Shown: one piece after another, positions 1-45,232 of the stretch
Numbering within the stretch: the first letter of the stretch is position 1
Layout of the letters: the number at the start of each line of letters is the position of its first letter
DNA from: Thermoplasmata archaeon
GTDB taxonomy: Archaea; Thermoplasmatota; Thermoplasmata; Lutacidiplasmatales; UBA184
Length of the DNA stretch: 45,232 nucleotides
Reading direction: 5' to 3'
NCBI GenBank assembly: GCA_021809545.1
Contig: JAKAYL010000011.1
Coordinates: forward strand, 1-45,232
The notes under the pieces: model-generated
What the model was told of the DNA's origin: nothing
What the model saw: only the letters and a program-made list of their open reading frames with translations
Databases searched by the model: none
Program-made: the position numbers and the translations under genes

Positions 1-458
1 AGGTCCCCGGGATTCACGGAAAGGGAGACGCTGTTCGCCACCGAGGGGAGCGTCTCCCACCATGCCGTGATCCCTCGTCCGGGAACCAGGGTGACTCCCA
101 CTTGTGCGAGACTGCCAGTGTCCGTTCCCCCGATCCCTGTCCAGATGGAAAGCGCCTGCTCTCCCCCCGGGGAACCTGCGGGGATGGTCTGGGCCACCTG
201 GGGGACGGTCCAGCAACCAAAGGAACCTACCGTGCCCGAGGAAATCGTCTTGCACAGGCTCTGAGCAGACGAAACGCCCGAACAGTAGACGTACCCTGCC
301 CAGTTGGTACTAGCCATGTAGTTCACGGAAGCGTTGGACGGGGCGCCGGAATACCCGAGCCCGTCGTTCCTGGCGATGTCTTGGGTCCCCAGGATGTTCG
401 CGGCCGATGAAAGCATCACTATCCCGATCAGGAACAGAACCCAACCGATTCTTGACAT
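1..458 (-). CDS. Secreted glutamic endopeptidase (peptidase G1 / eqolisin family), 3' end cut by window edge
   Basis: The minus-strand frame stays open from an ATG at 458 to the window edge (152 residues, no stop). Residues 1-24 form a hydrophobic signal peptide or anchor. The body follows the eqolisin order: an N-W-A-G start (52-55), a W-T-V-P strand (83-86), W-T-G-I-G-G (106-111), then L-A-Q-V-G (117-121) where Q119 falls at the catalytic Gln of scytalidoglutamic peptidase, and A-W-W-E (132-135). The catalytic Glu of the family lies further on, outside the window, so activity cannot be judged. A GGTGGTG Shine-Dalgarno lies just before the ATG. The family is acid-active in fungi, and an exported acid protease would suit a peptide-using archaeon (inference). 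Three Cys (59, 69, 82) could form disulphides outside the cell. Confidence 0.78.
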   Translation of the reverse strand, partial: MSRIGWVLFLIGIVMLSSAANILGTQDIARNDGLGYSGAPSNASVNYMASTNWAGYVYCSGVSSAQSLCKTISSGTVGSFGCWTVPQVAQTIPAGSPGGEQALSIWTGIGGTDTGSLAQVGVTLVPGRGITAWWETLPSVANSVSLSVNPGD

Positions 459-517
459 GCTTCACCACCTTGGTCAAGTGAATGGCTGAAGGTGGCGTCA
501 GTGGGACACCCGACATA

Positions 518-543
518 CTAGCCGAACATGCTAGCCGAACATG
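518..543. repeat. Perfect 13-bp tandem direct repeat with overlapping palindrome
   Basis: CTAGCCGAACATG occurs twice head-to-tail without spacer (518-530, 531-543). The second copy runs into the perfect 10-bp palindrome GAACATGTTC (537-546). The site lies between two divergent genes, about 60 bp upstream of the G1 peptidase start and 75 bp upstream of the small gene at 618. A regulator binding site is a reasonable guess; nothing else supports it. Confidence 0.5.
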
Positions 544-617
544 TTCGTGGCATGGGTTCGGGAATCTGTACTAATCTCGGGTTGCGTTGTAGGGCCTGGA
601 GAGAGGTGAGCAAGCGA

Positions 618-860
618 ATGATGCTAATCCGCCAGAAACCGATGGAGCCCCTTTACCGCCACGACTACCTAGAGGAAGAATCTCCGGGCCAAGACCCGGT
701 GACGAACCGGGACCTTGGAGGGGCTCGCGGGAGCCCGTCCGCAGTGTCTTCCACCGTGAGACAGGCATCCGAGGTCTCCCGGGAACTCCTCCTGCTGCTC
801 CTGGCCGAGCTCGTCCGGATCTACTCAGACGACCCTCGGCAGACGATCGCATCCCGATAA
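618..860 (+). CDS. Small protein of unknown function (80 aa)
   Basis: I do not recognise a family. The start at 618 was chosen because GAGGTGA, a near-perfect complement to the archaeal 16S 3' end, stands 7 nt before it; the frame is open further upstream. Third codon positions are mostly G or C, like neighbouring genes. The product is charged, with a central Gly/Pro/Ser-rich stretch and a C-terminal helix (about residues 50-72) rich in Leu and Glu that looks amphipathic. No Cys, signal peptide or clear membrane segment. A strong hairpin follows the stop. It stands alone between the divergent peptidase and the lipid operon. The frame could still be chance. Confidence 0.45.
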   Translation: MMLIRQKPMEPLYRHDYLEEESPGQDPVTNRDLGGARGSPSAVSSTVRQASEVSRELLLLLLAELVRIYSDDPRQTIASR

Positions 861-877
861 GGGCCCGAAGCGAGCCC

Positions 878-919
878 GCGGGGTCGGGAGTCCCTTGCGC
901 TCCCACGACGTGACCCCGC
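878..919 (+). terminator. Hairpin after small gene, possible terminator
   Basis: GCGGGGTC (878-885) pairs perfectly with GACCCCGC (912-919), and inside it GGGAG (886-890) pairs with CTCCC (900-904). No T-run follows, so this is a structured 3' end rather than a classical terminator. An alternative pairing with GGCGGGG near 943-949 is possible. Confidence 0.35.
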
Positions 920-970
920 CAGGGTCCTGACCCCCCTCCCCCGGCGGGGCCATCTTTACCGCCCTGGGAA

Positions 971-980
971 ACTTAAATAC
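971..980 (+). promoter_or_regulatory. TATA box of ether-lipid operon
   Basis: CTTAAATA lies 25-32 nt before the ATG at 1004, which puts the start of transcription at or next to the start codon (leaderless mRNA). Confidence 0.6.
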
Positions 981-1003
981 CGTCGGATTCCCTGCAGGGA
1001 GGA

Positions 1004-1894
1004 ATGTCCGGAGTCCCGCCGTGGGTCAGGCTCCTGCGACCCCAGAATGGGGTGATCTCTCTCGTCGGGACGGTGGTCGGGGGGATCTCGGTCCGGGGCC
1101 TCTGGAGCGGCAGTTCCTTGGATCTTCTCCTCTCCCTGATCCTGGCCGGATGCGCTACCTTCCTCGCCACATCGGCCGGGAACGTGCTGAACGATTACCT
1201 GGATCGCGAGGGGGACAAGCTCAACCATCCCGACCGCCCGCTCCCCCGGGGAGAGATCTCGCCCGCGGGGGCCCGGAACTTTGCCCGCGCCCTCTTCGCG
1301 TTGTCGGTCCTGCCCCTCCTCCCGTTGATCCCCGGTCTGGGCCTCCGGCTCGGCCCCTCCCTTCCCTTCTTCCTGCTCACCCTCCTGGTCTGGGGCACTT
1401 CGGTGCTCCTGCTCGTTGGATACGAGTACTGGTGGAAGGCAAGGGGTCTGCCCGGGAACGCCACCGTGGCCTATCTCACCGGCGCGGTCTTCCTTTTCGG
1501 TGGGGCGGTGGCGGGAAATCCCGTCCTGGCCCTACCCTGGCTCCTGATGGCCTTCTTCGCCACGCTCTCGCGGGAGATCATCAAGGACATGGAGGATGTG
1601 AAGGGGGATGATGCCCGGGACACCCTCCCCCGCCGCTACGGTCTCCGTTGGTCGGCCCAGGCGGGCCGGGGCGCGGTGATCGCTGCGATCGTCCTCAGCC
1701 CCCTCCCTGTTCTCACCTGGCTTCCCTGGGACTCGGTGGCGGGGATCGCGTACCTCGCCTTGGTGGCCGTGAGCGATGTGGTCTTCGTGCTCTCGGTTGC
1801 CTGGCTCCCGGAGCGCCTGCACAGGGAGCAAGGGCTATCTAAGCTCGCAATGGTGTTCGCGCTCGTGGCCTTTGTGGGGGCGGCCCTGAGATGA
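1004..1894 (+). CDS. UbiA-family prenyltransferase, probable digeranylgeranylglyceryl phosphate (DGGGP) synthase
   Basis: Adds the second geranylgeranyl chain to GGGP, the second ether bond of archaeal membrane lipids. The 296-residue protein has the usual UbiA length and about eight or nine hydrophobic segments. The first Asp-rich motif, N-D-x-x-D-x-x-x-D, is at residues 63-71, followed by H-P-D-R-P-L-P-R-G; the second lies near residue 190 in R-E-I-I-K-D-M-E-D. Both bind the prenyl diphosphate through Mg2+. The next gene, overlapping by ATGA, encodes GGGP synthase, which makes the substrate, so the DGGGPS assignment is preferred over quinone or heme prenyltransferases. The TATA box spacing indicates a leaderless start at 1004. 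Confidence 0.88.
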   Translation: MSGVPPWVRLLRPQNGVISLVGTVVGGISVRGLWSGSSLDLLLSLILAGCATFLATSAGNVLNDYLDREGDKLNHPDRPLPRGEISPAGARNFARALFALSVLPLLPLIPGLGLRLGPSLPFFLLTLLVWGTSVLLLVGYEYWWKARGLPGNATVAYLTGAVFLFGGAVAGNPVLALPWLLMAFFATLSREIIKDMEDVKGDDARDTLPRRYGLRWSAQAGRGAVIAAIVLSPLPVLTWLPWDSVAGIAYLALVAVSDVVFVLSVAWLPERLHREQGLSKLAMVFALVAFVGAALR

Positions 1895-2637
1895 AGAGCG
1901 TAGCACGACAGATCGAGGAGAGCCTAGCCCGGGGACCCATCCACTTCACCCTTATCGACCCGGACAAGACCCGCGGCCCGCATGCGGGCGAGGTCGCCCG
2001 AGAGGCCGAGAAGATGGGGAGCTTCGGCATCCTTCTCGGGGGTTCGACCGGCATCACACCGGAACTGATGGGGGCGGCGGCCCGCTCCGTCCACAAGGAG
2101 TCGAGCCTTCCGGTCATCATCTTCCCCCAGGGGCCGGAGTCCCTGACCCCGGACGCCGATGCGATCCTCTTCATGAGCCTCCTCAACTCGCGGAACGTCC
2201 AGCACGTGATCCGGCTGCAGGCGCTCGCCTCCCTCTACGTGAAGAAGCTCGGGCTCGAGACCCTCCCGGTCGGATATCTGATCGTCGCACCTGGGATGAA
2301 GGTCGGCGAGGTGGGCGAGGCGGACTGCATCGAGCGCTCGGATCTTCTGGGCGCCAAGGGCTATGCCCTGGCGGCGCAATTCCTCGGGATGAAGCTCCTC
2401 TATCTGGAAGCCGGTTCCGGAGCCCCGGCCCCGGTCCCCGGCGAGATGATCCGTGAGCTCAAACGGACCGTCTCCGTTCCCCTCCTCATCGGCGGAGGCA
2501 TCCGGACGGCGGCGGACGCCGCCGGCGTGCTCGAAGCCGGGGCGGACGGCATCATCACCGGGTCGATCGCAGAAGAGGACGGCCATCGGGCACTCGCCCC
2601 CATCGTCGAGGAGGTCCGGAGGCGTCGTGCCGGATAA
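1891..2637 (+). CDS. Geranylgeranylglyceryl phosphate (GGGP) synthase
   Basis: Joins geranylgeranyl diphosphate to sn-glycerol-1-phosphate, the first committed step of archaeal ether lipids and the one that fixes their stereochemistry. A TIM-barrel protein of 248 residues. Visible family motifs are F-T-L-I-D-P-D-K near the N terminus, G-G-S-T-G-I-T, Y-L-E-A-G-S-G, L-I-G-G-G-I-R-T (phosphate binding) and G-A-D-G-I-I-T-G-S near the C terminus. Its start codon overlaps the DGGGP synthase stop (ATGA), and the following DUF2070 gene starts inside its last codons, so the three are almost certainly translated from one message. The pcrB-like bacterial heptaprenyl enzymes are relatives, but the archaeal context settles the call. 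Confidence 0.93.
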   Translation: MKSVARQIEESLARGPIHFTLIDPDKTRGPHAGEVAREAEKMGSFGILLGGSTGITPELMGAAARSVHKESSLPVIIFPQGPESLTPDADAILFMSLLNSRNVQHVIRLQALASLYVKKLGLETLPVGYLIVAPGMKVGEVGEADCIERSDLLGAKGYALAAQFLGMKLLYLEAGSGAPAPVPGEMIRELKRTVSVPLLIGGGIRTAADAAGVLEAGADGIITGSIAEEDGHRALAPIVEEVRRRRAG

Positions 2638-4441
2638 GCGGGAAGGCAAGTGGACGGTCGGCGTCCGTTCTCCCGGAATAGCCTGGAGCCTCCTCCTTCT
2701 CCTCCTCCTTTCTCTCTTCCTTTCCTTCCTCTCCTTTGGCCCGGCCCCCTCCCTCTCCAGCATGCCGGGCGTCCCGTACGGAGGATTCTGGAGCGGCACG
2801 CTCCTCTTCCTCTTCCCCCTCATCCTGGGGTCCGCCGTCTCCTGCCCCATCGCGACCGCGCTCGGGGGTAAGTTCACGCTCAAGCGGGCGTTCAGCGTCG
2901 CCCTCATCTCCACCTTCCCCATCGGGGTGATCCTCGTCGGTTGGCGGATCTACACGTTCCTCGTGCACCCGTACCCGGTGGAGGGAGCGCTGCTCGCCGC
3001 GTTCGGGGTCGCGCTCTGGATGGATACGATCTTCGTGGCCGGCATCGCAGGTCCGAACGTGCCCCGTTCCATTCCCCCGGCGATGGCCGAGCCGGCCGTG
3101 GGGCTCGTGATGGTGCTTCTTCTCGTCGGGGCGACCCCTACCCTGGTGCTGGTGGCGCTCCTCTTCCTTCTGATACCCGTGGCGGCGGGTTCGCTCCTCC
3201 TCTACGCGACGGACCGACCCCTGAAGCGGGAATTCGGCCGGGGAAGCGTCTCGATCGTGCGTCCGCTCTTTGACCACATCAACGATCGGGATCCTGAGGG
3301 TTCGCGAACGATGGAGGAGTTCTTCGAGAGCACCTCGCGGGAGGGGAATCTCCAGGCTTCCGTCCTCGCCTTCGGGAAGAAGGGAAGCATCGACGTTCTG
3401 TGGGTGGTACCCTCGGTTCACCCCGGGCCCTTCGCGGAGATCGGGGCCAGCGACCTTCCCCACAAGCTCGCGACCCGGCTCTCCTCGGCGGCACGCCAAG
3501 TGGTGGTCCCCCATGCCCCGTGCACCCACGAGCAGAACCTCCCCACCACCCGGGACGTGGAGACCGTGGCCCAGGAGCTCTCCGCGGTAGCGAAGGCACT
3601 GGAATGGGGACCGACAGGAAAGTCCTCTCCCCTCGTCTCCCCCTATCCAGGGTCCTATGTGCGGGCCCAAGTGCTCGGAAGCACCGCCCTCTTGGTCGTC
3701 AGCCGCTCCCCGGAGCCCTCGGATGACCTGGACTATTCCGTGGGGGAGATGCTTCGGGACGAGGCCCGCCGGAGCGGATTCCCTACCCCCATCGTCATCG
3801 ATGCCCACAATTCCTTCGTGGAACCTGACCAGAGCCTGGGGGCGATCCCCTTCGGCTCTCCGGCGAGCTTCAAGGTGAGGGACGATGCGAAGGCGGCCCT
3901 CGAGGCGGCGTCGAAGGCCCTCGTGGACGGCCCGGTCCGGGTCGGCTTCGCTCGCCGGTCCGGCTACACACCGCAGCAGGACAGTCTCGGCTCCGAAGGG
4001 CTCGCCGTGACGGTGGTGGAGGCCGCCGGGAAGCGGACCGCGTACGCTCTCTTCGACGGGAACAACCTCGTGCAAGGGGCCCGGGAGCGTCTCCTGGAGG
4101 CACTGAAGCGGCACGTCGACGAGGGAGAGGTGATGACCACCGACAACCACATCGTCCACGAGGTGGACGGCGGGGTCAATCCGATCGGGAGGAAGCGCTC
4201 GCCCGAACTCCTCATGCAGGATCTCGAGGAAACCCTCTCACAGGCCGTGCAGCGGCTCGCGCCCGCCGAGGTCGCATCCACGGGCACGATGGTCCGGAAG
4301 GTGCGGGTCCTGGGCCCCGGGGTGACCTACCGGCTCATGACGGCGCTCTCGGATTCCTTCCACATCTTCTGGATGCTCTTCCCCGCCACCTTCGCGATCA
4401 CGATCACGGCCGAGCTGCTGGTCCTCGCCCTCGCCGGGTAG
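2627..4441 (+). CDS. DUF2070 family membrane protein
   Basis: Start GTG 2627 is preferred: GGAGG sits 4 nt before it and it gives a 604-residue protein, usual for the family, overlapping the GGGPS gene by 11 bp. About six hydrophobic segments fill residues 15-200, then a large soluble domain, then one more segment at the C terminus. The soluble domain carries His-rich motifs: H-P-G-P-F, V-P-H-A-P-C-T-H-E-Q-N, I-D-A-H-N-S-F and T-D-N-H-I-V-H-E-V-D. These look like metal ligands of a hydrolase, though no reaction is known to me. DUF2070 is an archaeal family of unknown function. Overlap with both prenyltransferase genes hints at a role in lipid or cell-envelope chemistry (inference). Confidence 0.85.
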   Translation: MPDKREGKWTVGVRSPGIAWSLLLLLLLSLFLSFLSFGPAPSLSSMPGVPYGGFWSGTLLFLFPLILGSAVSCPIATALGGKFTLKRAFSVALISTFPIGVILVGWRIYTFLVHPYPVEGALLAAFGVALWMDTIFVAGIAGPNVPRSIPPAMAEPAVGLVMVLLLVGATPTLVLVALLFLLIPVAAGSLLLYATDRPLKREFGRGSVSIVRPLFDHINDRDPEGSRTMEEFFESTSREGNLQASVLAFGKKGSIDVLWVVPSVHPGPFAEIGASDLPHKLATRLSSAARQVVVPHAPCTHEQNLPTTRDVETVAQELSAVAKALEWGPTGKSSPLVSPYPGSYVRAQVLGSTALLVVSRSPEPSDDLDYSVGEMLRDEARRSGFPTPIVIDAHNSFVEPDQSLGAIPFGSPASFKVRDDAKAALEAASKALVDGPVRVGFARRSGYTPQQDSLGSEGLAVTVVEAAGKRTAYALFDGNNLVQGARERLLEALKRHVDEGEVMTTDNHIVHEVDGGVNPIGRKRSPELLMQDLEETLSQAVQRLAPAEVASTGTMVRKVRVLGPGVTYRLMTALSDSFHIFWMLFPATFAITITAELLVLALAG

Positions 4442-4631
4442 AGGCTCGTCTCCCCCGGATTTTCTGGGGCCGGACCCGGCCCGGGCTCCTCGTAGTTCCC
4501 GGGCGCGCATTCTCCGGAGGCTCGCAGGAAAGGTTATGTATGCTGGCGGAAATATCCACGCTACGATGGGTAGTCCATGAGCCGCATCGAAGTGGCTTTC
4601 GAAGGCTGAGCAAGAGGACCCTTTTCCTTAC

Positions 4632-5165
4632 ATGGACGTACTCGACGCTATCCAACGGATGAAACCATGCCGGTTTTTTCAAACGGCCCCGGTATCTGAA
4701 GAAGTCCTGAAGCGGGTGCTCAACGCCGCCCGGCTCTCCCCCTCCATCGACGACAAACAGCCCTGGCGTTTCCTGGTGATCCGGGATGAGGTCACCAAGG
4801 AGAAGCTTTCCCAGCTTCTCTCCAAGGGGGCCATGGTCCGCTCCGCCCCGGTCATCGTGGTGGCCATAGCCGCGGAAGGGGAGTCGCCGTCCCTCGTAGG
4901 GGGGCTCGTCCTCAGTCATGTGCTCGATGTCGCCGTCTCCATCGAGAACCTGTCGCTCGCCGCGACCGCCGAGGGCCTCGGCATCTACTGGATCACCGAC
5001 TTCAAGGCGGACCGTATCTCCCGTTTCTTCAACATCCCCGAGGGGTTCCAAGTGGTGGGGATCCTCCCCATGGGAGTTCCCCTCCCCGAGGCTCCCGGGG
5101 CGAAGCCTCCGAACGGGCGCAAGAGCCTGGCCGAAGTGACCGCCTACGAGCGGTTCCCCTGGTAG
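4632..5165 (+). CDS. Nitroreductase family flavoprotein
   Basis: FMN-dependent NAD(P)H oxidoreductase of the nitroreductase fold, 177 residues, a usual length. The N-terminal M-D-V-L-D-A-I with the following basic residues, the S-P-S-I-D-D-K-Q-P-W-R-F segment (FMN contact, residues ~37-48) and the C-terminal G-I-L-P-M-G-V-P are the family landmarks. No recognisable substrate signature, so the real electron acceptor is unknown. The ATG at 4632 has no Shine-Dalgarno; TATA-like sequences lie near 4532-4541 and 4549-4556, giving a leader of perhaps 50-70 nt. The XTP diphosphatase gene follows after 21 bp and is probably cotranscribed. Confidence 0.82.
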   Translation: MDVLDAIQRMKPCRFFQTAPVSEEVLKRVLNAARLSPSIDDKQPWRFLVIRDEVTKEKLSQLLSKGAMVRSAPVIVVAIAAEGESPSLVGGLVLSHVLDVAVSIENLSLAATAEGLGIYWITDFKADRISRFFNIPEGFQVVGILPMGVPLPEAPGAKPPNGRKSLAEVTAYERFPW

Positions 5166-5186
5166 GGTCCCTGCAAGGGTGTCGGC

Positions 5187-5747
5187 ATGGTGCGCACGGT
5201 AGCCTTCTACACTTCCAACCCAGGAAAGGTCGAGGAGGTCCGAACCCTCCTCAGTCCCCTGGGATACCGCGTGGTGTGGAGGAAGGGTGCCCTCCTCGAA
5301 CCCCAGGTCGACACTCTCGAGGAAGTGGCGGTCTGCAAGCTCGCCGACATCCCGGGGAAGGCGACCTTCGCCATGGTCGAGGATTCTGGGATCTTCATCG
5401 ACTCCCTAGGGGGGTTCCCGGGGGTCTACTCCGCCTACGTGCTCCGGACGGTGGGCTTGGACGGGATCCTTCGCTTGGTGAAGGGAAAGCCGAGGGACGC
5501 CGAGTTCCGCGCCGTGGTCGCCTTCCGTCACGAGGGCAAGGTGAAGCTCTTCTCCGGCCGCGTGCGGGGAGCTCTCTCGAGATCTGTCCGGGGGACCCAT
5601 GGTTTCGGCTACGATCCGATCTTCCTCCCCCACGGCAGCCAACGCACCACCGCCGAGATGGAGCCGGAGGAGAAGAACGCCGTCTCCCACCGGGGGAAGG
5701 CCGTCCGCCAGCTCGCGGCCTGGCTCCGGAAGCAAACCCCTGATTGA
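5187..5747 (+). CDS. rdgB: XTP/dITP diphosphatase (Ham1/RdgB family)
   Basis: Cleaves inosine and xanthosine triphosphates to monophosphates and keeps deaminated purines out of DNA and RNA. 186 residues, as in archaeal Ham1. Landmarks: T-S-N-P-G-K-V near the N terminus (phosphate binding), E-D-S-G-I-F-I-D (metal site), G-F-P-G-V-Y-S-A, H-G-F-G-Y-D-P-I-F and the C-terminal S-H-R-G-K-A. The start ATG 5187 has GGTG five nt upstream. It follows the nitroreductase gene by 21 bp. Confidence 0.93.
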   Translation: MVRTVAFYTSNPGKVEEVRTLLSPLGYRVVWRKGALLEPQVDTLEEVAVCKLADIPGKATFAMVEDSGIFIDSLGGFPGVYSAYVLRTVGLDGILRLVKGKPRDAEFRAVVAFRHEGKVKLFSGRVRGALSRSVRGTHGFGYDPIFLPHGSQRTTAEMEPEEKNAVSHRGKAVRQLAAWLRKQTPD

Positions 5748-5770
5748 GACCGCGTCCACCGTTCGCGGTA

Positions 5771-5780
5771 GAATTTAAGT
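5771..5780 (+). promoter_or_regulatory. TATA box of pirin gene
   Basis: AATTTAAGT lies 27-35 nt before the ATG at 5807, the spacing for a leaderless mRNA. The promoter separates the pirin gene from the upstream nitroreductase-rdgB pair. Confidence 0.6.
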
Positions 5781-5806
5781 AGCCGGCGCGCCTTTTTGGC
5801 CACCAT

Positions 5807-6673
5807 ATGACCGATATAGTCCGAAAGGTCGAACGCACCTTCCCGGGAAAGCCCACCCTCGAAGGGGCCGGGGTTCGTCTTCGCCGTTCGTTCTCCAACC
5901 AGGAGGTTCGCCTCCTCGATCCCTTCCTCCTCCTCGACAGCTTCGGTTCCGCCAACCCGGAGGATTATCTCGCGGGTTTTCCCTGGCATCCCCACCGGGG
6001 GATCGAGACGGTGACCTACATGCTCGAGGGCAATGTGGAGCACGGGGACACCCTGGGAAATTCGGGGGTGATCGGTCCCGGCGATGTCCAGTGGATGCGT
6101 TCGGGGAGCGGGATCATCCACCAGGAGATGCCGAAGCGGGCCGTGCACGAGCTCCGGGGATTCCAACTGTGGCTCAACATGCCTTCCCGGCTCAAGAGCG
6201 CCGCCCCCGCCTACCATGGCATCTCCACCGGGGAGATCCCCAAGGTGGATTCGGGGAAGGGGATCACCGTGCGGATCGTGGCGGGCAGTTACGACCGGGT
6301 TGAGGGTCCCGTCCGGGACCTTCCGACGGAGCCGCAGTACCTGGATGTCACTCTCGAGGACGGCGTCTCCTTCGAACACAAAGTGACCCCGGGGCACACG
6401 GCCTTCGCCCATGTGGTCCGCGGCGAGGGAACCTTCGATGCGGCCCACACCCCCGTTCACGCTGGGGAGACCGCCCTCTTCGGGGACGGGGATATCGTCC
6501 GTGCCCAGGGAAAGGGCCTGCGTTTCCTCCTAGTTTCCGGGAAACCGTTGCACGAGCCCATCGCCTGGTACGGGCCGATCGTGATGAACACGGAGGACGA
6601 GATCGCCACCGCGATCCACGAACTCCGCCACGGGGACTTCATCAAGGAAAAGAACGCCACGACGGGACCCTAG
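5807..6673 (+). CDS. Pirin family protein (bicupin)
   Basis: Pirins are two-cupin proteins; some oxidise quercetin and others act as metal-dependent regulatory proteins. 288 residues, the full family length. The four metal ligands are in place: H61 and H63 in P-W-H-P-H-R-G, H105 and E107 in I-I-H-Q-E. P-G-D-V-Q-W-M precedes the second pair as in other pirins. The second, metal-free cupin spans roughly residues 150-270. Natural substrate cannot be told from sequence. Monocistronic by its own TATA box and the strong hairpin that follows. Confidence 0.9.
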   Translation: MTDIVRKVERTFPGKPTLEGAGVRLRRSFSNQEVRLLDPFLLLDSFGSANPEDYLAGFPWHPHRGIETVTYMLEGNVEHGDTLGNSGVIGPGDVQWMRSGSGIIHQEMPKRAVHELRGFQLWLNMPSRLKSAAPAYHGISTGEIPKVDSGKGITVRIVAGSYDRVEGPVRDLPTEPQYLDVTLEDGVSFEHKVTPGHTAFAHVVRGEGTFDAAHTPVHAGETALFGDGDIVRAQGKGLRFLLVSGKPLHEPIAWYGPIVMNTEDEIATAIHELRHGDFIKEKNATTGP

Positions 6674-6706
6674 GTCCCGGTCTCAGAGAAAAGGGAAAAA
6701 GTTGGA

Positions 6707-6738
6707 GGCACACCCGGGGCGAAAGGCCCCGGGGTGCC
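6707..6738. terminator. Strong GAAA-loop hairpin between convergent genes
   Basis: GGCAC-A-CCCGGGGC (6707-6720) pairs with GGCCCCGGGGTGCC (6725-6738), one mismatch, closing a GAAA tetraloop (6721-6724). It lies in the 84-bp gap where the pirin and thermosome genes meet tail to tail and can fold on either transcript. No long T-run follows on either strand. Confidence 0.5.
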
Positions 6739-6757
6739 TGTGGCTAAAGGGTTGGGT

Positions 6758-8416
6758 CTATTCTCCGCCGAAGTCGCCGCCCATACCGCCCATGCCACCC
6801 ATCCCGCCCATGCCGCCGGCACCGGGGGGAGGAGCTGGGCTCGACTTGGAGGCGATGACGTCGTCGATGCGCAGGATCATGACCGCGGCATCGGTGGCGC
6901 TCTCGATCGCCTGGCGTCCGACCCGGATCGGCTCGATGATGTTCTGGGCGCGCATGTCGTCGATCTTGCCGGTGACGACGTTGATCCCGCTGGACACCTT
7001 GCCGGCCTTGTGGCTCTTCCGGAGCTCGATGAGGATGTCGATCGGGTCGAGCCCAGCGTTCTCGGCGAGCGTGCGGGGCACCGTCTCGAGGGCCTCAGAG
7101 AAGCTCTCGAAGGCGATCTGTTCCCGTCCACCGACCTTGGCCGCCTCGTCCCGGAGGCGCATGGCGAGCTCCTCGGCCGTAGCACCGCCGCCCGCGACGG
7201 TCTTGCCGTCCTCGATGGCGATGGCCACGACGTTGAGCGCGTCCTCGACGGAGCGCTCGATCTCGTCCGTGACATGCTCCGTGCCGCCCCGGATGAGGAG
7301 GCTCACGGCCTTGGCGTTGTGGCAGCCCGTGACGAAGGTCATCTGGTCGTCGCCGATCTTGCGTTCCTCGACGTTACCGGCCTTCCCGAGGTCCTCCGCG
7401 GAGAGTTCGGAGACCTTGCTCACGACGTTCCCTCCGGTGGCCTTGGCGAGCTTGTCCATGTCGGACTTCTTGACGCGCCGGACGGCGTAGACGCCCTCCT
7501 TCGCGAGGAAGTGCTGGGCGAGGTCGTCGATGCCCTTCTGGCAGAAGACGACGGTCGCGCCGGACTTCTTGATCTGGTCGACCATCTTCCGCAGCATGTT
7601 CTCCTCCTCCTGGAGGAAGGCGTTGAGCTGGGTCGGGTCGTTGATCTCGATCTTGGCGTCGATCTCGGTCTTCTTGATCTCAAGGGCGGCGTCCAGGAGA
7701 GCGATCTTCGGGTGTGTGACCGAGGTCGGCATCCCGCTGTGCACCTTCTCCTTGTCCACAATGACTCCCTCGATGACCTGGGTGTCGGACATGGTGCCTC
7801 CCTGCTTCTTGATGACCTGGATGTTGTCGAGGTCCACGTTGTACCCCTTCTCGGTCTTCTCGGCGACGGCGGTGACCGCCTTCACGCTGAGTTCGGCGAG
7901 CATCTCCCGGTTGAAGGAGACGGACTTCGAGGCCATGGCGGTGTTGGCGATCTTGGTCAGCGTCGCGATGTTGGCGATGTCCACCTTCTCGCTGACGGTG
8001 TCGAGGACCTCGAGCGCCTTCTTGCTGGCCAGTCGGTAGCCCTGGGCGATGATGGTCGGGTGAATGTTCTGCTCGATGAGCTGTTCGGCCTTCTTCAGGA
8101 GCTCGCCGGTGAGGATGACCGCGGTGGTCGTCCCGTCCCCGCATTCCTGGTCTTGGGCCTTCGCGACCTCGACCAGCATCTTAGCGGCCGGGTGCTCGAC
8201 ATCCATTTCCTTCAGGATGGTGACACCGTCGTTCGTGACGACGACATCTCCCATCGAATCGACGAGCATCTTGTCCAGACCCCGGGGGCCGAGGGTCGAC
8301 CGCACGGAATCGGAGATCGCTTTCGCCGCTGCAATGTTGTTCGAAAGGGCTCCACGTCCCTTTTCTCGCTTCGTTCCCTCTTTCAGCACCAGTATGGGTG
8401 TTTGTCCAGTCATCAT
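6758..8416 (-). CDS. ths: Thermosome subunit (group II chaperonin)
   Basis: ATP-driven double-ring chaperonin that folds cytosolic proteins. 552 residues from the ATG at 8416, a normal length; the second codon is also ATG. Landmarks: the N-terminal region from [13 protein letters not shown] nucleotide-binding loop, G-D-G-T-T-T-A-V phosphate loop, and G-G-G-A-T-E near residue 405. The tail ends in repeated G-G-M, the flexible segment that fills the ring cavity. A TATA box at 8461-8469 and GAGG 9 nt before the first ATG give a short leader, so unlike many neighbours this highly expressed gene is not leaderless. No second subunit gene is in the window. Confidence 0.96.
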
Positions 8417-8460
8417 AGGTTTTCCTCTGCGTAGAACGCATCCCGAGTAAAAAAGCGCTC

Positions 8461-8469
8461 GTATATAAT
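8461..8469 (-). promoter_or_regulatory. TATA box of thermosome gene
   Basis: On the minus strand CATTATATAC, the best TATA match in this half of the window, about 49 nt before the ATG at 8416. Transcription would start about 20 nt ahead of the ATG. Confidence 0.65.
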
Positions 8470-8688
8470 GATTTCCCATCTTCGCTCTGCCGGCCGGGAG
8501 CGGCGATCGTTCCCTTCCCCCCGCCGAGAGCGGGGTCGGGGGACGCGTTCTTCCGGGTCGTTCCAGGGTTCGGGCCCTCCCCGTCCGTGGAGCGAGCCTC
8601 TCGCCGTCTCTTAGGGTGGGTCTCGTACAGGAGGCGAAGTACCGGAAGATGGTCGATTTCCCGAGGAGCCACGGGAAACCGGGACAGT

Positions 8689-10188
8689 CTATCCTTTTCC
8701 GTTCGCGGCGAGCTCCTCTAGCTTCTCGAGTATCAGCACCATGCCCTCGGTGTCCTGTCCGCAGTACTTCTCGAGAGCGAGCCGGGTGGACTTCGCCTCG
8801 CTCTCGGTGGCACTACTTCCGAATTCCGCTCCCCAGACGGTCTGCAGGTACGCCAGGGAGGCCATTCCCCCATCGGAGATCTCCAGACCCTGGTAGTCCA
8901 CCCCCGTCAGTGCCGGGAGCACCGCCTTGAGGGAGACGCTCCCCCCCTGTTTCGGATGGTAGTAGGCGAAGTCCGCGAAAGGCTGCATCAGGTCCACGAA
9001 CCGGCCGTCGGCCAGTTGCGTCCAGGCCGTGTGCTCGGGGAGGAAGGCCGCCAGTTCCTTCAACCGGCCCTTTTCGAAGGAGATGTTCCAGGCGATGATG
9101 TTTCCTCGGGGACCCAGGTCCTTCCGAAGTGCGGCGGCGAAACCGCTCCGAGGGTCCTCCGGTGCGAGGGACAAGTAGGAGTGGTGGCGGGGTCTCTCCC
9201 CGGGCTTCTCAACGACGTGAAGGGAGTACTGGAACGGCACCTGTTGGTAGGGTCGAGCCCCGTCAAAGAGCGGGACCACGGTCTGGAAGGTCTCGAAATC
9301 CAAGAAGTGCAACGGGTACTCCAGCTTGGCCAGGAAGGCGGCGATCTTCTTCGGGTCCACCTTGGGTTTGCCGGTGAGATGTGCCTCCTGCTGGAGGGTC
9401 TGCTTCGCATTGAGGTCCCCCTGGGGAATGTCCTGGATCTTGTAGATCCCCGACTCGAGGAGATCCAGCTTCTTCTGCCCTCCCCTGTACAGGTCCAAGA
9501 TGTCCGACCCGGGATGCTCGCTCCACAGGGAATCGTCCTCGTGAAAACCTAGATCGTCCTTATGGAAGGGGTCCCCTTTCCCGAACTCAGGGCAGCTCTC
9601 CCGACCAATGACGGCCAGCAGATCCTTCACGTAGGCGGGGACTTTCGGGGTCAACGCGCTCACATCGGCCGTGACGTCGACCTCCTGAAACAAGGCGCTC
9701 ACGTCGACGTCGCCCGACCGCACGTAGGCGGTGTTGACCAAGAGGAGAGAGCACTTGCGGACCTTGAGTCCCGCGCCGGTGTAGCACCGGAGCTGGAAGG
9801 CCACATCGTGGAGATGTTCCTCCTTGACGCTGCCGGAAGACTTGACCTCAACTAGGTCCCACTGGTCCTTCCCTACCGGGCGGAGCACGTCCGCCTTGGC
9901 ATAGGATTTCCCGTCGGGATGCAGGAATCCGGCTTCGAAGAGCGGGACCCTCTTTCGAACGAGCTCCTGGGACCGCTGGAGATTGGCCTTGGGGTCCTTC
10001 TCTTCGATGAGGACCCCGCCGGGGAAGCGTTGTCGGGCAAGCTCGCCAATCCGATGCCCTTCGTTGAACCGGTGCAGGTCCTTCTCATCCGCTCCGGTGA
10101 GCCGATCGGGCTGGTTGAACGCGAGCCAGAGCCACTTTCTGCAGGCGAGTCCCTGGCTGTAGTGGCTCTTGGTCAGAAACTCGGGCAC
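8689..10188 (-). CDS. DUF2779 protein: PD-(D/E)XK nuclease domain fused to a 3'-5' exonuclease-like domain
   Basis: 499 residues from a GTG at 10188 with GGAGAGG nine nt upstream. The N-terminal third looks like a Cas4/RecB-type nuclease: C16 in L-A-C-R-K-W-L-W, then D100 (A-D-V-L), E114-V-K116 and Q132 as PD-(D/E)XK motifs. The C-terminal half is DUF2779, an RNase H-like fold: L-D-F-E-T-F (first acidic pair), [16 protein letters not shown] and a final Y-C-G-Q-D-T-E-G-M. Such fusions occur widely in prokaryotes and are thought to act in DNA or RNA processing or defence; the substrate is unknown. Whether a Cas4-like Fe-S cluster is present is unclear because the C-terminal Cys triad is not obvious. 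No cas genes or CRISPR array lie nearby. Confidence 0.82.
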
Positions 10189-10502
10189 GCGTCCGGACCT
10201 CTCCGTGGCTCAATCCTCCCCAGTGGGAGGGATGCTCTGGGACCGGGCTCTGCCCCATGATTTCGTGTTGTGCGGAATCCTCGGGTCCCCGGTCCGTTGG
10301 GGTAGTCGGTAGCAGTCAACGATCTTGATCCTCCGATATTCCCCGTAGGCGCGAATCAACGTCATACCGCCACCCTGGGTTAAGTAACGCTGGGCGGGAC
10401 ATAACCTGTCGTATCGGCCCGGTTGGCAACGGTGCAGCCAGTTCAGGGAAAGCCGGTGCGTCGAGGGAAGGGCTTTTTTCAGTACCGGTCCTGTGCTCCT
10501 TC
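10189..10502 (+). other. 314-bp intergenic region, possible small RNA
   Basis: No convincing coding frame. Plus-strand TATA-like GGTTAAGTAAC lies at 10378-10388 and a run of six T at 10473-10478 (GGGCTTTTTTC) could end a short transcript of about 70 nt starting near 10408. The same T-run lies 27 nt before the GTG start of the glycosyltransferase gene and may instead be its poor TATA element. Confidence 0.3.
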
Positions 10503-11555
10503 GTGAAGGTCTTGTTCGTCGGGGGCGGGATGCTCCCGATCCCTCCCGAGGGGTGGGGGGCGGTGGAGAAGGCCATCTTCCAACTCTCCACGGCGCTCCG
10601 CACGCTCGGGGTGGAGACCGAGATCGTCAACCGGCCGGGCCACGGTCGTTCGCTGGATGAGTACCGCTTTGCCCTCCGTCTGGGCTCGTTCCTCCGGGGG
10701 CGAAGCTGGGACGTGCTCCACGCCTCGACCCCGGTGGTGGCCAACCGGATCTCCCAGCTCGGGCACCCCTTCGTGTACACCTCCCATTCCCGTCACTGGT
10801 TCGGCACCCGAGGGATCACGGAGCGCTGGGGTCTCCACCTCGAGCGCCGGGCGGTGCGCCGGGCCGTGCGGACCATCGCCCTCACCCCGGAGGTGGCCCA
10901 CGCGATGCGGGAGGCGGTCCCCGGGGTCGAGCCCTCGCGACTGCGGGTCATCCCGAACGGGGTGGACACCTCTCGCTACGTTCCTCGACCGGCGGAGCGT
11001 ACCGGTCTCCGGGTGCTGGGGGTAGGGGCGATCCATCCTCGGAAGCGCTGGCACGTGGGGATCGGGGCGCTCGCCCAGGTCCCGGAGGCGCAGGTCACAC
11101 TGGTGGGCCCGGTGCAGGACCCGGCGTACGCGGCCGAACTCCGTCGCAAGGCGGGAGGTGCCTCTCTCACCCTGGCCGGTGAAGTGCCGGAAGCCGAACT
11201 CTGCCGCCTCTACGGGGTCAGCGATGTGTTCTTCCTGCCGAGCGGTTCGGAGCTCATGAGCCTCGCAGCCATGGAGGCGCTCTCGAGCGGCCTTCCGGTC
11301 GTGGGCACCTCCGTTCTCTCCGGGGTGGTCGACGCCGACCGCAACGGGCTCCTCGTGCCCGAATCTCAGGACCTTGCGCGGCTCGAGAAGGACCTCGGGT
11401 CTGCGCTCCGCTCCTTGCTCGCAGACCAGGCGCTGCGGGCGCGGCTGGGCGCCGCAGGACGGGAAAAGGCGGTCTCTACTTGGGATTGGACCGTGATCGC
11501 GAAGGCGACCCTCGCGCTCTACTCGGAGATCGAAAGGTCACCGCGGCACCCGTAG
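10503..11555 (+). CDS. Glycosyltransferase, GT4 family
   Basis: Retaining GT-B glycosyltransferase of 350 residues. The N-terminal Rossmann half begins M-K-V-L-F-V-G-G-G with P-P-E-G-W-G-A-V-E, the acceptor-side Gly loop of GT4 enzymes. The C-terminal half holds G-A-I-H-P-R-K-R-W and the E-x7-E donor-sugar motif in E-L-M-S-L-A-A-M-E. No membrane segment. Starts at GTG 10503, since this preserves the conserved first beta strand. It may build surface glycans or lipid head groups; the many N-glycosylation sequons in the surface proteins of this window give it possible targets (inference). It is isolated, with a minus-strand gene on each side. Confidence 0.87.
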   Translation: MKVLFVGGGMLPIPPEGWGAVEKAIFQLSTALRTLGVETEIVNRPGHGRSLDEYRFALRLGSFLRGRSWDVLHASTPVVANRISQLGHPFVYTSHSRHWFGTRGITERWGLHLERRAVRRAVRTIALTPEVAHAMREAVPGVEPSRLRVIPNGVDTSRYVPRPAERTGLRVLGVGAIHPRKRWHVGIGALAQVPEAQVTLVGPVQDPAYAAELRRKAGGASLTLAGEVPEAELCRLYGVSDVFFLPSGSELMSLAAMEALSSGLPVVGTSVLSGVVDADRNGLLVPESQDLARLEKDLGSALRSLLADQALRARLGAAGREKAVSTWDWTVIAKATLALYSEIERSPRHP

Positions 11556-11578
11556 CGGGGCAGCGGAGCCGAGATCCC

Positions 11579-12397
11579 TCAATCCGGGTGGGTTCCAGGG
11601 GCCTGGGAGGAACGGCCCTTGACGAACTCTTGGGTGCCCTCTACGCTGAGCCCCTCTCCTCCGATGTGGAAGGCACGGCGCTGCGTATCGTGCGGCGACC
11701 CCCGCATCCGTCGGACGGAGATCCAGCGCTCTGTGCGATGCCCCGCCCATCCCCGTTCCAAGTCGATCTCGCCCCGGCAGAGGATGGCCTCCGGGGTGAG
11801 ATCCGCGTAGGGTTGGGCGGTGAGGAGGGTGGTCACCCCCTTCTCCGATAGGAACCGCAACAGCGACTGGATCTCCACCCGTTCGATCTGGAGGTCGTTG
11901 CCCGCGCGGAGCGCGTAGTGGCGAACCGAGGTCATCGAGTCGATCAGCACCCGCTTGAAGGGGATCACGTCGAGCTGCCGGCGGAGCTTGAGGTAGATGG
12001 ACTGCAGGGTGACGTCCTCAGAGGCCTGGGCCTTGTTCGGCTTGTCGCCGACCTCCTGCATGGACTTCACGTCGTGCATCGACTTTATCTCCTGCAGATT
12101 GCCCATCCGGCGGAACACCTGGACTCCCGGAGTGGCATCGAGGGTGTGGATCTTGGAGAGGTCCCAGCCGAAGGGGCGGACGTTGTCGAGGATCTCCGGT
12201 GGGGGCTCGTCCACGGCCACCAGGAGCACCTTCTCCCCCACGCGGACTCCCTCGAGCAGGAATTGGAGGCCGAGCAGGGTCTTTCCACTACCCGCGACCC
12301 CGCAGAGCAGGTAGGGGCGTCCGGGGGGAAGGCCCCCGCCGAGCATGACGTCCAGTCCCGCTACGCCGGTGCTGGCGCGGAGGTCACTGGGGGCCAT
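11579..12397 (-). CDS. KaiC-like RecA-superfamily ATPase, short paralogue
   Basis: Single KaiC/RadA-type ATPase domain, 272 residues. Walker A G-V-A-G-S-G-K-T is at 33-40, an acidic A-V-D-E-P-P-P-E follows strand 2 (E64), and Walker B R-V-L-I-D-S-M is at 149-155. Residues 96-125 form an inserted Met/Lys/Asp-rich stretch. The start overlaps the end of the large KaiC gene by 14 bp and has a perfect GGAGGTGA Shine-Dalgarno 3 nt upstream, so the two are translationally coupled and probably partner. Archaeal KaiC-like proteins are mostly uncharacterised; known ones act in signalling or motility. The last ~30 residues are Gly/Ser/Pro-rich and probably disordered. Confidence 0.85.
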   Translation of the reverse strand: MAPSDLRASTGVAGLDVMLGGGLPPGRPYLLCGVAGSGKTLLGLQFLLEGVRVGEKVLLVAVDEPPPEILDNVRPFGWDLSKIHTLDATPGVQVFRRMGNLQEIKSMHDVKSMQEVGDKPNKAQASEDVTLQSIYLKLRRQLDVIPFKRVLIDSMTSVRHYALRAGNDLQIERVEIQSLLRFLSEKGVTTLLTAQPYADLTPEAILCRGEIDLERGWAGHRTERWISVRRMRGSPHDTQRRAFHIGGEGLSVEGTQEFVKGRSSQAPGTHPD

Positions 12398-15300
12398 CGT
12401 TCACCTCCTTGGGAGATTCCCCGTCCTCCGGCGCAGAACCCTCCCCAGGAACGGGCGGAGGCTGGACCGGAGAGGTTTCGGGGGAGCTGACCGGAGAAGC
12501 GTTTGCCTCGTCGCCTTTGACCTCGGCCGACTTTTCCTCCGAGGTCGCCGGGGGATCTCCCGGGGGAGCGTCCGGGGCGGTCTTCGGTTCCTCGAGCGTG
12601 GTCTGGGGATCCGCGTTCCCCGCGGGATCCTCCGTCTTCTTCTTCCGAGGACGGGGGGTCCGCGGCTTGGCCGTGCCGGTCGCGGCCTTGCGGTGAGTGG
12701 TACGTTTCGGTGCGCCCTCCGCCGGGACCTCTGTGCCCGTGACCGGTGGGAAGGCGGGGGCCGTCCCGGGGAGAACCGCCGGGTCTGCAGGCACAGCCGA
12801 GATCAGCGCCCCCGCGGCAGGGGGGGCCTCGGCCGTCTTCCGGGCCCTGGGTTTCCTGGGCTTGAGGGCTCCCGGTTCTCCGGCCGCCTTCTTCGCTGTC
12901 CTGCGAACTCTGGGTTTGGTGACCGTCGGGGTCTCCCCAGGGGCCTTTTCCTCCACGGTCCCAGGTCCCGAAAGGCTCGGAGCAGTGGTCGGGGCCTCGG
13001 AGGGCGGTGCGATCTCGGGGGTGACAGGGGAGGGTTCCGGGAGCGAGGGGGAGGGAAGAGGGGCCGACGGAGCCTCCTCCGGCCGGATGGGAGCGGGTTC
13101 TGGGACCGCCTTCGTTTCCGGAGCCACGGTCTCCGCCGGTGTTGCTGCGGTGGCGGGCTCGGACGGAGCGACCTCGGCCAACTTCTCAGGCGCGGGGACC
13201 ACCTCCGGCTCGGGAGCAGGAGAAGCTTGGATCAACGGAGCAGGGGGAGCGACCTCGGCCAACTTCTCAGGCGCGGGGGCCACCTCCGGCTCGGGAGCAG
13301 GAGAAGCCTGGATCAACGGAGCAGGGGGAGCGACCTCGGCCAACTTCTCAGGCGCGGGGGCCACCTCCGGCTCGGGAGCAGGAGAAGCTTGGATCAACGG
13401 AGCAGGGGGAGCGACCTCGGGAACCTTGGTCTCGGATACCGGGAGGGGGGTCGTCTCGGGTTCGATGGGTTTAGTTTCGGGGAGGGGGAGTGACGGGGCC
13501 TCGGTAGGTTCGGTAACCTCGGGAGTCCTGGGAGCTTCCTCCTCTACCACGGGGGTCGGTGGAACGGGCTCCGTCTCGGGGAGCGAGGGAGGGGCCGTCT
13601 TCGGTGTCTCGGGAAGGGTCTCGGGTTCGCTGGGTGCGGGTCCTGTCTCGGGAAGGGTTGGAAGTACCGTCTTTGGGGTCTCGGGAAGGGTCTCAGGTTC
13701 GCTGGGTGTGGGCCGCTCGGCTTCCGGGGAGACCGGAGGCACCGCGGGGACGCCTTTCTCTTCGACGGGGACCGAAACAGGGGCGACCTCCTCCTTTCGT
13801 GCCTCTGCTTCGGCCACCGCGGGAACGACCTCCGGGGCAGATGTGAGCGGGATCTCGGAAGGGGGGGTCTCCACCGGAGGGGGAGTGACCGGCTCGACCG
13901 TGGGTTCGGGCTGCGCCGTGACCGTCTCCTTTTCTACCGGGGGAGTCAGAGGCTCGGGTTCCGGCTCCTTCTCGACCGGGGGTGGGAGGGGTACGGTCGG
14001 TACCTTGGGCGGAGGAGGGGTCTCCCGAACAGGCGGGGGCGGAGAGGTGGGAGGTGGCCCGCTTCGCACGGGGGTAGGCTTCGGGGGCGAGGAGGAAGGG
14101 ACCGAGGGAGAGGGAGGTCGGGTGATCCCGGGGACCACTCCTGGTGCGGAGGGTCTCGGGGGATACCCGGGAGGTCGCCCCAGCGGAGGTCGGAGACCCG
14201 GGGGAGTAACGGAAGGAGGGCGGGAGGGCGGTGGAGAGCCAGGGGGACGGGCGGGAGTTCCCACGGGGACCACTCCTGGGGGACGGGAAGGGGGCCGGGT
14301 CGGAGGAGGAGTCCCGAGGGGAACCCTCGGCGGTGGGGTAAGGCCCCCCGGCCGGGAGGGGGGCGGCGAAACGCCCGCGGGAGAATGCGCAGGCTTGGGA
14401 GGAGCCAGCGAGGGGGCTACCGGAGGCTTTGCCGTGGGGAGAGAGGGGGTCGACGTAGATGTGGGGGACCCAGGTACGGAGGGTGTAGCGGCGGGCACGG
14501 GGGGTCTGGGCGGGCCCCCTCCGACCAGCATGGTCTTGGCGACCCGCTCGAGGAGCTTGGGGGGGAGGTTCTCCGAGACGGACTTGCCCTGCTTCGTGCC
14601 CAGCATGGCGACCATGCGGCTGAGGAGCGGGAGCAGGGTGCGGATGTCCGCCCGGGGGGCGCCGGAGAGGTTGGGGGCGACGGGGGTAGGCTCCGCCTCC
14701 ATCGTCCGCTTGAGGGCGGGGAGCCGGCCACCCTTCTCCTTGAACTCCTCGGAGACCTGGTGGGTCAGGATCAGGTGGTTGACCATCTGGCGCGCCTCGA
14801 GAAGGATCTTGAAGCTGTCCTCGAGCTTCATCTCCGAGAGGTTGGCGTGGGCCTTCTGGAGGAGATGGCGGACCGGCTCGGCGTCGATCCCGAGCTCGGC
14901 GAGCTCGCTCACATCGTCGAGGAGGGTGAGCATGGCCCACTCGGCCTCGAGCTGGAGCTCGGTCTCGGAAGGTTTGCGGACCATCGCTTCGACCTCGGGG
15001 GGTGTGGCGAGCAGGTGGGAGGTTCCCCGGGCGATGGAGACGGTCGGATCGATCTCGACACCGTGCGAGGTGATCCGGTACGGGTGGAGGTACCGGTCGT
15101 GGGGGCTCCCGCGGAACTTCTCGACCCCGATGGCCCGCATGGTGAGACCGTCGGCTTCCCAGGAGTAGAGGTGGAACTCACCGCGGGCGATGAGGAGCTC
15201 GGGAGGGGCCCTCTCGGAGGGACCTTCCTCCATGGTGACGATCGCGGTGATCTTGAGATCCGAGAGGAAGCGGAGGAAGACCTGGGCCCCGACGATGTCG

Positions 15301-15815
15301 TCGAAGCCCTTCATGCCGAAGTACTTGAGGGCGGTGAGGGAGTCGATGACGATCCGTCCGTAGAGCCGCTTGACGGTCTCCATCTTCAGGGCCTGCATGA
15401 GCGCCGTCATGGCGATCTCGACGCTCCGGAACTCGTCCGTCTGGCGCATGCTCAGGGCGATGTCCCCCAGGCGCTGGGCGGAGCGGACGGTCGCGATATC
15501 CTTGAAGGGGGCCTTCTCGTAGCGCATCACGTCGGGGATCGCATCGAAGACCCACATCCGGTCGAGCTCCTTGGGGAAGTGACGGAAATCCATCCGCAGC
15601 TCGTTGGGAGGGTCCTCTAAGGTGACGTACAGGACCTCTTCCCCCTGCCGGATCCCCTTGAGGAGGAACTGGAGGGCGGTGGTGGTCTTGCCCGAACCCG
15701 GGGGTCCGATGAGGAGGTAGGGACGTCCGGGGAGGAGTCCGCCTCCCAGCATATCGTCCAGGCCCGCGATCCCGGTAGAGATCTTGACGTGGGGGCCAAC
15801 GAAACCGTTCCTCAT
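12384..15815 (-). CDS. KaiC-like ATPase with very long Pro/Glu-rich tail (1143 aa)
   Basis: Residues 1-260 are a KaiC-type ATPase: Walker A G-P-P-G-S-G-K-T (37-44), E67 in T-L-E-D-P-P, Walker B R-I-V-I-D-S-L (154-160). Residues ~285-370 are helical and charged, perhaps a dimerising segment. From ~385 to the end the protein is low complexity: first Pro/Gly/Ser/Arg-rich, then Pro/Glu/Val/Thr-rich with 24-residue and 27-residue tandem repeats, then two Lys/Arg/Ala/Pro clusters (~960-995 and ~1037-1066) like histone H1 tails. Composition and length are far outside the KaiC family norm (~240-500). The tail might scaffold partners or bind nucleic acid (inference). The gene lies 38 bp after trmY; a CTTAAG element at 15852-15857 may be an internal promoter. 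Confidence 0.85.
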   Translation of the reverse strand: MRNGFVGPHVKISTGIAGLDDMLGGGLLPGRPYLLIGPPGSGKTTTALQFLLKGIRQGEEVLYVTLEDPPNELRMDFRHFPKELDRMWVFDAIPDVMRYEKAPFKDIATVRSAQRLGDIALSMRQTDEFRSVEIAMTALMQALKMETVKRLYGRIVIDSLTALKYFGMKGFDDIVGAQVFLRFLSDLKITAIVTMEEGPSERAPPELLIARGEFHLYSWEADGLTMRAIGVEKFRGSPHDRYLHPYRITSHGVEIDPTVSIARGTSHLLATPPEVEAMVRKPSETELQLEAEWAMLTLLDDVSELAELGIDAEPVRHLLQKAHANLSEMKLEDSFKILLEARQMVNHLILTHQVSEEFKEKGGRLPALKRTMEAEPTPVAPNLSGAPRADIRTLLPLLSRMVAMLGTKQGKSVSENLPPKLLERVAKTMLVGGGPPRPPVPAATPSVPGSPTSTSTPSLPTAKPPVAPSLAPPKPAHSPAGVSPPPSRPGGLTPPPRVPLGTPPPTRPPSRPPGVVPVGTPARPPGSPPPSRPPSVTPPGLRPPLGRPPGYPPRPSAPGVVPGITRPPSPSVPSSSPPKPTPVRSGPPPTSPPPPVRETPPPPKVPTVPLPPPVEKEPEPEPLTPPVEKETVTAQPEPTVEPVTPPPVETPPSEIPLTSAPEVVPAVAEAEARKEEVAPVSVPVEEKGVPAVPPVSPEAERPTPSEPETLPETPKTVLPTLPETGPAPSEPETLPETPKTAPPSLPETEPVPPTPVVEEEAPRTPEVTEPTEAPSLPLPETKPIEPETTPLPVSETKVPEVAPPAPLIQASPAPEPEVAPAPEKLAEVAPPAPLIQASPAPEPEVAPAPEKLAEVAPPAPLIQASPAPEPEVVPAPEKLAEVAPSEPATAATPAETVAPETKAVPEPAPIRPEEAPSAPLPSPSLPEPSPVTPEIAPPSEAPTTAPSLSGPGTVEEKAPGETPTVTKPRVRRTAKKAAGEPGALKPRKPRARKTAEAPPAAGALISAVPADPAVLPGTAPAFPPVTGTEVPAEGAPKRTTHRKAATGTAKPRTPRPRKKKTEDPAGNADPQTTLEEPKTAPDAPPGDPPATSEEKSAEVKGDEANASPVSSPETSPVQPPPVPGEGSAPEDGESPKEVNDGPQ
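13168..13410 (-). repeat. Three 81-bp tandem repeats inside the KaiC-like gene
   Basis: Units start at 13168, 13249 and 13330 with exactly 81-bp spacing and only one or two mismatches; a fourth begins at 13411 and soon diverges. Each encodes 27 residues of the form L-A-E-V-A-P-P-A-P-L-I-Q-A-S then P-A-P-E-P-E-V. Near identity at DNA level means recent duplication or gene conversion, and copy number probably varies between strains. Confidence 0.95.
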
Positions 15816-15853
15816 GAGAGAGCAGATTAGTGGCTTCTACAGCGGTCGCGACC

Positions 15854-16510
15854 TTAAGGCTTCTCCGTGTCGAGGCGGTTGTGGACGATCGCAAGGCACT
15901 GTGCCGTGTGGAGCGGGAGGGGTCCGAGCGAAATCCTTCGGGGTCCCGCCGCTTCGAGCAGCGTGCGTTCCTCCTCCGAGAACTCGTAGGGGTCGCTGAG
16001 AATCGCCCGGAGGGGTCCGCGGGAGAGCCCCGGAGGGAATTCCCCGCCTCCCTCGGTGAACCAGACCGTCCCGGGCCGGGAGGCGTACTCCGTCAGGAGC
16101 CGGGGCGCCTCCTCCCTCGCCACGAAGATCCCGGGGCTCGTCTCGGTCTCGGGGTCCAGGGGGATCCCCTCCAGTTCGTTGTGGGCGACCACGCCCCAGT
16201 AGCGCTGGATCGCGTTCTTGACCAGGGCGGCGGTCGAACGCTCGTCGGGGTTGAGGTTGCGCAGCCGGGTCGAGTCCAGGCGGACCCGGAGGGTCCGTTG
16301 GGGATCGGAGACGAAGAGGAGGAGAAGTTCGGTGTCGCGGCGCATCCCGTTCGAATAGAGGAAGGCCGCGGTGACCACGTTCGCCACGGCATCCATGCGG
16401 CCCCCCGCGCCAGCGAGGTCGTTCAGGGAGAAATCCCCGGTGACCGGGACCCTATGGACGACGACGAGGAAGGAGCGGCTTACTGTTCCTGGGGCTGCCG
16501 CTGGACCCAA
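15854..16510 (-). CDS. trmY: TrmY, tRNA pseudouridine-54 N1-methyltransferase
   Basis: SPOUT-class methyltransferase that makes m1-pseudouridine at position 54 of the tRNA T-loop in archaea. Landmarks: R-S-F-L-V-V-V-H-R, G-D-F-S-L-N-D-L-A-G-A-G-G-R-M-D, M-R-R-D-T, N-P-D-E-R-S, and the C-terminal SAM-binding trefoil ending H-T-A-Q-C-L-A-I-V-H-N. 218 residues with the TTG start at 16510, which has GGTGA 6 nt upstream; no ATG or GTG precedes the conserved core, so TTG is the only workable start. It overlaps the upstream gene by 31 bp. The middle is slightly longer than in methanogen TrmY. Confidence 0.85.
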   Translation of the reverse strand: MGPAAAPGTVSRSFLVVVHRVPVTGDFSLNDLAGAGGRMDAVANVVTAAFLYSNGMRRDTELLLLFVSDPQRTLRVRLDSTRLRNLNPDERSTAALVKNAIQRYWGVVAHNELEGIPLDPETETSPGIFVAREEAPRLLTEYASRPGTVWFTEGGGEFPPGLSRGPLRAILSDPYEFSEEERTLLEAAGPRRISLGPLPLHTAQCLAIVHNRLDTEKP

Positions 16511-16935
16511 ACCTCGTCACCCAGCTCGTGGTAGATCGTTTGCGCGGTGACGTAGTCACCGGTATGATTCTGCTCCTCTCGGGCCCGCTCGATCTCCATC
16601 TCCCGGGACTCCTCGCCCGCCAGCCGCATCACGCGGTCCCGGCGCATGGACCAGTAGTGGATCCTCCACTCCCGCCCGTCGTAGAGGGTGGTCTCGTCCC
16701 GTTCCGTCTCGAGGAGCCCGCAGTCCTCGAGCATGTAGAAAACGTCCCGGTCGTCGGGTTCCAGGATGTTGTCGATGATGCGCTCGTTGAATCCGAAGAA
16801 GTTCAGGATGTGCGAGGCGATGGCCTCGGCATCCTCAAGACGCATGCTCTCCCGGCCCACACTGCGCCGAAGGGCCATGGAGAGGGAGGCAGTATCAATA
16901 GTGGTCTGGAGCTGATCAGGCATCTCCCTATACAT
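16480..16935 (-). CDS. DUF6015-like archaeal protein
   Basis: Soluble, 151 residues from ATG 16935. The core pattern (A-I-A-S-H-I-L-N-F-F-G, I-I-D-N-I-L, D-R-D-V-F-Y-M-L-E-D, then G-R-E-W-R-I-H-Y-W) resembles a family I know from Thermoplasmata as DUF6015; I recall this from memory and it needs a search. It looks like a small helical or winged-helix domain followed by a charged helix (residues ~118-136). Function unknown. The start was chosen because the TATA box at 16958-16965 is 26 nt upstream, leaving the longer open frame outside the transcript. First gene of the probable DUF6015-trmY-KaiC-KaiC operon. Confidence 0.7.
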   Translation of the reverse strand: MYREMPDQLQTTIDTASLSMALRRSVGRESMRLEDAEAIASHILNFFGFNERIIDNILEPDDRDVFYMLEDCGLLETERDETTLYDGREWRIHYWSMRRDRVMRLAGEESREMEIERAREEQNHTGDYVTAQTIYHELGDEVWVQRQPQEQ

Positions 16936-16957
16936 TCCTGTATATGTGACGGGGAGA

Positions 16958-16965
16958 CTATAAAA
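16958..16965 (-). promoter_or_regulatory. TATA box of DUF6015-trmY-KaiC operon
   Basis: TTTTATAG on the minus strand, centred 26 nt before ATG 16935, fits a leaderless message. Read on the plus strand it is CTATAAAA, an equally good TATA, but no gene starts at the right distance that way. Confidence 0.6.
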
Positions 16966-17111
16966 CCTTCTCTGAGGACCGGGAAATTGCCCTACCAAGT
17001 TGGGGCTATTGTGCCCGTCCCCGGCGGAGCGGAGGCCGTTCCCGCCTCTGCGGTGACCCCTTCCGGAAACGGCTCGAAGAGCTCAAGTCCCGAGGACGGT
17101 ACCTGCGGGGC

Positions 17112-17759
17112 ATGAAGGTCGGAGTACTGGGCAGTGGGGATGTGGGCCAGACGCTCGCCAAGGGGTTCGCCGCGAGGGGACACGAGGTCCGGCTCGGGAC
17201 CCGGGATCCCGGAAGCGAGCGGCTCCGGGCCTGGAGCGCCTCCGTCCAAGGGCATTTGTCCCTCGGGAACTTCCGGGAGGCCGCGGAGTTCGGGGACTTC
17301 CTCGTCCTCTCCGTCCATGGGGCGGCGGCCGAGGAGGTGCTCGCCTCGATCGGACCGGCCGCCTTCGCAGGGAAGGTGGTGATCGACACCACGAACCCCC
17401 TCGTCTTCCCTGAGGGCAAGCCCCCCTCCCTGTTCGTCGGGCTCACCGACTCCCTCGGGGAGCGCATCCAGCGCAAGATCCCCTCGGCCCGGGTCGTGAA
17501 GGCCTTCAACACGGTCTCCTCCGTGCAGATGGTCGATCCACGGATCGCGGGGGGTCCCCCGGAGATGCTGATCTGCGGGAACGATCCCTCGGCGAAGGCG
17601 ACCGTGGCGCGTATCGTGCAGGATTTCGGCTGGCCCGGGGTGCTGGACCTGGGCGGGATCGAAGAATGCCGCTGGATCGAGCCCATGGTCCCCCTGTGGG
17701 TCCGCATCGGGTCGAAACTTGGGACCTGGGAACATGTGCTCAAGGTAGTGCGGCCCTGA
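17112..17759 (+). CDS. NADP(H)-dependent oxidoreductase of the F420-reductase type
   Basis: A 215-residue Rossmann-fold protein with G-V-L-G-S-G-D-V-G at the N terminus (dinucleotide binding), G-T-R-D-P for NADP phosphate discrimination, I-D-T-T-N-P in the middle and V-K-A-F-N-T later. These fit the F420-dependent NADP oxidoreductase / coenzyme-F420 family (PF03807). True F420:NADP reductases are similar in length, but many homologues in organisms without F420 have other roles, and no F420 genes are in this window. ATG 17112 has GCGGGG just upstream. Divergent from the DUF6015 operon. Confidence 0.8.
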   Translation: MKVGVLGSGDVGQTLAKGFAARGHEVRLGTRDPGSERLRAWSASVQGHLSLGNFREAAEFGDFLVLSVHGAAAEEVLASIGPAAFAGKVVIDTTNPLVFPEGKPPSLFVGLTDSLGERIQRKIPSARVVKAFNTVSSVQMVDPRIAGGPPEMLICGNDPSAKATVARIVQDFGWPGVLDLGGIEECRWIEPMVPLWVRIGSKLGTWEHVLKVVRP

Positions 17760-17794
17760 AGGGGGGGGTCCACGGCCGCGCAAACAGGGGTGCC

Positions 17795-17809
17795 GTCCCC
17801 ACCGGGGAC
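17795..17809 (+). terminator. Small hairpin after oxidoreductase gene
   Basis: GTCCCC-ACC-GGGGAC, a perfect 6-bp stem with a 3-nt loop, 35 bp after the stop and 22 bp before the TFB TATA box. No T-run follows. Confidence 0.3.
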
Positions 17810-17830
17810 CGTGCAGTCTTCGCTGCGCAA

Positions 17831-17840
17831 TGTTTAAACG
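17831..17840 (+). promoter_or_regulatory. TATA box of TFB gene
   Basis: GTTTAAAC is centred 26 nt before ATG 17862, consistent with a leaderless mRNA. Confidence 0.6.
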
Positions 17841-17861
17841 GGAATTATCCTGTGTTACATC

Positions 17862-18770
17862 ATGGAGACCGGCGGCAAATGCCCGAACTGCGGGTCCTCC
17901 CGGTGCGAGAAGGACCCTCGCCTTCTCGAGATCCACTGCGTGGAGTGCGGCCTGGTTCTCACCGGACCCGATTTGGTCAACCCCCTTCCCAACCTCTCGG
18001 ACGTCAAGGAGGACCGGGGAGGACGGGGTGTGGGCCCCCTGACGAGCCCTTCCCCCTACCGCAAGATGCTCGGGACCACCCTCCGGGGGGTGAAGGATGC
18101 CCAGGGGCACCGTCTCGCCCAGGACGTCATGAGCCATTACAATCACCTCGGCTGGATGATGCGCCGGGAGATCGTCCGGGGCAAGCTCTGCCAACCGGAG
18201 AATCCTGAGGCCCGCGAGATCATCGCCCGGGTGACGTCCAAGCTCGAGCTCCCCACCCTCATCCGGGACGAGGCCGAATCCATCTTCCGGGAAGCCATCT
18301 CCAGCGGGGCCCTCCGCGGACGGGGACTCCCTGCCTGCACCGGCGCCGCGATCTATGCGGCCTGCCGGAAGTACAACCAGCCCCACACCCTCTCCGAGAT
18401 CGCCGCCGCCATGTCCATCAAACGCTGGGAGGTCGGCCGCGCTTTCAAATCCCTCAACCGGGGGCTCAACAAGCCCGTGCCTCCCGCAGGACTCAAGACG
18501 TACCTTTACCGCTACGCCGAAGAGCTCGCGCTCTCGCCGGCCGTGCGGAGCACGGTCGAGGAGATGCTGGAGAAGACCTCCTCGGACCCGGAGGTCTCCG
18601 GTCTCTCTCCCCATGGGGTCGTCGCCGCGCTCATCTACATCGCAGCCGAGCAGCACGGGGAGAAGGTCAGCCGCGGCGAGATGGCCCGCGTCGGCTCCGT
18701 CACGGAGATGACGCTCCGGACCACGACCAAGGTCATGGAACGGCTTGTGGGCCGGCCCCGGGCCCAGTAG
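17862..18770 (+). CDS. tfb: Transcription initiation factor TFB (TFIIB homologue), divergent paralogue
   Basis: Bridges TBP at the promoter to RNA polymerase. 302 residues, full length. The N-terminal zinc ribbon has C7-x2-C10 and C26-x2-C29. Two cyclin repeats follow: the first with L-R-G-R-G-L-P and A-A-I-Y-A-A-C-R, the second with S-G-L-S-P-H-G-V-V-A-A-L-I-Y-I-A and V-G-S-V-T-E-M-T-L-R. The B-reader/linker between ribbon and cyclin repeats is unusual: the normal H-D-K-G-L-S-T segment is replaced by S-P-Y-R-K-M-L-G-T-T and the R-L-R-K-W-Q motif is missing. This suggests a specialised paralogue rather than the general factor (inference). Ends 7 bp from the convergent xerA gene. Confidence 0.88.
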   Translation: METGGKCPNCGSSRCEKDPRLLEIHCVECGLVLTGPDLVNPLPNLSDVKEDRGGRGVGPLTSPSPYRKMLGTTLRGVKDAQGHRLAQDVMSHYNHLGWMMRREIVRGKLCQPENPEAREIIARVTSKLELPTLIRDEAESIFREAISSGALRGRGLPACTGAAIYAACRKYNQPHTLSEIAAAMSIKRWEVGRAFKSLNRGLNKPVPPAGLKTYLYRYAEELALSPAVRSTVEEMLEKTSSDPEVSGLSPHGVVAALIYIAAEQHGEKVSRGEMARVGSVTEMTLRTTTKVMERLVGRPRAQ

Positions 18771-18777
18771 GCCGCGC

Positions 18778-19617
18778 TCAGTACTTCGGCTTCGCCGCCT
18801 TGTAGGCGCTCTGCAGGGCTTCCGTGTCGACGTGGGTGTAGAGCTCCGTCGTGGCCACGCTGGCATGCCCGAGCTGCTTCTGGATGAACCGTATGTCCAG
18901 CCCGTGCCGGAGGAGGGTCGTGGCGAGCGTGTGCCGCAGAGTGTGCGGGGTCACCTTCCGTTCGATCCCGGCCTTCTTCGCCTCCTCCTTCACGAGTCGC
19001 TCCACCGTGCGGGACGTCACCCCGAAGAGGGTGGGAGGGCGCTCGGTCTCCTTCCGGAGGAGATCCAGCCAGACGCGCAGCGCGGCGACCGTCGTCTCGT
19101 CGACGACCACCATCCGGTCCTTGTCCCCCTTTCCCCGCCGAACGCGGACCAGGGAATTCTCCAGGTCGAGGTCGCTCGACTCCAGACGGCAGAGCTCGCC
19201 CACCCGGAGTCCTCCGTAGCAGAGGAGATGGAGGAGCGCCGAGGACTTGGGATCCGAAGCTACGACCGAGAGCAGGCGGTGGGTCTCCTCCTCGTTCAGG
19301 AAGCTGGGCAGCTTCTGGGATCGGTGGGGGACCTCGATCTCATCCGCGGAATGTGAGCCCTTCGAGCGAAGGAAGTAGGCGATCGCCCGCATCGCCACGT
19401 AGACCGAGTTCTTCGAGTAGCGCTTGTCGAGCACGAGGTGCTCCCGGAACCGCTGGACGTCGAGGGGGACCACTTCGGAGGGGGCCTTCCCCACGTACTC
19501 GAGGAACTGTGTGGTGAAGAACAGGTACTGCCGCACGGTGTAGGGGCTCTTCTCCTCCCCCTCCATCCGCACACGGAAGTCGTGCAGCATGGTCCCGACC
19601 TCCCCTCCCTCGATCAT
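18778..19617 (-). CDS. xerA: Tyrosine recombinase XerA-like
   Basis: Tyrosine site-specific recombinase of the size and layout of archaeal XerA, which resolves chromosome dimers at dif. Start ATG 19617 was chosen (279 residues) since the TATA box at 19643-19652 would start transcription near 19621, downstream of the longer TTG start at 19629. Numbered from that longer form, the catalytic set is complete: R142 (G-G-L-R), K167 (G-K-G), H229-x-x-R232, H255 (L-G-H) and nucleophile Y264. The N-terminal ~100 residues are the SAM-like core-binding domain. No phage or plasmid genes are next to it, which favours a chromosomal role over an element-borne integrase. Confidence 0.88.
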   Translation of the reverse strand: MIEGGEVGTMLHDFRVRMEGEEKSPYTVRQYLFFTTQFLEYVGKAPSEVVPLDVQRFREHLVLDKRYSKNSVYVAMRAIAYFLRSKGSHSADEIEVPHRSQKLPSFLNEEETHRLLSVVASDPKSSALLHLLCYGGLRVGELCRLESSDLDLENSLVRVRRGKGDKDRMVVVDETTVAALRVWLDLLRKETERPPTLFGVTSRTVERLVKEEAKKAGIERKVTPHTLRHTLATTLLRHGLDIRFIQKQLGHASVATTELYTHVDTEALQSAYKAAKPKY

Positions 19618-19642
19618 AGTGTCAGACAAATGGCAGACACTT

Positions 19643-19652
19643 CAATTAAAGC
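19643..19652 (-). promoter_or_regulatory. TATA box of xerA
   Basis: On the minus strand CTTTAATTG, centred 30 nt before ATG 19617. Confidence 0.5.
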
Positions 19653-19658
19653 ATTCGC

Positions 19659-19797
19659 TCCAGTGGAAAGGCGGGGGATGCGATGCCGAGGCACGGCTCA
19701 CCGTGCCACAACCCCCCTTTCCTCTCGGGGAAGTCCACAGGAAACAGGGGGGTCCACCGACCGTCAGGAGGAGCCGGGTTTCCAGTGGAAATGGGGG
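19659..19797 (+). repeat. Three spaced copies of TCCAnnGGAAA followed by a G run
   Basis: Copies begin at 19659 (TCCAGTGGAAAGGCGGGGG), 19734 (TCCACAGGAAACAGGGGGG) and 19781 (TCCAGTGGAAATGGGGG), all in the same orientation, in the 230 bp between divergent xerA and acyl-CoA dehydrogenase. TCCA-n-TGGA is itself palindromic in copies 1 and 3. A perfect hairpin, GGCACGG-CTCA-CCGTGCC, lies at 19690-19707 between copies 1 and 2. Probably a multi-site operator; a recombination site is an alternative. Confidence 0.6.
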
Positions 19798-19815
19798 TCT
19801 TCCTCCCCGCCAGAC

Positions 19816-19825
19816 AGAATTAAGC
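19816..19825 (+). promoter_or_regulatory. TATA box of acyl-CoA dehydrogenase gene
   Basis: GAATTAAG, centred 27 nt before ATG 19848; leaderless spacing. The third TCCA repeat ends 19 bp upstream. Confidence 0.55.
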
Positions 19826-19847
19826 GGCCGGGTGCTTTCCCCCGGGC

Positions 19848-20996
19848 ATGGATTTCGAGTTGTCCCCGGTGGAGAAGGACCTGAGGGAGGCGGTGAAGGG
19901 ATTTGCTCGCCGCGAGCTGGCGGCGGTCGCCGAGAAGATGGACCGGGAAGAGTACTTCCCGTCGGAAGTGTTCCGCCAGGCGGGATCCCTCGGCTTCCTC
20001 GGGGCCAGCCTTCCCGAGGAGAACGGCGGCTCGGGGCTGGGGTACTTGGCCCAGGCCGTGGTCCTGGAGGAACTGGCCCGGGTCTCACCGGCGTTCGCAC
20101 TCACGGTCGGGGCGCACTCCAACCTCTGCGCCGACAACCTCGCCCGGAACGGCACCCCGGAGCAACGGAAGCGCTATGTCGCTCCGCTCGCCTCGGGAGA
20201 GAAGATCGGGGCCCTGGGGCTCACCGAGCCCGAATCGGGGAGCGATGCCCTGTCGCTCCGCACCAAGGCGGAGAAGCGGGGGAACCACTACGTCCTCAAC
20301 GGAAGCAAGCTCTTCATCACGAACGGTCCCGTGGCGGACATCCTCCTCGTCTATGCCAAGACGGACCCGGCCCGGGGCTCCCGCGGCATCTCGGCGTTCA
20401 TCGTGGAGAAGGAGTACGCGGGCTTTTCCGTTTCCCGGAAGCTCGACAAGATGGGCATGCGGGGCTCCCCGACGGGCGAGCTCTCCCTCGAGAACGTCGA
20501 GGTCCCGGCCGAGAACCTGGTAGGGAAGGAGAACGAGGGGGCGAAGGTGGTCATGAGCGGCCTCAACGTGGAGCGGGCCGTCCTCTCGGCCATCCCTGTC
20601 GGCATCACCGAGGAATGCCTCTCCCTCTCCCTCGACTATGCCCGGCAGCGACGGCAGTTCGGAGCCCCCATCGGGTCCTTCCAGCTCATCCAGGAGAAGC
20701 TGGCGAACATGTACGCCCAGGCCCTCTCCTCCCGTCTTCTCCTCTATCACGCCCTCGACTCCGTCACCCGGGACAAGCGGCGGAACCGGGACGCCTCGAC
20801 GGCCCTCACCTATGTGAGCGAGGCCTCGACCCGCGTAGCCCTCGACGCCATCCAGATCTTCGGCGGGAACGGCTACATGCGCGACTATCCCGTGGAGCGC
20901 CTGATGCGGGACGCCAAGCTCCTCGAGATCGGGGCGGGCACGAGCGAGATCCGCCGCCTCGTGGTCGCCCGCGAGCTCCTCGGGAGCCTGGAATAG
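19848..20996 (+). CDS. Acyl-CoA dehydrogenase, isovaleryl-CoA dehydrogenase-like
   Basis: FAD flavoprotein that makes the alpha-beta double bond in acyl-CoAs and passes electrons to ETF. 382 residues, full length. Family marks: [13 protein letters not shown] (~121-133), F-I-T-N-G, and [11 protein letters not shown] near the C terminus. The usual catalytic Glu in Y-E-G-T is absent (I-G-A-G-T-S-E here), but the pattern matches isovaleryl-CoA dehydrogenase, whose base sits in helix G; the equivalent is E242 in M-S-G-L-N-V-E-R. Leucine breakdown is therefore the best guess. The pantothenate-pathway gene follows after 4 bp, an operon that links CoA supply to CoA-dependent catabolism. Confidence 0.88.
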
Positions 20997-21000
20997 GTCG

Positions 21001-21777
21001 ATGACGCGCATCCCCCGGTCGCACCCCCGCTACCGGAGCCTCGTCACCCGCGCCTACCTGGCCCGCGAGATGGAGCGGGGCCTCCTCGTCCCCGAGGGGC
21101 TCATCGCCCACGGGCGGGGGGAGGCCTTCGATTACCTCTACGGGGAGCGTTCTCCCCCCTTCGCCCTCGAGGCGGAGCGGGCGGCGGCCACCCGGCTCCT
21201 GCGATCCCGGTTGCCGGTCGTCTCAGTGAACGGCAACGTGGCCGCGCTCGCCGCCCAGGAGGTGGCCCAGTTGGCCCGGGCCATCCCCGGGCTCCGGGTC
21301 GAGGTCAACCTCTTCCACCGGACACCCGAACGGGCCGAGCTCGTCCGTGCCAAGCTCGCGGAGGCGGGGGTGACCCAGATCCTCGGGGTCCACCCCACGG
21401 CGAGGATCCGGGGCCTCGCTTCCGACCGGGGCTGGGTGGACAAGGAGGGCATCCTGCAGGCCGACACCGTCCTCGTCCCGCTGGAGGACGGTGACCGCGC
21501 CGAAGCGCTCGCCAAGGCGGGCAAGTACGTGATCACGGTGGACCTCAATCCCTTCTCCCGGAGCACCCTCGCGGCGCACCTGCCCATCGTCGACGAGCTC
21601 ACCCGGGCTCTCGCCAGGATCCGCCGGGAAGCGCTCCGGCTCCGGAAGGGCGGGGGCAAGATCGCGGAAGGTCCCGCGGTCGACGGAGATCAGCTCCGGA
21701 GAGAAAGCGTCGAGTTCCTCGTCCGGAGACTCACCGCGATCGCCCGGAAGACTCCCGTTGGAACGCGAGGACCGTAG
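21001..21777 (+). CDS. 4-phosphopantoate--beta-alanine ligase (archaeal CoA biosynthesis)
   Basis: Archaeal-specific enzyme that joins 4-phosphopantoate and beta-alanine with ATP, replacing bacterial PanC. 258 residues. Strong family marks: H-P-R-Y-R-S-L near the N terminus, G-L-I-A-H-G-R-G-E-A-F-D-Y-L, V-S-V-N-G-N-V-A-A-L, V-N-L-F-H-R-T, V-P-L-E-D-G-D-R and I-T-V-D-L-N-P-F-S-R, P-I-V-D-E-L. ATG 21001 lies 4 bp after the acyl-CoA dehydrogenase stop. Its last 47 bp overlap the end of the convergent GAF gene. Confidence 0.93.
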   Translation: MTRIPRSHPRYRSLVTRAYLAREMERGLLVPEGLIAHGRGEAFDYLYGERSPPFALEAERAAATRLLRSRLPVVSVNGNVAALAAQEVAQLARAIPGLRVEVNLFHRTPERAELVRAKLAEAGVTQILGVHPTARIRGLASDRGWVDKEGILQADTVLVPLEDGDRAEALAKAGKYVITVDLNPFSRSTLAAHLPIVDELTRALARIRREALRLRKGGGKIAEGPAVDGDQLRRESVEFLVRRLTAIARKTPVGTRGP

Positions 21778-22225
21778 GGGCGAGACGGGTGGCGAGCGCC
21801 TCGAGGAGATCCCGATCCGAGGCATCGTACGCGTTCCGCCGGTCCCCGTCGATGTCGATCTCTCCGATGACCTCGGTCCCGGAGAAGATGGGGACGACGA
21901 TCTCGCTGCGGGTGTAGGGGAAGCAGGCGAGGTAGTCGGGGTTCGAGGTGACGTCCCCGACGGTCACGGTCCTTCCCTCGCGGGCCGCCTGACCGCAGAG
22001 CCCCCGTTCGACCGGTATCCGCACGTGCTCGGTCGCCTCCTTACCGTCCCAGCCCCCGAGGACCAGTTCCTTGCCCTCGAGCACGTAGACCCCGACCCAG
22101 TTGTAGTGGGCGAAGTCCGCTCGGAGCCGGCGGGAGATCTCGGTGAGGGCCTCTCCGGGCTTCGAAGGAAGGGCGGTGCGGGTGGCGAGGAACCTCTGGG
22201 CTGCGGCGGGGTCCACGTTGCTCAT
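21731..22225 (-). CDS. GAF-domain protein, free methionine-(R)-sulfoxide reductase-like
   Basis: Single GAF domain, 164 residues. G-L-C-G-Q-A (C77), D-V-T-S-N-P-D-Y-L-A-C (C101), S-E-I-V-V-P-I and I-G-E-I-D-I-D are those of fRMsr (E. coli YebR type). The 24-residue spacing of C77 and C101 equals that of Cys94 and Cys118 in the E. coli enzyme; the third Cys (Cys84 there) is missing. It probably reduces free methionine-R-sulfoxide with thioredoxin; the thioredoxin reductase at 42393 could supply electrons. GAGAGGT lies 4 nt before the ATG. It sits 57 bp after the tRNA-Ser on the same strand. Confidence 0.82.
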   Translation of the reverse strand: MSNVDPAAAQRFLATRTALPSKPGEALTEISRRLRADFAHYNWVGVYVLEGKELVLGGWDGKEATEHVRIPVERGLCGQAAREGRTVTVGDVTSNPDYLACFPYTRSEIVVPIFSGTEVIGEIDIDGDRRNAYDASDRDLLEALATRLAPTVLAFQRESSGRSR

Positions 22226-22282
22226 GCGGACCTCTCCCTAGGGGATGCGGAGGGATGTGCCCCCGCGGAAAGGGGGGCGGAG

Positions 22283-22366
22283 CGCCGAGGGGGAGATTTG
22301 AACTCCCGAGGAGAAAACTCCACGAGCTTTCCAGACTCGCGCCGTACCGGTCTGAGCCACCTCGGC
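22283..22366 (-). tRNA. tRNA-Ser (anticodon GGA)
   Basis: 84 nt on the minus strand. Acceptor GCCGAGG pairs fully with CCTCGGC, discriminator G. Anticodon loop C-T-GGA-A-A on stem CGAGT/GCTCG with one G-U pair. A long variable arm GGAG-TTTT-CTCC makes it a class II tRNA. T-stem GGGAG/CTCCC with loop TTCAAAT. No intron; the 3' CCA is not encoded. It reads UCC and UCU. Confidence 0.93.
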
Positions 22367-22397
22367 ATCGTACCCTTCTCTGGGGCACCCTCCCTTT

Positions 22398-22407
22398 GAC
22401 ATAAGCC
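22398..22407 (-). promoter_or_regulatory. Likely TATA box of tRNA-Ser
   Basis: On the minus strand GGCTTATGTC, centred about 36 nt before the tRNA 5' end, so a short 5' leader would be trimmed by RNase P. The divergent TATA-like GCCTTTATC (22410-22418, plus) may serve the glycosyltransferase gene at 22499. Confidence 0.45.
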
Positions 22408-22498
22408 CTGCGCCTTTATCTCCCGTGTCCCTCTCCCTCCCAGTGTCCAAGATCGGACGCCCCGCCCCGGGAGCGCCCGGGGGTCTTGGAGCCCCTCC

Positions 22499-23638
22499 AT
22501 GAAGGTCCTCCTGGTCAATCACCGGTTCTATCCCGCAGAGGGGGGAACGGAGCGGTGGACGATGGGCCTCGCCCAGGCCCTCCGGAGGAAGGGCACCAAT
22601 GTCACGGTGCTCACCCAGCAGGAGCCGGGCACACCGGACCGCGAGGTCGTGGAGGGGATCGAGGTGCTGCGGATCCCGATGCGGCATTTCGGCAAGTTCC
22701 GGCTTCCCCAGGAATACTGGCGCACCCTGCGCCATCTGGATTACGATCTCCTGCACATGAGCGGGAACCGGATCTGGTGCGCCGACTTCTATTTCCCGGT
22801 CGCCGAGATCCTGGGCCCTCCTCAGGTCATCACTCCGCACGACTTCTACCAATGGGCTATGCAACCGGATTCCCGGGTGAACCAGTTCTACTTCCAACGG
22901 TATCTGCCCTCCCGGCTCCGGGCCTTCGACCGGTATCTCGCGATCAACGAGCGGGAGCGACAGCGGATCGTCTCCTGGGGATACCCGGCGGAGCGCGCAG
23001 TGACGGTAGGCGAAGGGATCTCCCTTGCCGAATTTGCCGGGAAGCCTCCGCCGCTCCACCTCCAGGAACGGCTTCGCAACCACGACCGGCTGCTGGCACT
23101 CTACGTCGGAGGACTGTGGGAGAACAAGCGGGTCGACCGTCTCGTCCGAGCCCTTGCTCCGGTGCGGGACTCCGTGTCCCTCGTGGTGATCGGACGGGAT
23201 GTGCCCGACTCGCGGTACAACCAAGCGGCGGTCGCACGGCTCGCCGAGGAGTTGGGGGTCGAGGTCCACTTCCTCGGTTCCCTGGAGCGGGAGAAGGTCG
23301 TGGCCGCGTATCAGGAGGCGGATCTCTTCCTGCTGGGTTCGGAATACGAGGGGTTCGGTATCGCCCTTGTGGAGGCGATGGCCGCAGGTCTCCCGTTCGT
23401 TTCCTATGCCGTGGGGGCTGCGCCCGAACTCTCCCGACTAGGTGGGGGACTCGTCGCGAACGACGAGAAAGGGTTCGTCGACCATGTCCGATCGCTCGTC
23501 ACGGACGAAGGTCGACGGAGCACATTGCGGGCGGCGGCGGTCGCCGCCGCCCGTTCGCTCGATTGGGATAAGGTAGTCGAGCGCTACCTGTCTGCCTACC
23601 AGCAGGCGCTTACTTCTCGTAGGTCTTCGTCGGGGTAG
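22499..23638 (+). CDS. Glycosyltransferase, GT4 family
   Basis: 379-residue GT-B enzyme. N terminus M-K-V-L-L-V-N-H-R-F-Y-P with the G-G-T-E loop typical of GT4, then Y-V-G-G-L-W-E-N-K-R-V-D at the start of the donor domain and the E-x7-E motif in E-G-F-G-I-A-L-V-E. The donor sugar is unknown. It is not closely similar to the other glycosyltransferase at 10503. Probably makes surface glycans. Its last 29 bp overlap the end of the convergent CDGSH gene. Confidence 0.87.
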   Translation: MKVLLVNHRFYPAEGGTERWTMGLAQALRRKGTNVTVLTQQEPGTPDREVVEGIEVLRIPMRHFGKFRLPQEYWRTLRHLDYDLLHMSGNRIWCADFYFPVAEILGPPQVITPHDFYQWAMQPDSRVNQFYFQRYLPSRLRAFDRYLAINERERQRIVSWGYPAERAVTVGEGISLAEFAGKPPPLHLQERLRNHDRLLALYVGGLWENKRVDRLVRALAPVRDSVSLVVIGRDVPDSRYNQAAVARLAEELGVEVHFLGSLEREKVVAAYQEADLFLLGSEYEGFGIALVEAMAAGLPFVSYAVGAAPELSRLGGGLVANDEKGFVDHVRSLVTDEGRRSTLRAAAVAAARSLDWDKVVERYLSAYQQALTSRRSSSG

Positions 23639-23840
23639 GGAATTCGTCGAAGAGGTCGATCCGCTTCCCTTCGTGGTCGTAGATGTAGACCAGTCCCGAC
23701 TTCTCGTCATGCGTTGCCTTGTGGGCCCCGTCGCAGAAGGGCTTCGACTTGCTCAGCCCGCACTGGCATACGGCGATGGTCTTCTCTCCTACCTTGACGA
23801 GCGCTGGTCCGGTCGCATCGTGTCTTACGAGTCTCGACAT
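23610..23840 (-). CDS. CDGSH-type iron-sulfur protein
   Basis: 76 residues, one CDGSH motif: C25-x-C27 ... P-F-C36-D-G-A-H40, three Cys and one His binding a [2Fe-2S] cluster of the mitoNEET type. The rest is a small beta fold with a charged C terminus, and no membrane anchor. Proteins of this size carry redox or cluster-transfer functions that remain poorly defined. Start ATG 23840 has GGTG 5 nt upstream and a TATA box at 23871-23880. Confidence 0.9.
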   Translation of the reverse strand: MSRLVRHDATGPALVKVGEKTIAVCQCGLSKSKPFCDGAHKATHDEKSGLVYIYDHEGKRIDLFDEFPTPTKTYEK

Positions 23841-23870
23841 TGTTACACCTGACCGGGGAAGACACGTCGG

Positions 23871-23880
23871 GTATATAATG
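23871..23880 (-). promoter_or_regulatory. TATA box of CDGSH gene
   Basis: CATTATATAC on the minus strand, identical to the thermosome box, about 35 nt before ATG 23840. It starts 8 bp after the end of the zinc dehydrogenase gene. Confidence 0.65.
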
Positions 23881-23887
23881 TTATTAT

Positions 23888-24889
23888 TTATGGAGTAACT
23901 ACAATTTTGATAGTCTCCTCGACCTTCGCCGCCTGCTGAACGGCGAGGGGGAGGTCCCTCAGGGGGAAGCGGTGGGTGAGTAGGTCGCGGACGGGAAGCC
24001 GGCCCGAGGCGATGAGGTCCAGTGCCCGGCGGGTCCCGTACTCGGTGGTGGCGTAGGTCGGGACGATGCGGACCCCCCGAAGGTAGAGCGCCTGCAGATC
24101 GGTGGGGAGCTGGGCCCCCTTTTCGGGGAGGCCGAAGAGGTTGAGGGTTCCTCCCCTGCGGGTCCGGTCGATGCCGTCCGCCACGGCGCGGACGGCGCTC
24201 GTGGCCACGACCACCAGGTCGAAGTCGTTCTCGGGGTGGCTCGGTGGGTGGAGAGGATCGTAGGTGGAATCCGCCCCCGAGCGCTCCGCCACCTGCCGCC
24301 GGAAACTGGAGACGTCCGCTCCCACGAGCGAGCCCGCACCGGCGAGCCGCAGGAGCCGGAGATAGAGGAGTCCGATAGGCCCCAGGCCGAGTACGAGGGC
24401 CTTGTCTCCGGCCTCGAAGGGAGTGGCCCGCAGCGCGTCGAGGCAGCAGCCGAGGGGTTCGATCATCGTGGCTTCCTCGAAGGAGACCTGGGAAGGGAGG
24501 GAGAGGACGGCTCCCCGCGAGACGTTCTCCCGGGGTGCGCGGAAGACCTCGGCGAAGCCGCCGGGGTCGAGATTGGTCTTCTGGTAGCTCTCGCAGAAGG
24601 TGTACGCCCCCTTCCGGCAGACCGCACAATTGTAGCAAGGTACGTGGTGGTGGACGAAGACCCGGTCCCCGGGAGCGAACCCCGGGACGTCGGGGGCGAC
24701 TTGGGACACGGTCCCTGCGGGTTCGTGACCGATACGACCCGTGGCCCCGTACTTGCCGTGGATCTTCTCGATGTCGCTCCCGCAGAGGCCGCAGGCTCCC
24801 AGCTTGACCAGAAGGTCCCCGCCCGCGAGCGTGGGTTCTTTCGCTTCCCGGACGGCTACCCCCGCCGGATCGAGCATGCCTACTTTCAT
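23888..24889 (-). CDS. Zinc-dependent alcohol dehydrogenase (MDR superfamily)
   Basis: 333 residues from ATG 24889 (AGGGA upstream), giving the conserved first strand. Catalytic zinc: C36 in G-L-C-G-S-D and H55-E56 in G-H-E-P. Structural zinc lobe: C85, C88, C91 and C99. The NAD(P) Rossmann loop is L-G-L-G-P-I-G. E144-P-L-G region (I-E-P-L-G-C-C) fits sorbitol, threonine or glucose dehydrogenase-like enzymes rather than class I alcohol dehydrogenases. The substrate, probably a polyol, sugar or amino alcohol, cannot be fixed. Divergent from the M20 peptidase gene. Confidence 0.87.
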   Translation of the reverse strand: MKVGMLDPAGVAVREAKEPTLAGGDLLVKLGACGLCGSDIEKIHGKYGATGRIGHEPAGTVSQVAPDVPGFAPGDRVFVHHHVPCYNCAVCRKGAYTFCESYQKTNLDPGGFAEVFRAPRENVSRGAVLSLPSQVSFEEATMIEPLGCCLDALRATPFEAGDKALVLGLGPIGLLYLRLLRLAGAGSLVGADVSSFRRQVAERSGADSTYDPLHPPSHPENDFDLVVVATSAVRAVADGIDRTRRGGTLNLFGLPEKGAQLPTDLQALYLRGVRIVPTYATTEYGTRRALDLIASGRLPVRDLLTHRFPLRDLPLAVQQAAKVEETIKIVVTP

Positions 24890-24960
24890 GGCCGTTCCCT
24901 GTGCCTCTCCGGGAAGCCCACAGGACAAAAGGTCTTCCCGTACCGGGCTCTCCTCCCGTC

Positions 24961-26031
24961 ATGCTCCTTCCCGAGGTCGTCCGGCTCACCCAGGAACTCG
25001 TCCGGATCGATACCTCGGTTCGCCCGGACACGGGGCTGAAATTCCTCCGCGGCCTCCTCGATCGGGCGGGCGTGGAGAACCGGGTGGTCCTCTCGAAGAG
25101 CGGCACCCCCGTCCTCTCTGCGGAGCGCCCGGGCCGGGAGGGGTCTCCTTGGATCGTGCTGGGCACGCATCTCGACACCGTGCCGGACCCCGGGGGAGGG
25201 CGGGCCCAACCGGGCGAGATCCGTTCGGGAAAGCTCTACGGAAGGGGAGCCCTCGACATGAAGGCGGGGCTTGCCTCCTCCCTCCTTCTCCTGCGGGACC
25301 TTCCCAGGGACTCCGCGGTAAGACTGAGCTTGCGGGTCACCACGGACGAGGAGGGAGATTCGGCCGGCGCTTGGAGCGAGGTACGCTCGCGGGGTTTTGC
25401 CCCTGACCTGGTCCTCGTTCCCGAGCCTTCCTGGGAGCGAGTGGCGCTCTCGGCCTCGGGACGCCGGTCCTGGGAGGTGGAGTTCCGCTCCCCGGGCGGA
25501 CACGCGGAGGGCACGCTGGGGTCCCGCAGCAACCCCGCGCAGGCCCTGGGGAAGTTCGTGGCCCGGCTCCCTCCGGGGCTGATCGTGACCTCGCTCTCGA
25601 CCGAAGGGGGAGGCGAGGTGACACTGCCTCGTGTCGCCCACGCCCGCGTGGACCAGATCTTCGTGCGTTCCTCTGCTCCTTCCGAGGCCCGGGGGGTTCT
25701 CCGGCAACTTGCCGCCCACGCCGCGGGCGGTCCCTTGGGGGTCCGCCCCCGGGTCGCGCTCACCCCCCGCACGACCCCCTGGCCTGACCCCTACCCCGCC
25801 ACGCGGACCCGGCTCGTTCGGAGGCTCCTCGGGGCCGTGAAGGAGACCCTAGGCAGGGTAGAGACATTCCACGAGGCTGCGGTGGGGGACTTCAATGCGT
25901 ATGCCACTCGGGCACCGACGGTGATCTTCGGCCCGTCGGGCGACGGTGTCCACGGACTCGGGGAATACGTCCGGGTCCCCTCTGTCCTGCGTTGCCACCG
26001 GGCGTTGGAGCGGTTCCTTCGATCCCCGTAG
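24961..26031 (+). CDS. M20 family metallopeptidase / deacylase
   Basis: Two-zinc hydrolase of the ArgE/DapE/CPG2 family, 356 residues. Zinc ligands and catalytic residues are visible: H70 and D72 in G-T-H-L-D-T-V-P, D99 in R-G-A-L-D-M-K-A-G, E130-E131 in T-T-D-E-E-G-D, a later V-P-E-P, and the C-terminal G-V-H-G-L-G-E-Y. The dimerisation lid spans about residues 175-280. The start at 24961 was taken since the upstream in-frame codons (from 24901) overlap the divergent gene's promoter. Could be a succinyl-diaminopimelate or acetyl-ornithine/lysine deacylase, or a dipeptidase; no pathway genes adjoin it. Confidence 0.88.
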   Translation: MLLPEVVRLTQELVRIDTSVRPDTGLKFLRGLLDRAGVENRVVLSKSGTPVLSAERPGREGSPWIVLGTHLDTVPDPGGGRAQPGEIRSGKLYGRGALDMKAGLASSLLLLRDLPRDSAVRLSLRVTTDEEGDSAGAWSEVRSRGFAPDLVLVPEPSWERVALSASGRRSWEVEFRSPGGHAEGTLGSRSNPAQALGKFVARLPPGLIVTSLSTEGGGEVTLPRVAHARVDQIFVRSSAPSEARGVLRQLAAHAAGGPLGVRPRVALTPRTTPWPDPYPATRTRLVRRLLGAVKETLGRVETFHEAAVGDFNAYATRAPTVIFGPSGDGVHGLGEYVRVPSVLRCHRALERFLRSP

Positions 26032-26044
26032 GCCGGTATCCTTC

Positions 26045-26557
26045 CTATTCGGGGAGGAGGCGGCTCCCGGTCTCCTTCTGAAGCTGGGCCAAGAACTTGT
26101 CCGGGTCCTTGGGGGAGATGAAGAACGGGGGCTCGGTCGCGTAGATCATGAGTCCCTTGTGGACGGTGGATAGATTGTCGAAGCGGCCGACCACCGGCGA
26201 CCACATCCGGGAGCGCCATCCCCACCCTCCCATGAACGAGACCGGCGAGAGGTCACGGAGCGAGCTCGGTTCGACCTTGTGTACCTCGGAGATCGGGACC
26301 CGCCGGGAACCGAAGAGGCGGAGGACCTTCAACTTCCCATCCTCGAGCGTGTAGTGAAGAGAGACCATCCGGGCGAGGTAGACGACCAGCACCGCGACGA
26401 GGAACAGCCCCACGTTCTCCGGGATGTTCTTCGTCTCGAACAGGATGACCATGAGGATCACGAGGAAGATGTACGCCCCCACGGTCGCCCAGGGGATGTC
26501 GCTCCATTGCGTGTACTTCTCCACGGTGTTCCTCCGGCCGGATCCTCTCTGGGTCAT
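26045..26557 (-). CDS. Two-helix membrane protein with PH-like domain
   Basis: 170 residues. Two hydrophobic segments at about 24-40 and 46-65 form a hairpin, followed by a basic and aromatic soluble domain. The pattern V-P-I-S-E-V-H-K-V then G-L-M-I-Y-A-T, F-F-I-S-P-K-D-P-D-K-F-L resembles bacterial PH domains (bPH2) attached to membrane hairpins. Function unknown for such proteins. ATG 26557. Ends 13 bp from the convergent M20 gene. No operon partner. Confidence 0.6.
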   Translation of the reverse strand: MTQRGSGRRNTVEKYTQWSDIPWATVGAYIFLVILMVILFETKNIPENVGLFLVAVLVVYLARMVSLHYTLEDGKLKVLRLFGSRRVPISEVHKVEPSSLRDLSPVSFMGGWGWRSRMWSPVVGRFDNLSTVHKGLMIYATEPPFFISPKDPDKFLAQLQKETGSRLLPE

Positions 26558-26941
26558 GGGGCGAGACTACTTGTCCTTGGTGCCCCGCCCGTAGTGCGTA
26601 TCCTATGGCCCATGACCCACCGTGGGGAACCCGGTGGAAGGGTGAACTCCGCCGGGGTCCGGTGAAAGATCCCTGCCCTCTCTTCCACCGACCTGGGCAG
26701 AGGCCCTCTCAGGAGCGAGAGTTCTCGACCCGCTCGTTATCCGCCGTCGGGTTTCTTTCCCCGGAAGCCACTCCCGGTTCCGACCGAGAAGGGGTGGGTC
26801 GGGAAGGCAGGTTAGATCTCTTGTCAAGCCCCTGTAACTGCGGACCAAGGTGACCAGAAGTCGCGACAATGAGGTGGATATCAGTAACTAAGAAAGGGGA
26901 CCCCTAGCCTTTTGAGGCTCGGGGTATGTCCTTCTTTGCGT
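26558..26941. other. 384-bp intergenic region
   Basis: Open frames on both strands here have no Shine-Dalgarno, no family resemblance and Arg/Pro-rich shadow-like composition. I see no tRNA, SRP or RNase P signature. The region lies between divergent starts (26557 minus, 26942 plus), so it carries both promoters; only a poor TATA-like CCTTTTGAGG (26908-26917) stands at the right distance for the plus gene. Confidence 0.4.
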
Positions 26942-28258
26942 ATGGGCTACGAGCAGACCCCACCTGAGTACTTCCAACCCGAACCTCCCTATTACTCCGA
27001 ACCCTATTCTCCACAACCGGAGTATTACGCTCCCCCGCCCTCTCTCCCGCAACCCAAACCCAAACGTGGAAGGACGGTCGCACTTGGAGCAGTGGGTGTC
27101 GCGGTCGTGATCGTGGTGCTTCTCCTCGTTCTGAACCTGATGGGCCTGATCTCCGTGCCCTTCCTTCCCGGGGGTGGAGCCTCGTCCTCCTCGGCCAGTG
27201 GGAACCCTACGGCCCTGACGTACCATCAGGCCGAGGGGATCGCAAGTCAGACGGCGAGTCAGCGGGGAGGGAGTTGGGCGGTCGCCTACGCCGAGGCTTT
27301 CCAGACCCCGACGGCGTTCAATCCTGATTCCGAAGCTCCGTGTGACGTGTGGACCTACTCTCCCAGCGCCCCCTCCCTGGTAGGCAGCGGCTCTGCGTAT
27401 TCGTGGGGATTCGAGTTCGAAAGTCTCCCGTTGACGGGCATCCCGAAGGGCCTCTTCATTCTGGTCTCCAACGATACCGGGACGGTCAACACCCAAGTGA
27501 ATGTCTTCAACTTCTGCCCGGGCATCGACTTCCCGACGAGGGGTCCCCTCCCGCAAAGCGTCTCGGGGAGCGTGGCCGCAACCCAAGCTGCGGGAACCCG
27601 GGGTGGGACCTCGTTCCTGTCGGCCCATCCCCAGTCGGGCACGGTTCTCATGCTCGGAGGAATCTCCGTGAACGGCTCCGCTTGGGTGACGGCCTGGGTC
27701 ATGGAATACTTGGGGGCGTGTACGTCGGGAACAAGTTCCCTACTCATTCTGGAGCTCAATGCTACCACTCTTTCGTTGTTGGGGACCATTGCCACAACGG
27801 CAACCTGTGGGGCTGGGTCCATAGGCTCCTCTCAGGTCACTTTCGGAAAGCTGGGCAGCTCCTCCTCCCAGGGAACCCTTTACTACACCAACCTCACCAT
27901 CGCTGCGACCAACAACCTCAACACCACGGGCCTCGGACTGGCGATTCTGGAACCCAACCGGACGTTGGTCTATCCAGGGCAAATGCCCCTGGGGTGCTAT
28001 CTCGGGTCCCTCACGGGATGTGGTGGGGCGCCCACCTCGGGAGGATGGTATGCGATGATCGTGTCGGGAGGCGCGGTGATGGCCGCGTATCCTAACACTG
28101 CGGCGTCGGTTTCTTGGAATACCTACAGTGGCAGTCCGGTCGGCATCAGTGGTGCGGAGACCCTCGTGATCGTCTCCACGTTCCCCCTCTCTGGGAGCGG
28201 GGACACAATGGTGGCCTTCAGTTGGACGGACTCCGTCTCAGGAAGCGTCGTTCTCTGA
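26942..28258 (+). CDS. Single-pass surface protein with Tyr/Pro-rich cytoplasmic tail
   Basis: 438 residues from ATG 26942; a longer TTG start at 26912 is less likely. Residues 1-~40 are rich in Tyr, Pro, Glu and Gln with repeated P-E-Y, P-Y-Y and P-P motifs. After K-P-K-R-G-R a ~24-residue membrane helix follows, so by the positive-inside rule the N tail is cytoplasmic. The outer domain (~370 residues) is Ser/Thr/Gly-rich with several N-x-S/T sequons and about eight Cys, including C-T-S-G-T and G-C-Y-L-G-S-L-T-G-C. No known fold recognised. Tyr/Pro tails of this kind could bind cytosolic partners or be phosphorylated (speculative). Confidence 0.75.
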   Translation: MGYEQTPPEYFQPEPPYYSEPYSPQPEYYAPPPSLPQPKPKRGRTVALGAVGVAVVIVVLLLVLNLMGLISVPFLPGGGASSSSASGNPTALTYHQAEGIASQTASQRGGSWAVAYAEAFQTPTAFNPDSEAPCDVWTYSPSAPSLVGSGSAYSWGFEFESLPLTGIPKGLFILVSNDTGTVNTQVNVFNFCPGIDFPTRGPLPQSVSGSVAATQAAGTRGGTSFLSAHPQSGTVLMLGGISVNGSAWVTAWVMEYLGACTSGTSSLLILELNATTLSLLGTIATTATCGAGSIGSSQVTFGKLGSSSSQGTLYYTNLTIAATNNLNTTGLGLAILEPNRTLVYPGQMPLGCYLGSLTGCGGAPTSGGWYAMIVSGGAVMAAYPNTAASVSWNTYSGSPVGISGAETLVIVSTFPLSGSGDTMVAFSWTDSVSGSVVL

Positions 28259-28328
28259 GCATCCTGGCCCGTCGGCCCGTTCCGGCCTCGAGGGTTCTTG
28301 CGTCCAGGGTTTCGTCCCGGTCCTCTTT

Positions 28329-31300
28329 TCAATCCTTACCCTGGGCGGGTGGTTCTGTGCTGTCGGTGGAGGCGGGCGGGGTCGGGTTCTCCTCCGCCCG
28401 AGGCTCCTGCGGTTTCGGAGTTTCCCCGCTCGGCGTGCCTTTCTTACCCTTTCTTGTCAGGATGTACGCCATCAGGGCCACCACCAGGATGACCAGGAAT
28501 CCTACGGCCGCCATCAGTCCCAGTTCGAGTCCGCTCAAGGAGCTGGAGTTCCGGGAAGGGGAAGTGGCCGCGGTCACGGTCACCGGGGAGGCGGAGGCCG
28601 ACACCGAGGCGCCCGCTCCGTCGGAGACTGTCACCTGGGCGGTGTAGGTTCCGGTCGCATTGGCCTCGCAGGCCAAGACCTGCGAGTCGGCGGAGCTGCA
28701 CCCGGTGGGGAGCCCCTTCCAAGCGTAGCTGAGCGGGGCCGATCCGCCGCTCACGGTGACCGTGAAGACCACCGACTGGCCCACCTTCAGGGTCGAGACC
28801 GAGCTGGTGAGCTTGGGGGTGGAGAGCGCGGGGGAGACCGTGAGGACCACGGGGGCTGACGTGACCGTCCCGCCATTCGAGTCGTTGACCGAGACCGTGA
28901 CCGTGTAGGTGCCCGGGGCTGTGGGGGTGCACGATATCTTCAGGGTGTTGGAGGAGGCGCACCCGGTCGGGAGTCCGGACCAGGAATGCGTGGGGGCGAC
29001 CCCGGTGCCATTGGTGGCCGTCGCCGAGAGCGCGGTGGTCTGTCCTACATCCATCTGGGTCCGTGTGGCGGTGATGGAGGAAACGGTGGGGAGAGCCGAC
29101 ACGGTGAGGTTCACCGTGGCGCTGGCGTTGGCGCCGTTCGAGTCCGTGACGACCACGGTGACGGTGGATCCTCCCGGAGAGTTGGGCACGCACACCACGA
29201 CGGAGGTGTTGGCCGGCGCACAACCCGCGGGCAGGTTCGACCATGCGTAGCCATAGACCCCGCCCCCTCCCCCGATCGTGGTCGAGAGCATCACGCTCTG
29301 ACCCACGTCCAGGGTGGTCCGAGAGGCCGACAGGCTGGCGGTTCCCAGTGCGGGCGAAATGACTAGGACGATGGTGCTCGAACTCACGTTCTTCCCGTTC
29401 GAGTCCTGGATGGACGCATTCACCAGGAAGGTCCCGGCCGTGGCGGGAGAACAGGAGATCGAGGTCGCGTTCTGGCTCGGGCATCCCGCGGGCAGCCCCG
29501 ACCAAGCATAGGTGGAGGGGAGGCCCGTGCCGTTGGAGGCCTTGAGGGAGAGCACGGTGCTCTGCCCCACGTCCAGGGTCGTCCTAGTTGCCGTCAGGGT
29601 CGGGACCGCGGGATCGGACGACACCGTGAAGGAGAGGGGTGGGCTCGAAGCGTTCCCCCCATTCGAGTCGTTCACGCGGAAGGTGACGGTGTAGGTGCTG
29701 GCGGCTGTGGGGACGCAGGTCACCGAGAGGGCGTTGGCGGACAGGCATCCGGAAGGAAGTCCCGACCAACTGTAGACATCTCCTCCCGAACCGGGGTTCG
29801 CCACGGTGGCCCGGAAGGTCACCGCCTGGCCGAGGTCCGTGGAGGACGGAGAGGCGGTGGGTGCCGCCGTCACCGCCGGGTCGGGGAAGATGGTGAGGGT
29901 CGTTGCGCCGGAGGTGCGGGACCTGGGCGACGGTAGAAGGGAATCCGTCACGGTCAGGTTCACGGAATAGGGGCCGAGCGCGGTGGCCGAGGGGATGCAT
30001 GTGAAGCTGAGGGCGGTCGACGCACACCCTGAGGGCAGACCGCTCCACGCATAGGAGTACGGGAGCATCCCTTTGGCGATGTGGTTCCCGGAGAAGGTGA
30101 CCGACTGGCCGGAATCCACAGAGGCGGGAGCGACGGTGGGAGGAGGTACCCACAGGCCTGTGCTGACGTTGACCACGTCAAGGGTCCAGGAATATTGGTT
30201 CGACACAAAGAGGGTGTCCGTCCGCGTGTCCAGCGCCACTCCGTCGGGTCCCAATCCCATCGGGATTATGGCGCTGACGGAGTTGGTGTGACCATCGATC
30301 TCGATCAAGCTTCCGTTGTTGGTGGTGTAGTACCCATTGTAGTAAGTTGCGTAGATGGTGTCGGTCGCAGTGTCCACAGTGACGTCAATGAGGAAATATT
30401 GAGACGAGTAAAGCGGCACGTCTATGGTGGTGGTGACAGTGTTCGTGGCTCCATCGATCACGTCCATGGTGTTCACGGGCTGGTGCGCCACGTAGATGGT
30501 ATCCGTCGCTGTGTCCACCGCGATGTGTCCGGGGAATTCCCCCACGGGGATGGTGGCGGTGACGGTGTTGGTGGCGCCATCGATCACGCTCACGGTGTTC
30601 GAACCATAGTTCGACACGTAGATGGTATCGGTCGCAGAGTCCACCGCGACAGCCACAGGGGTTGAACCCACGGAGATGTTGTCCGTGACCTTGCCCGTGG
30701 CGCAATCGACCACGCTCAGGTTGTTCTGAAGAGAGGCCACCGCGTAGAGCGTGTCGGTCGCACTGTCCACCGCGATCCCTAAAGGCTGAGATCCCACCGT
30801 GAAGTTGCCCATGACCTTGTTGGTGGTGCCATTGATCACGCTCACGTTGTGCTCATAGTAATTTACGTTCGACACATAGATGGTGTTCGTCCGGCTGTCC
30901 ACCACAATATCCCGAACCTCGGTATTCAGTGGGACGGTGGCGACGACCGCGTCGGTGGTGCCATTGAGCACGGACATGCAAGTACCGATTATGATGGGGC
31001 CAGTATTGTTGCACATTGCGGTATTCAACACATAGACCCGGTCCGTCTCACTGTTCACCGCCACCCCGCCAGGCATCGGGGCTTGTCCTGGGAGGATACG
31101 CACGGTGTTGACGACATGGTTGGTGCCTCCGTCCACCACGCTCAAGACGTCCGAAGCCTCACCCGCCACGTAGACCGTGTCGGTGGCATCGTCCACGGCG
31201 ACACCCCAGGGGTTCCTGGTCCCCACGGAGACGACGACGTGTCCCCGGGTCTTTTGGTCGTAGATGCTCATGTTGTTCGAAGCGGGGCTCGTGATGTAGA

Positions 31301-32207
31301 AGGTGTCGGTCGCAGGGTCCACCCCGACCCCCTGAGGATCCACACCCTCCGTCGAGGTGGCGAAGGGGACATTCGTATGGCCGTTGATCCAGGTCGTGGT
31401 GCTCGAGTACGAGTTCGCCACAACGATCACATCGGTCAGGTCATTCACCGCGATCCCGGTGGGGTGCAATTGCACGCTCACCTGGGTAGTGAGGGAGTTG
31501 TTGGTGGCGTTGATCACGCTCACCGAATTCCAGCCAGAGTTCGTCACATAGAGGGTGTCCGTGACCGAGTCCACGCACACCCCCCAGGGCTCGTACCCGA
31601 CAGCAAAGGTGGCGGTGACGGCTTGGGTGGTCTCGTTGATCACGCTCACGTTGTCCGAGCCCTTGTTCACCACGTAGACCCTGCCGGTCGCACTGTCGAC
31701 GGCGATCCCGATAGGGTTGGTTCCCACGGGGATGGTGGCGGTGACGGTGTTGGTGGCGCCATCGATCACGCTCACATCGTTCGAACCCGAGTTCGTGACG
31801 AAGATGGTGTCCGTCCCGCTGTCCACTGCGATTCCCCACGGTTGTAACCCCGTAGGCACGGTCGCAATGATCGTGTTGGAGGCACCATCGATCACGCTCA
31901 CATTGTTCGAACCCTCGTTCGCCACGTAGATGGTGCCCGTGACGTTGTCCACTGCCACTGCATAGGGGTGGGAACCCACGGGGATGAACCCCAGTACCCC
32001 GATCGTGGTTGCCACGCTCGGCGCGCCAAAGCCCCCCGCGGGGGCGGGGTTCAACGCCGGTGTATCACGGGGTGTGGGCACGTTGACCGAGGCGGTGGGA
32101 CTTCCCCTGCTCTCCGCCCCTAAGGCGGTCACGGGTGGCAAGACCATCACTGCGGCGATGGTCACGATCAGCGCCATGTAGGCCCAACTTTCCCGGCTCG
32201 CGTTCAT
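28329..32207 (-). CDS. Giant surface protein: 14 YVTN propeller repeats, six PKD-like domains, C-terminal anchor
   Basis: 1292 residues. The start ATG 32207 is preferred over 32219 since the TATA box is 29 nt upstream of it. A signal peptide (~1-30) leads to 14 repeats of about 42 residues of the form A-V-D-x-x-T-D-T-I-Y-V-x-N ... V-S-V-I-D-G-x-T-N (~75-690), enough for two seven-bladed propellers. Six PKD/Ig-like domains of ~87 residues follow (~690-1220), each with W-S-G-L-P-x-G-C and a second Cys about 12 residues on, so one disulphide per domain. A membrane helix (~1230-1250), basic stop-transfer and a Pro/Glu-rich cytoplasmic tail end it. Dozens of N-x-S/T sequons. Related archaeal proteins are called YVTN surface-layer proteins; adhesion is likely. 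Confidence 0.9.
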   Translation of the reverse strand: MNASRESWAYMALIVTIAAVMVLPPVTALGAESRGSPTASVNVPTPRDTPALNPAPAGGFGAPSVATTIGVLGFIPVGSHPYAVAVDNVTGTIYVANEGSNNVSVIDGASNTIIATVPTGLQPWGIAVDSGTDTIFVTNSGSNDVSVIDGATNTVTATIPVGTNPIGIAVDSATGRVYVVNKGSDNVSVINETTQAVTATFAVGYEPWGVCVDSVTDTLYVTNSGWNSVSVINATNNSLTTQVSVQLHPTGIAVNDLTDVIVVANSYSSTTTWINGHTNVPFATSTEGVDPQGVGVDPATDTFYITSPASNNMSIYDQKTRGHVVVSVGTRNPWGVAVDDATDTVYVAGEASDVLSVVDGGTNHVVNTVRILPGQAPMPGGVAVNSETDRVYVLNTAMCNNTGPIIIGTCMSVLNGTTDAVVATVPLNTEVRDIVVDSRTNTIYVSNVNYYEHNVSVINGTTNKVMGNFTVGSQPLGIAVDSATDTLYAVASLQNNLSVVDCATGKVTDNISVGSTPVAVAVDSATDTIYVSNYGSNTVSVIDGATNTVTATIPVGEFPGHIAVDTATDTIYVAHQPVNTMDVIDGATNTVTTTIDVPLYSSQYFLIDVTVDTATDTIYATYYNGYYTTNNGSLIEIDGHTNSVSAIIPMGLGPDGVALDTRTDTLFVSNQYSWTLDVVNVSTGLWVPPPTVAPASVDSGQSVTFSGNHIAKGMLPYSYAWSGLPSGCASTALSFTCIPSATALGPYSVNLTVTDSLLPSPRSRTSGATTLTIFPDPAVTAAPTASPSSTDLGQAVTFRATVANPGSGGDVYSWSGLPSGCLSANALSVTCVPTAASTYTVTFRVNDSNGGNASSPPLSFTVSSDPAVPTLTATRTTLDVGQSTVLSLKASNGTGLPSTYAWSGLPAGCPSQNATSISCSPATAGTFLVNASIQDSNGKNVSSSTIVLVISPALGTASLSASRTTLDVGQSVMLSTTIGGGGGVYGYAWSNLPAGCAPANTSVVVCVPNSPGGSTVTVVVTDSNGANASATVNLTVSALPTVSSITATRTQMDVGQTTALSATATNGTGVAPTHSWSGLPTGCASSNTLKISCTPTAPGTYTVTVSVNDSNGGTVTSAPVVLTVSPALSTPKLTSSVSTLKVGQSVVFTVTVSGGSAPLSYAWKGLPTGCSSADSQVLACEANATGTYTAQVTVSDGAGASVSASASPVTVTAATSPSRNSSSLSGLELGLMAAVGFLVILVVALMAYILTRKGKKGTPSGETPKPQEPRAEENPTPPASTDSTEPPAQGKD
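30541..31775 (-). repeat. 53-bp exact direct repeat within the YVTN region
   Basis: The same 53 bp occur at 30541-30593 and 31723-31775, 1182 bp apart, coding the V-S-V-I-D-G-A-T-N-T-V-T-A-T-I-P-V-G part of two propeller blades. Exact identity over 53 bp in otherwise diverged blades suggests gene conversion or recent blade exchange. Confidence 0.85.
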
Positions 32208-32230
32208 GGTGGCCGGCATTCAGGCCGCCC

Positions 32231-32240
32231 GATAAACCCT
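32231..32240 (-). promoter_or_regulatory. TATA box of YVTN surface-protein gene
   Basis: AGGGTTTATC on the minus strand, centred 29 nt before ATG 32207. An A/T-rich stretch lies just upstream (32243-32252). Confidence 0.55.
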
Positions 32241-32256
32241 TCTCAAAAAAACGGAA

Positions 32257-32289
32257 TGTTCACAACGGTCTGGCTAATGTGAGTGAACA
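32257..32289. promoter_or_regulatory. Inverted repeat upstream of YVTN promoter, possible operator
   Basis: TGTTCAC (32257-32263) and GTGAACA (32283-32289) form a perfect 7-bp inverted repeat with half-site centres 26 bp apart, which would place a dimer's two contacts on one DNA face over more than two turns. It lies 17 bp upstream of the TATA box of the YVTN gene. Confidence 0.35.
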
Positions 32290-32372
32290 CGAGCGGATTC
32301 CTCACGCCCTTGAGCGGGACGTAGGATCGAGGTCCCGCCCTCCGCACTCAGCCGACCGAAGAGGATTCCTTT

Positions 32373-32390
32373 GTTCCCCAAGGGGGGAAC
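32373..32390 (-). terminator. Hairpin downstream of 463-aa surface-protein gene
   Basis: GTTCCCC (32373-32379), a 4-nt loop and GGGGAAC (32384-32390) form a perfect 7-bp stem 10 bp after the stop codon at 32400. No T-run follows on the minus strand. Confidence 0.4.
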
Positions 32391-32399
32391 CGGAAGTCG

Positions 32400-33791
32400 C
32401 TACCAAATATTCTCGACGGGGTGGTTGGACTCCTCTGGGGGAGGGATGGCCGCCGCCGCGAACAGGGAAGGTCCCGGTGGGGTGGGAGGTTTGGGTCCCC
32501 GAGGTTTCCCCTGCGTTCCCGCCACGACGGCTCCGGCCACTACAAAGGCGGCTCCCGCTACGGCGAGCAGGATCCAGACGTTCGAAAGCGAGGTCCCGGT
32601 GGACACGACGGTCTGGCCCGTGGGGGCGACGGTCTGATAGACCTGCCATGCGTTGTCGACCGAGGTCGGCTGCCCGGTCACGTTGGCCTGTGCCACGTTC
32701 GTGGAAGTCGGCGAGACGGGACCCGCCGAGTTTCCCGGGATCTGCATGTCGGCACTGAAGCCCGAGTTCGAAGAGAGGAACTTTCCCGAGCTTCCCGGTC
32801 CCGAGAGGTAGAGCGCCTGGGTGGCGAACACGGCGCTACCGAAGAGGTCCGGGGGGTGGAAGAAGTAGGGCATGCCGGGCCCGAGCGGTTCCAAGAAGTA
32901 GGGGACGAGCGCTCCGTCCACGAAGAGGAAGGGACCGCCGTGTACGGAGAGGTCGAGGGAGGCCATGGTCTGCCCGAACACCGGGGTCGATGCCCCCTCC
33001 TCGGCGAGGACGGTGAGGGTTCCCGAAGTCTGGGGGAGCAGGGTGGTGGGGAGGACTCCGGTCTGGGAGGCTCCCGCAGAGCCGTTGAAGCCGGGCGCGA
33101 AGTAGTAATGGTAGCTCCCGGAGGCGGAGCCCTGAAGGTTGAAGGTCGTGGAGGAGGAAACTTGCTCTCCCGGGGAGAGGTTGGAGGGGAACACCCCGAG
33201 CGGGGAGCCCAGCGTGAAGGAGAAGTTCCCGGCGAGGTTCAAGGAGACGTAGGCGGAAGAGTCCTGGAAATGGACCCCTCCCCGGCCGGGGGTGCTGAGC
33301 GATACCGAGCGCTGCGAGGCGAGGGTCATGTTGTACAGGGTCGTTCCATAGCCCGAGGTGAGGGACATCGCCTCGACCGAAGCGTTCTGCGCAGACATCG
33401 AAGCGGCCGGAGTGAAGTTCTCCACCACGTTCAAAGCCTCTCGTACAGAGAGCGAGAGGTTGGCGTAGCTCAGGGCCGTAGTACAGTCCGGAGAGCAGTA
33501 GTTGGACTGGAACTGCACCTGGATCCCCCGGTGGAAGGTGATCTGGTACCCCCCGTCAGAAAGGTTGGTCTGGTTGACGATGACGGCCCCCAGGATCGAA
33601 TAGGTGACGGAGACCGTCCCCCCCGCGCGGTCCGCGGTGACCGAACCCGACGCGTTCTCCAGATACGCCCAAGAACCGTCCGTCGCGTGGGTCGGGAGCG
33701 CCGAGGCCGTCGCCGGGGTCGGCACGAGGAAGAGCAGGGTGATGGCCAACACGGCGAGTATCGCGGCCGCGTGGGTGTGGGGTGCTAGCAT
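32400..33791 (-). CDS. Anchored surface protein of unknown family (463 aa)
   Basis: Signal peptide at residues 1-~30 (A-A-A-I-L-A-V-L-A-I-T-L-L-F-L-V-P), Ser/Thr/Gly/Asn-rich ectodomain with more than ten N-x-S/T sequons, a C-terminal membrane helix (~407-430) and a cytoplasmic tail starting K-P-R-G-P-K-P-P. C-S-P-D-C (~98-102) may form a tight disulphide. The ectodomain looks all-beta. I recognise no domain. Leader of ~16 nt with GGGA before the ATG. It shares an overlapping TATA region with the divergent putative regulator at 33863, so the regulator may control it. Confidence 0.75.
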   Translation of the reverse strand: MLAPHTHAAAILAVLAITLLFLVPTPATASALPTHATDGSWAYLENASGSVTADRAGGTVSVTYSILGAVIVNQTNLSDGGYQITFHRGIQVQFQSNYCSPDCTTALSYANLSLSVREALNVVENFTPAASMSAQNASVEAMSLTSGYGTTLYNMTLASQRSVSLSTPGRGGVHFQDSSAYVSLNLAGNFSFTLGSPLGVFPSNLSPGEQVSSSTTFNLQGSASGSYHYYFAPGFNGSAGASQTGVLPTTLLPQTSGTLTVLAEEGASTPVFGQTMASLDLSVHGGPFLFVDGALVPYFLEPLGPGMPYFFHPPDLFGSAVFATQALYLSGPGSSGKFLSSNSGFSADMQIPGNSAGPVSPTSTNVAQANVTGQPTSVDNAWQVYQTVAPTGQTVVSTGTSLSNVWILLAVAGAAFVVAGAVVAGTQGKPRGPKPPTPPGPSLFAAAAIPPPEESNHPVENIW

Positions 33792-33826
33792 AGTTCCCTC
33801 GAACGGTAGGCAACATGGGCGGGGTT

Positions 33827-33838
33827 AGAGATAATACC
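33827..33838. promoter_or_regulatory. Overlapping divergent TATA boxes
   Basis: AGAGATAATACC reads as GATAATACC on the plus strand, 26-30 nt before ATG 33863, and as GGTATTATC on the minus strand, about 42 nt before ATG 33791. The two promoters therefore compete for the same bases, a layout suited to mutual exclusion or co-regulation. Confidence 0.45.
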
Positions 33839-33862
33839 TTGTCCAAGCCTCAGGGGGGAGTG

Positions 33863-34927
33863 ATGGACGGACCCGGTGCGGGCAAAGAGCGGCCGATGAC
33901 CACCGCGGAAGCCCGCTTCCTTCTCTCGGCCCTCGCTTATCCCGGGGGTCCCGAGAACCCCCGGCGGGAGTTGTCGGGGCTCGCCCGTTCCACGTATCAT
34001 TCCGTGCGGGCCCGGGTCGAGACCCAGGGGTGGATCCAGGAGAGCTTCGTCCCCGACCCCGCCGCCCTCGGGTACCACCGCGTCACTTTCCTCCTGGGCC
34101 GGGCCTTTGCGGAACGACGGGCGGAGACGTCCCGCCGCCTCTCGGAGACCCCGGGGGTGGTCTCCCTCTGGCTCCTCCCCCAGACGATCTTTGCGGTCGC
34201 CTTCCACAAAGGAGAGGAAGACGAGGGGCGTTTTCTGGCCCGGGCGAAGGAGGGCAGTCCCTTCTCCCAACTGAACACGCTCAGTTGCGGGATCCGACAC
34301 GACCAGCTCCCGGTCTATTTCGATTACGAGGGGCTCTGGAGCCACCTGATCGGGAACGAGTCCCTGATCTCCTACCCGACCGCCGTGAGCCACCGGGAGG
34401 AGAGGGGAGAGGTCTCGGTGCGGGACCGGTTCACCATGGAGGAGACGGTCCGCACGGGCAGCTTCCGGCGAGGGATGCTCGGCCTCCCCCGCCGGGGCCG
34501 CGGGGTCGTGTCCCGACAGCTCGTCGGACCCCGTGTCTTCCTTCGCCCCTGGCGCCTGCCGGTCTACCAGGGGCGGGCGATCGACCAGTTCGTCTTCGTG
34601 ACGGGGCTTTTGACCCGGGGAACCTCTTTCGACCTCCTGTCGGCCCTCACGGCCGAGGCCCGTGCCTATCCCTTCCTTTTCGCCACGGACGGCACCCGCG
34701 TGCTCCTCGGGGCCATGGGCCAGACCCGTCCGGTCTCTCCCGGGACCATCGGCCGCCGTCGGCCGGTCCTGGAGGTCCTCGGTCGCAGCCTGACGGAGAT
34801 TGAGAACCTGGTCGAACCAACCGTGGGGTGCGAACCGGTCATCGAGCACGCCTACGGGACCCTCTTCCCTCCCCGCTCCCCCCTGGCGAAGGCACCTGCT
34901 CCCGGAGGCATGTCCAAGACCCCCTGA
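33863..34927 (+). CDS. Putative transcriptional regulator with winged-helix-like N terminus (354 aa)
   Basis: I do not recognise a named family. Start ATG 33863 has GGGGGGAG 2 nt upstream. Residues ~12-60 (T-T-A-E-A-R-F-L-L-S-A-L-A-Y-P, then R-R-E-L-S-G-L-A-R-S-T-Y-H-S-V-R-A-R-V-E-T-Q-G-W, broken here by no gaps) read like helix-turn-helix plus wing of Lrp/MarR-type DNA-binding domains. Residues ~70-150 look like a small alpha-beta domain (G-Y-H-R-V-T-F-L-L-G, G-V-V-S-L-W-L-L-P) as in Lrp ligand domains. The rest is basic, without membrane segments. Its position between divergent surface genes and head-on promoter overlap support a regulatory role (inference). Confidence 0.6.
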   Translation: MDGPGAGKERPMTTAEARFLLSALAYPGGPENPRRELSGLARSTYHSVRARVETQGWIQESFVPDPAALGYHRVTFLLGRAFAERRAETSRRLSETPGVVSLWLLPQTIFAVAFHKGEEDEGRFLARAKEGSPFSQLNTLSCGIRHDQLPVYFDYEGLWSHLIGNESLISYPTAVSHREERGEVSVRDRFTMEETVRTGSFRRGMLGLPRRGRGVVSRQLVGPRVFLRPWRLPVYQGRAIDQFVFVTGLLTRGTSFDLLSALTAEARAYPFLFATDGTRVLLGAMGQTRPVSPGTIGRRRPVLEVLGRSLTEIENLVEPTVGCEPVIEHAYGTLFPPRSPLAKAPAPGGMSKTP

Positions 34928-34941
34928 GCTCTCTTGGACAT

Positions 34942-34951
34942 GGAATTATGG
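34942..34951 (+). promoter_or_regulatory. TATA box of DUF4382 surface operon
   Basis: GGAATTATGG, centred about 29 nt before ATG 34976. Confidence 0.45.
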
Positions 34952-34975
34952 CCTAAGTCGTGTTCTTGGGAGGGC

Positions 34976-35539
34976 ATGACAGCGAGCAAGCGAGGCATTG
35001 CCACCGCTTCCATCGTCGCCATTTTGGCGGTGGGAGCTGTGGTCTTTGGCCTCTATAGCGCCGGACTTCCCCCGTTCGGACCGAACGGCACGGGACAGCT
35101 GAACGCGATGGTGCACGACGCACCCTGCGGCGTGGAGAACTGTACCCATGTATGGGTCACCTTCAGCAGCGTCTCCGTCCACGAGTCGGGTTCGAACTCC
35201 TCGGGCTTCGTCACTCTGAACGTGGCGTCCACGGTGGACCTGGCCCAACTCAACGGCTCCGCGATGGCCCGTTCGATCGGGATCCTCACCCTGAAGGCGG
35301 GACACTACGAGCAGATCCGTTTGACGGTGGCCAACGTGACCATCGAACTGGCCGGCGGACTGAAGATGGTGGCGCACGTGGTGAGCCCCACGGCGTACAT
35401 CGACGGGCAGTTCAACGTGACCTCCGGTGGGACCACGACGGTGAGCATCGACATCAACCTCGCCACGAGCGTGCACCTCACGCCGGGCGGGCTCGACGCC
35501 ACGTTCACCCCCAGCATCGGGACCGTCTCGGTGTCCTGA
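34976..35539 (+). CDS. DUF4382 domain surface protein
   Basis: 187 residues from ATG 34976 (GGGAGG just upstream, TATA 29 nt before). An N-terminal hydrophobic segment (~8-30) anchors or exports it. The rest matches DUF4382: L-N-A-M-V-H-D-A-P start, V-W-V-T-F-S-S-V-S-V-H, V-D-L-A-Q-L-N-G, L-K-A-G-H-Y-E-Q-I-R-L and the final F-T-P-S-I-G-T. The two Cys at H-D-A-P-C-G-V-E-N-C may pair. Function of the family is unknown, though it is common in surface and secreted proteins of archaea and bacteria. First gene of a three-gene operon with the tandem surface paralogues. Confidence 0.82.
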   Translation: MTASKRGIATASIVAILAVGAVVFGLYSAGLPPFGPNGTGQLNAMVHDAPCGVENCTHVWVTFSSVSVHESGSNSSGFVTLNVASTVDLAQLNGSAMARSIGILTLKAGHYEQIRLTVANVTIELAGGLKMVAHVVSPTAYIDGQFNVTSGGTTTVSIDINLATSVHLTPGGLDATFTPSIGTVSVS

Positions 35540-35557
35540 GCGGAACGAGGAAACACC

Positions 35558-38197
35558 GTGGTGGCAGCTCTCCAAGTAGGCACGATGGGCGGTCACCGCC
35601 CCCCATCCTCGAGCCCAGGGAGCCGGTCCTTCGGCCGGCTCCCCCAACTTTTTCTCGCCAGCATGTTCGTGATCTCCTCCGTCCTGATCCTCCCGGGTCC
35701 TCTGGCGGGTCCCGCCGCAGCGACACCCTGGACCGGATCGGAACCGACCCCGACCGACCTCACCCTCTATCTTCACAACACCTCCCTTGCCCAGCCCATC
35801 GTGGGCGGGCTGGAGGAGAACCTGCTCCTCAACACCACCAACGACACCGCCCCCGGGGTGGCCACGGAGGGTGGCATCTCTTCCTCCGTCCACTACCTCG
35901 CCGTCACCTTCTACCTCTTCCCCCATTTGGCCGGCCCCCTCTTCCTGAACGGTACCCCCCAGGCCGTGGTGTACGCCGGTCTCACGGGCACGGCGAAGAA
36001 TCTCGGCTGGGCCCTGGACCTCTCCAGCATCAGTCCCAACGGGACCACGCAGCTCCTGGGGACCTTCGGCATGACCAGCAGCCTGACCCTCGTTTCGGGG
36101 GCCCCACCCGTCCCCTTCCTGATCGACCAGGGAACCCCGCTCAACACCACCGTCCCCGCCGGGGACTCCTTGGAGGCCACCTTCTACCAGTACTGCGGGA
36201 GCTGCAACGCGAACAGCGCGGACACCTACCGCTTCTACTGGGGGGACGTGGGAGGCACCTACTACCCGGCCCTCCTGAACCTCAGTGCCAGCACCTACCT
36301 TGACGTTCCGCAGACGTACCTCGCGACCGTGAACGGCACCCCGGTCTCGGATCTGAACGGCTCCGGCGCCACCCTCGTCAATGTCACGGCGAACGTGACC
36401 GACCCTCTGGGCAACTACGACTTCTCCGCCTTCCCTGTCGACTGGTCGGTGCAGAACCTGAGCCTGGGAGTGGCCCTGTCGGGAACCCTGTCCCCGGTGG
36501 CCCCGGCCGTGCCTCCGGTTCCCGGTGGAGCGTACGAGCTCTACCGTGCCCCCTTCAACTACTCGTCCCTCCGCACCGGTACCTATGAGCTCTGTGCGAA
36601 CGCCTCCGACGTCACATACCACAATGCTCCCGGGAATTCCACGGGCTACGTCGGCCGCATCGCCTCCGGATGCTCCACCTTCTCGATCGTGTCCGGGATC
36701 AAGTATCCCGTGACCCTGACGCTCCTGGACAGTCTCGGTCATCCGCTCTCCGGGGCCTCCGCCTCCGTCTTCGGTGAGACGCGGTCGTCCAATTCGAGCG
36801 GGGCGGTCCTCTTCGACCTCCCGAACGGCACCTTCTTCGGGCTCTCGGTCCTCTGGGACGGGGTCGACGTGGCTCCCACCCCCTTCAATTTCACCGTGAG
36901 CGGGCCGACCTCGGAGAACGTGACGACCGAGGTCTTCTATCCCACCTTCCTCATCGCCGACCACAGCGGCCACCCGCTGGCCGACGCCCTGGTCTACATC
37001 GTCCCGCCCAACGGGACCCACCTCCCGCTCATCGTCACGAACGCCACGGGAGAGATCCCCCTCCTCCAGGTACCGGGCGGAGAGTACGGCATCACGGTGC
37101 TCTGGCACGATTCCGTGGTCTATTCCCAGCCCGCAGACCCCCTGGTGCTGGTCTCGGGGAACGGGATCCTCACCCTCTCCACGGACGTCTACGACCAGGT
37201 CTTCCAAGTGGTGACCGCCTCAGGGGCGCCGCTCAGCCTCGCCCGCCTCGAGATCGAGAACGCGACGAGCGGGGTGATCGTCTTCTTCGGCACGACGAAC
37301 GCGTCGGGCGAGAACACGAGCATCGTCCCGCAGGGCGCCTTCGACGTCGTGGTCTACTGGCAGTCGAGCGAGGTGGCCCGCCTGCAGGGCCTCGTGCTGC
37401 CCGCCACGGCCTATCCCGCCCCCTACCGGATCGCGGCCGGCGTGTACAACGTGAGCTTCCTCGCAACGGATTCGAAGGGACTCGCGGTGGGCAGCGCCGA
37501 GATCGAGATCTCGGGGTCCTCGGGACTCCTGACCACCCTCCTCACGGACGCCTCGGGGAACGCCTCGATGCCGCTCGCCGCCGGGACCTACCAGGTGGTG
37601 ACGCTCTGGGACGGGGTACAGGTCAGTTCGACCACCCTCGACGTGAACCGCACGACGACGGTTCCCCTGAGCCTCTCCATCTACTACCTCACGGTCACGT
37701 GCCTCTCCTCCAGCGGGAGCAATCTCGCCGGGGTCGACCTTGAGGTGGTCTCGGCCACGCTCCAGACCATCCTCACCTCCGCCACCACGGCCGGAGAACC
37801 CCTCACCTTCCGGCTCCCCGGTGGGACGTACGAGATCACCGGGAGCTACCACGGCACCTACGGCTACTCCGCCGTCTCCCAGACCCTCACGAAGAACGTC
37901 CAGCTCTCCGGGACCGCCACGGTGACGTTGAAGTTCACCCAGGTCAACCCGCCCTTCACCAGCACCCTCGAGTTCGGGGCCATCGTCTTCCTGGCGGTCC
38001 TCTTCGTGATCATGATCGTCCTGCTGGCGCTGCTCCTTCGTCGGGGAAGATCCTCGGGCGGGGCGAAGAAGTCCACCGCCCCCGAGACCCCGCCGAAGTC
38101 AGAGCCCGCCCCCTCCTCTGAGACGGCCGCAGCGTCGGCGCCCTCCGGAACGGACCAAGCCCCCCAAGGGTCCGCTTCCGAGGAGGTCAAAGCATGA
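35558..38197 (+). CDS. Surface protein with Cna-B/transthyretin-like repeats, paralogue 1 (879 aa)
   Basis: Signal segment near residues 30-55, an N-terminal domain starting P-W-T-G-S-E-P-T-P-T-D-L-T, an Ig-like part with Cys pairs (Y-C-G-S-C), and from ~380 about five tandem beta-sandwich repeats of the form D-S-x-G-H-P-L ... T-N-x-T-G-E ... P-G-G-x-Y-x-I-T-V-x-W, as in carboxypeptidase-regulatory/Cna-B domains. C-terminal membrane helix (~815-838), R-R-G-R, and a Pro/Ser/Glu tail. Very many N-x-S/T sequons. GTG 35558 has GAGG 8 nt upstream; ATG 35585 is an alternative. Located 18 bp after the DUF4382 gene and overlapping the next gene by ATGA. Clearly homologous to that next gene over its whole length. 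Confidence 0.82.
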   Translation: MVAALQVGTMGGHRPPSSSPGSRSFGRLPQLFLASMFVISSVLILPGPLAGPAAATPWTGSEPTPTDLTLYLHNTSLAQPIVGGLEENLLLNTTNDTAPGVATEGGISSSVHYLAVTFYLFPHLAGPLFLNGTPQAVVYAGLTGTAKNLGWALDLSSISPNGTTQLLGTFGMTSSLTLVSGAPPVPFLIDQGTPLNTTVPAGDSLEATFYQYCGSCNANSADTYRFYWGDVGGTYYPALLNLSASTYLDVPQTYLATVNGTPVSDLNGSGATLVNVTANVTDPLGNYDFSAFPVDWSVQNLSLGVALSGTLSPVAPAVPPVPGGAYELYRAPFNYSSLRTGTYELCANASDVTYHNAPGNSTGYVGRIASGCSTFSIVSGIKYPVTLTLLDSLGHPLSGASASVFGETRSSNSSGAVLFDLPNGTFFGLSVLWDGVDVAPTPFNFTVSGPTSENVTTEVFYPTFLIADHSGHPLADALVYIVPPNGTHLPLIVTNATGEIPLLQVPGGEYGITVLWHDSVVYSQPADPLVLVSGNGILTLSTDVYDQVFQVVTASGAPLSLARLEIENATSGVIVFFGTTNASGENTSIVPQGAFDVVVYWQSSEVARLQGLVLPATAYPAPYRIAAGVYNVSFLATDSKGLAVGSAEIEISGSSGLLTTLLTDASGNASMPLAAGTYQVVTLWDGVQVSSTTLDVNRTTTVPLSLSIYYLTVTCLSSSGSNLAGVDLEVVSATLQTILTSATTAGEPLTFRLPGGTYEITGSYHGTYGYSAVSQTLTKNVQLSGTATVTLKFTQVNPPFTSTLEFGAIVFLAVLFVIMIVLLALLLRRGRSSGGAKKSTAPETPPKSEPAPSSETAAASAPSGTDQAPQGSASEEVKA

Positions 38198-40800
38198 GGA
38201 GCGCCATGCCCTGGACGTTCGCCGTGGTGCTCCTCCTGGGGCTCCTCCTGGTGAGCCCGGTCGGCAGCTACTTCGGAGGCCCGGCCACCGTGGGAGCGAA
38301 TCCCTGGCCCGGTCCCGAACCGTCCCCCACCAATCTCACGGTCTTCCTCCACAACTCGAGCGCCCCGGTCTCGCTCTTCCCCGGCCTGAACTCCTCCCTC
38401 CTCCTGAACACGACCTCCGACACCGCCCCGGGGATCTCCGGGGAGGGCCAGGTGCTCGTCGGGGCCCTCAACTTCCAGGTCAATTTCTACCTCTGGCCCG
38501 CCCTTCCGGGAGCCCTCGTGCTGAACGGGACGCCCACGGCCCACGTGTTCGTCAACCAGACCGGGAGCACCCTGGGGGTCGGCTGGAACTTCGACCTCTA
38601 CCAGGTCTGCCCGGGCGTCGCCCCCGTCCTCCTGGGCTCGGGAGGCGGTGCCACCACGCAGAGCGACGAGGGAAGCCTGGGAACGACCCTGACGATCCCC
38701 TACACCTCCCCCCTGAACACCACCGTACCGGCGGGCTGCACGGTCGAGGCCCACTTCGACAACGGCCTCAGCAGCTCGAACTCCGACCATTACGGCTTCT
38801 GGTACGGACAGGTCTCCGGGACCTACTACCAGGCCACCGTCAGCTTGCCCGCGAGCACGTACCTCAATGTGGACCGTTCGTACCTCGCGCTCCCGAACGG
38901 GACGCCCGTCACGACCCTCAACGTCAGCGCCCTCAACCCCGTGGTCAACCTCACCGCCAACCTTTCGGATCCCCTGGGGAACTACGACTACCAGCTCTGG
39001 ACCGTGGACTGGACGATCTTCAATGCGACCGGTCGGGTGGCGTCCGCCGGAACCCTTCTCCCGGTCGCTCCTGCGGTCCCTCCCCTGTGGAACGGCTCCG
39101 GGGAGACCTACTCCGCTCCCTTCAACTACAGCGGCCTCCTGCGGGGAGAGTACTCGTTCTGCGTGAACGCCACGGACAACACGTACCACAACTTCCCCAA
39201 TGTCGCGGGTTACTTCGGGCGGGAGGCCAGCGGCTGCTCCATCTTCTGGGTCGGCTCGAGGCCGTACCCGGTGTCGCTCACCATCGTCGACAGCCTCGGG
39301 CACCCCCTGGTCGGAGCCCAGGTGATCGTGAACGGGATGCCGACGGTGACCGGAGCGAACGGCACCGTCCAGTACTTCCTTTCCAACGGGACCTACCCCA
39401 GCTCGCGGGTCTTCTGGGAAGGGATCCAGGTGAACAACACGACGTTGACAGTGTCGGGTCCGGGCAACTTCACGCTGGGGACGGCCGTCTACTTCCCGGT
39501 CTTCCGGATCGTGGACAACCTCTCCCTCCCGCTCTCGGACGCGTTCGTCTACGTGGTCCACCCGAACGGCACGCACTATCCCCTCGCCGTCACGAACTCC
39601 ACCGGGGAGGTGGCGCTGAGCCAGGTGCCCGGCGGTCCCTACGGTCTCACGGTGATCTGGCACGACAGCATCGTCTACTCCTCGCCGCCCGTCCTCGTGC
39701 AGGCGAACGGGAACTACACGGTCCAGGTGGCCGTCTACCACCAGAACTTCCTGGTCGTTGAGCCGAGCGGGCTCCCCGTCCCCCTGGCGAGCGTGGTCAT
39801 CGTGAACGCGACGACCGGGGTCCTTATCGGTGCGGTGACCACGAATTCCTCGGGCGAGAACGGCACGCTCCTTCCGAGCGGGGCCTTCGATGTGGCGGTG
39901 TACTGGCAGAACAGCGAGGTGGCGAACTACTCGCTCCTGCGGCTGCCGGCCACCACATACCCTGCCCCCTTCGTGATCACGGTGGACGTCTTCTCGGTGA
40001 CCTTCCTCGCCGTCGACAGCGAACACCACCCGGTCGCCGGCGCCGTCCTCTCCCTCACGACCGCCACCGGCTCCTTCCTCACCTTGGTGACGAACGGGAG
40101 CGGGGAGGCCCAGGCGGTCCTCATCGGCGGCGCCTACCAGGTCTCCACCCTCTGGGACGGGGTGGGTGTCGGGCAGACCTCGCTCCAGGTGAACTCGAGC
40201 AACCAGGTGACCCTCACGCTGGCGATCTACTACCTCACGGTAACGACGAACGACCGGGCCGGGGCTCCGCTCTCCGGGGTCTTCGTCCAGGTGACCTCGA
40301 CCCAGACGGGCACCGTGGCCGGGACGGCCATCAGCGAAGGGAGCCCGATGATCTTCCGTCTCCCGGCAGGGAACTATCTCGTCAATGCGAGCTACAGCGG
40401 GACCTACGAACTGACCCCGGTCTCCCAGCATCTCAGCCAGGCGGTCTCGCTGGAGCAGTCGCAGTCGATCACGCTCGCCTTCTCCCAGGTCAACCCCTCC
40501 TTCACCCAGACCAACGAGTTCCTCGTGTTGGTCGGGCTGGCCATCCTGGCCCTCATCGTGATCGTCCTGGCGCTCCTTCTCCTCCGGAGGCGGAAAGGGC
40601 GCAACGGCTCAAAGCCCAGCACATCCGAAACGTCTCCCTCGGCCGCCTCGTCCCCGGCAACCCCGACGGAGGAACCGAAGGCGGAGGTCCGGTCGAGGGA
40701 CCTCCCCGCGGTCAATTCGGTCGCGATGGTGAGGGTGGGCGATTTGCGGTGGGCCCCGTTCGTGCTGAGCGGAGCTTCTAGCCGGACCGCGGTCCGGTAG
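38194..40800 (+). CDS. Surface protein with Cna-B/transthyretin-like repeats, paralogue 2 (868 aa)
   Basis: Tandem duplicate of the gene before it. Signal peptide 1-~25, N-terminal domain from N-P-W-P-G-P-E-P-S-P-T-N-L-T, F-L-H-N-S-S, L-L-L-N-T-T-S-D-T-A-P-G, shared P-L-G-N-Y-D and S-A-P-F-N-Y-S landmarks, then the same Cna-B-like repeats, a membrane helix at ~772-796 and a basic R-R-R-K stop. The tail is ~70 residues, longer than in paralogue 1, with a second part (~835-868) that is less Pro-rich. Start overlaps the previous stop (ATGA), so translation is coupled. The pair may form a hetero-oligomer on the surface (inference). Confidence 0.85.
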   Translation: MRSAMPWTFAVVLLLGLLLVSPVGSYFGGPATVGANPWPGPEPSPTNLTVFLHNSSAPVSLFPGLNSSLLLNTTSDTAPGISGEGQVLVGALNFQVNFYLWPALPGALVLNGTPTAHVFVNQTGSTLGVGWNFDLYQVCPGVAPVLLGSGGGATTQSDEGSLGTTLTIPYTSPLNTTVPAGCTVEAHFDNGLSSSNSDHYGFWYGQVSGTYYQATVSLPASTYLNVDRSYLALPNGTPVTTLNVSALNPVVNLTANLSDPLGNYDYQLWTVDWTIFNATGRVASAGTLLPVAPAVPPLWNGSGETYSAPFNYSGLLRGEYSFCVNATDNTYHNFPNVAGYFGREASGCSIFWVGSRPYPVSLTIVDSLGHPLVGAQVIVNGMPTVTGANGTVQYFLSNGTYPSSRVFWEGIQVNNTTLTVSGPGNFTLGTAVYFPVFRIVDNLSLPLSDAFVYVVHPNGTHYPLAVTNSTGEVALSQVPGGPYGLTVIWHDSIVYSSPPVLVQANGNYTVQVAVYHQNFLVVEPSGLPVPLASVVIVNATTGVLIGAVTTNSSGENGTLLPSGAFDVAVYWQNSEVANYSLLRLPATTYPAPFVITVDVFSVTFLAVDSEHHPVAGAVLSLTTATGSFLTLVTNGSGEAQAVLIGGAYQVSTLWDGVGVGQTSLQVNSSNQVTLTLAIYYLTVTTNDRAGAPLSGVFVQVTSTQTGTVAGTAISEGSPMIFRLPAGNYLVNASYSGTYELTPVSQHLSQAVSLEQSQSITLAFSQVNPSFTQTNEFLVLVGLAILALIVIVLALLLLRRRKGRNGSKPSTSETSPSAASSPATPTEEPKAEVRSRDLPAVNSVAMVRVGDLRWAPFVLSGASSRTAVR

Positions 40801-40834
40801 GAGCCTACCTGCGCCCCCGGGAACTCCCCCGGAG

Positions 40835-41125
40835 CTACCGTTGCGAGTTGAGATGCATGGCGATCCCGTACCAGGCGGACTTGGCCACGTCGAAGGTGAC
40901 CCCGCATTGGTAGCAGAAGTGCATGGTGGGAGCGCCGCGGGGTTCCGCCTCCATCTCTTGGCTGCACCCCGGGCAGCGGAGGCTGGGGCCCAGGTCCTTC
41001 AGGCCGTACCACCGGTCCCGCGTGAGGTCGTAGACGATCCCGTGGGTGGTGCAGAAGAACATCGGGAACGGGGCTCCCTGGGGCGCGGGGGATGCCAGTT
41101 CCACTCCGCACGCCGGACAGTACAC
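40835..41125 (-). CDS. Small double zinc-ribbon protein (96 aa)
   Basis: Two similar halves: C3-P-A-C6 with C25-T-T-H, then C51-P-G-C54 with C71-Y-Q-C74. The halves also share W-Y-G after each ribbon (D-R-W-Y-G-L, S-A-W-Y-G-I), so the protein is an internal duplication. The first ribbon has His in place of the last Cys, still able to bind zinc. Starts at GTG 41125. Function unknown; zinc ribbons of this kind bind nucleic acid or partner proteins. TATA-like GATTTACTG lies on the minus strand at 41178-41186. Confidence 0.75.
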   Translation of the reverse strand: MYCPACGVELASPAPQGAPFPMFFCTTHGIVYDLTRDRWYGLKDLGPSLRCPGCSQEMEAEPRGAPTMHFCYQCGVTFDVAKSAWYGIAMHLNSQR

Positions 41126-41226
41126 TTCCTCTTCTCCCCCTCGTCCCTCTGGCCCGAACGGCGGAGGGAGCCTCGGTCAGTAAATCACCTTTGCTACGAG
41201 CGGCCCCGAGAACCGGGGTCCCGATT

Positions 41227-41235
41227 GCTTTACAT
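41227..41235 (+). promoter_or_regulatory. TATA box of amidohydrolase gene
   Basis: GCTTTACAT, centred 32 nt before ATG 41263, close to leaderless spacing. Confidence 0.45.
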
Positions 41236-41262
41236 CCCCGGGGGGGATGTTCCGGGTCAGCC

Positions 41263-42333
41263 ATGCTGGTGATCGACGGGAAGATCCTGGATCTCGACGG
41301 TGTTGAGGCGGGCTACGTCATCCTCGACGACTCGGGGCGGGTGGTCGAGCGCGGGAAACCCGGGACCCTGGGGCTCACAGAGCACCGGGTCGTCAAGGGC
41401 GCCGCCCTCCCGTGGATGGTCAACGGGCACACGCACCTCGGGGATGCGATCTGGGGCCAGGAGCCGCCCGTCGGGTCGCTCGCGGAGATCGTGCGGCCCC
41501 CCCATGGCCTCAAGCACCGGCTGCTGGCGTCCTCCTCGGGGGAGGAGAAGGCGATGGCCATGCGCAACTCCCTTCTCATGATGCAGGGCCACGGCACCGG
41601 GGTCACGATCGACTTCCGCGAAGAGGGCGTGGAAGGGGTGAAGCTCCTGCGGGAGGCCGCGGACGGGCTCTCCATCCGTCCGTTCGTGCTCGGACGACCC
41701 GGGAACCTCTCCGACCCGGAGGAGGTCGCAAAGGTCCTCGCCCTCTCCGACGGGCTGTGCCTGAGTGCCCTGAAGGACCTGGACCCGAAGGTGGCCCGCG
41801 CCGTCGCCGCCCAGGTCCAGTTGGAGAACAAGTTCTTCTCGCTCCACGCCTCGGAGGACGAGCGCGAACCGCTCGAGCCGATCCTGGAGCTCGCCCCCTC
41901 CCTCCTCGTCCACCTGACCCTGGCGACGGAGGCGGACCTGGAGCTGCTCCGGGAGGAGAAGGTCCCCGTGGCGTTCTGCCCCCGCTCCAACGCCCTCTTC
42001 GGGAAGTTCCCTCCCCTTCATTTGGCGGAGAAGCTGGGGCTTCCTTTCCTCCTCGGGACGGACAACCTCATGTTCAACTTTCCCGACCTCTTCCGGGAGA
42101 TGGAGTTCTCCTACGTCGCGAGCCGTCTCCACCATGCGCCGGTCAAACCGGAGAGCCTGGTGCGGGCCGTCTTCCTGACCCCCTGGGAGGTGCTCCGCTC
42201 CCCCGGGCACGGCCGCCTCCAGCCGGACCTTCCCGCACGGGCCCTGGGCCTCCGGATCCCGCTCCGGGACCCCTACTACGAGATCGTGGCCCGGGCGGGC
42301 ATCAGTTCCATCGTCTCGGCGATGCCCGCCTAG
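41263..42333 (+). CDS. Amidohydrolase superfamily metal-dependent hydrolase
   Basis: 356 residues. Metal ligands: H56-T-H58 in V-N-G-H-T-H-L-G, a His in S-L-H-A-S-E, a second in V-H-L-T and the Asp in L-G-T-D-N, as in the cytosine/chlorohydrolase (TRZ/ATZ) and aminodeoxyfutalosine deaminase branch. The N-terminal beta domain (1-50) is shorter than in dihydroorotases. Missing pathway neighbours leave the substrate open; a deaminase of a nucleobase or nucleoside is most likely. ATG 41263 agrees with the TATA spacing; the longer frame upstream overlaps the divergent zinc-ribbon gene. Confidence 0.82.
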   Translation: MLVIDGKILDLDGVEAGYVILDDSGRVVERGKPGTLGLTEHRVVKGAALPWMVNGHTHLGDAIWGQEPPVGSLAEIVRPPHGLKHRLLASSSGEEKAMAMRNSLLMMQGHGTGVTIDFREEGVEGVKLLREAADGLSIRPFVLGRPGNLSDPEEVAKVLALSDGLCLSALKDLDPKVARAVAAQVQLENKFFSLHASEDEREPLEPILELAPSLLVHLTLATEADLELLREEKVPVAFCPRSNALFGKFPPLHLAEKLGLPFLLGTDNLMFNFPDLFREMEFSYVASRLHHAPVKPESLVRAVFLTPWEVLRSPGHGRLQPDLPARALGLRIPLRDPYYEIVARAGISSIVSAMPA

Positions 42334-42360
42334 CGTCGCTCCCTGCGCTCGGGGCGCCAC

Positions 42361-42368
42361 CTTTAAGC
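42361..42368 (+). promoter_or_regulatory. TATA box of trxB
   Basis: CTTTAAGC, centred 28 nt before ATG 42393; leaderless spacing. Confidence 0.6.
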
Positions 42369-42392
42369 GGGTTCGCAGTCTGTTTTCTGGAC

Positions 42393-43337
42393 ATGAACGC
42401 TGTTCAACGAACCAAGGTTGCCATCATCGGAAGCGGTCCGGCAGGCCTGACCGCGGCGATCTACGCAGGGCGGGCGAACCTCTCACCGATCCTCTTCACG
42501 GGGGTCCCGGCCGGGGGCCAGCTCATGATCACCACGGAGGTCGACAATTTCCCCGGGTTCCCGAAGGGAGTGCAGGGCCCCGAGCTCATGGAACTCATGC
42601 GCCAGCAGGCCGAGCGGTTCGGGACCGTGATGGTGGAGGACGATGTCTCGTCCGTCGACTTTTCCCATCGTCCCTTTGTGCTCCGGGGCGGATCCGGCGC
42701 CGTCGTCGAGGCGGAGTCGGTCATCGTCGCCACGGGCGCCTCCGCCCTGTGGCTGGATGTCCCCGGAGAGGAGAAGTACCGGGGGAAGGGAGTGAGCGCC
42801 TGCGCCACGTGCGACGGTTTCTTCTTCAAGGGGAAGGACGTGGTCGTCGTGGGAGGCGGGGACACGGCCATGGAGGAGTCGACCTTCCTCACCAAGTTCG
42901 CGAAGAGCGTCCTCCTCGTGCACCGGAGGGACGCCTTCCGGGCCAGCAAGATCATGCAGGACAAGGTCCGGTCCAATCCCAAGATCCAGGTGCTCTGGAA
43001 CACGGCCGTCGAGGAGGTGCTCGGCGGAGAGGGCGATATGAACGGGGTCCGGCTCAAGGACCTCAAGGCCGGCCAGAGCCGGGAGCACAAGGTCGACGGC
43101 CTCTTCATCGCCATCGGCCACAAGCCCAACACCGAGGTCTTCCGGGGCCACGTACAGCTCGACGAGAAGGGATACCTGAAGCTCAAGAACGGGACCCACA
43201 CCAGCGTTGAGGGGGTCTTCGGCTGCGGGGACGTCTCCGACCCCAGGTACCGCCAGGCGGTGACGGCCGCCGGGATGGGGTGCATGGCGGCCTTGGACGC
43301 CGAGAAGTGGCTCGAGGGCCAGCCCGGCTCCCACTGA
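42393..43337 (+). CDS. trxB: Thioredoxin reductase
   Basis: FAD protein that reduces thioredoxin or glutaredoxin-like proteins. 314 residues. FAD loop G-S-G-P-A-G (13-18), redox pair C137-A-T-C140 followed by D-G-F, NAD(P) loop G-G-G-D-T-A-M-E (residues ~154-161) and the C-terminal FAD contact G-C-G-D-V. H-R-R-D after the NAD(P) loop is the usual NADPH-preferring H-R-R pattern. R-Q-A-V-T-A-A-G-M-G-C completes the signature. May serve the methionine sulfoxide reductase-like protein at 21731. Separate transcript by its own TATA box. Confidence 0.94.
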   Translation: MNAVQRTKVAIIGSGPAGLTAAIYAGRANLSPILFTGVPAGGQLMITTEVDNFPGFPKGVQGPELMELMRQQAERFGTVMVEDDVSSVDFSHRPFVLRGGSGAVVEAESVIVATGASALWLDVPGEEKYRGKGVSACATCDGFFFKGKDVVVVGGGDTAMEESTFLTKFAKSVLLVHRRDAFRASKIMQDKVRSNPKIQVLWNTAVEEVLGGEGDMNGVRLKDLKAGQSREHKVDGLFIAIGHKPNTEVFRGHVQLDEKGYLKLKNGTHTSVEGVFGCGDVSDPRYRQAVTAAGMGCMAALDAEKWLEGQPGSH

Positions 43338-43381
43338 TACTTCCCGACCTCTCCGTCCGCACCGGGGGGGCGGCCCCGTAC

Positions 43382-44542
43382 CTACGCGGCGGGAGCGCTG
43401 GGGGTCTTCTTCGCCCGCTTGCCGGCGGAGCGGGCGGGCTTCTTGGGCTTGGGGACGGCAAAGAAGGAGGTCGTTCCCCCGTAGCGGGTCAGGAGCCCTT
43501 CGATCGCAAGAACATCCTCGGCCGAGACCTCCCCTTCCGCTCCGACCCAGTCGAAGCCCTTCCCTGAGAAGACGACGTACCACTTCAGCGAGAGCCCGAG
43601 GGGTTTCGTGAGCCGGGAGGCGGCGGAGAGCGTGTCGCTCACCGCTTTGCGGGGGGTCTCGGGCTTCGCCGGGTTCCCTTCGAAGAGATGGAGGATGCTG
43701 GCCGAGACCGCCCGGACCACGGGCGAGGTGATGCGGGGGAAGACCCAGGTGACCTTTCCCCCAAGTTCGTCGACGACCACGGCGGCCGACATCTGACCTT
43801 CCTTGGCCGCCTGGTTCCGCATGCGGGAGAGGACGTTCTCCCAGTGGTGGGCGTTCGACTCGAGGACCCGCCGGTAGGTGTCGAGGTGCGCCCGCACCTC
43901 CTCGTCCCCCGCCGGAGCGGGGTCGGGGGTCTTCGGCTTGTCCTCCTTGTCCCCGAAGAGGACCTTGGGGAGCATCTCCTCGGTCACTCCCAGCATCTTC
44001 GATCCCTCCTGTCGGAGGGACGGAGTGGCGGCGAGCGCCACGAGCGCGGGGGAGACCTCCCGCTTGTTGGAGAGGTAGAGGGACCAGAGCACGTCGGATT
44101 CCTTGATGTCGAGCGTTCCGAAGACCTCCATGAGCCAGTTCTCCACTCCCCGAACGGAGGTCTCGCGGTCGGCGAGCACTTGGAGCACCCCCTGCATGAG
44201 GGGGGAGGAATCCGCGGGAGGCGGGGGTGGCGGCGGGAGCGGGGGCGGCGCGGCGGGCGCCGCCGGGACCGGGGATGGGGAGGAGAAGCGCTGGCTCGCC
44301 GGCCCGCTGACCAGGGGTGGGTAGGACTGGGCGCGGGCGTAGGCCAGGAAGTCGGAAAGGAGCTGGGGCGTGAAGCCCTGGAGGACGAGCACCCGCCCGT
44401 TGTGCTCGAGCCAGAGGTTGAAGGACTTCGGATCGAACCCGTGGCGCCGGGCCCAGGCCACGAGAGTGGCCAGCAGGTTCTCCGAGCTCGAAGGTCCGGA
44501 ATGCACCGCGACCACCCAGTCCGTAGCCGGAGCGCCGCCCAT
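43382..44542 (-). CDS. Unknown protein with Pro-rich linker and basic C-terminal tail (386 aa)
   Basis: No family recognised. ATG 44542 is preferred over TTG 44563 since a TATA-like TTCATAAC at 44573-44580 is ~33 nt upstream. N-terminal ~75 residues form an alpha-beta unit (W-V-V-A-V-H-S-G, L-W-L-E-H-N-G-R-V-L-V-L-Q). A poly-Pro linker (~95-115, nine Pro in a row) joins it to a helical region (~120-260) with charged residues, then a second alpha-beta part holding K-W-Y-V-V-F-S-G-K-G-F-D-W-V-G. The last 20 residues are Lys/Ala/Pro/Arg. No membrane segment. Follows the esterase gene by about 47 bp on the same strand. Confidence 0.7.
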   Translation of the reverse strand: MGGAPATDWVVAVHSGPSSSENLLATLVAWARRHGFDPKSFNLWLEHNGRVLVLQGFTPQLLSDFLAYARAQSYPPLVSGPASQRFSSPSPVPAAPAAPPPLPPPPPPPADSSPLMQGVLQVLADRETSVRGVENWLMEVFGTLDIKESDVLWSLYLSNKREVSPALVALAATPSLRQEGSKMLGVTEEMLPKVLFGDKEDKPKTPDPAPAGDEEVRAHLDTYRRVLESNAHHWENVLSRMRNQAAKEGQMSAAVVVDELGGKVTWVFPRITSPVVRAVSASILHLFEGNPAKPETPRKAVSDTLSAASRLTKPLGLSLKWYVVFSGKGFDWVGAEGEVSAEDVLAIEGLLTRYGGTTSFFAVPKPKKPARSAGKRAKKTPSAPAA

Positions 44543-44589
44543 CCAGAATCCCGGGTCGCCCAACCGGTGACGAGTTATGAAGCTATGGG

Positions 44590-45232
44590 TTACGGCTTCG
44601 CGAGGGCGCCCAACAACCCGGAGAGAAGCTTCTCCAGGGCCCGGGAAAAGGTCTCGAAGTGCCCTCCGGGAAAATGCTCATCCCGGACCGACACGCCGAG
44701 CGCGCGGGCCTGCGCTGCGAAGCGGCGGACCCCGACGTCAAGGAACCATTCGTCCCCCGAACCGGCGGCGAGGAACACCCCGCGCATCTTCCGGAGCGCA
44801 GCCGCATGCGGCTCCTGCTCCACCATCCGCACCGGGTCCCAGCGAAGCCATCGTTCCCACGTGGCCCCGTCGATCTGCCCCGTTTCGATATCGAAGGGGA
44901 GGTCGAATACCCCCGGCTTTCCCTCCGTCGGGGAGTAGCAGGCCGCCATCGCGATCGTCTCGAGGGTCGTCCCGACGCTGGTCGTCCCGCTGAGGTTCAG
45001 GGGAGGGCTCTCGAAGAGCCACTGGAGGAACTCCTCGGGCCCCCCGTGCTCGCGCAAGAGGCGCGCCGCCTTGGGGAACCCGGGCAGGTACCCGTACTCG
45101 AACTGGGTGTCCGGCGCGGAGGCGAGGACCGCTCCGAACTCCCCCGGGTGGCGCATCGAGAGGACGAGCGAGCCGAAGCCTCCGCTCGAATGTCCCAGGA
45201 TCCCGGTCTCCCCCGTGCGATACTTTTCCCGC
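44590..45232 (-). CDS. Alpha/beta-hydrolase, esterase D-like; 5' end cut by window edge
   Basis: The frame is open past the window's right edge; 214 C-terminal residues are visible. The nucleophile elbow G-H-S-S-G-G lies at ~45180-45200 (the first S-containing G-x-S-x-G). The acid is probably D in G-S-G-D-E-W, and the base H in P-G-G-H-F-E-T-F. These and the length to the C terminus fit the esterase D / S-formylglutathione hydrolase / mycolyl-transferase-like family (PF00756). Start and any signal peptide are not seen, so location in the cell is unknown. Confidence 0.8.
   Translation of the reverse strand, partial: REKYRTGETGILGHSSGGFGSLVLSMRHPGEFGAVLASAPDTQFEYGYLPGFPKAARLLREHGGPEEFLQWLFESPPLNLSGTTSVGTTLETIAMAACYSPTEGKPGVFDLPFDIETGQIDGATWERWLRWDPVRMVEQEPHAAALRKMRGVFLAAGSGDEWFLDVGVRRFAAQARALGVSVRDEHFPGGHFETFSRALEKLLSGLLGALAKP

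Follow-up and report, generated by a model that had tools for sequence, protein, structure and literature searches.

Co-inherited KaiC-type ATPases in Thermoplasmata archaea, one bearing a long disordered tail with basic clusters

KaiC-family ATPases are abundant in archaea, and their jobs are known for only a few of them. The cyanobacterial-type KaiC is regulated by its own flexible C-terminal extension. In Elongator, Elp4, Elp5 and Elp6 assemble into a RecA-like, hetero-oligomeric ring with nucleic-acid-binding activity. The proposal that archaeal KaiC and iKaiC proteins act as signal-transduction hubs reportedly comes from Makarova et al. 2017. Proteins of the aRadC group are ADP-bound hexamers that bind DNA (PMC4080772). 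The locus described here, located in a window of 45,232 nucleotides (the whole stretch of DNA that was analysed), encodes what is apparently an undescribed pair of KaiC-type ATPases from soil and acid-environment archaea.

All four genes of the locus lie on the minus strand, in the order DUF6015, TrmY, KaiC1 and KaiC2. The arrangement claimed in the original prediction is present in the sequence: the genes are co-directional, DUF6015 and TrmY overlap by 31 bp, a gap of 38 bp separates TrmY from KaiC1, and KaiC1 and KaiC2 overlap by 14 bp. The genes and their putative expression signals are as follows.

16957..16964, minus strand: TATA-box-like TTTTATAG 5′ of the DUF6015 ATG, found by eye
16480..16935, minus strand: DUF6015 protein (Pfam)
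15854..16510, minus strand: TrmY, tRNA pseudouridine-54 N1-methyltransferase, TTG start (Pfam and NCBIfam models)
12384..15815, minus strand: KaiC1, 1143 aa, KaiC-superfamily ATPase with a helical domain and a long disordered tail (PF06745, 9e-34; family-wide orthologues)
12401..12410, minus strand: Shine-Dalgarno AAGGAGGTGA serving KaiC2, within the KaiC1 frame (sequence)
11579..12397, minus strand: KaiC2, 272 aa, partner KaiC ATPase with GSGKT retained and an RxRG finger (Pfam, alignment, and tree, in which it is the sister of KaiC1)

The TATA-box-like TTTTATAG is the likely promoter of the local operon. A GTG start of TrmY with a 4-bp overlap was ruled out, as the sequence there reads GTA; the TTG start stands. 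Long antisense open reading frames over the tail of KaiC1 (e.g. 12697-15168 on the plus strand) were taken to mirror its GC-rich sequence. All four products score above the Pfam cut-offs, with 105 bits for Methyltrn_RNA_2 and 97 bits for DUF6015; the NCBIfam TrmY model gives 143 bits, below its cut-off of 183. KaiC1 and KaiC2 reach 117 and 140 bits, respectively, against the PF06745 cut-off of 26.6. Together with Walker A and B motifs and the fold, this places both proteins in the KaiC superfamily. The folded part of KaiC1 comprises the following elements.

15006..15815, minus strand: RecA/KaiC-fold ATPase domain, aa 1-270 (AlphaFold2 model; Foldseek)
15684..15707, minus strand: Walker A GPPGSGKT, aa 37-44 (alignment; Lys in 29/29 family members)
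15108..15119, minus strand: KxRG trans-finger motif, aa 233-236 (alignment; K in 29/29 family KaiC1)
14526..14966, minus strand: predicted helical domain, aa ~284-430 (AlphaFold2; kept in the family and in a fused protein)

A Foldseek search with the model of the KaiC1 ATPase domain returned PH0284 (24-27% identity) and the KaiC CI domain as top matches. The original prediction placed a tail of ~750 residues behind the ATPase. The long low-complexity tail is there (~713 residues), but the helical domain, predicted with long helices at aa 284-360 and short ones at aa 389-429, intervenes. The shared ATPase superfamily might suggest a part in the archaellum (ArlH-like) or in a circadian clock (KaiABC-like), which we consider extremely unlikely. 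The ArlH model gives 22 bits with KaiC2 against a cut-off of 215, and archaellum genes are reportedly missing from Lutacidiplasmatales (PMC9287336). The circadian KaiC model (circ_KaiC, TIGR02655) gives 49 and 70 bits with KaiC1 and KaiC2 against a cut-off of 546, and the two tandem domains of circadian KaiC are absent from both open reading frames, each of which encodes a single domain.

The distribution of the two genes was assessed in 106 genomes of the order. Both are normally present and adjacent, neither is found in 18 genomes, and the genomes with one of them alone are drafts. The gene order is constant across Thermoplasmata and the genes are missing together; adjacent pairs of KaiC1-like matches also recur in several more families of the class. 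The spacing varies from -35 to +67 bp among relatives, with a frequent 4-bp overlap. One genome, G010, is the only one with a fusion: a single 627-aa open reading frame encodes KaiC1, the helical domain and KaiC2, without the Pro-rich tail. In a tree built without any aRadC sequence, KaiC1 (98/93) and KaiC2 form sister groups whose topologies run in parallel. Judged by their sequences, KaiC1 and KaiC2 are the products of one old duplication in Thermoplasmata. Their distances correlate with r = 0.86, a value that shared ancestry alone could give. Genome comparison thus strongly supports a conserved, co-inherited KaiC1/KaiC2 pair. Sister genomes lacking the tail or the neighbouring KaiC had been named as evidence that would count against the original prediction; the two co-occur in the sister genomes, so this objection falls away.

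Another conceivable role of the pair is the regulation of homologous recombination, like that of the RadA paralogues aRadC and RadB, with the basic tail as a DNA tether. The superfamily is shared, the aRadC protein SSO2452 is among the PDB matches, and aRadC hexamers bind DNA and modulate RadA (PMC4080772). The SSO2452 match, though significant, is weak (41-45 bits, ranked behind KaiC and PH0284), recombination genes are not among the conserved neighbours of the pair, and near-complete genomes without the pair exist. Such a role appears unlikely.

The active sites of the two proteins differ in a consistent, fixed pattern. In the family alignment, the finger motif is KxRG in 29/29 KaiC1 and RxRG in 29/29 KaiC2 sequences, and the Walker lysine, present in 29/29 KaiC1 proteins, is retained in 20/29 and lost in 9/29 KaiC2 proteins. 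From this pattern we infer that catalysis resides in KaiC1, and that KaiC2, which can lose the Walker lysine, has a regulatory or structural role. In the locus studied here the Walker A motif of KaiC2 is intact, and thus KaiC2 may be an active ATPase in this organism.

TrmY and DUF6015 adjoin each other in all 14 family genomes checked. They lie beside the KaiC pair only in four genomes, all of the genus of this DNA, and in G037 TrmY, DUF6015 and the pair fall within about 13 kb. The claim that both genes belong to the KaiC system did not survive this comparison: they are located elsewhere in other genera and persist in the pair-negative genomes G025 and G036. By its distribution, TrmY–DUF6015 is a separate conserved couplet and not part of the conserved KaiC system. 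This also makes it very unlikely that the operon is a functional tRNA-related unit in which the pair acts on tRNA like the hetero-hexameric, RecA-like Elp456 in Elongator. The adjacency within the genus and the proximity in G037 would fit such a machine, as would the match of KaiC2 to the Elp4 model PAXNEB, which at 17 bits stays under the Pfam cut-off of 28. Elp3 is present both with and without the pair, so that no co-absence is seen.

Downstream of the helical domain, KaiC1 continues with ~710 low-complexity, proline-rich residues, in which the following parts can be distinguished.

12966..14525, minus strand: Pro-rich disordered linker, aa 431-950 (composition; length varies among species)
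13165..13420, minus strand: 81-bp tandem repeat in the linker, 3.2 copies, 98% alike (repeat search of the sequence)
12804..12950, minus strand: basic K/R cluster 1, aa 956-1004 (composition; counterparts in most family members)
12579..12734, minus strand: basic K/R cluster 2, aa 1028-1079, ...KPRTPRPRKKK... (composition)
12387..12578, minus strand: acidic C terminus of the tail, aa 1080-1143 (net charge -11)

The tandem repeats and the two K/R clusters near the C terminus that had been predicted are thereby located. The tail contains up to 12 K/R per 30-aa window (p = 0.001, shuffling). Its longest stretch of low hydrophobicity measures 323 aa, compared with at most 115 aa in the other genes of a sample of 247 called in 328 kb of the same genome. 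The reading frame of the tail is intact in sister species, and divergence by codon position follows the order 3 > 1 > 2. This indicates that the frame is real and rules out a frameshift or other artefact, which had been raised as a possible origin of the tail.

Among relatives (Thermoplasmata, Lutacidiplasma/UBA184-like), KaiC1 is 575-1315 aa long. The linkers cannot be aligned, and the repeats in sister species are different ones or absent; the near-C-terminal K/R element is nevertheless kept in most relatives. At least 8 K/R per 30 aa near the C terminus were found in 25 of the 28 family tails, and the enrichment is significant at a shuffle p ≤ 0.05 in 22. No basic clusters were found in the genus g7 tails by the same window scan. 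The KaiC1 C-termini of other families of the order are also K-rich, and tail-less second copies of KaiC1 (n=6) end in short Arg-rich stretches. The tails of genus g5 have in common an SFGPTFDSL-like motif, which resembles a docking peptide. KaiC1 is an instance of a very long archaeal disordered region in which the linker drifts freely and a charged end element is kept.

The tail could instead passively confer solubility or spacing, or act as a scaffold for protein docking, and the pair could be a signal-transduction hub whose basic patches bind acidic proteins in place of nucleic acid. The free drift of the linker, its growth by species-specific repeats and the docking-peptide look of the g5 motif agree with this, and one study (PMC5847659) describes archaeal KaiC and inactivated iKaiC proteins as such hubs. 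A mere spacer leaves unexplained why the basic element is kept in most tails and why short-tailed and tail-less relatives have it too, and Pfam detects no sensor, REC or PAS domain in KaiC1 or KaiC2. We regard this alternative as possible, though on balance improbable.

The presence or absence of the KaiC pair in sister genera is matched by that of two helical proteins, F3a and F3b. With genus g1 left aside, and counting family genomes of at least 90% completeness, 28 have the pair together with F3, 6 have neither, and no mixed case occurs. In four pair-negative loci both gene couples are cleanly gone on either side of a kept PGI gene. The co-absence may be one event, since the grouping of the pair-negative genomes in a single clade cannot be rejected (p-AU 0.21). 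F3a carries a short basic tail at its end; several F3b members have a zinc-ribbon-like N-terminus. The helices of the F3a model are predicted confidently, and its best match in the PDB is no better than E = 1.2. Homology of the KaiC1 helical domain to F3 is not claimed, as the hhalign probability is just 22-30%. The PGI, GT4 and HD neighbours were dismissed as linked genes, since all remain where the pair is gone; GT4 is not beside the pair in some genomes. In sister genera the KaiC complex probably works with F3a and F3b. F3a and F3b were not detected in the genus of this DNA, which has the pair, and F3 is therefore not required everywhere.

We propose that KaiC1 and KaiC2 form one heteromeric ATPase with a tethered basic element gripping DNA or RNA, a model that we hold to have an even chance of being right. 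The translationally coupled genes would yield two subunits of one KaiC-superfamily ATPase, which would assemble, probably into a ring whose subunit interfaces hold the nucleotide, in the manner of KaiC and aRadC. The helical domain of KaiC1 would offer a surface for docking. The basic element, bipartite and H1-like or AT-hook-like, would gain its reach from the disordered linker. The element would bind a polyanion, DNA (or RNA) being the likeliest, in a way that depends on the nucleotide state. We infer nucleic acid as the ligand; the target could alternatively be protein, membrane or polyphosphate. The outcome would be an ATP-gated nucleic-acid-binding scaffold or switch, part of neither a clock nor an archaellum, and the architecture suggests a two-part ATP-driven switch gripping DNA or RNA. 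Of the ATP switch originally envisaged, the basic-tailed ATPase with its second KaiC partner stands, TrmY and DUF6015 drop out, and the function stays conjectural. A more elaborate version, which we consider speculative and rather doubtful, is an ATP-gated nucleic-acid machine that organises or patrols the chromosome or an RNA assembly. It would consist of a two-subunit KaiC ring, one subunit degenerating to a pseudo-ATPase, with several disordered arms tipped by histone-H1-like basic elements, joined in most family genera by two new helical-repeat proteins, F3a and the zinc-ribbon-like F3b. The heteromeric couplet can be read from genomes alone: its subunits clearly divide the labour, they occur fused in nature, and some genomes have lost the pair cleanly along with two candidate partner proteins. 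It makes the role of such archaeal KaiC proteins directly testable.

The basic clusters resemble histone H1-like and AT-hook tails in being K/R/P/A-rich (KPRTPRPRKKK), a likeness of composition only, with no family match. Elongator Elp4/5/6 differs from the pair, as no family match exceeds the cut-off and no co-absence with Elp3 occurs. PH0284, PH0186 and SSO2452 (aRadC) are the nearest solved folds or sequences and are single-domain; their chains have 235-251 residues and therefore lack such a tail or helical domain. To our knowledge, none of them has a dedicated degenerate partner. The archaeal KaiC/iKaiC hubs, as described in PMC5847659, share with this system lineage-specific fusions and the inactivation of some ATPase domains. 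The iKaiC examples given there are fused to REC, PAS, DUF835 or MEDS. The present system instead pairs the gene of an active paralogue with that of a degenerating one and has a disordered, basic tail. Cyanobacterial-type KaiC has in common with the pair the RecA/KaiC fold, Walker A, the acidic catalytic pair and the KxRG finger. It is one CI-CII chain, in contrast to the two single-domain genes found here, which are fused in G010 only, and the tail of KaiC1 differs from it in extending over hundreds of residues with basic clusters.

The KaiC operon of the window comprises four genes in one direction, followed by a convergent glycosyltransferase gene:

16480-16935, minus strand, DUF6015 protein
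15854-16510, minus strand, TrmY
12384-15815, minus strand, KaiC1, 1143 aa
11579-12397, minus strand, KaiC2, 272 aa
10503-11555, plus strand, glycosyltransferase, convergent, after KaiC2

The genes are coupled by a 31 bp overlap, a 38 bp gap and a 14 bp overlap, exactly as originally predicted, and the strong Shine-Dalgarno sequence of KaiC2, AAGGAGGTGA, lies within the end of the KaiC1 frame. Among relatives the distance between KaiC1 and KaiC2 ranges from -35 to +67 bp and is frequently -4 bp. A divergent TFIIB-like factor (17862-18770, plus strand; 160 bits against a cut-off of 384) adjoins the operon in the window's genus, and a different TFB is found near the pair in other genera. Elsewhere in the window, a large predicted surface protein (28329-32015, minus strand) combines an NHL/YNCE-like propeller with PKD repeats; its gene contains a 126-bp DNA tandem repeat at 30424-30726.

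KaiC1 and KaiC2 are members of the KaiC superfamily. Strong matches were obtained in 88 of the 106 genomes of the order, most of which contain both genes, adjacent and in constant order; genomes with a single gene of the pair are incomplete drafts, and 18 of the 106 carry neither. Among the relatives, all unclassified Thermoplasmata, are Candidatus Lutacidiplasma silvani and UBA184. Identity outside Thermoplasmata is about 32%, the generic KaiC level. Adjacent KaiC1/KaiC2-like pairs, whose open frames measure about 250-550 aa, also occur in several further families of the class; among the families compared, long KaiC1 tails were seen only in that of the window. In the maximum-likelihood tree, KaiC1 and KaiC2 are sister groups within the Thermoplasmata sequences, apart from bacterial KaiC domains. 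Their internal branching is parallel, and two KaiC2-like sequences of family f5 fall just outside them. The genome G010 encodes, besides an ordinary separate pair, a 627 aa protein consisting of KaiC1, its helical region and KaiC2, without the proline-rich tail:

L069 (locus of G010), 6159-8039, minus strand, natural KaiC1-KaiC2 fusion

Such gene fusions commonly indicate that the products are physical partners. It is quite likely that KaiC1 and KaiC2 form a heteromeric pair.

The active sites of the partners show a fixed asymmetry. The Walker lysine and the KxRG finger are present in KaiC1 of all 29 family pairs, and RxRG replaces KxRG in KaiC2 of all 29. In KaiC, the lysine and the arginine of KxRG contact the nucleotide of the neighbouring subunit. 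The Walker lysine of KaiC2 is replaced by arginine (GSGRT) in 9 of the 29 pairs, found in genera g1 (in part), g3 and g7; the window KaiC2 retains GSGKT and two sister species do not. The simplest reading of these motifs would be a mixed assembly of a catalytic KaiC1 and a regulatory KaiC2. As in other members of the superfamily, the two products would assemble into a ring with nucleotides at the interfaces, like the hexamers of KaiC and of aRadC (PMC4080772).

In KaiC1, aa 1-270 form a KaiC/RecA ATPase domain. A predicted helical domain follows at aa 284-430, and the remaining 713 or so residues are proline-rich. The AlphaFold2 model of aa 1-430 has a mean pLDDT of 77, and its best structural matches are PH0284 and the KaiC CI domain. 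The tail contains an 81-bp tandem repeat and two K/R clusters (aa 956-1004 and aa 1028-1079), and its end is acidic. It is real coding sequence: in sister species of the window's genus the frame stays open over a comparable length (1108-1203 aa), and tail divergence is coding-like, with a maximum at codon position 3 and a minimum at position 2. Protein identity of the tail between sister species falls to 26-54%. The longest low-hydrophobicity stretch of KaiC1 is 323 aa, compared with at most 115 aa in any other protein of a sample of 247 genes (328 kb of the window's genome), and the composition of the tail points to disorder. The repeats of the sister genomes are unlike that of the window: the unit is 39 bp in G004 (8.4 copies) and 147 bp in G002 (2.1 copies), and no repeat was found in the G003 tail. 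Selection therefore appears to act on the length and the composition of the linker, not on its sequence. On the opposite strand the tail is overlapped by an open frame of 823 aa (12697-15168, plus strand). This frame most likely just mirrors the GC-rich proline codons of the tail, which are probably also the cause of the strong GC skew at 13001-15000.

A basic element is kept near the C-terminus. At least 8 K/R per 30-residue window were counted in 25 of the 28 complete family tails, and the enrichment is significant in 22 of the 28 (shuffling, p <= 0.05); the cluster is absent from all three genus g7 tails among them. Within the last 175 residues a two-part pattern recurs: KPRKPRARK...KPRTPRPRKKK in the window, KRKRKAAGATTSRKR...KPKRRTAARRKAPPVT in the relative G022. 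KaiC1 of the order's other two families is shorter, likewise K-rich, and mostly has terminal K/R runs. Second KaiC1 copies in six genus g4 genomes (L216-L221) have neither the helical domain nor the Pro-rich tail, yet keep a short terminal Arg-rich stretch. We think that the working part of the tail is the basic end and not the linker, mainly because of this retention in long tails, shorter relatives and second copies alike. Judged by its composition, the tethered element would bind DNA or RNA, a function to which we give even chances; the pair could alternatively be a regulator of recombination. Another alternative is a signalling hub with protein docking. An SFGPTFDSL-like hydrophobic motif upstream of the basic clusters, common to genus g5 tails (L047, L048, L049, L054, L056, L059), is possibly a docking peptide.

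A further alternative is a tRNA machine. TrmY adjoins DUF6015 in all 14 family genomes checked, and DUF6015 may act with TrmY in tRNA modification. Of these 14, the four genomes of the window's genus are the only ones in which the couplet adjoins the KaiC pair; in G037, of another family, it lies loosely near the pair. Since it is located away from the pair in other genera and is kept in pair-negative genomes, TrmY-DUF6015 is an independent couplet, by chance ahead of the pair in the window (15854-16935; also located in G005, G006, G007, G009, G010, G013, G025, G028, G031, G036 and G038). The original prediction of a long-tailed KaiC ATPase coupled to a second one was sound as an observation; its interpretation as a regulatory system was partly right, and the inclusion of TrmY and DUF6015 in it is not supported.

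Sister genera have a PGI-like gene, F3a, F3b and TFB on one side of the pair, and GT4 and often an HD protein on the other. Four pair-negative loci read TFB-PGI-GT4-HD: F3a/F3b are missing on one side of PGI, KaiC1/KaiC2 on the other. Order-wide F3a and F3b profile searches, counted in family genomes outside genus g1 with a completeness of at least 90%, gave 28 genomes with both pair and F3, 6 with neither and 0 mixed (Fisher 7e-7, a p-value that ignores kinship); at a completeness of at least 80% the counts were 54, 2, 1 and 10. On the ELP3 tree, pair-negative genomes are divided among three supported clades and singletons of low completeness. Grouping the eight core genomes in one clade was not rejected (p-AU 0.21), and the joint loss may therefore have happened once. 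Convincing F3 was not found in the window's genus and families f2 and f3, though the pair is present there. F3a and F3b (L051:4140-6379 and relatives) are homologous helical proteins, absent together with the pair and assigned to no confident Pfam family. The helical model of F3a, which has a short basic C-terminus, is confident and gave no match in the PDB; F3b members frequently begin with a CxxC...CxxC segment, zinc-ribbon-like in several of them.

The clock, archaellum and Elongator families were tested, and the KaiC pair belongs to none of them. Archaella are reported missing in Lutacidiplasmatales (PMC9287336), which argues against an ArlH role. No description of such a system was found in the literature searched, which did not include the principal survey of KaiC proteins in archaea, of 2017. 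What is new within the superfamily is a KaiC system of two genes in which one partner is degenerating and the other has a very long tail with a basic end. Its basic element is similar to histone H1 and AT-hooks in composition only, and the occurrence of both active and inactivated KaiC domains (iKaiC) is a known theme in archaea (PMC5847659).
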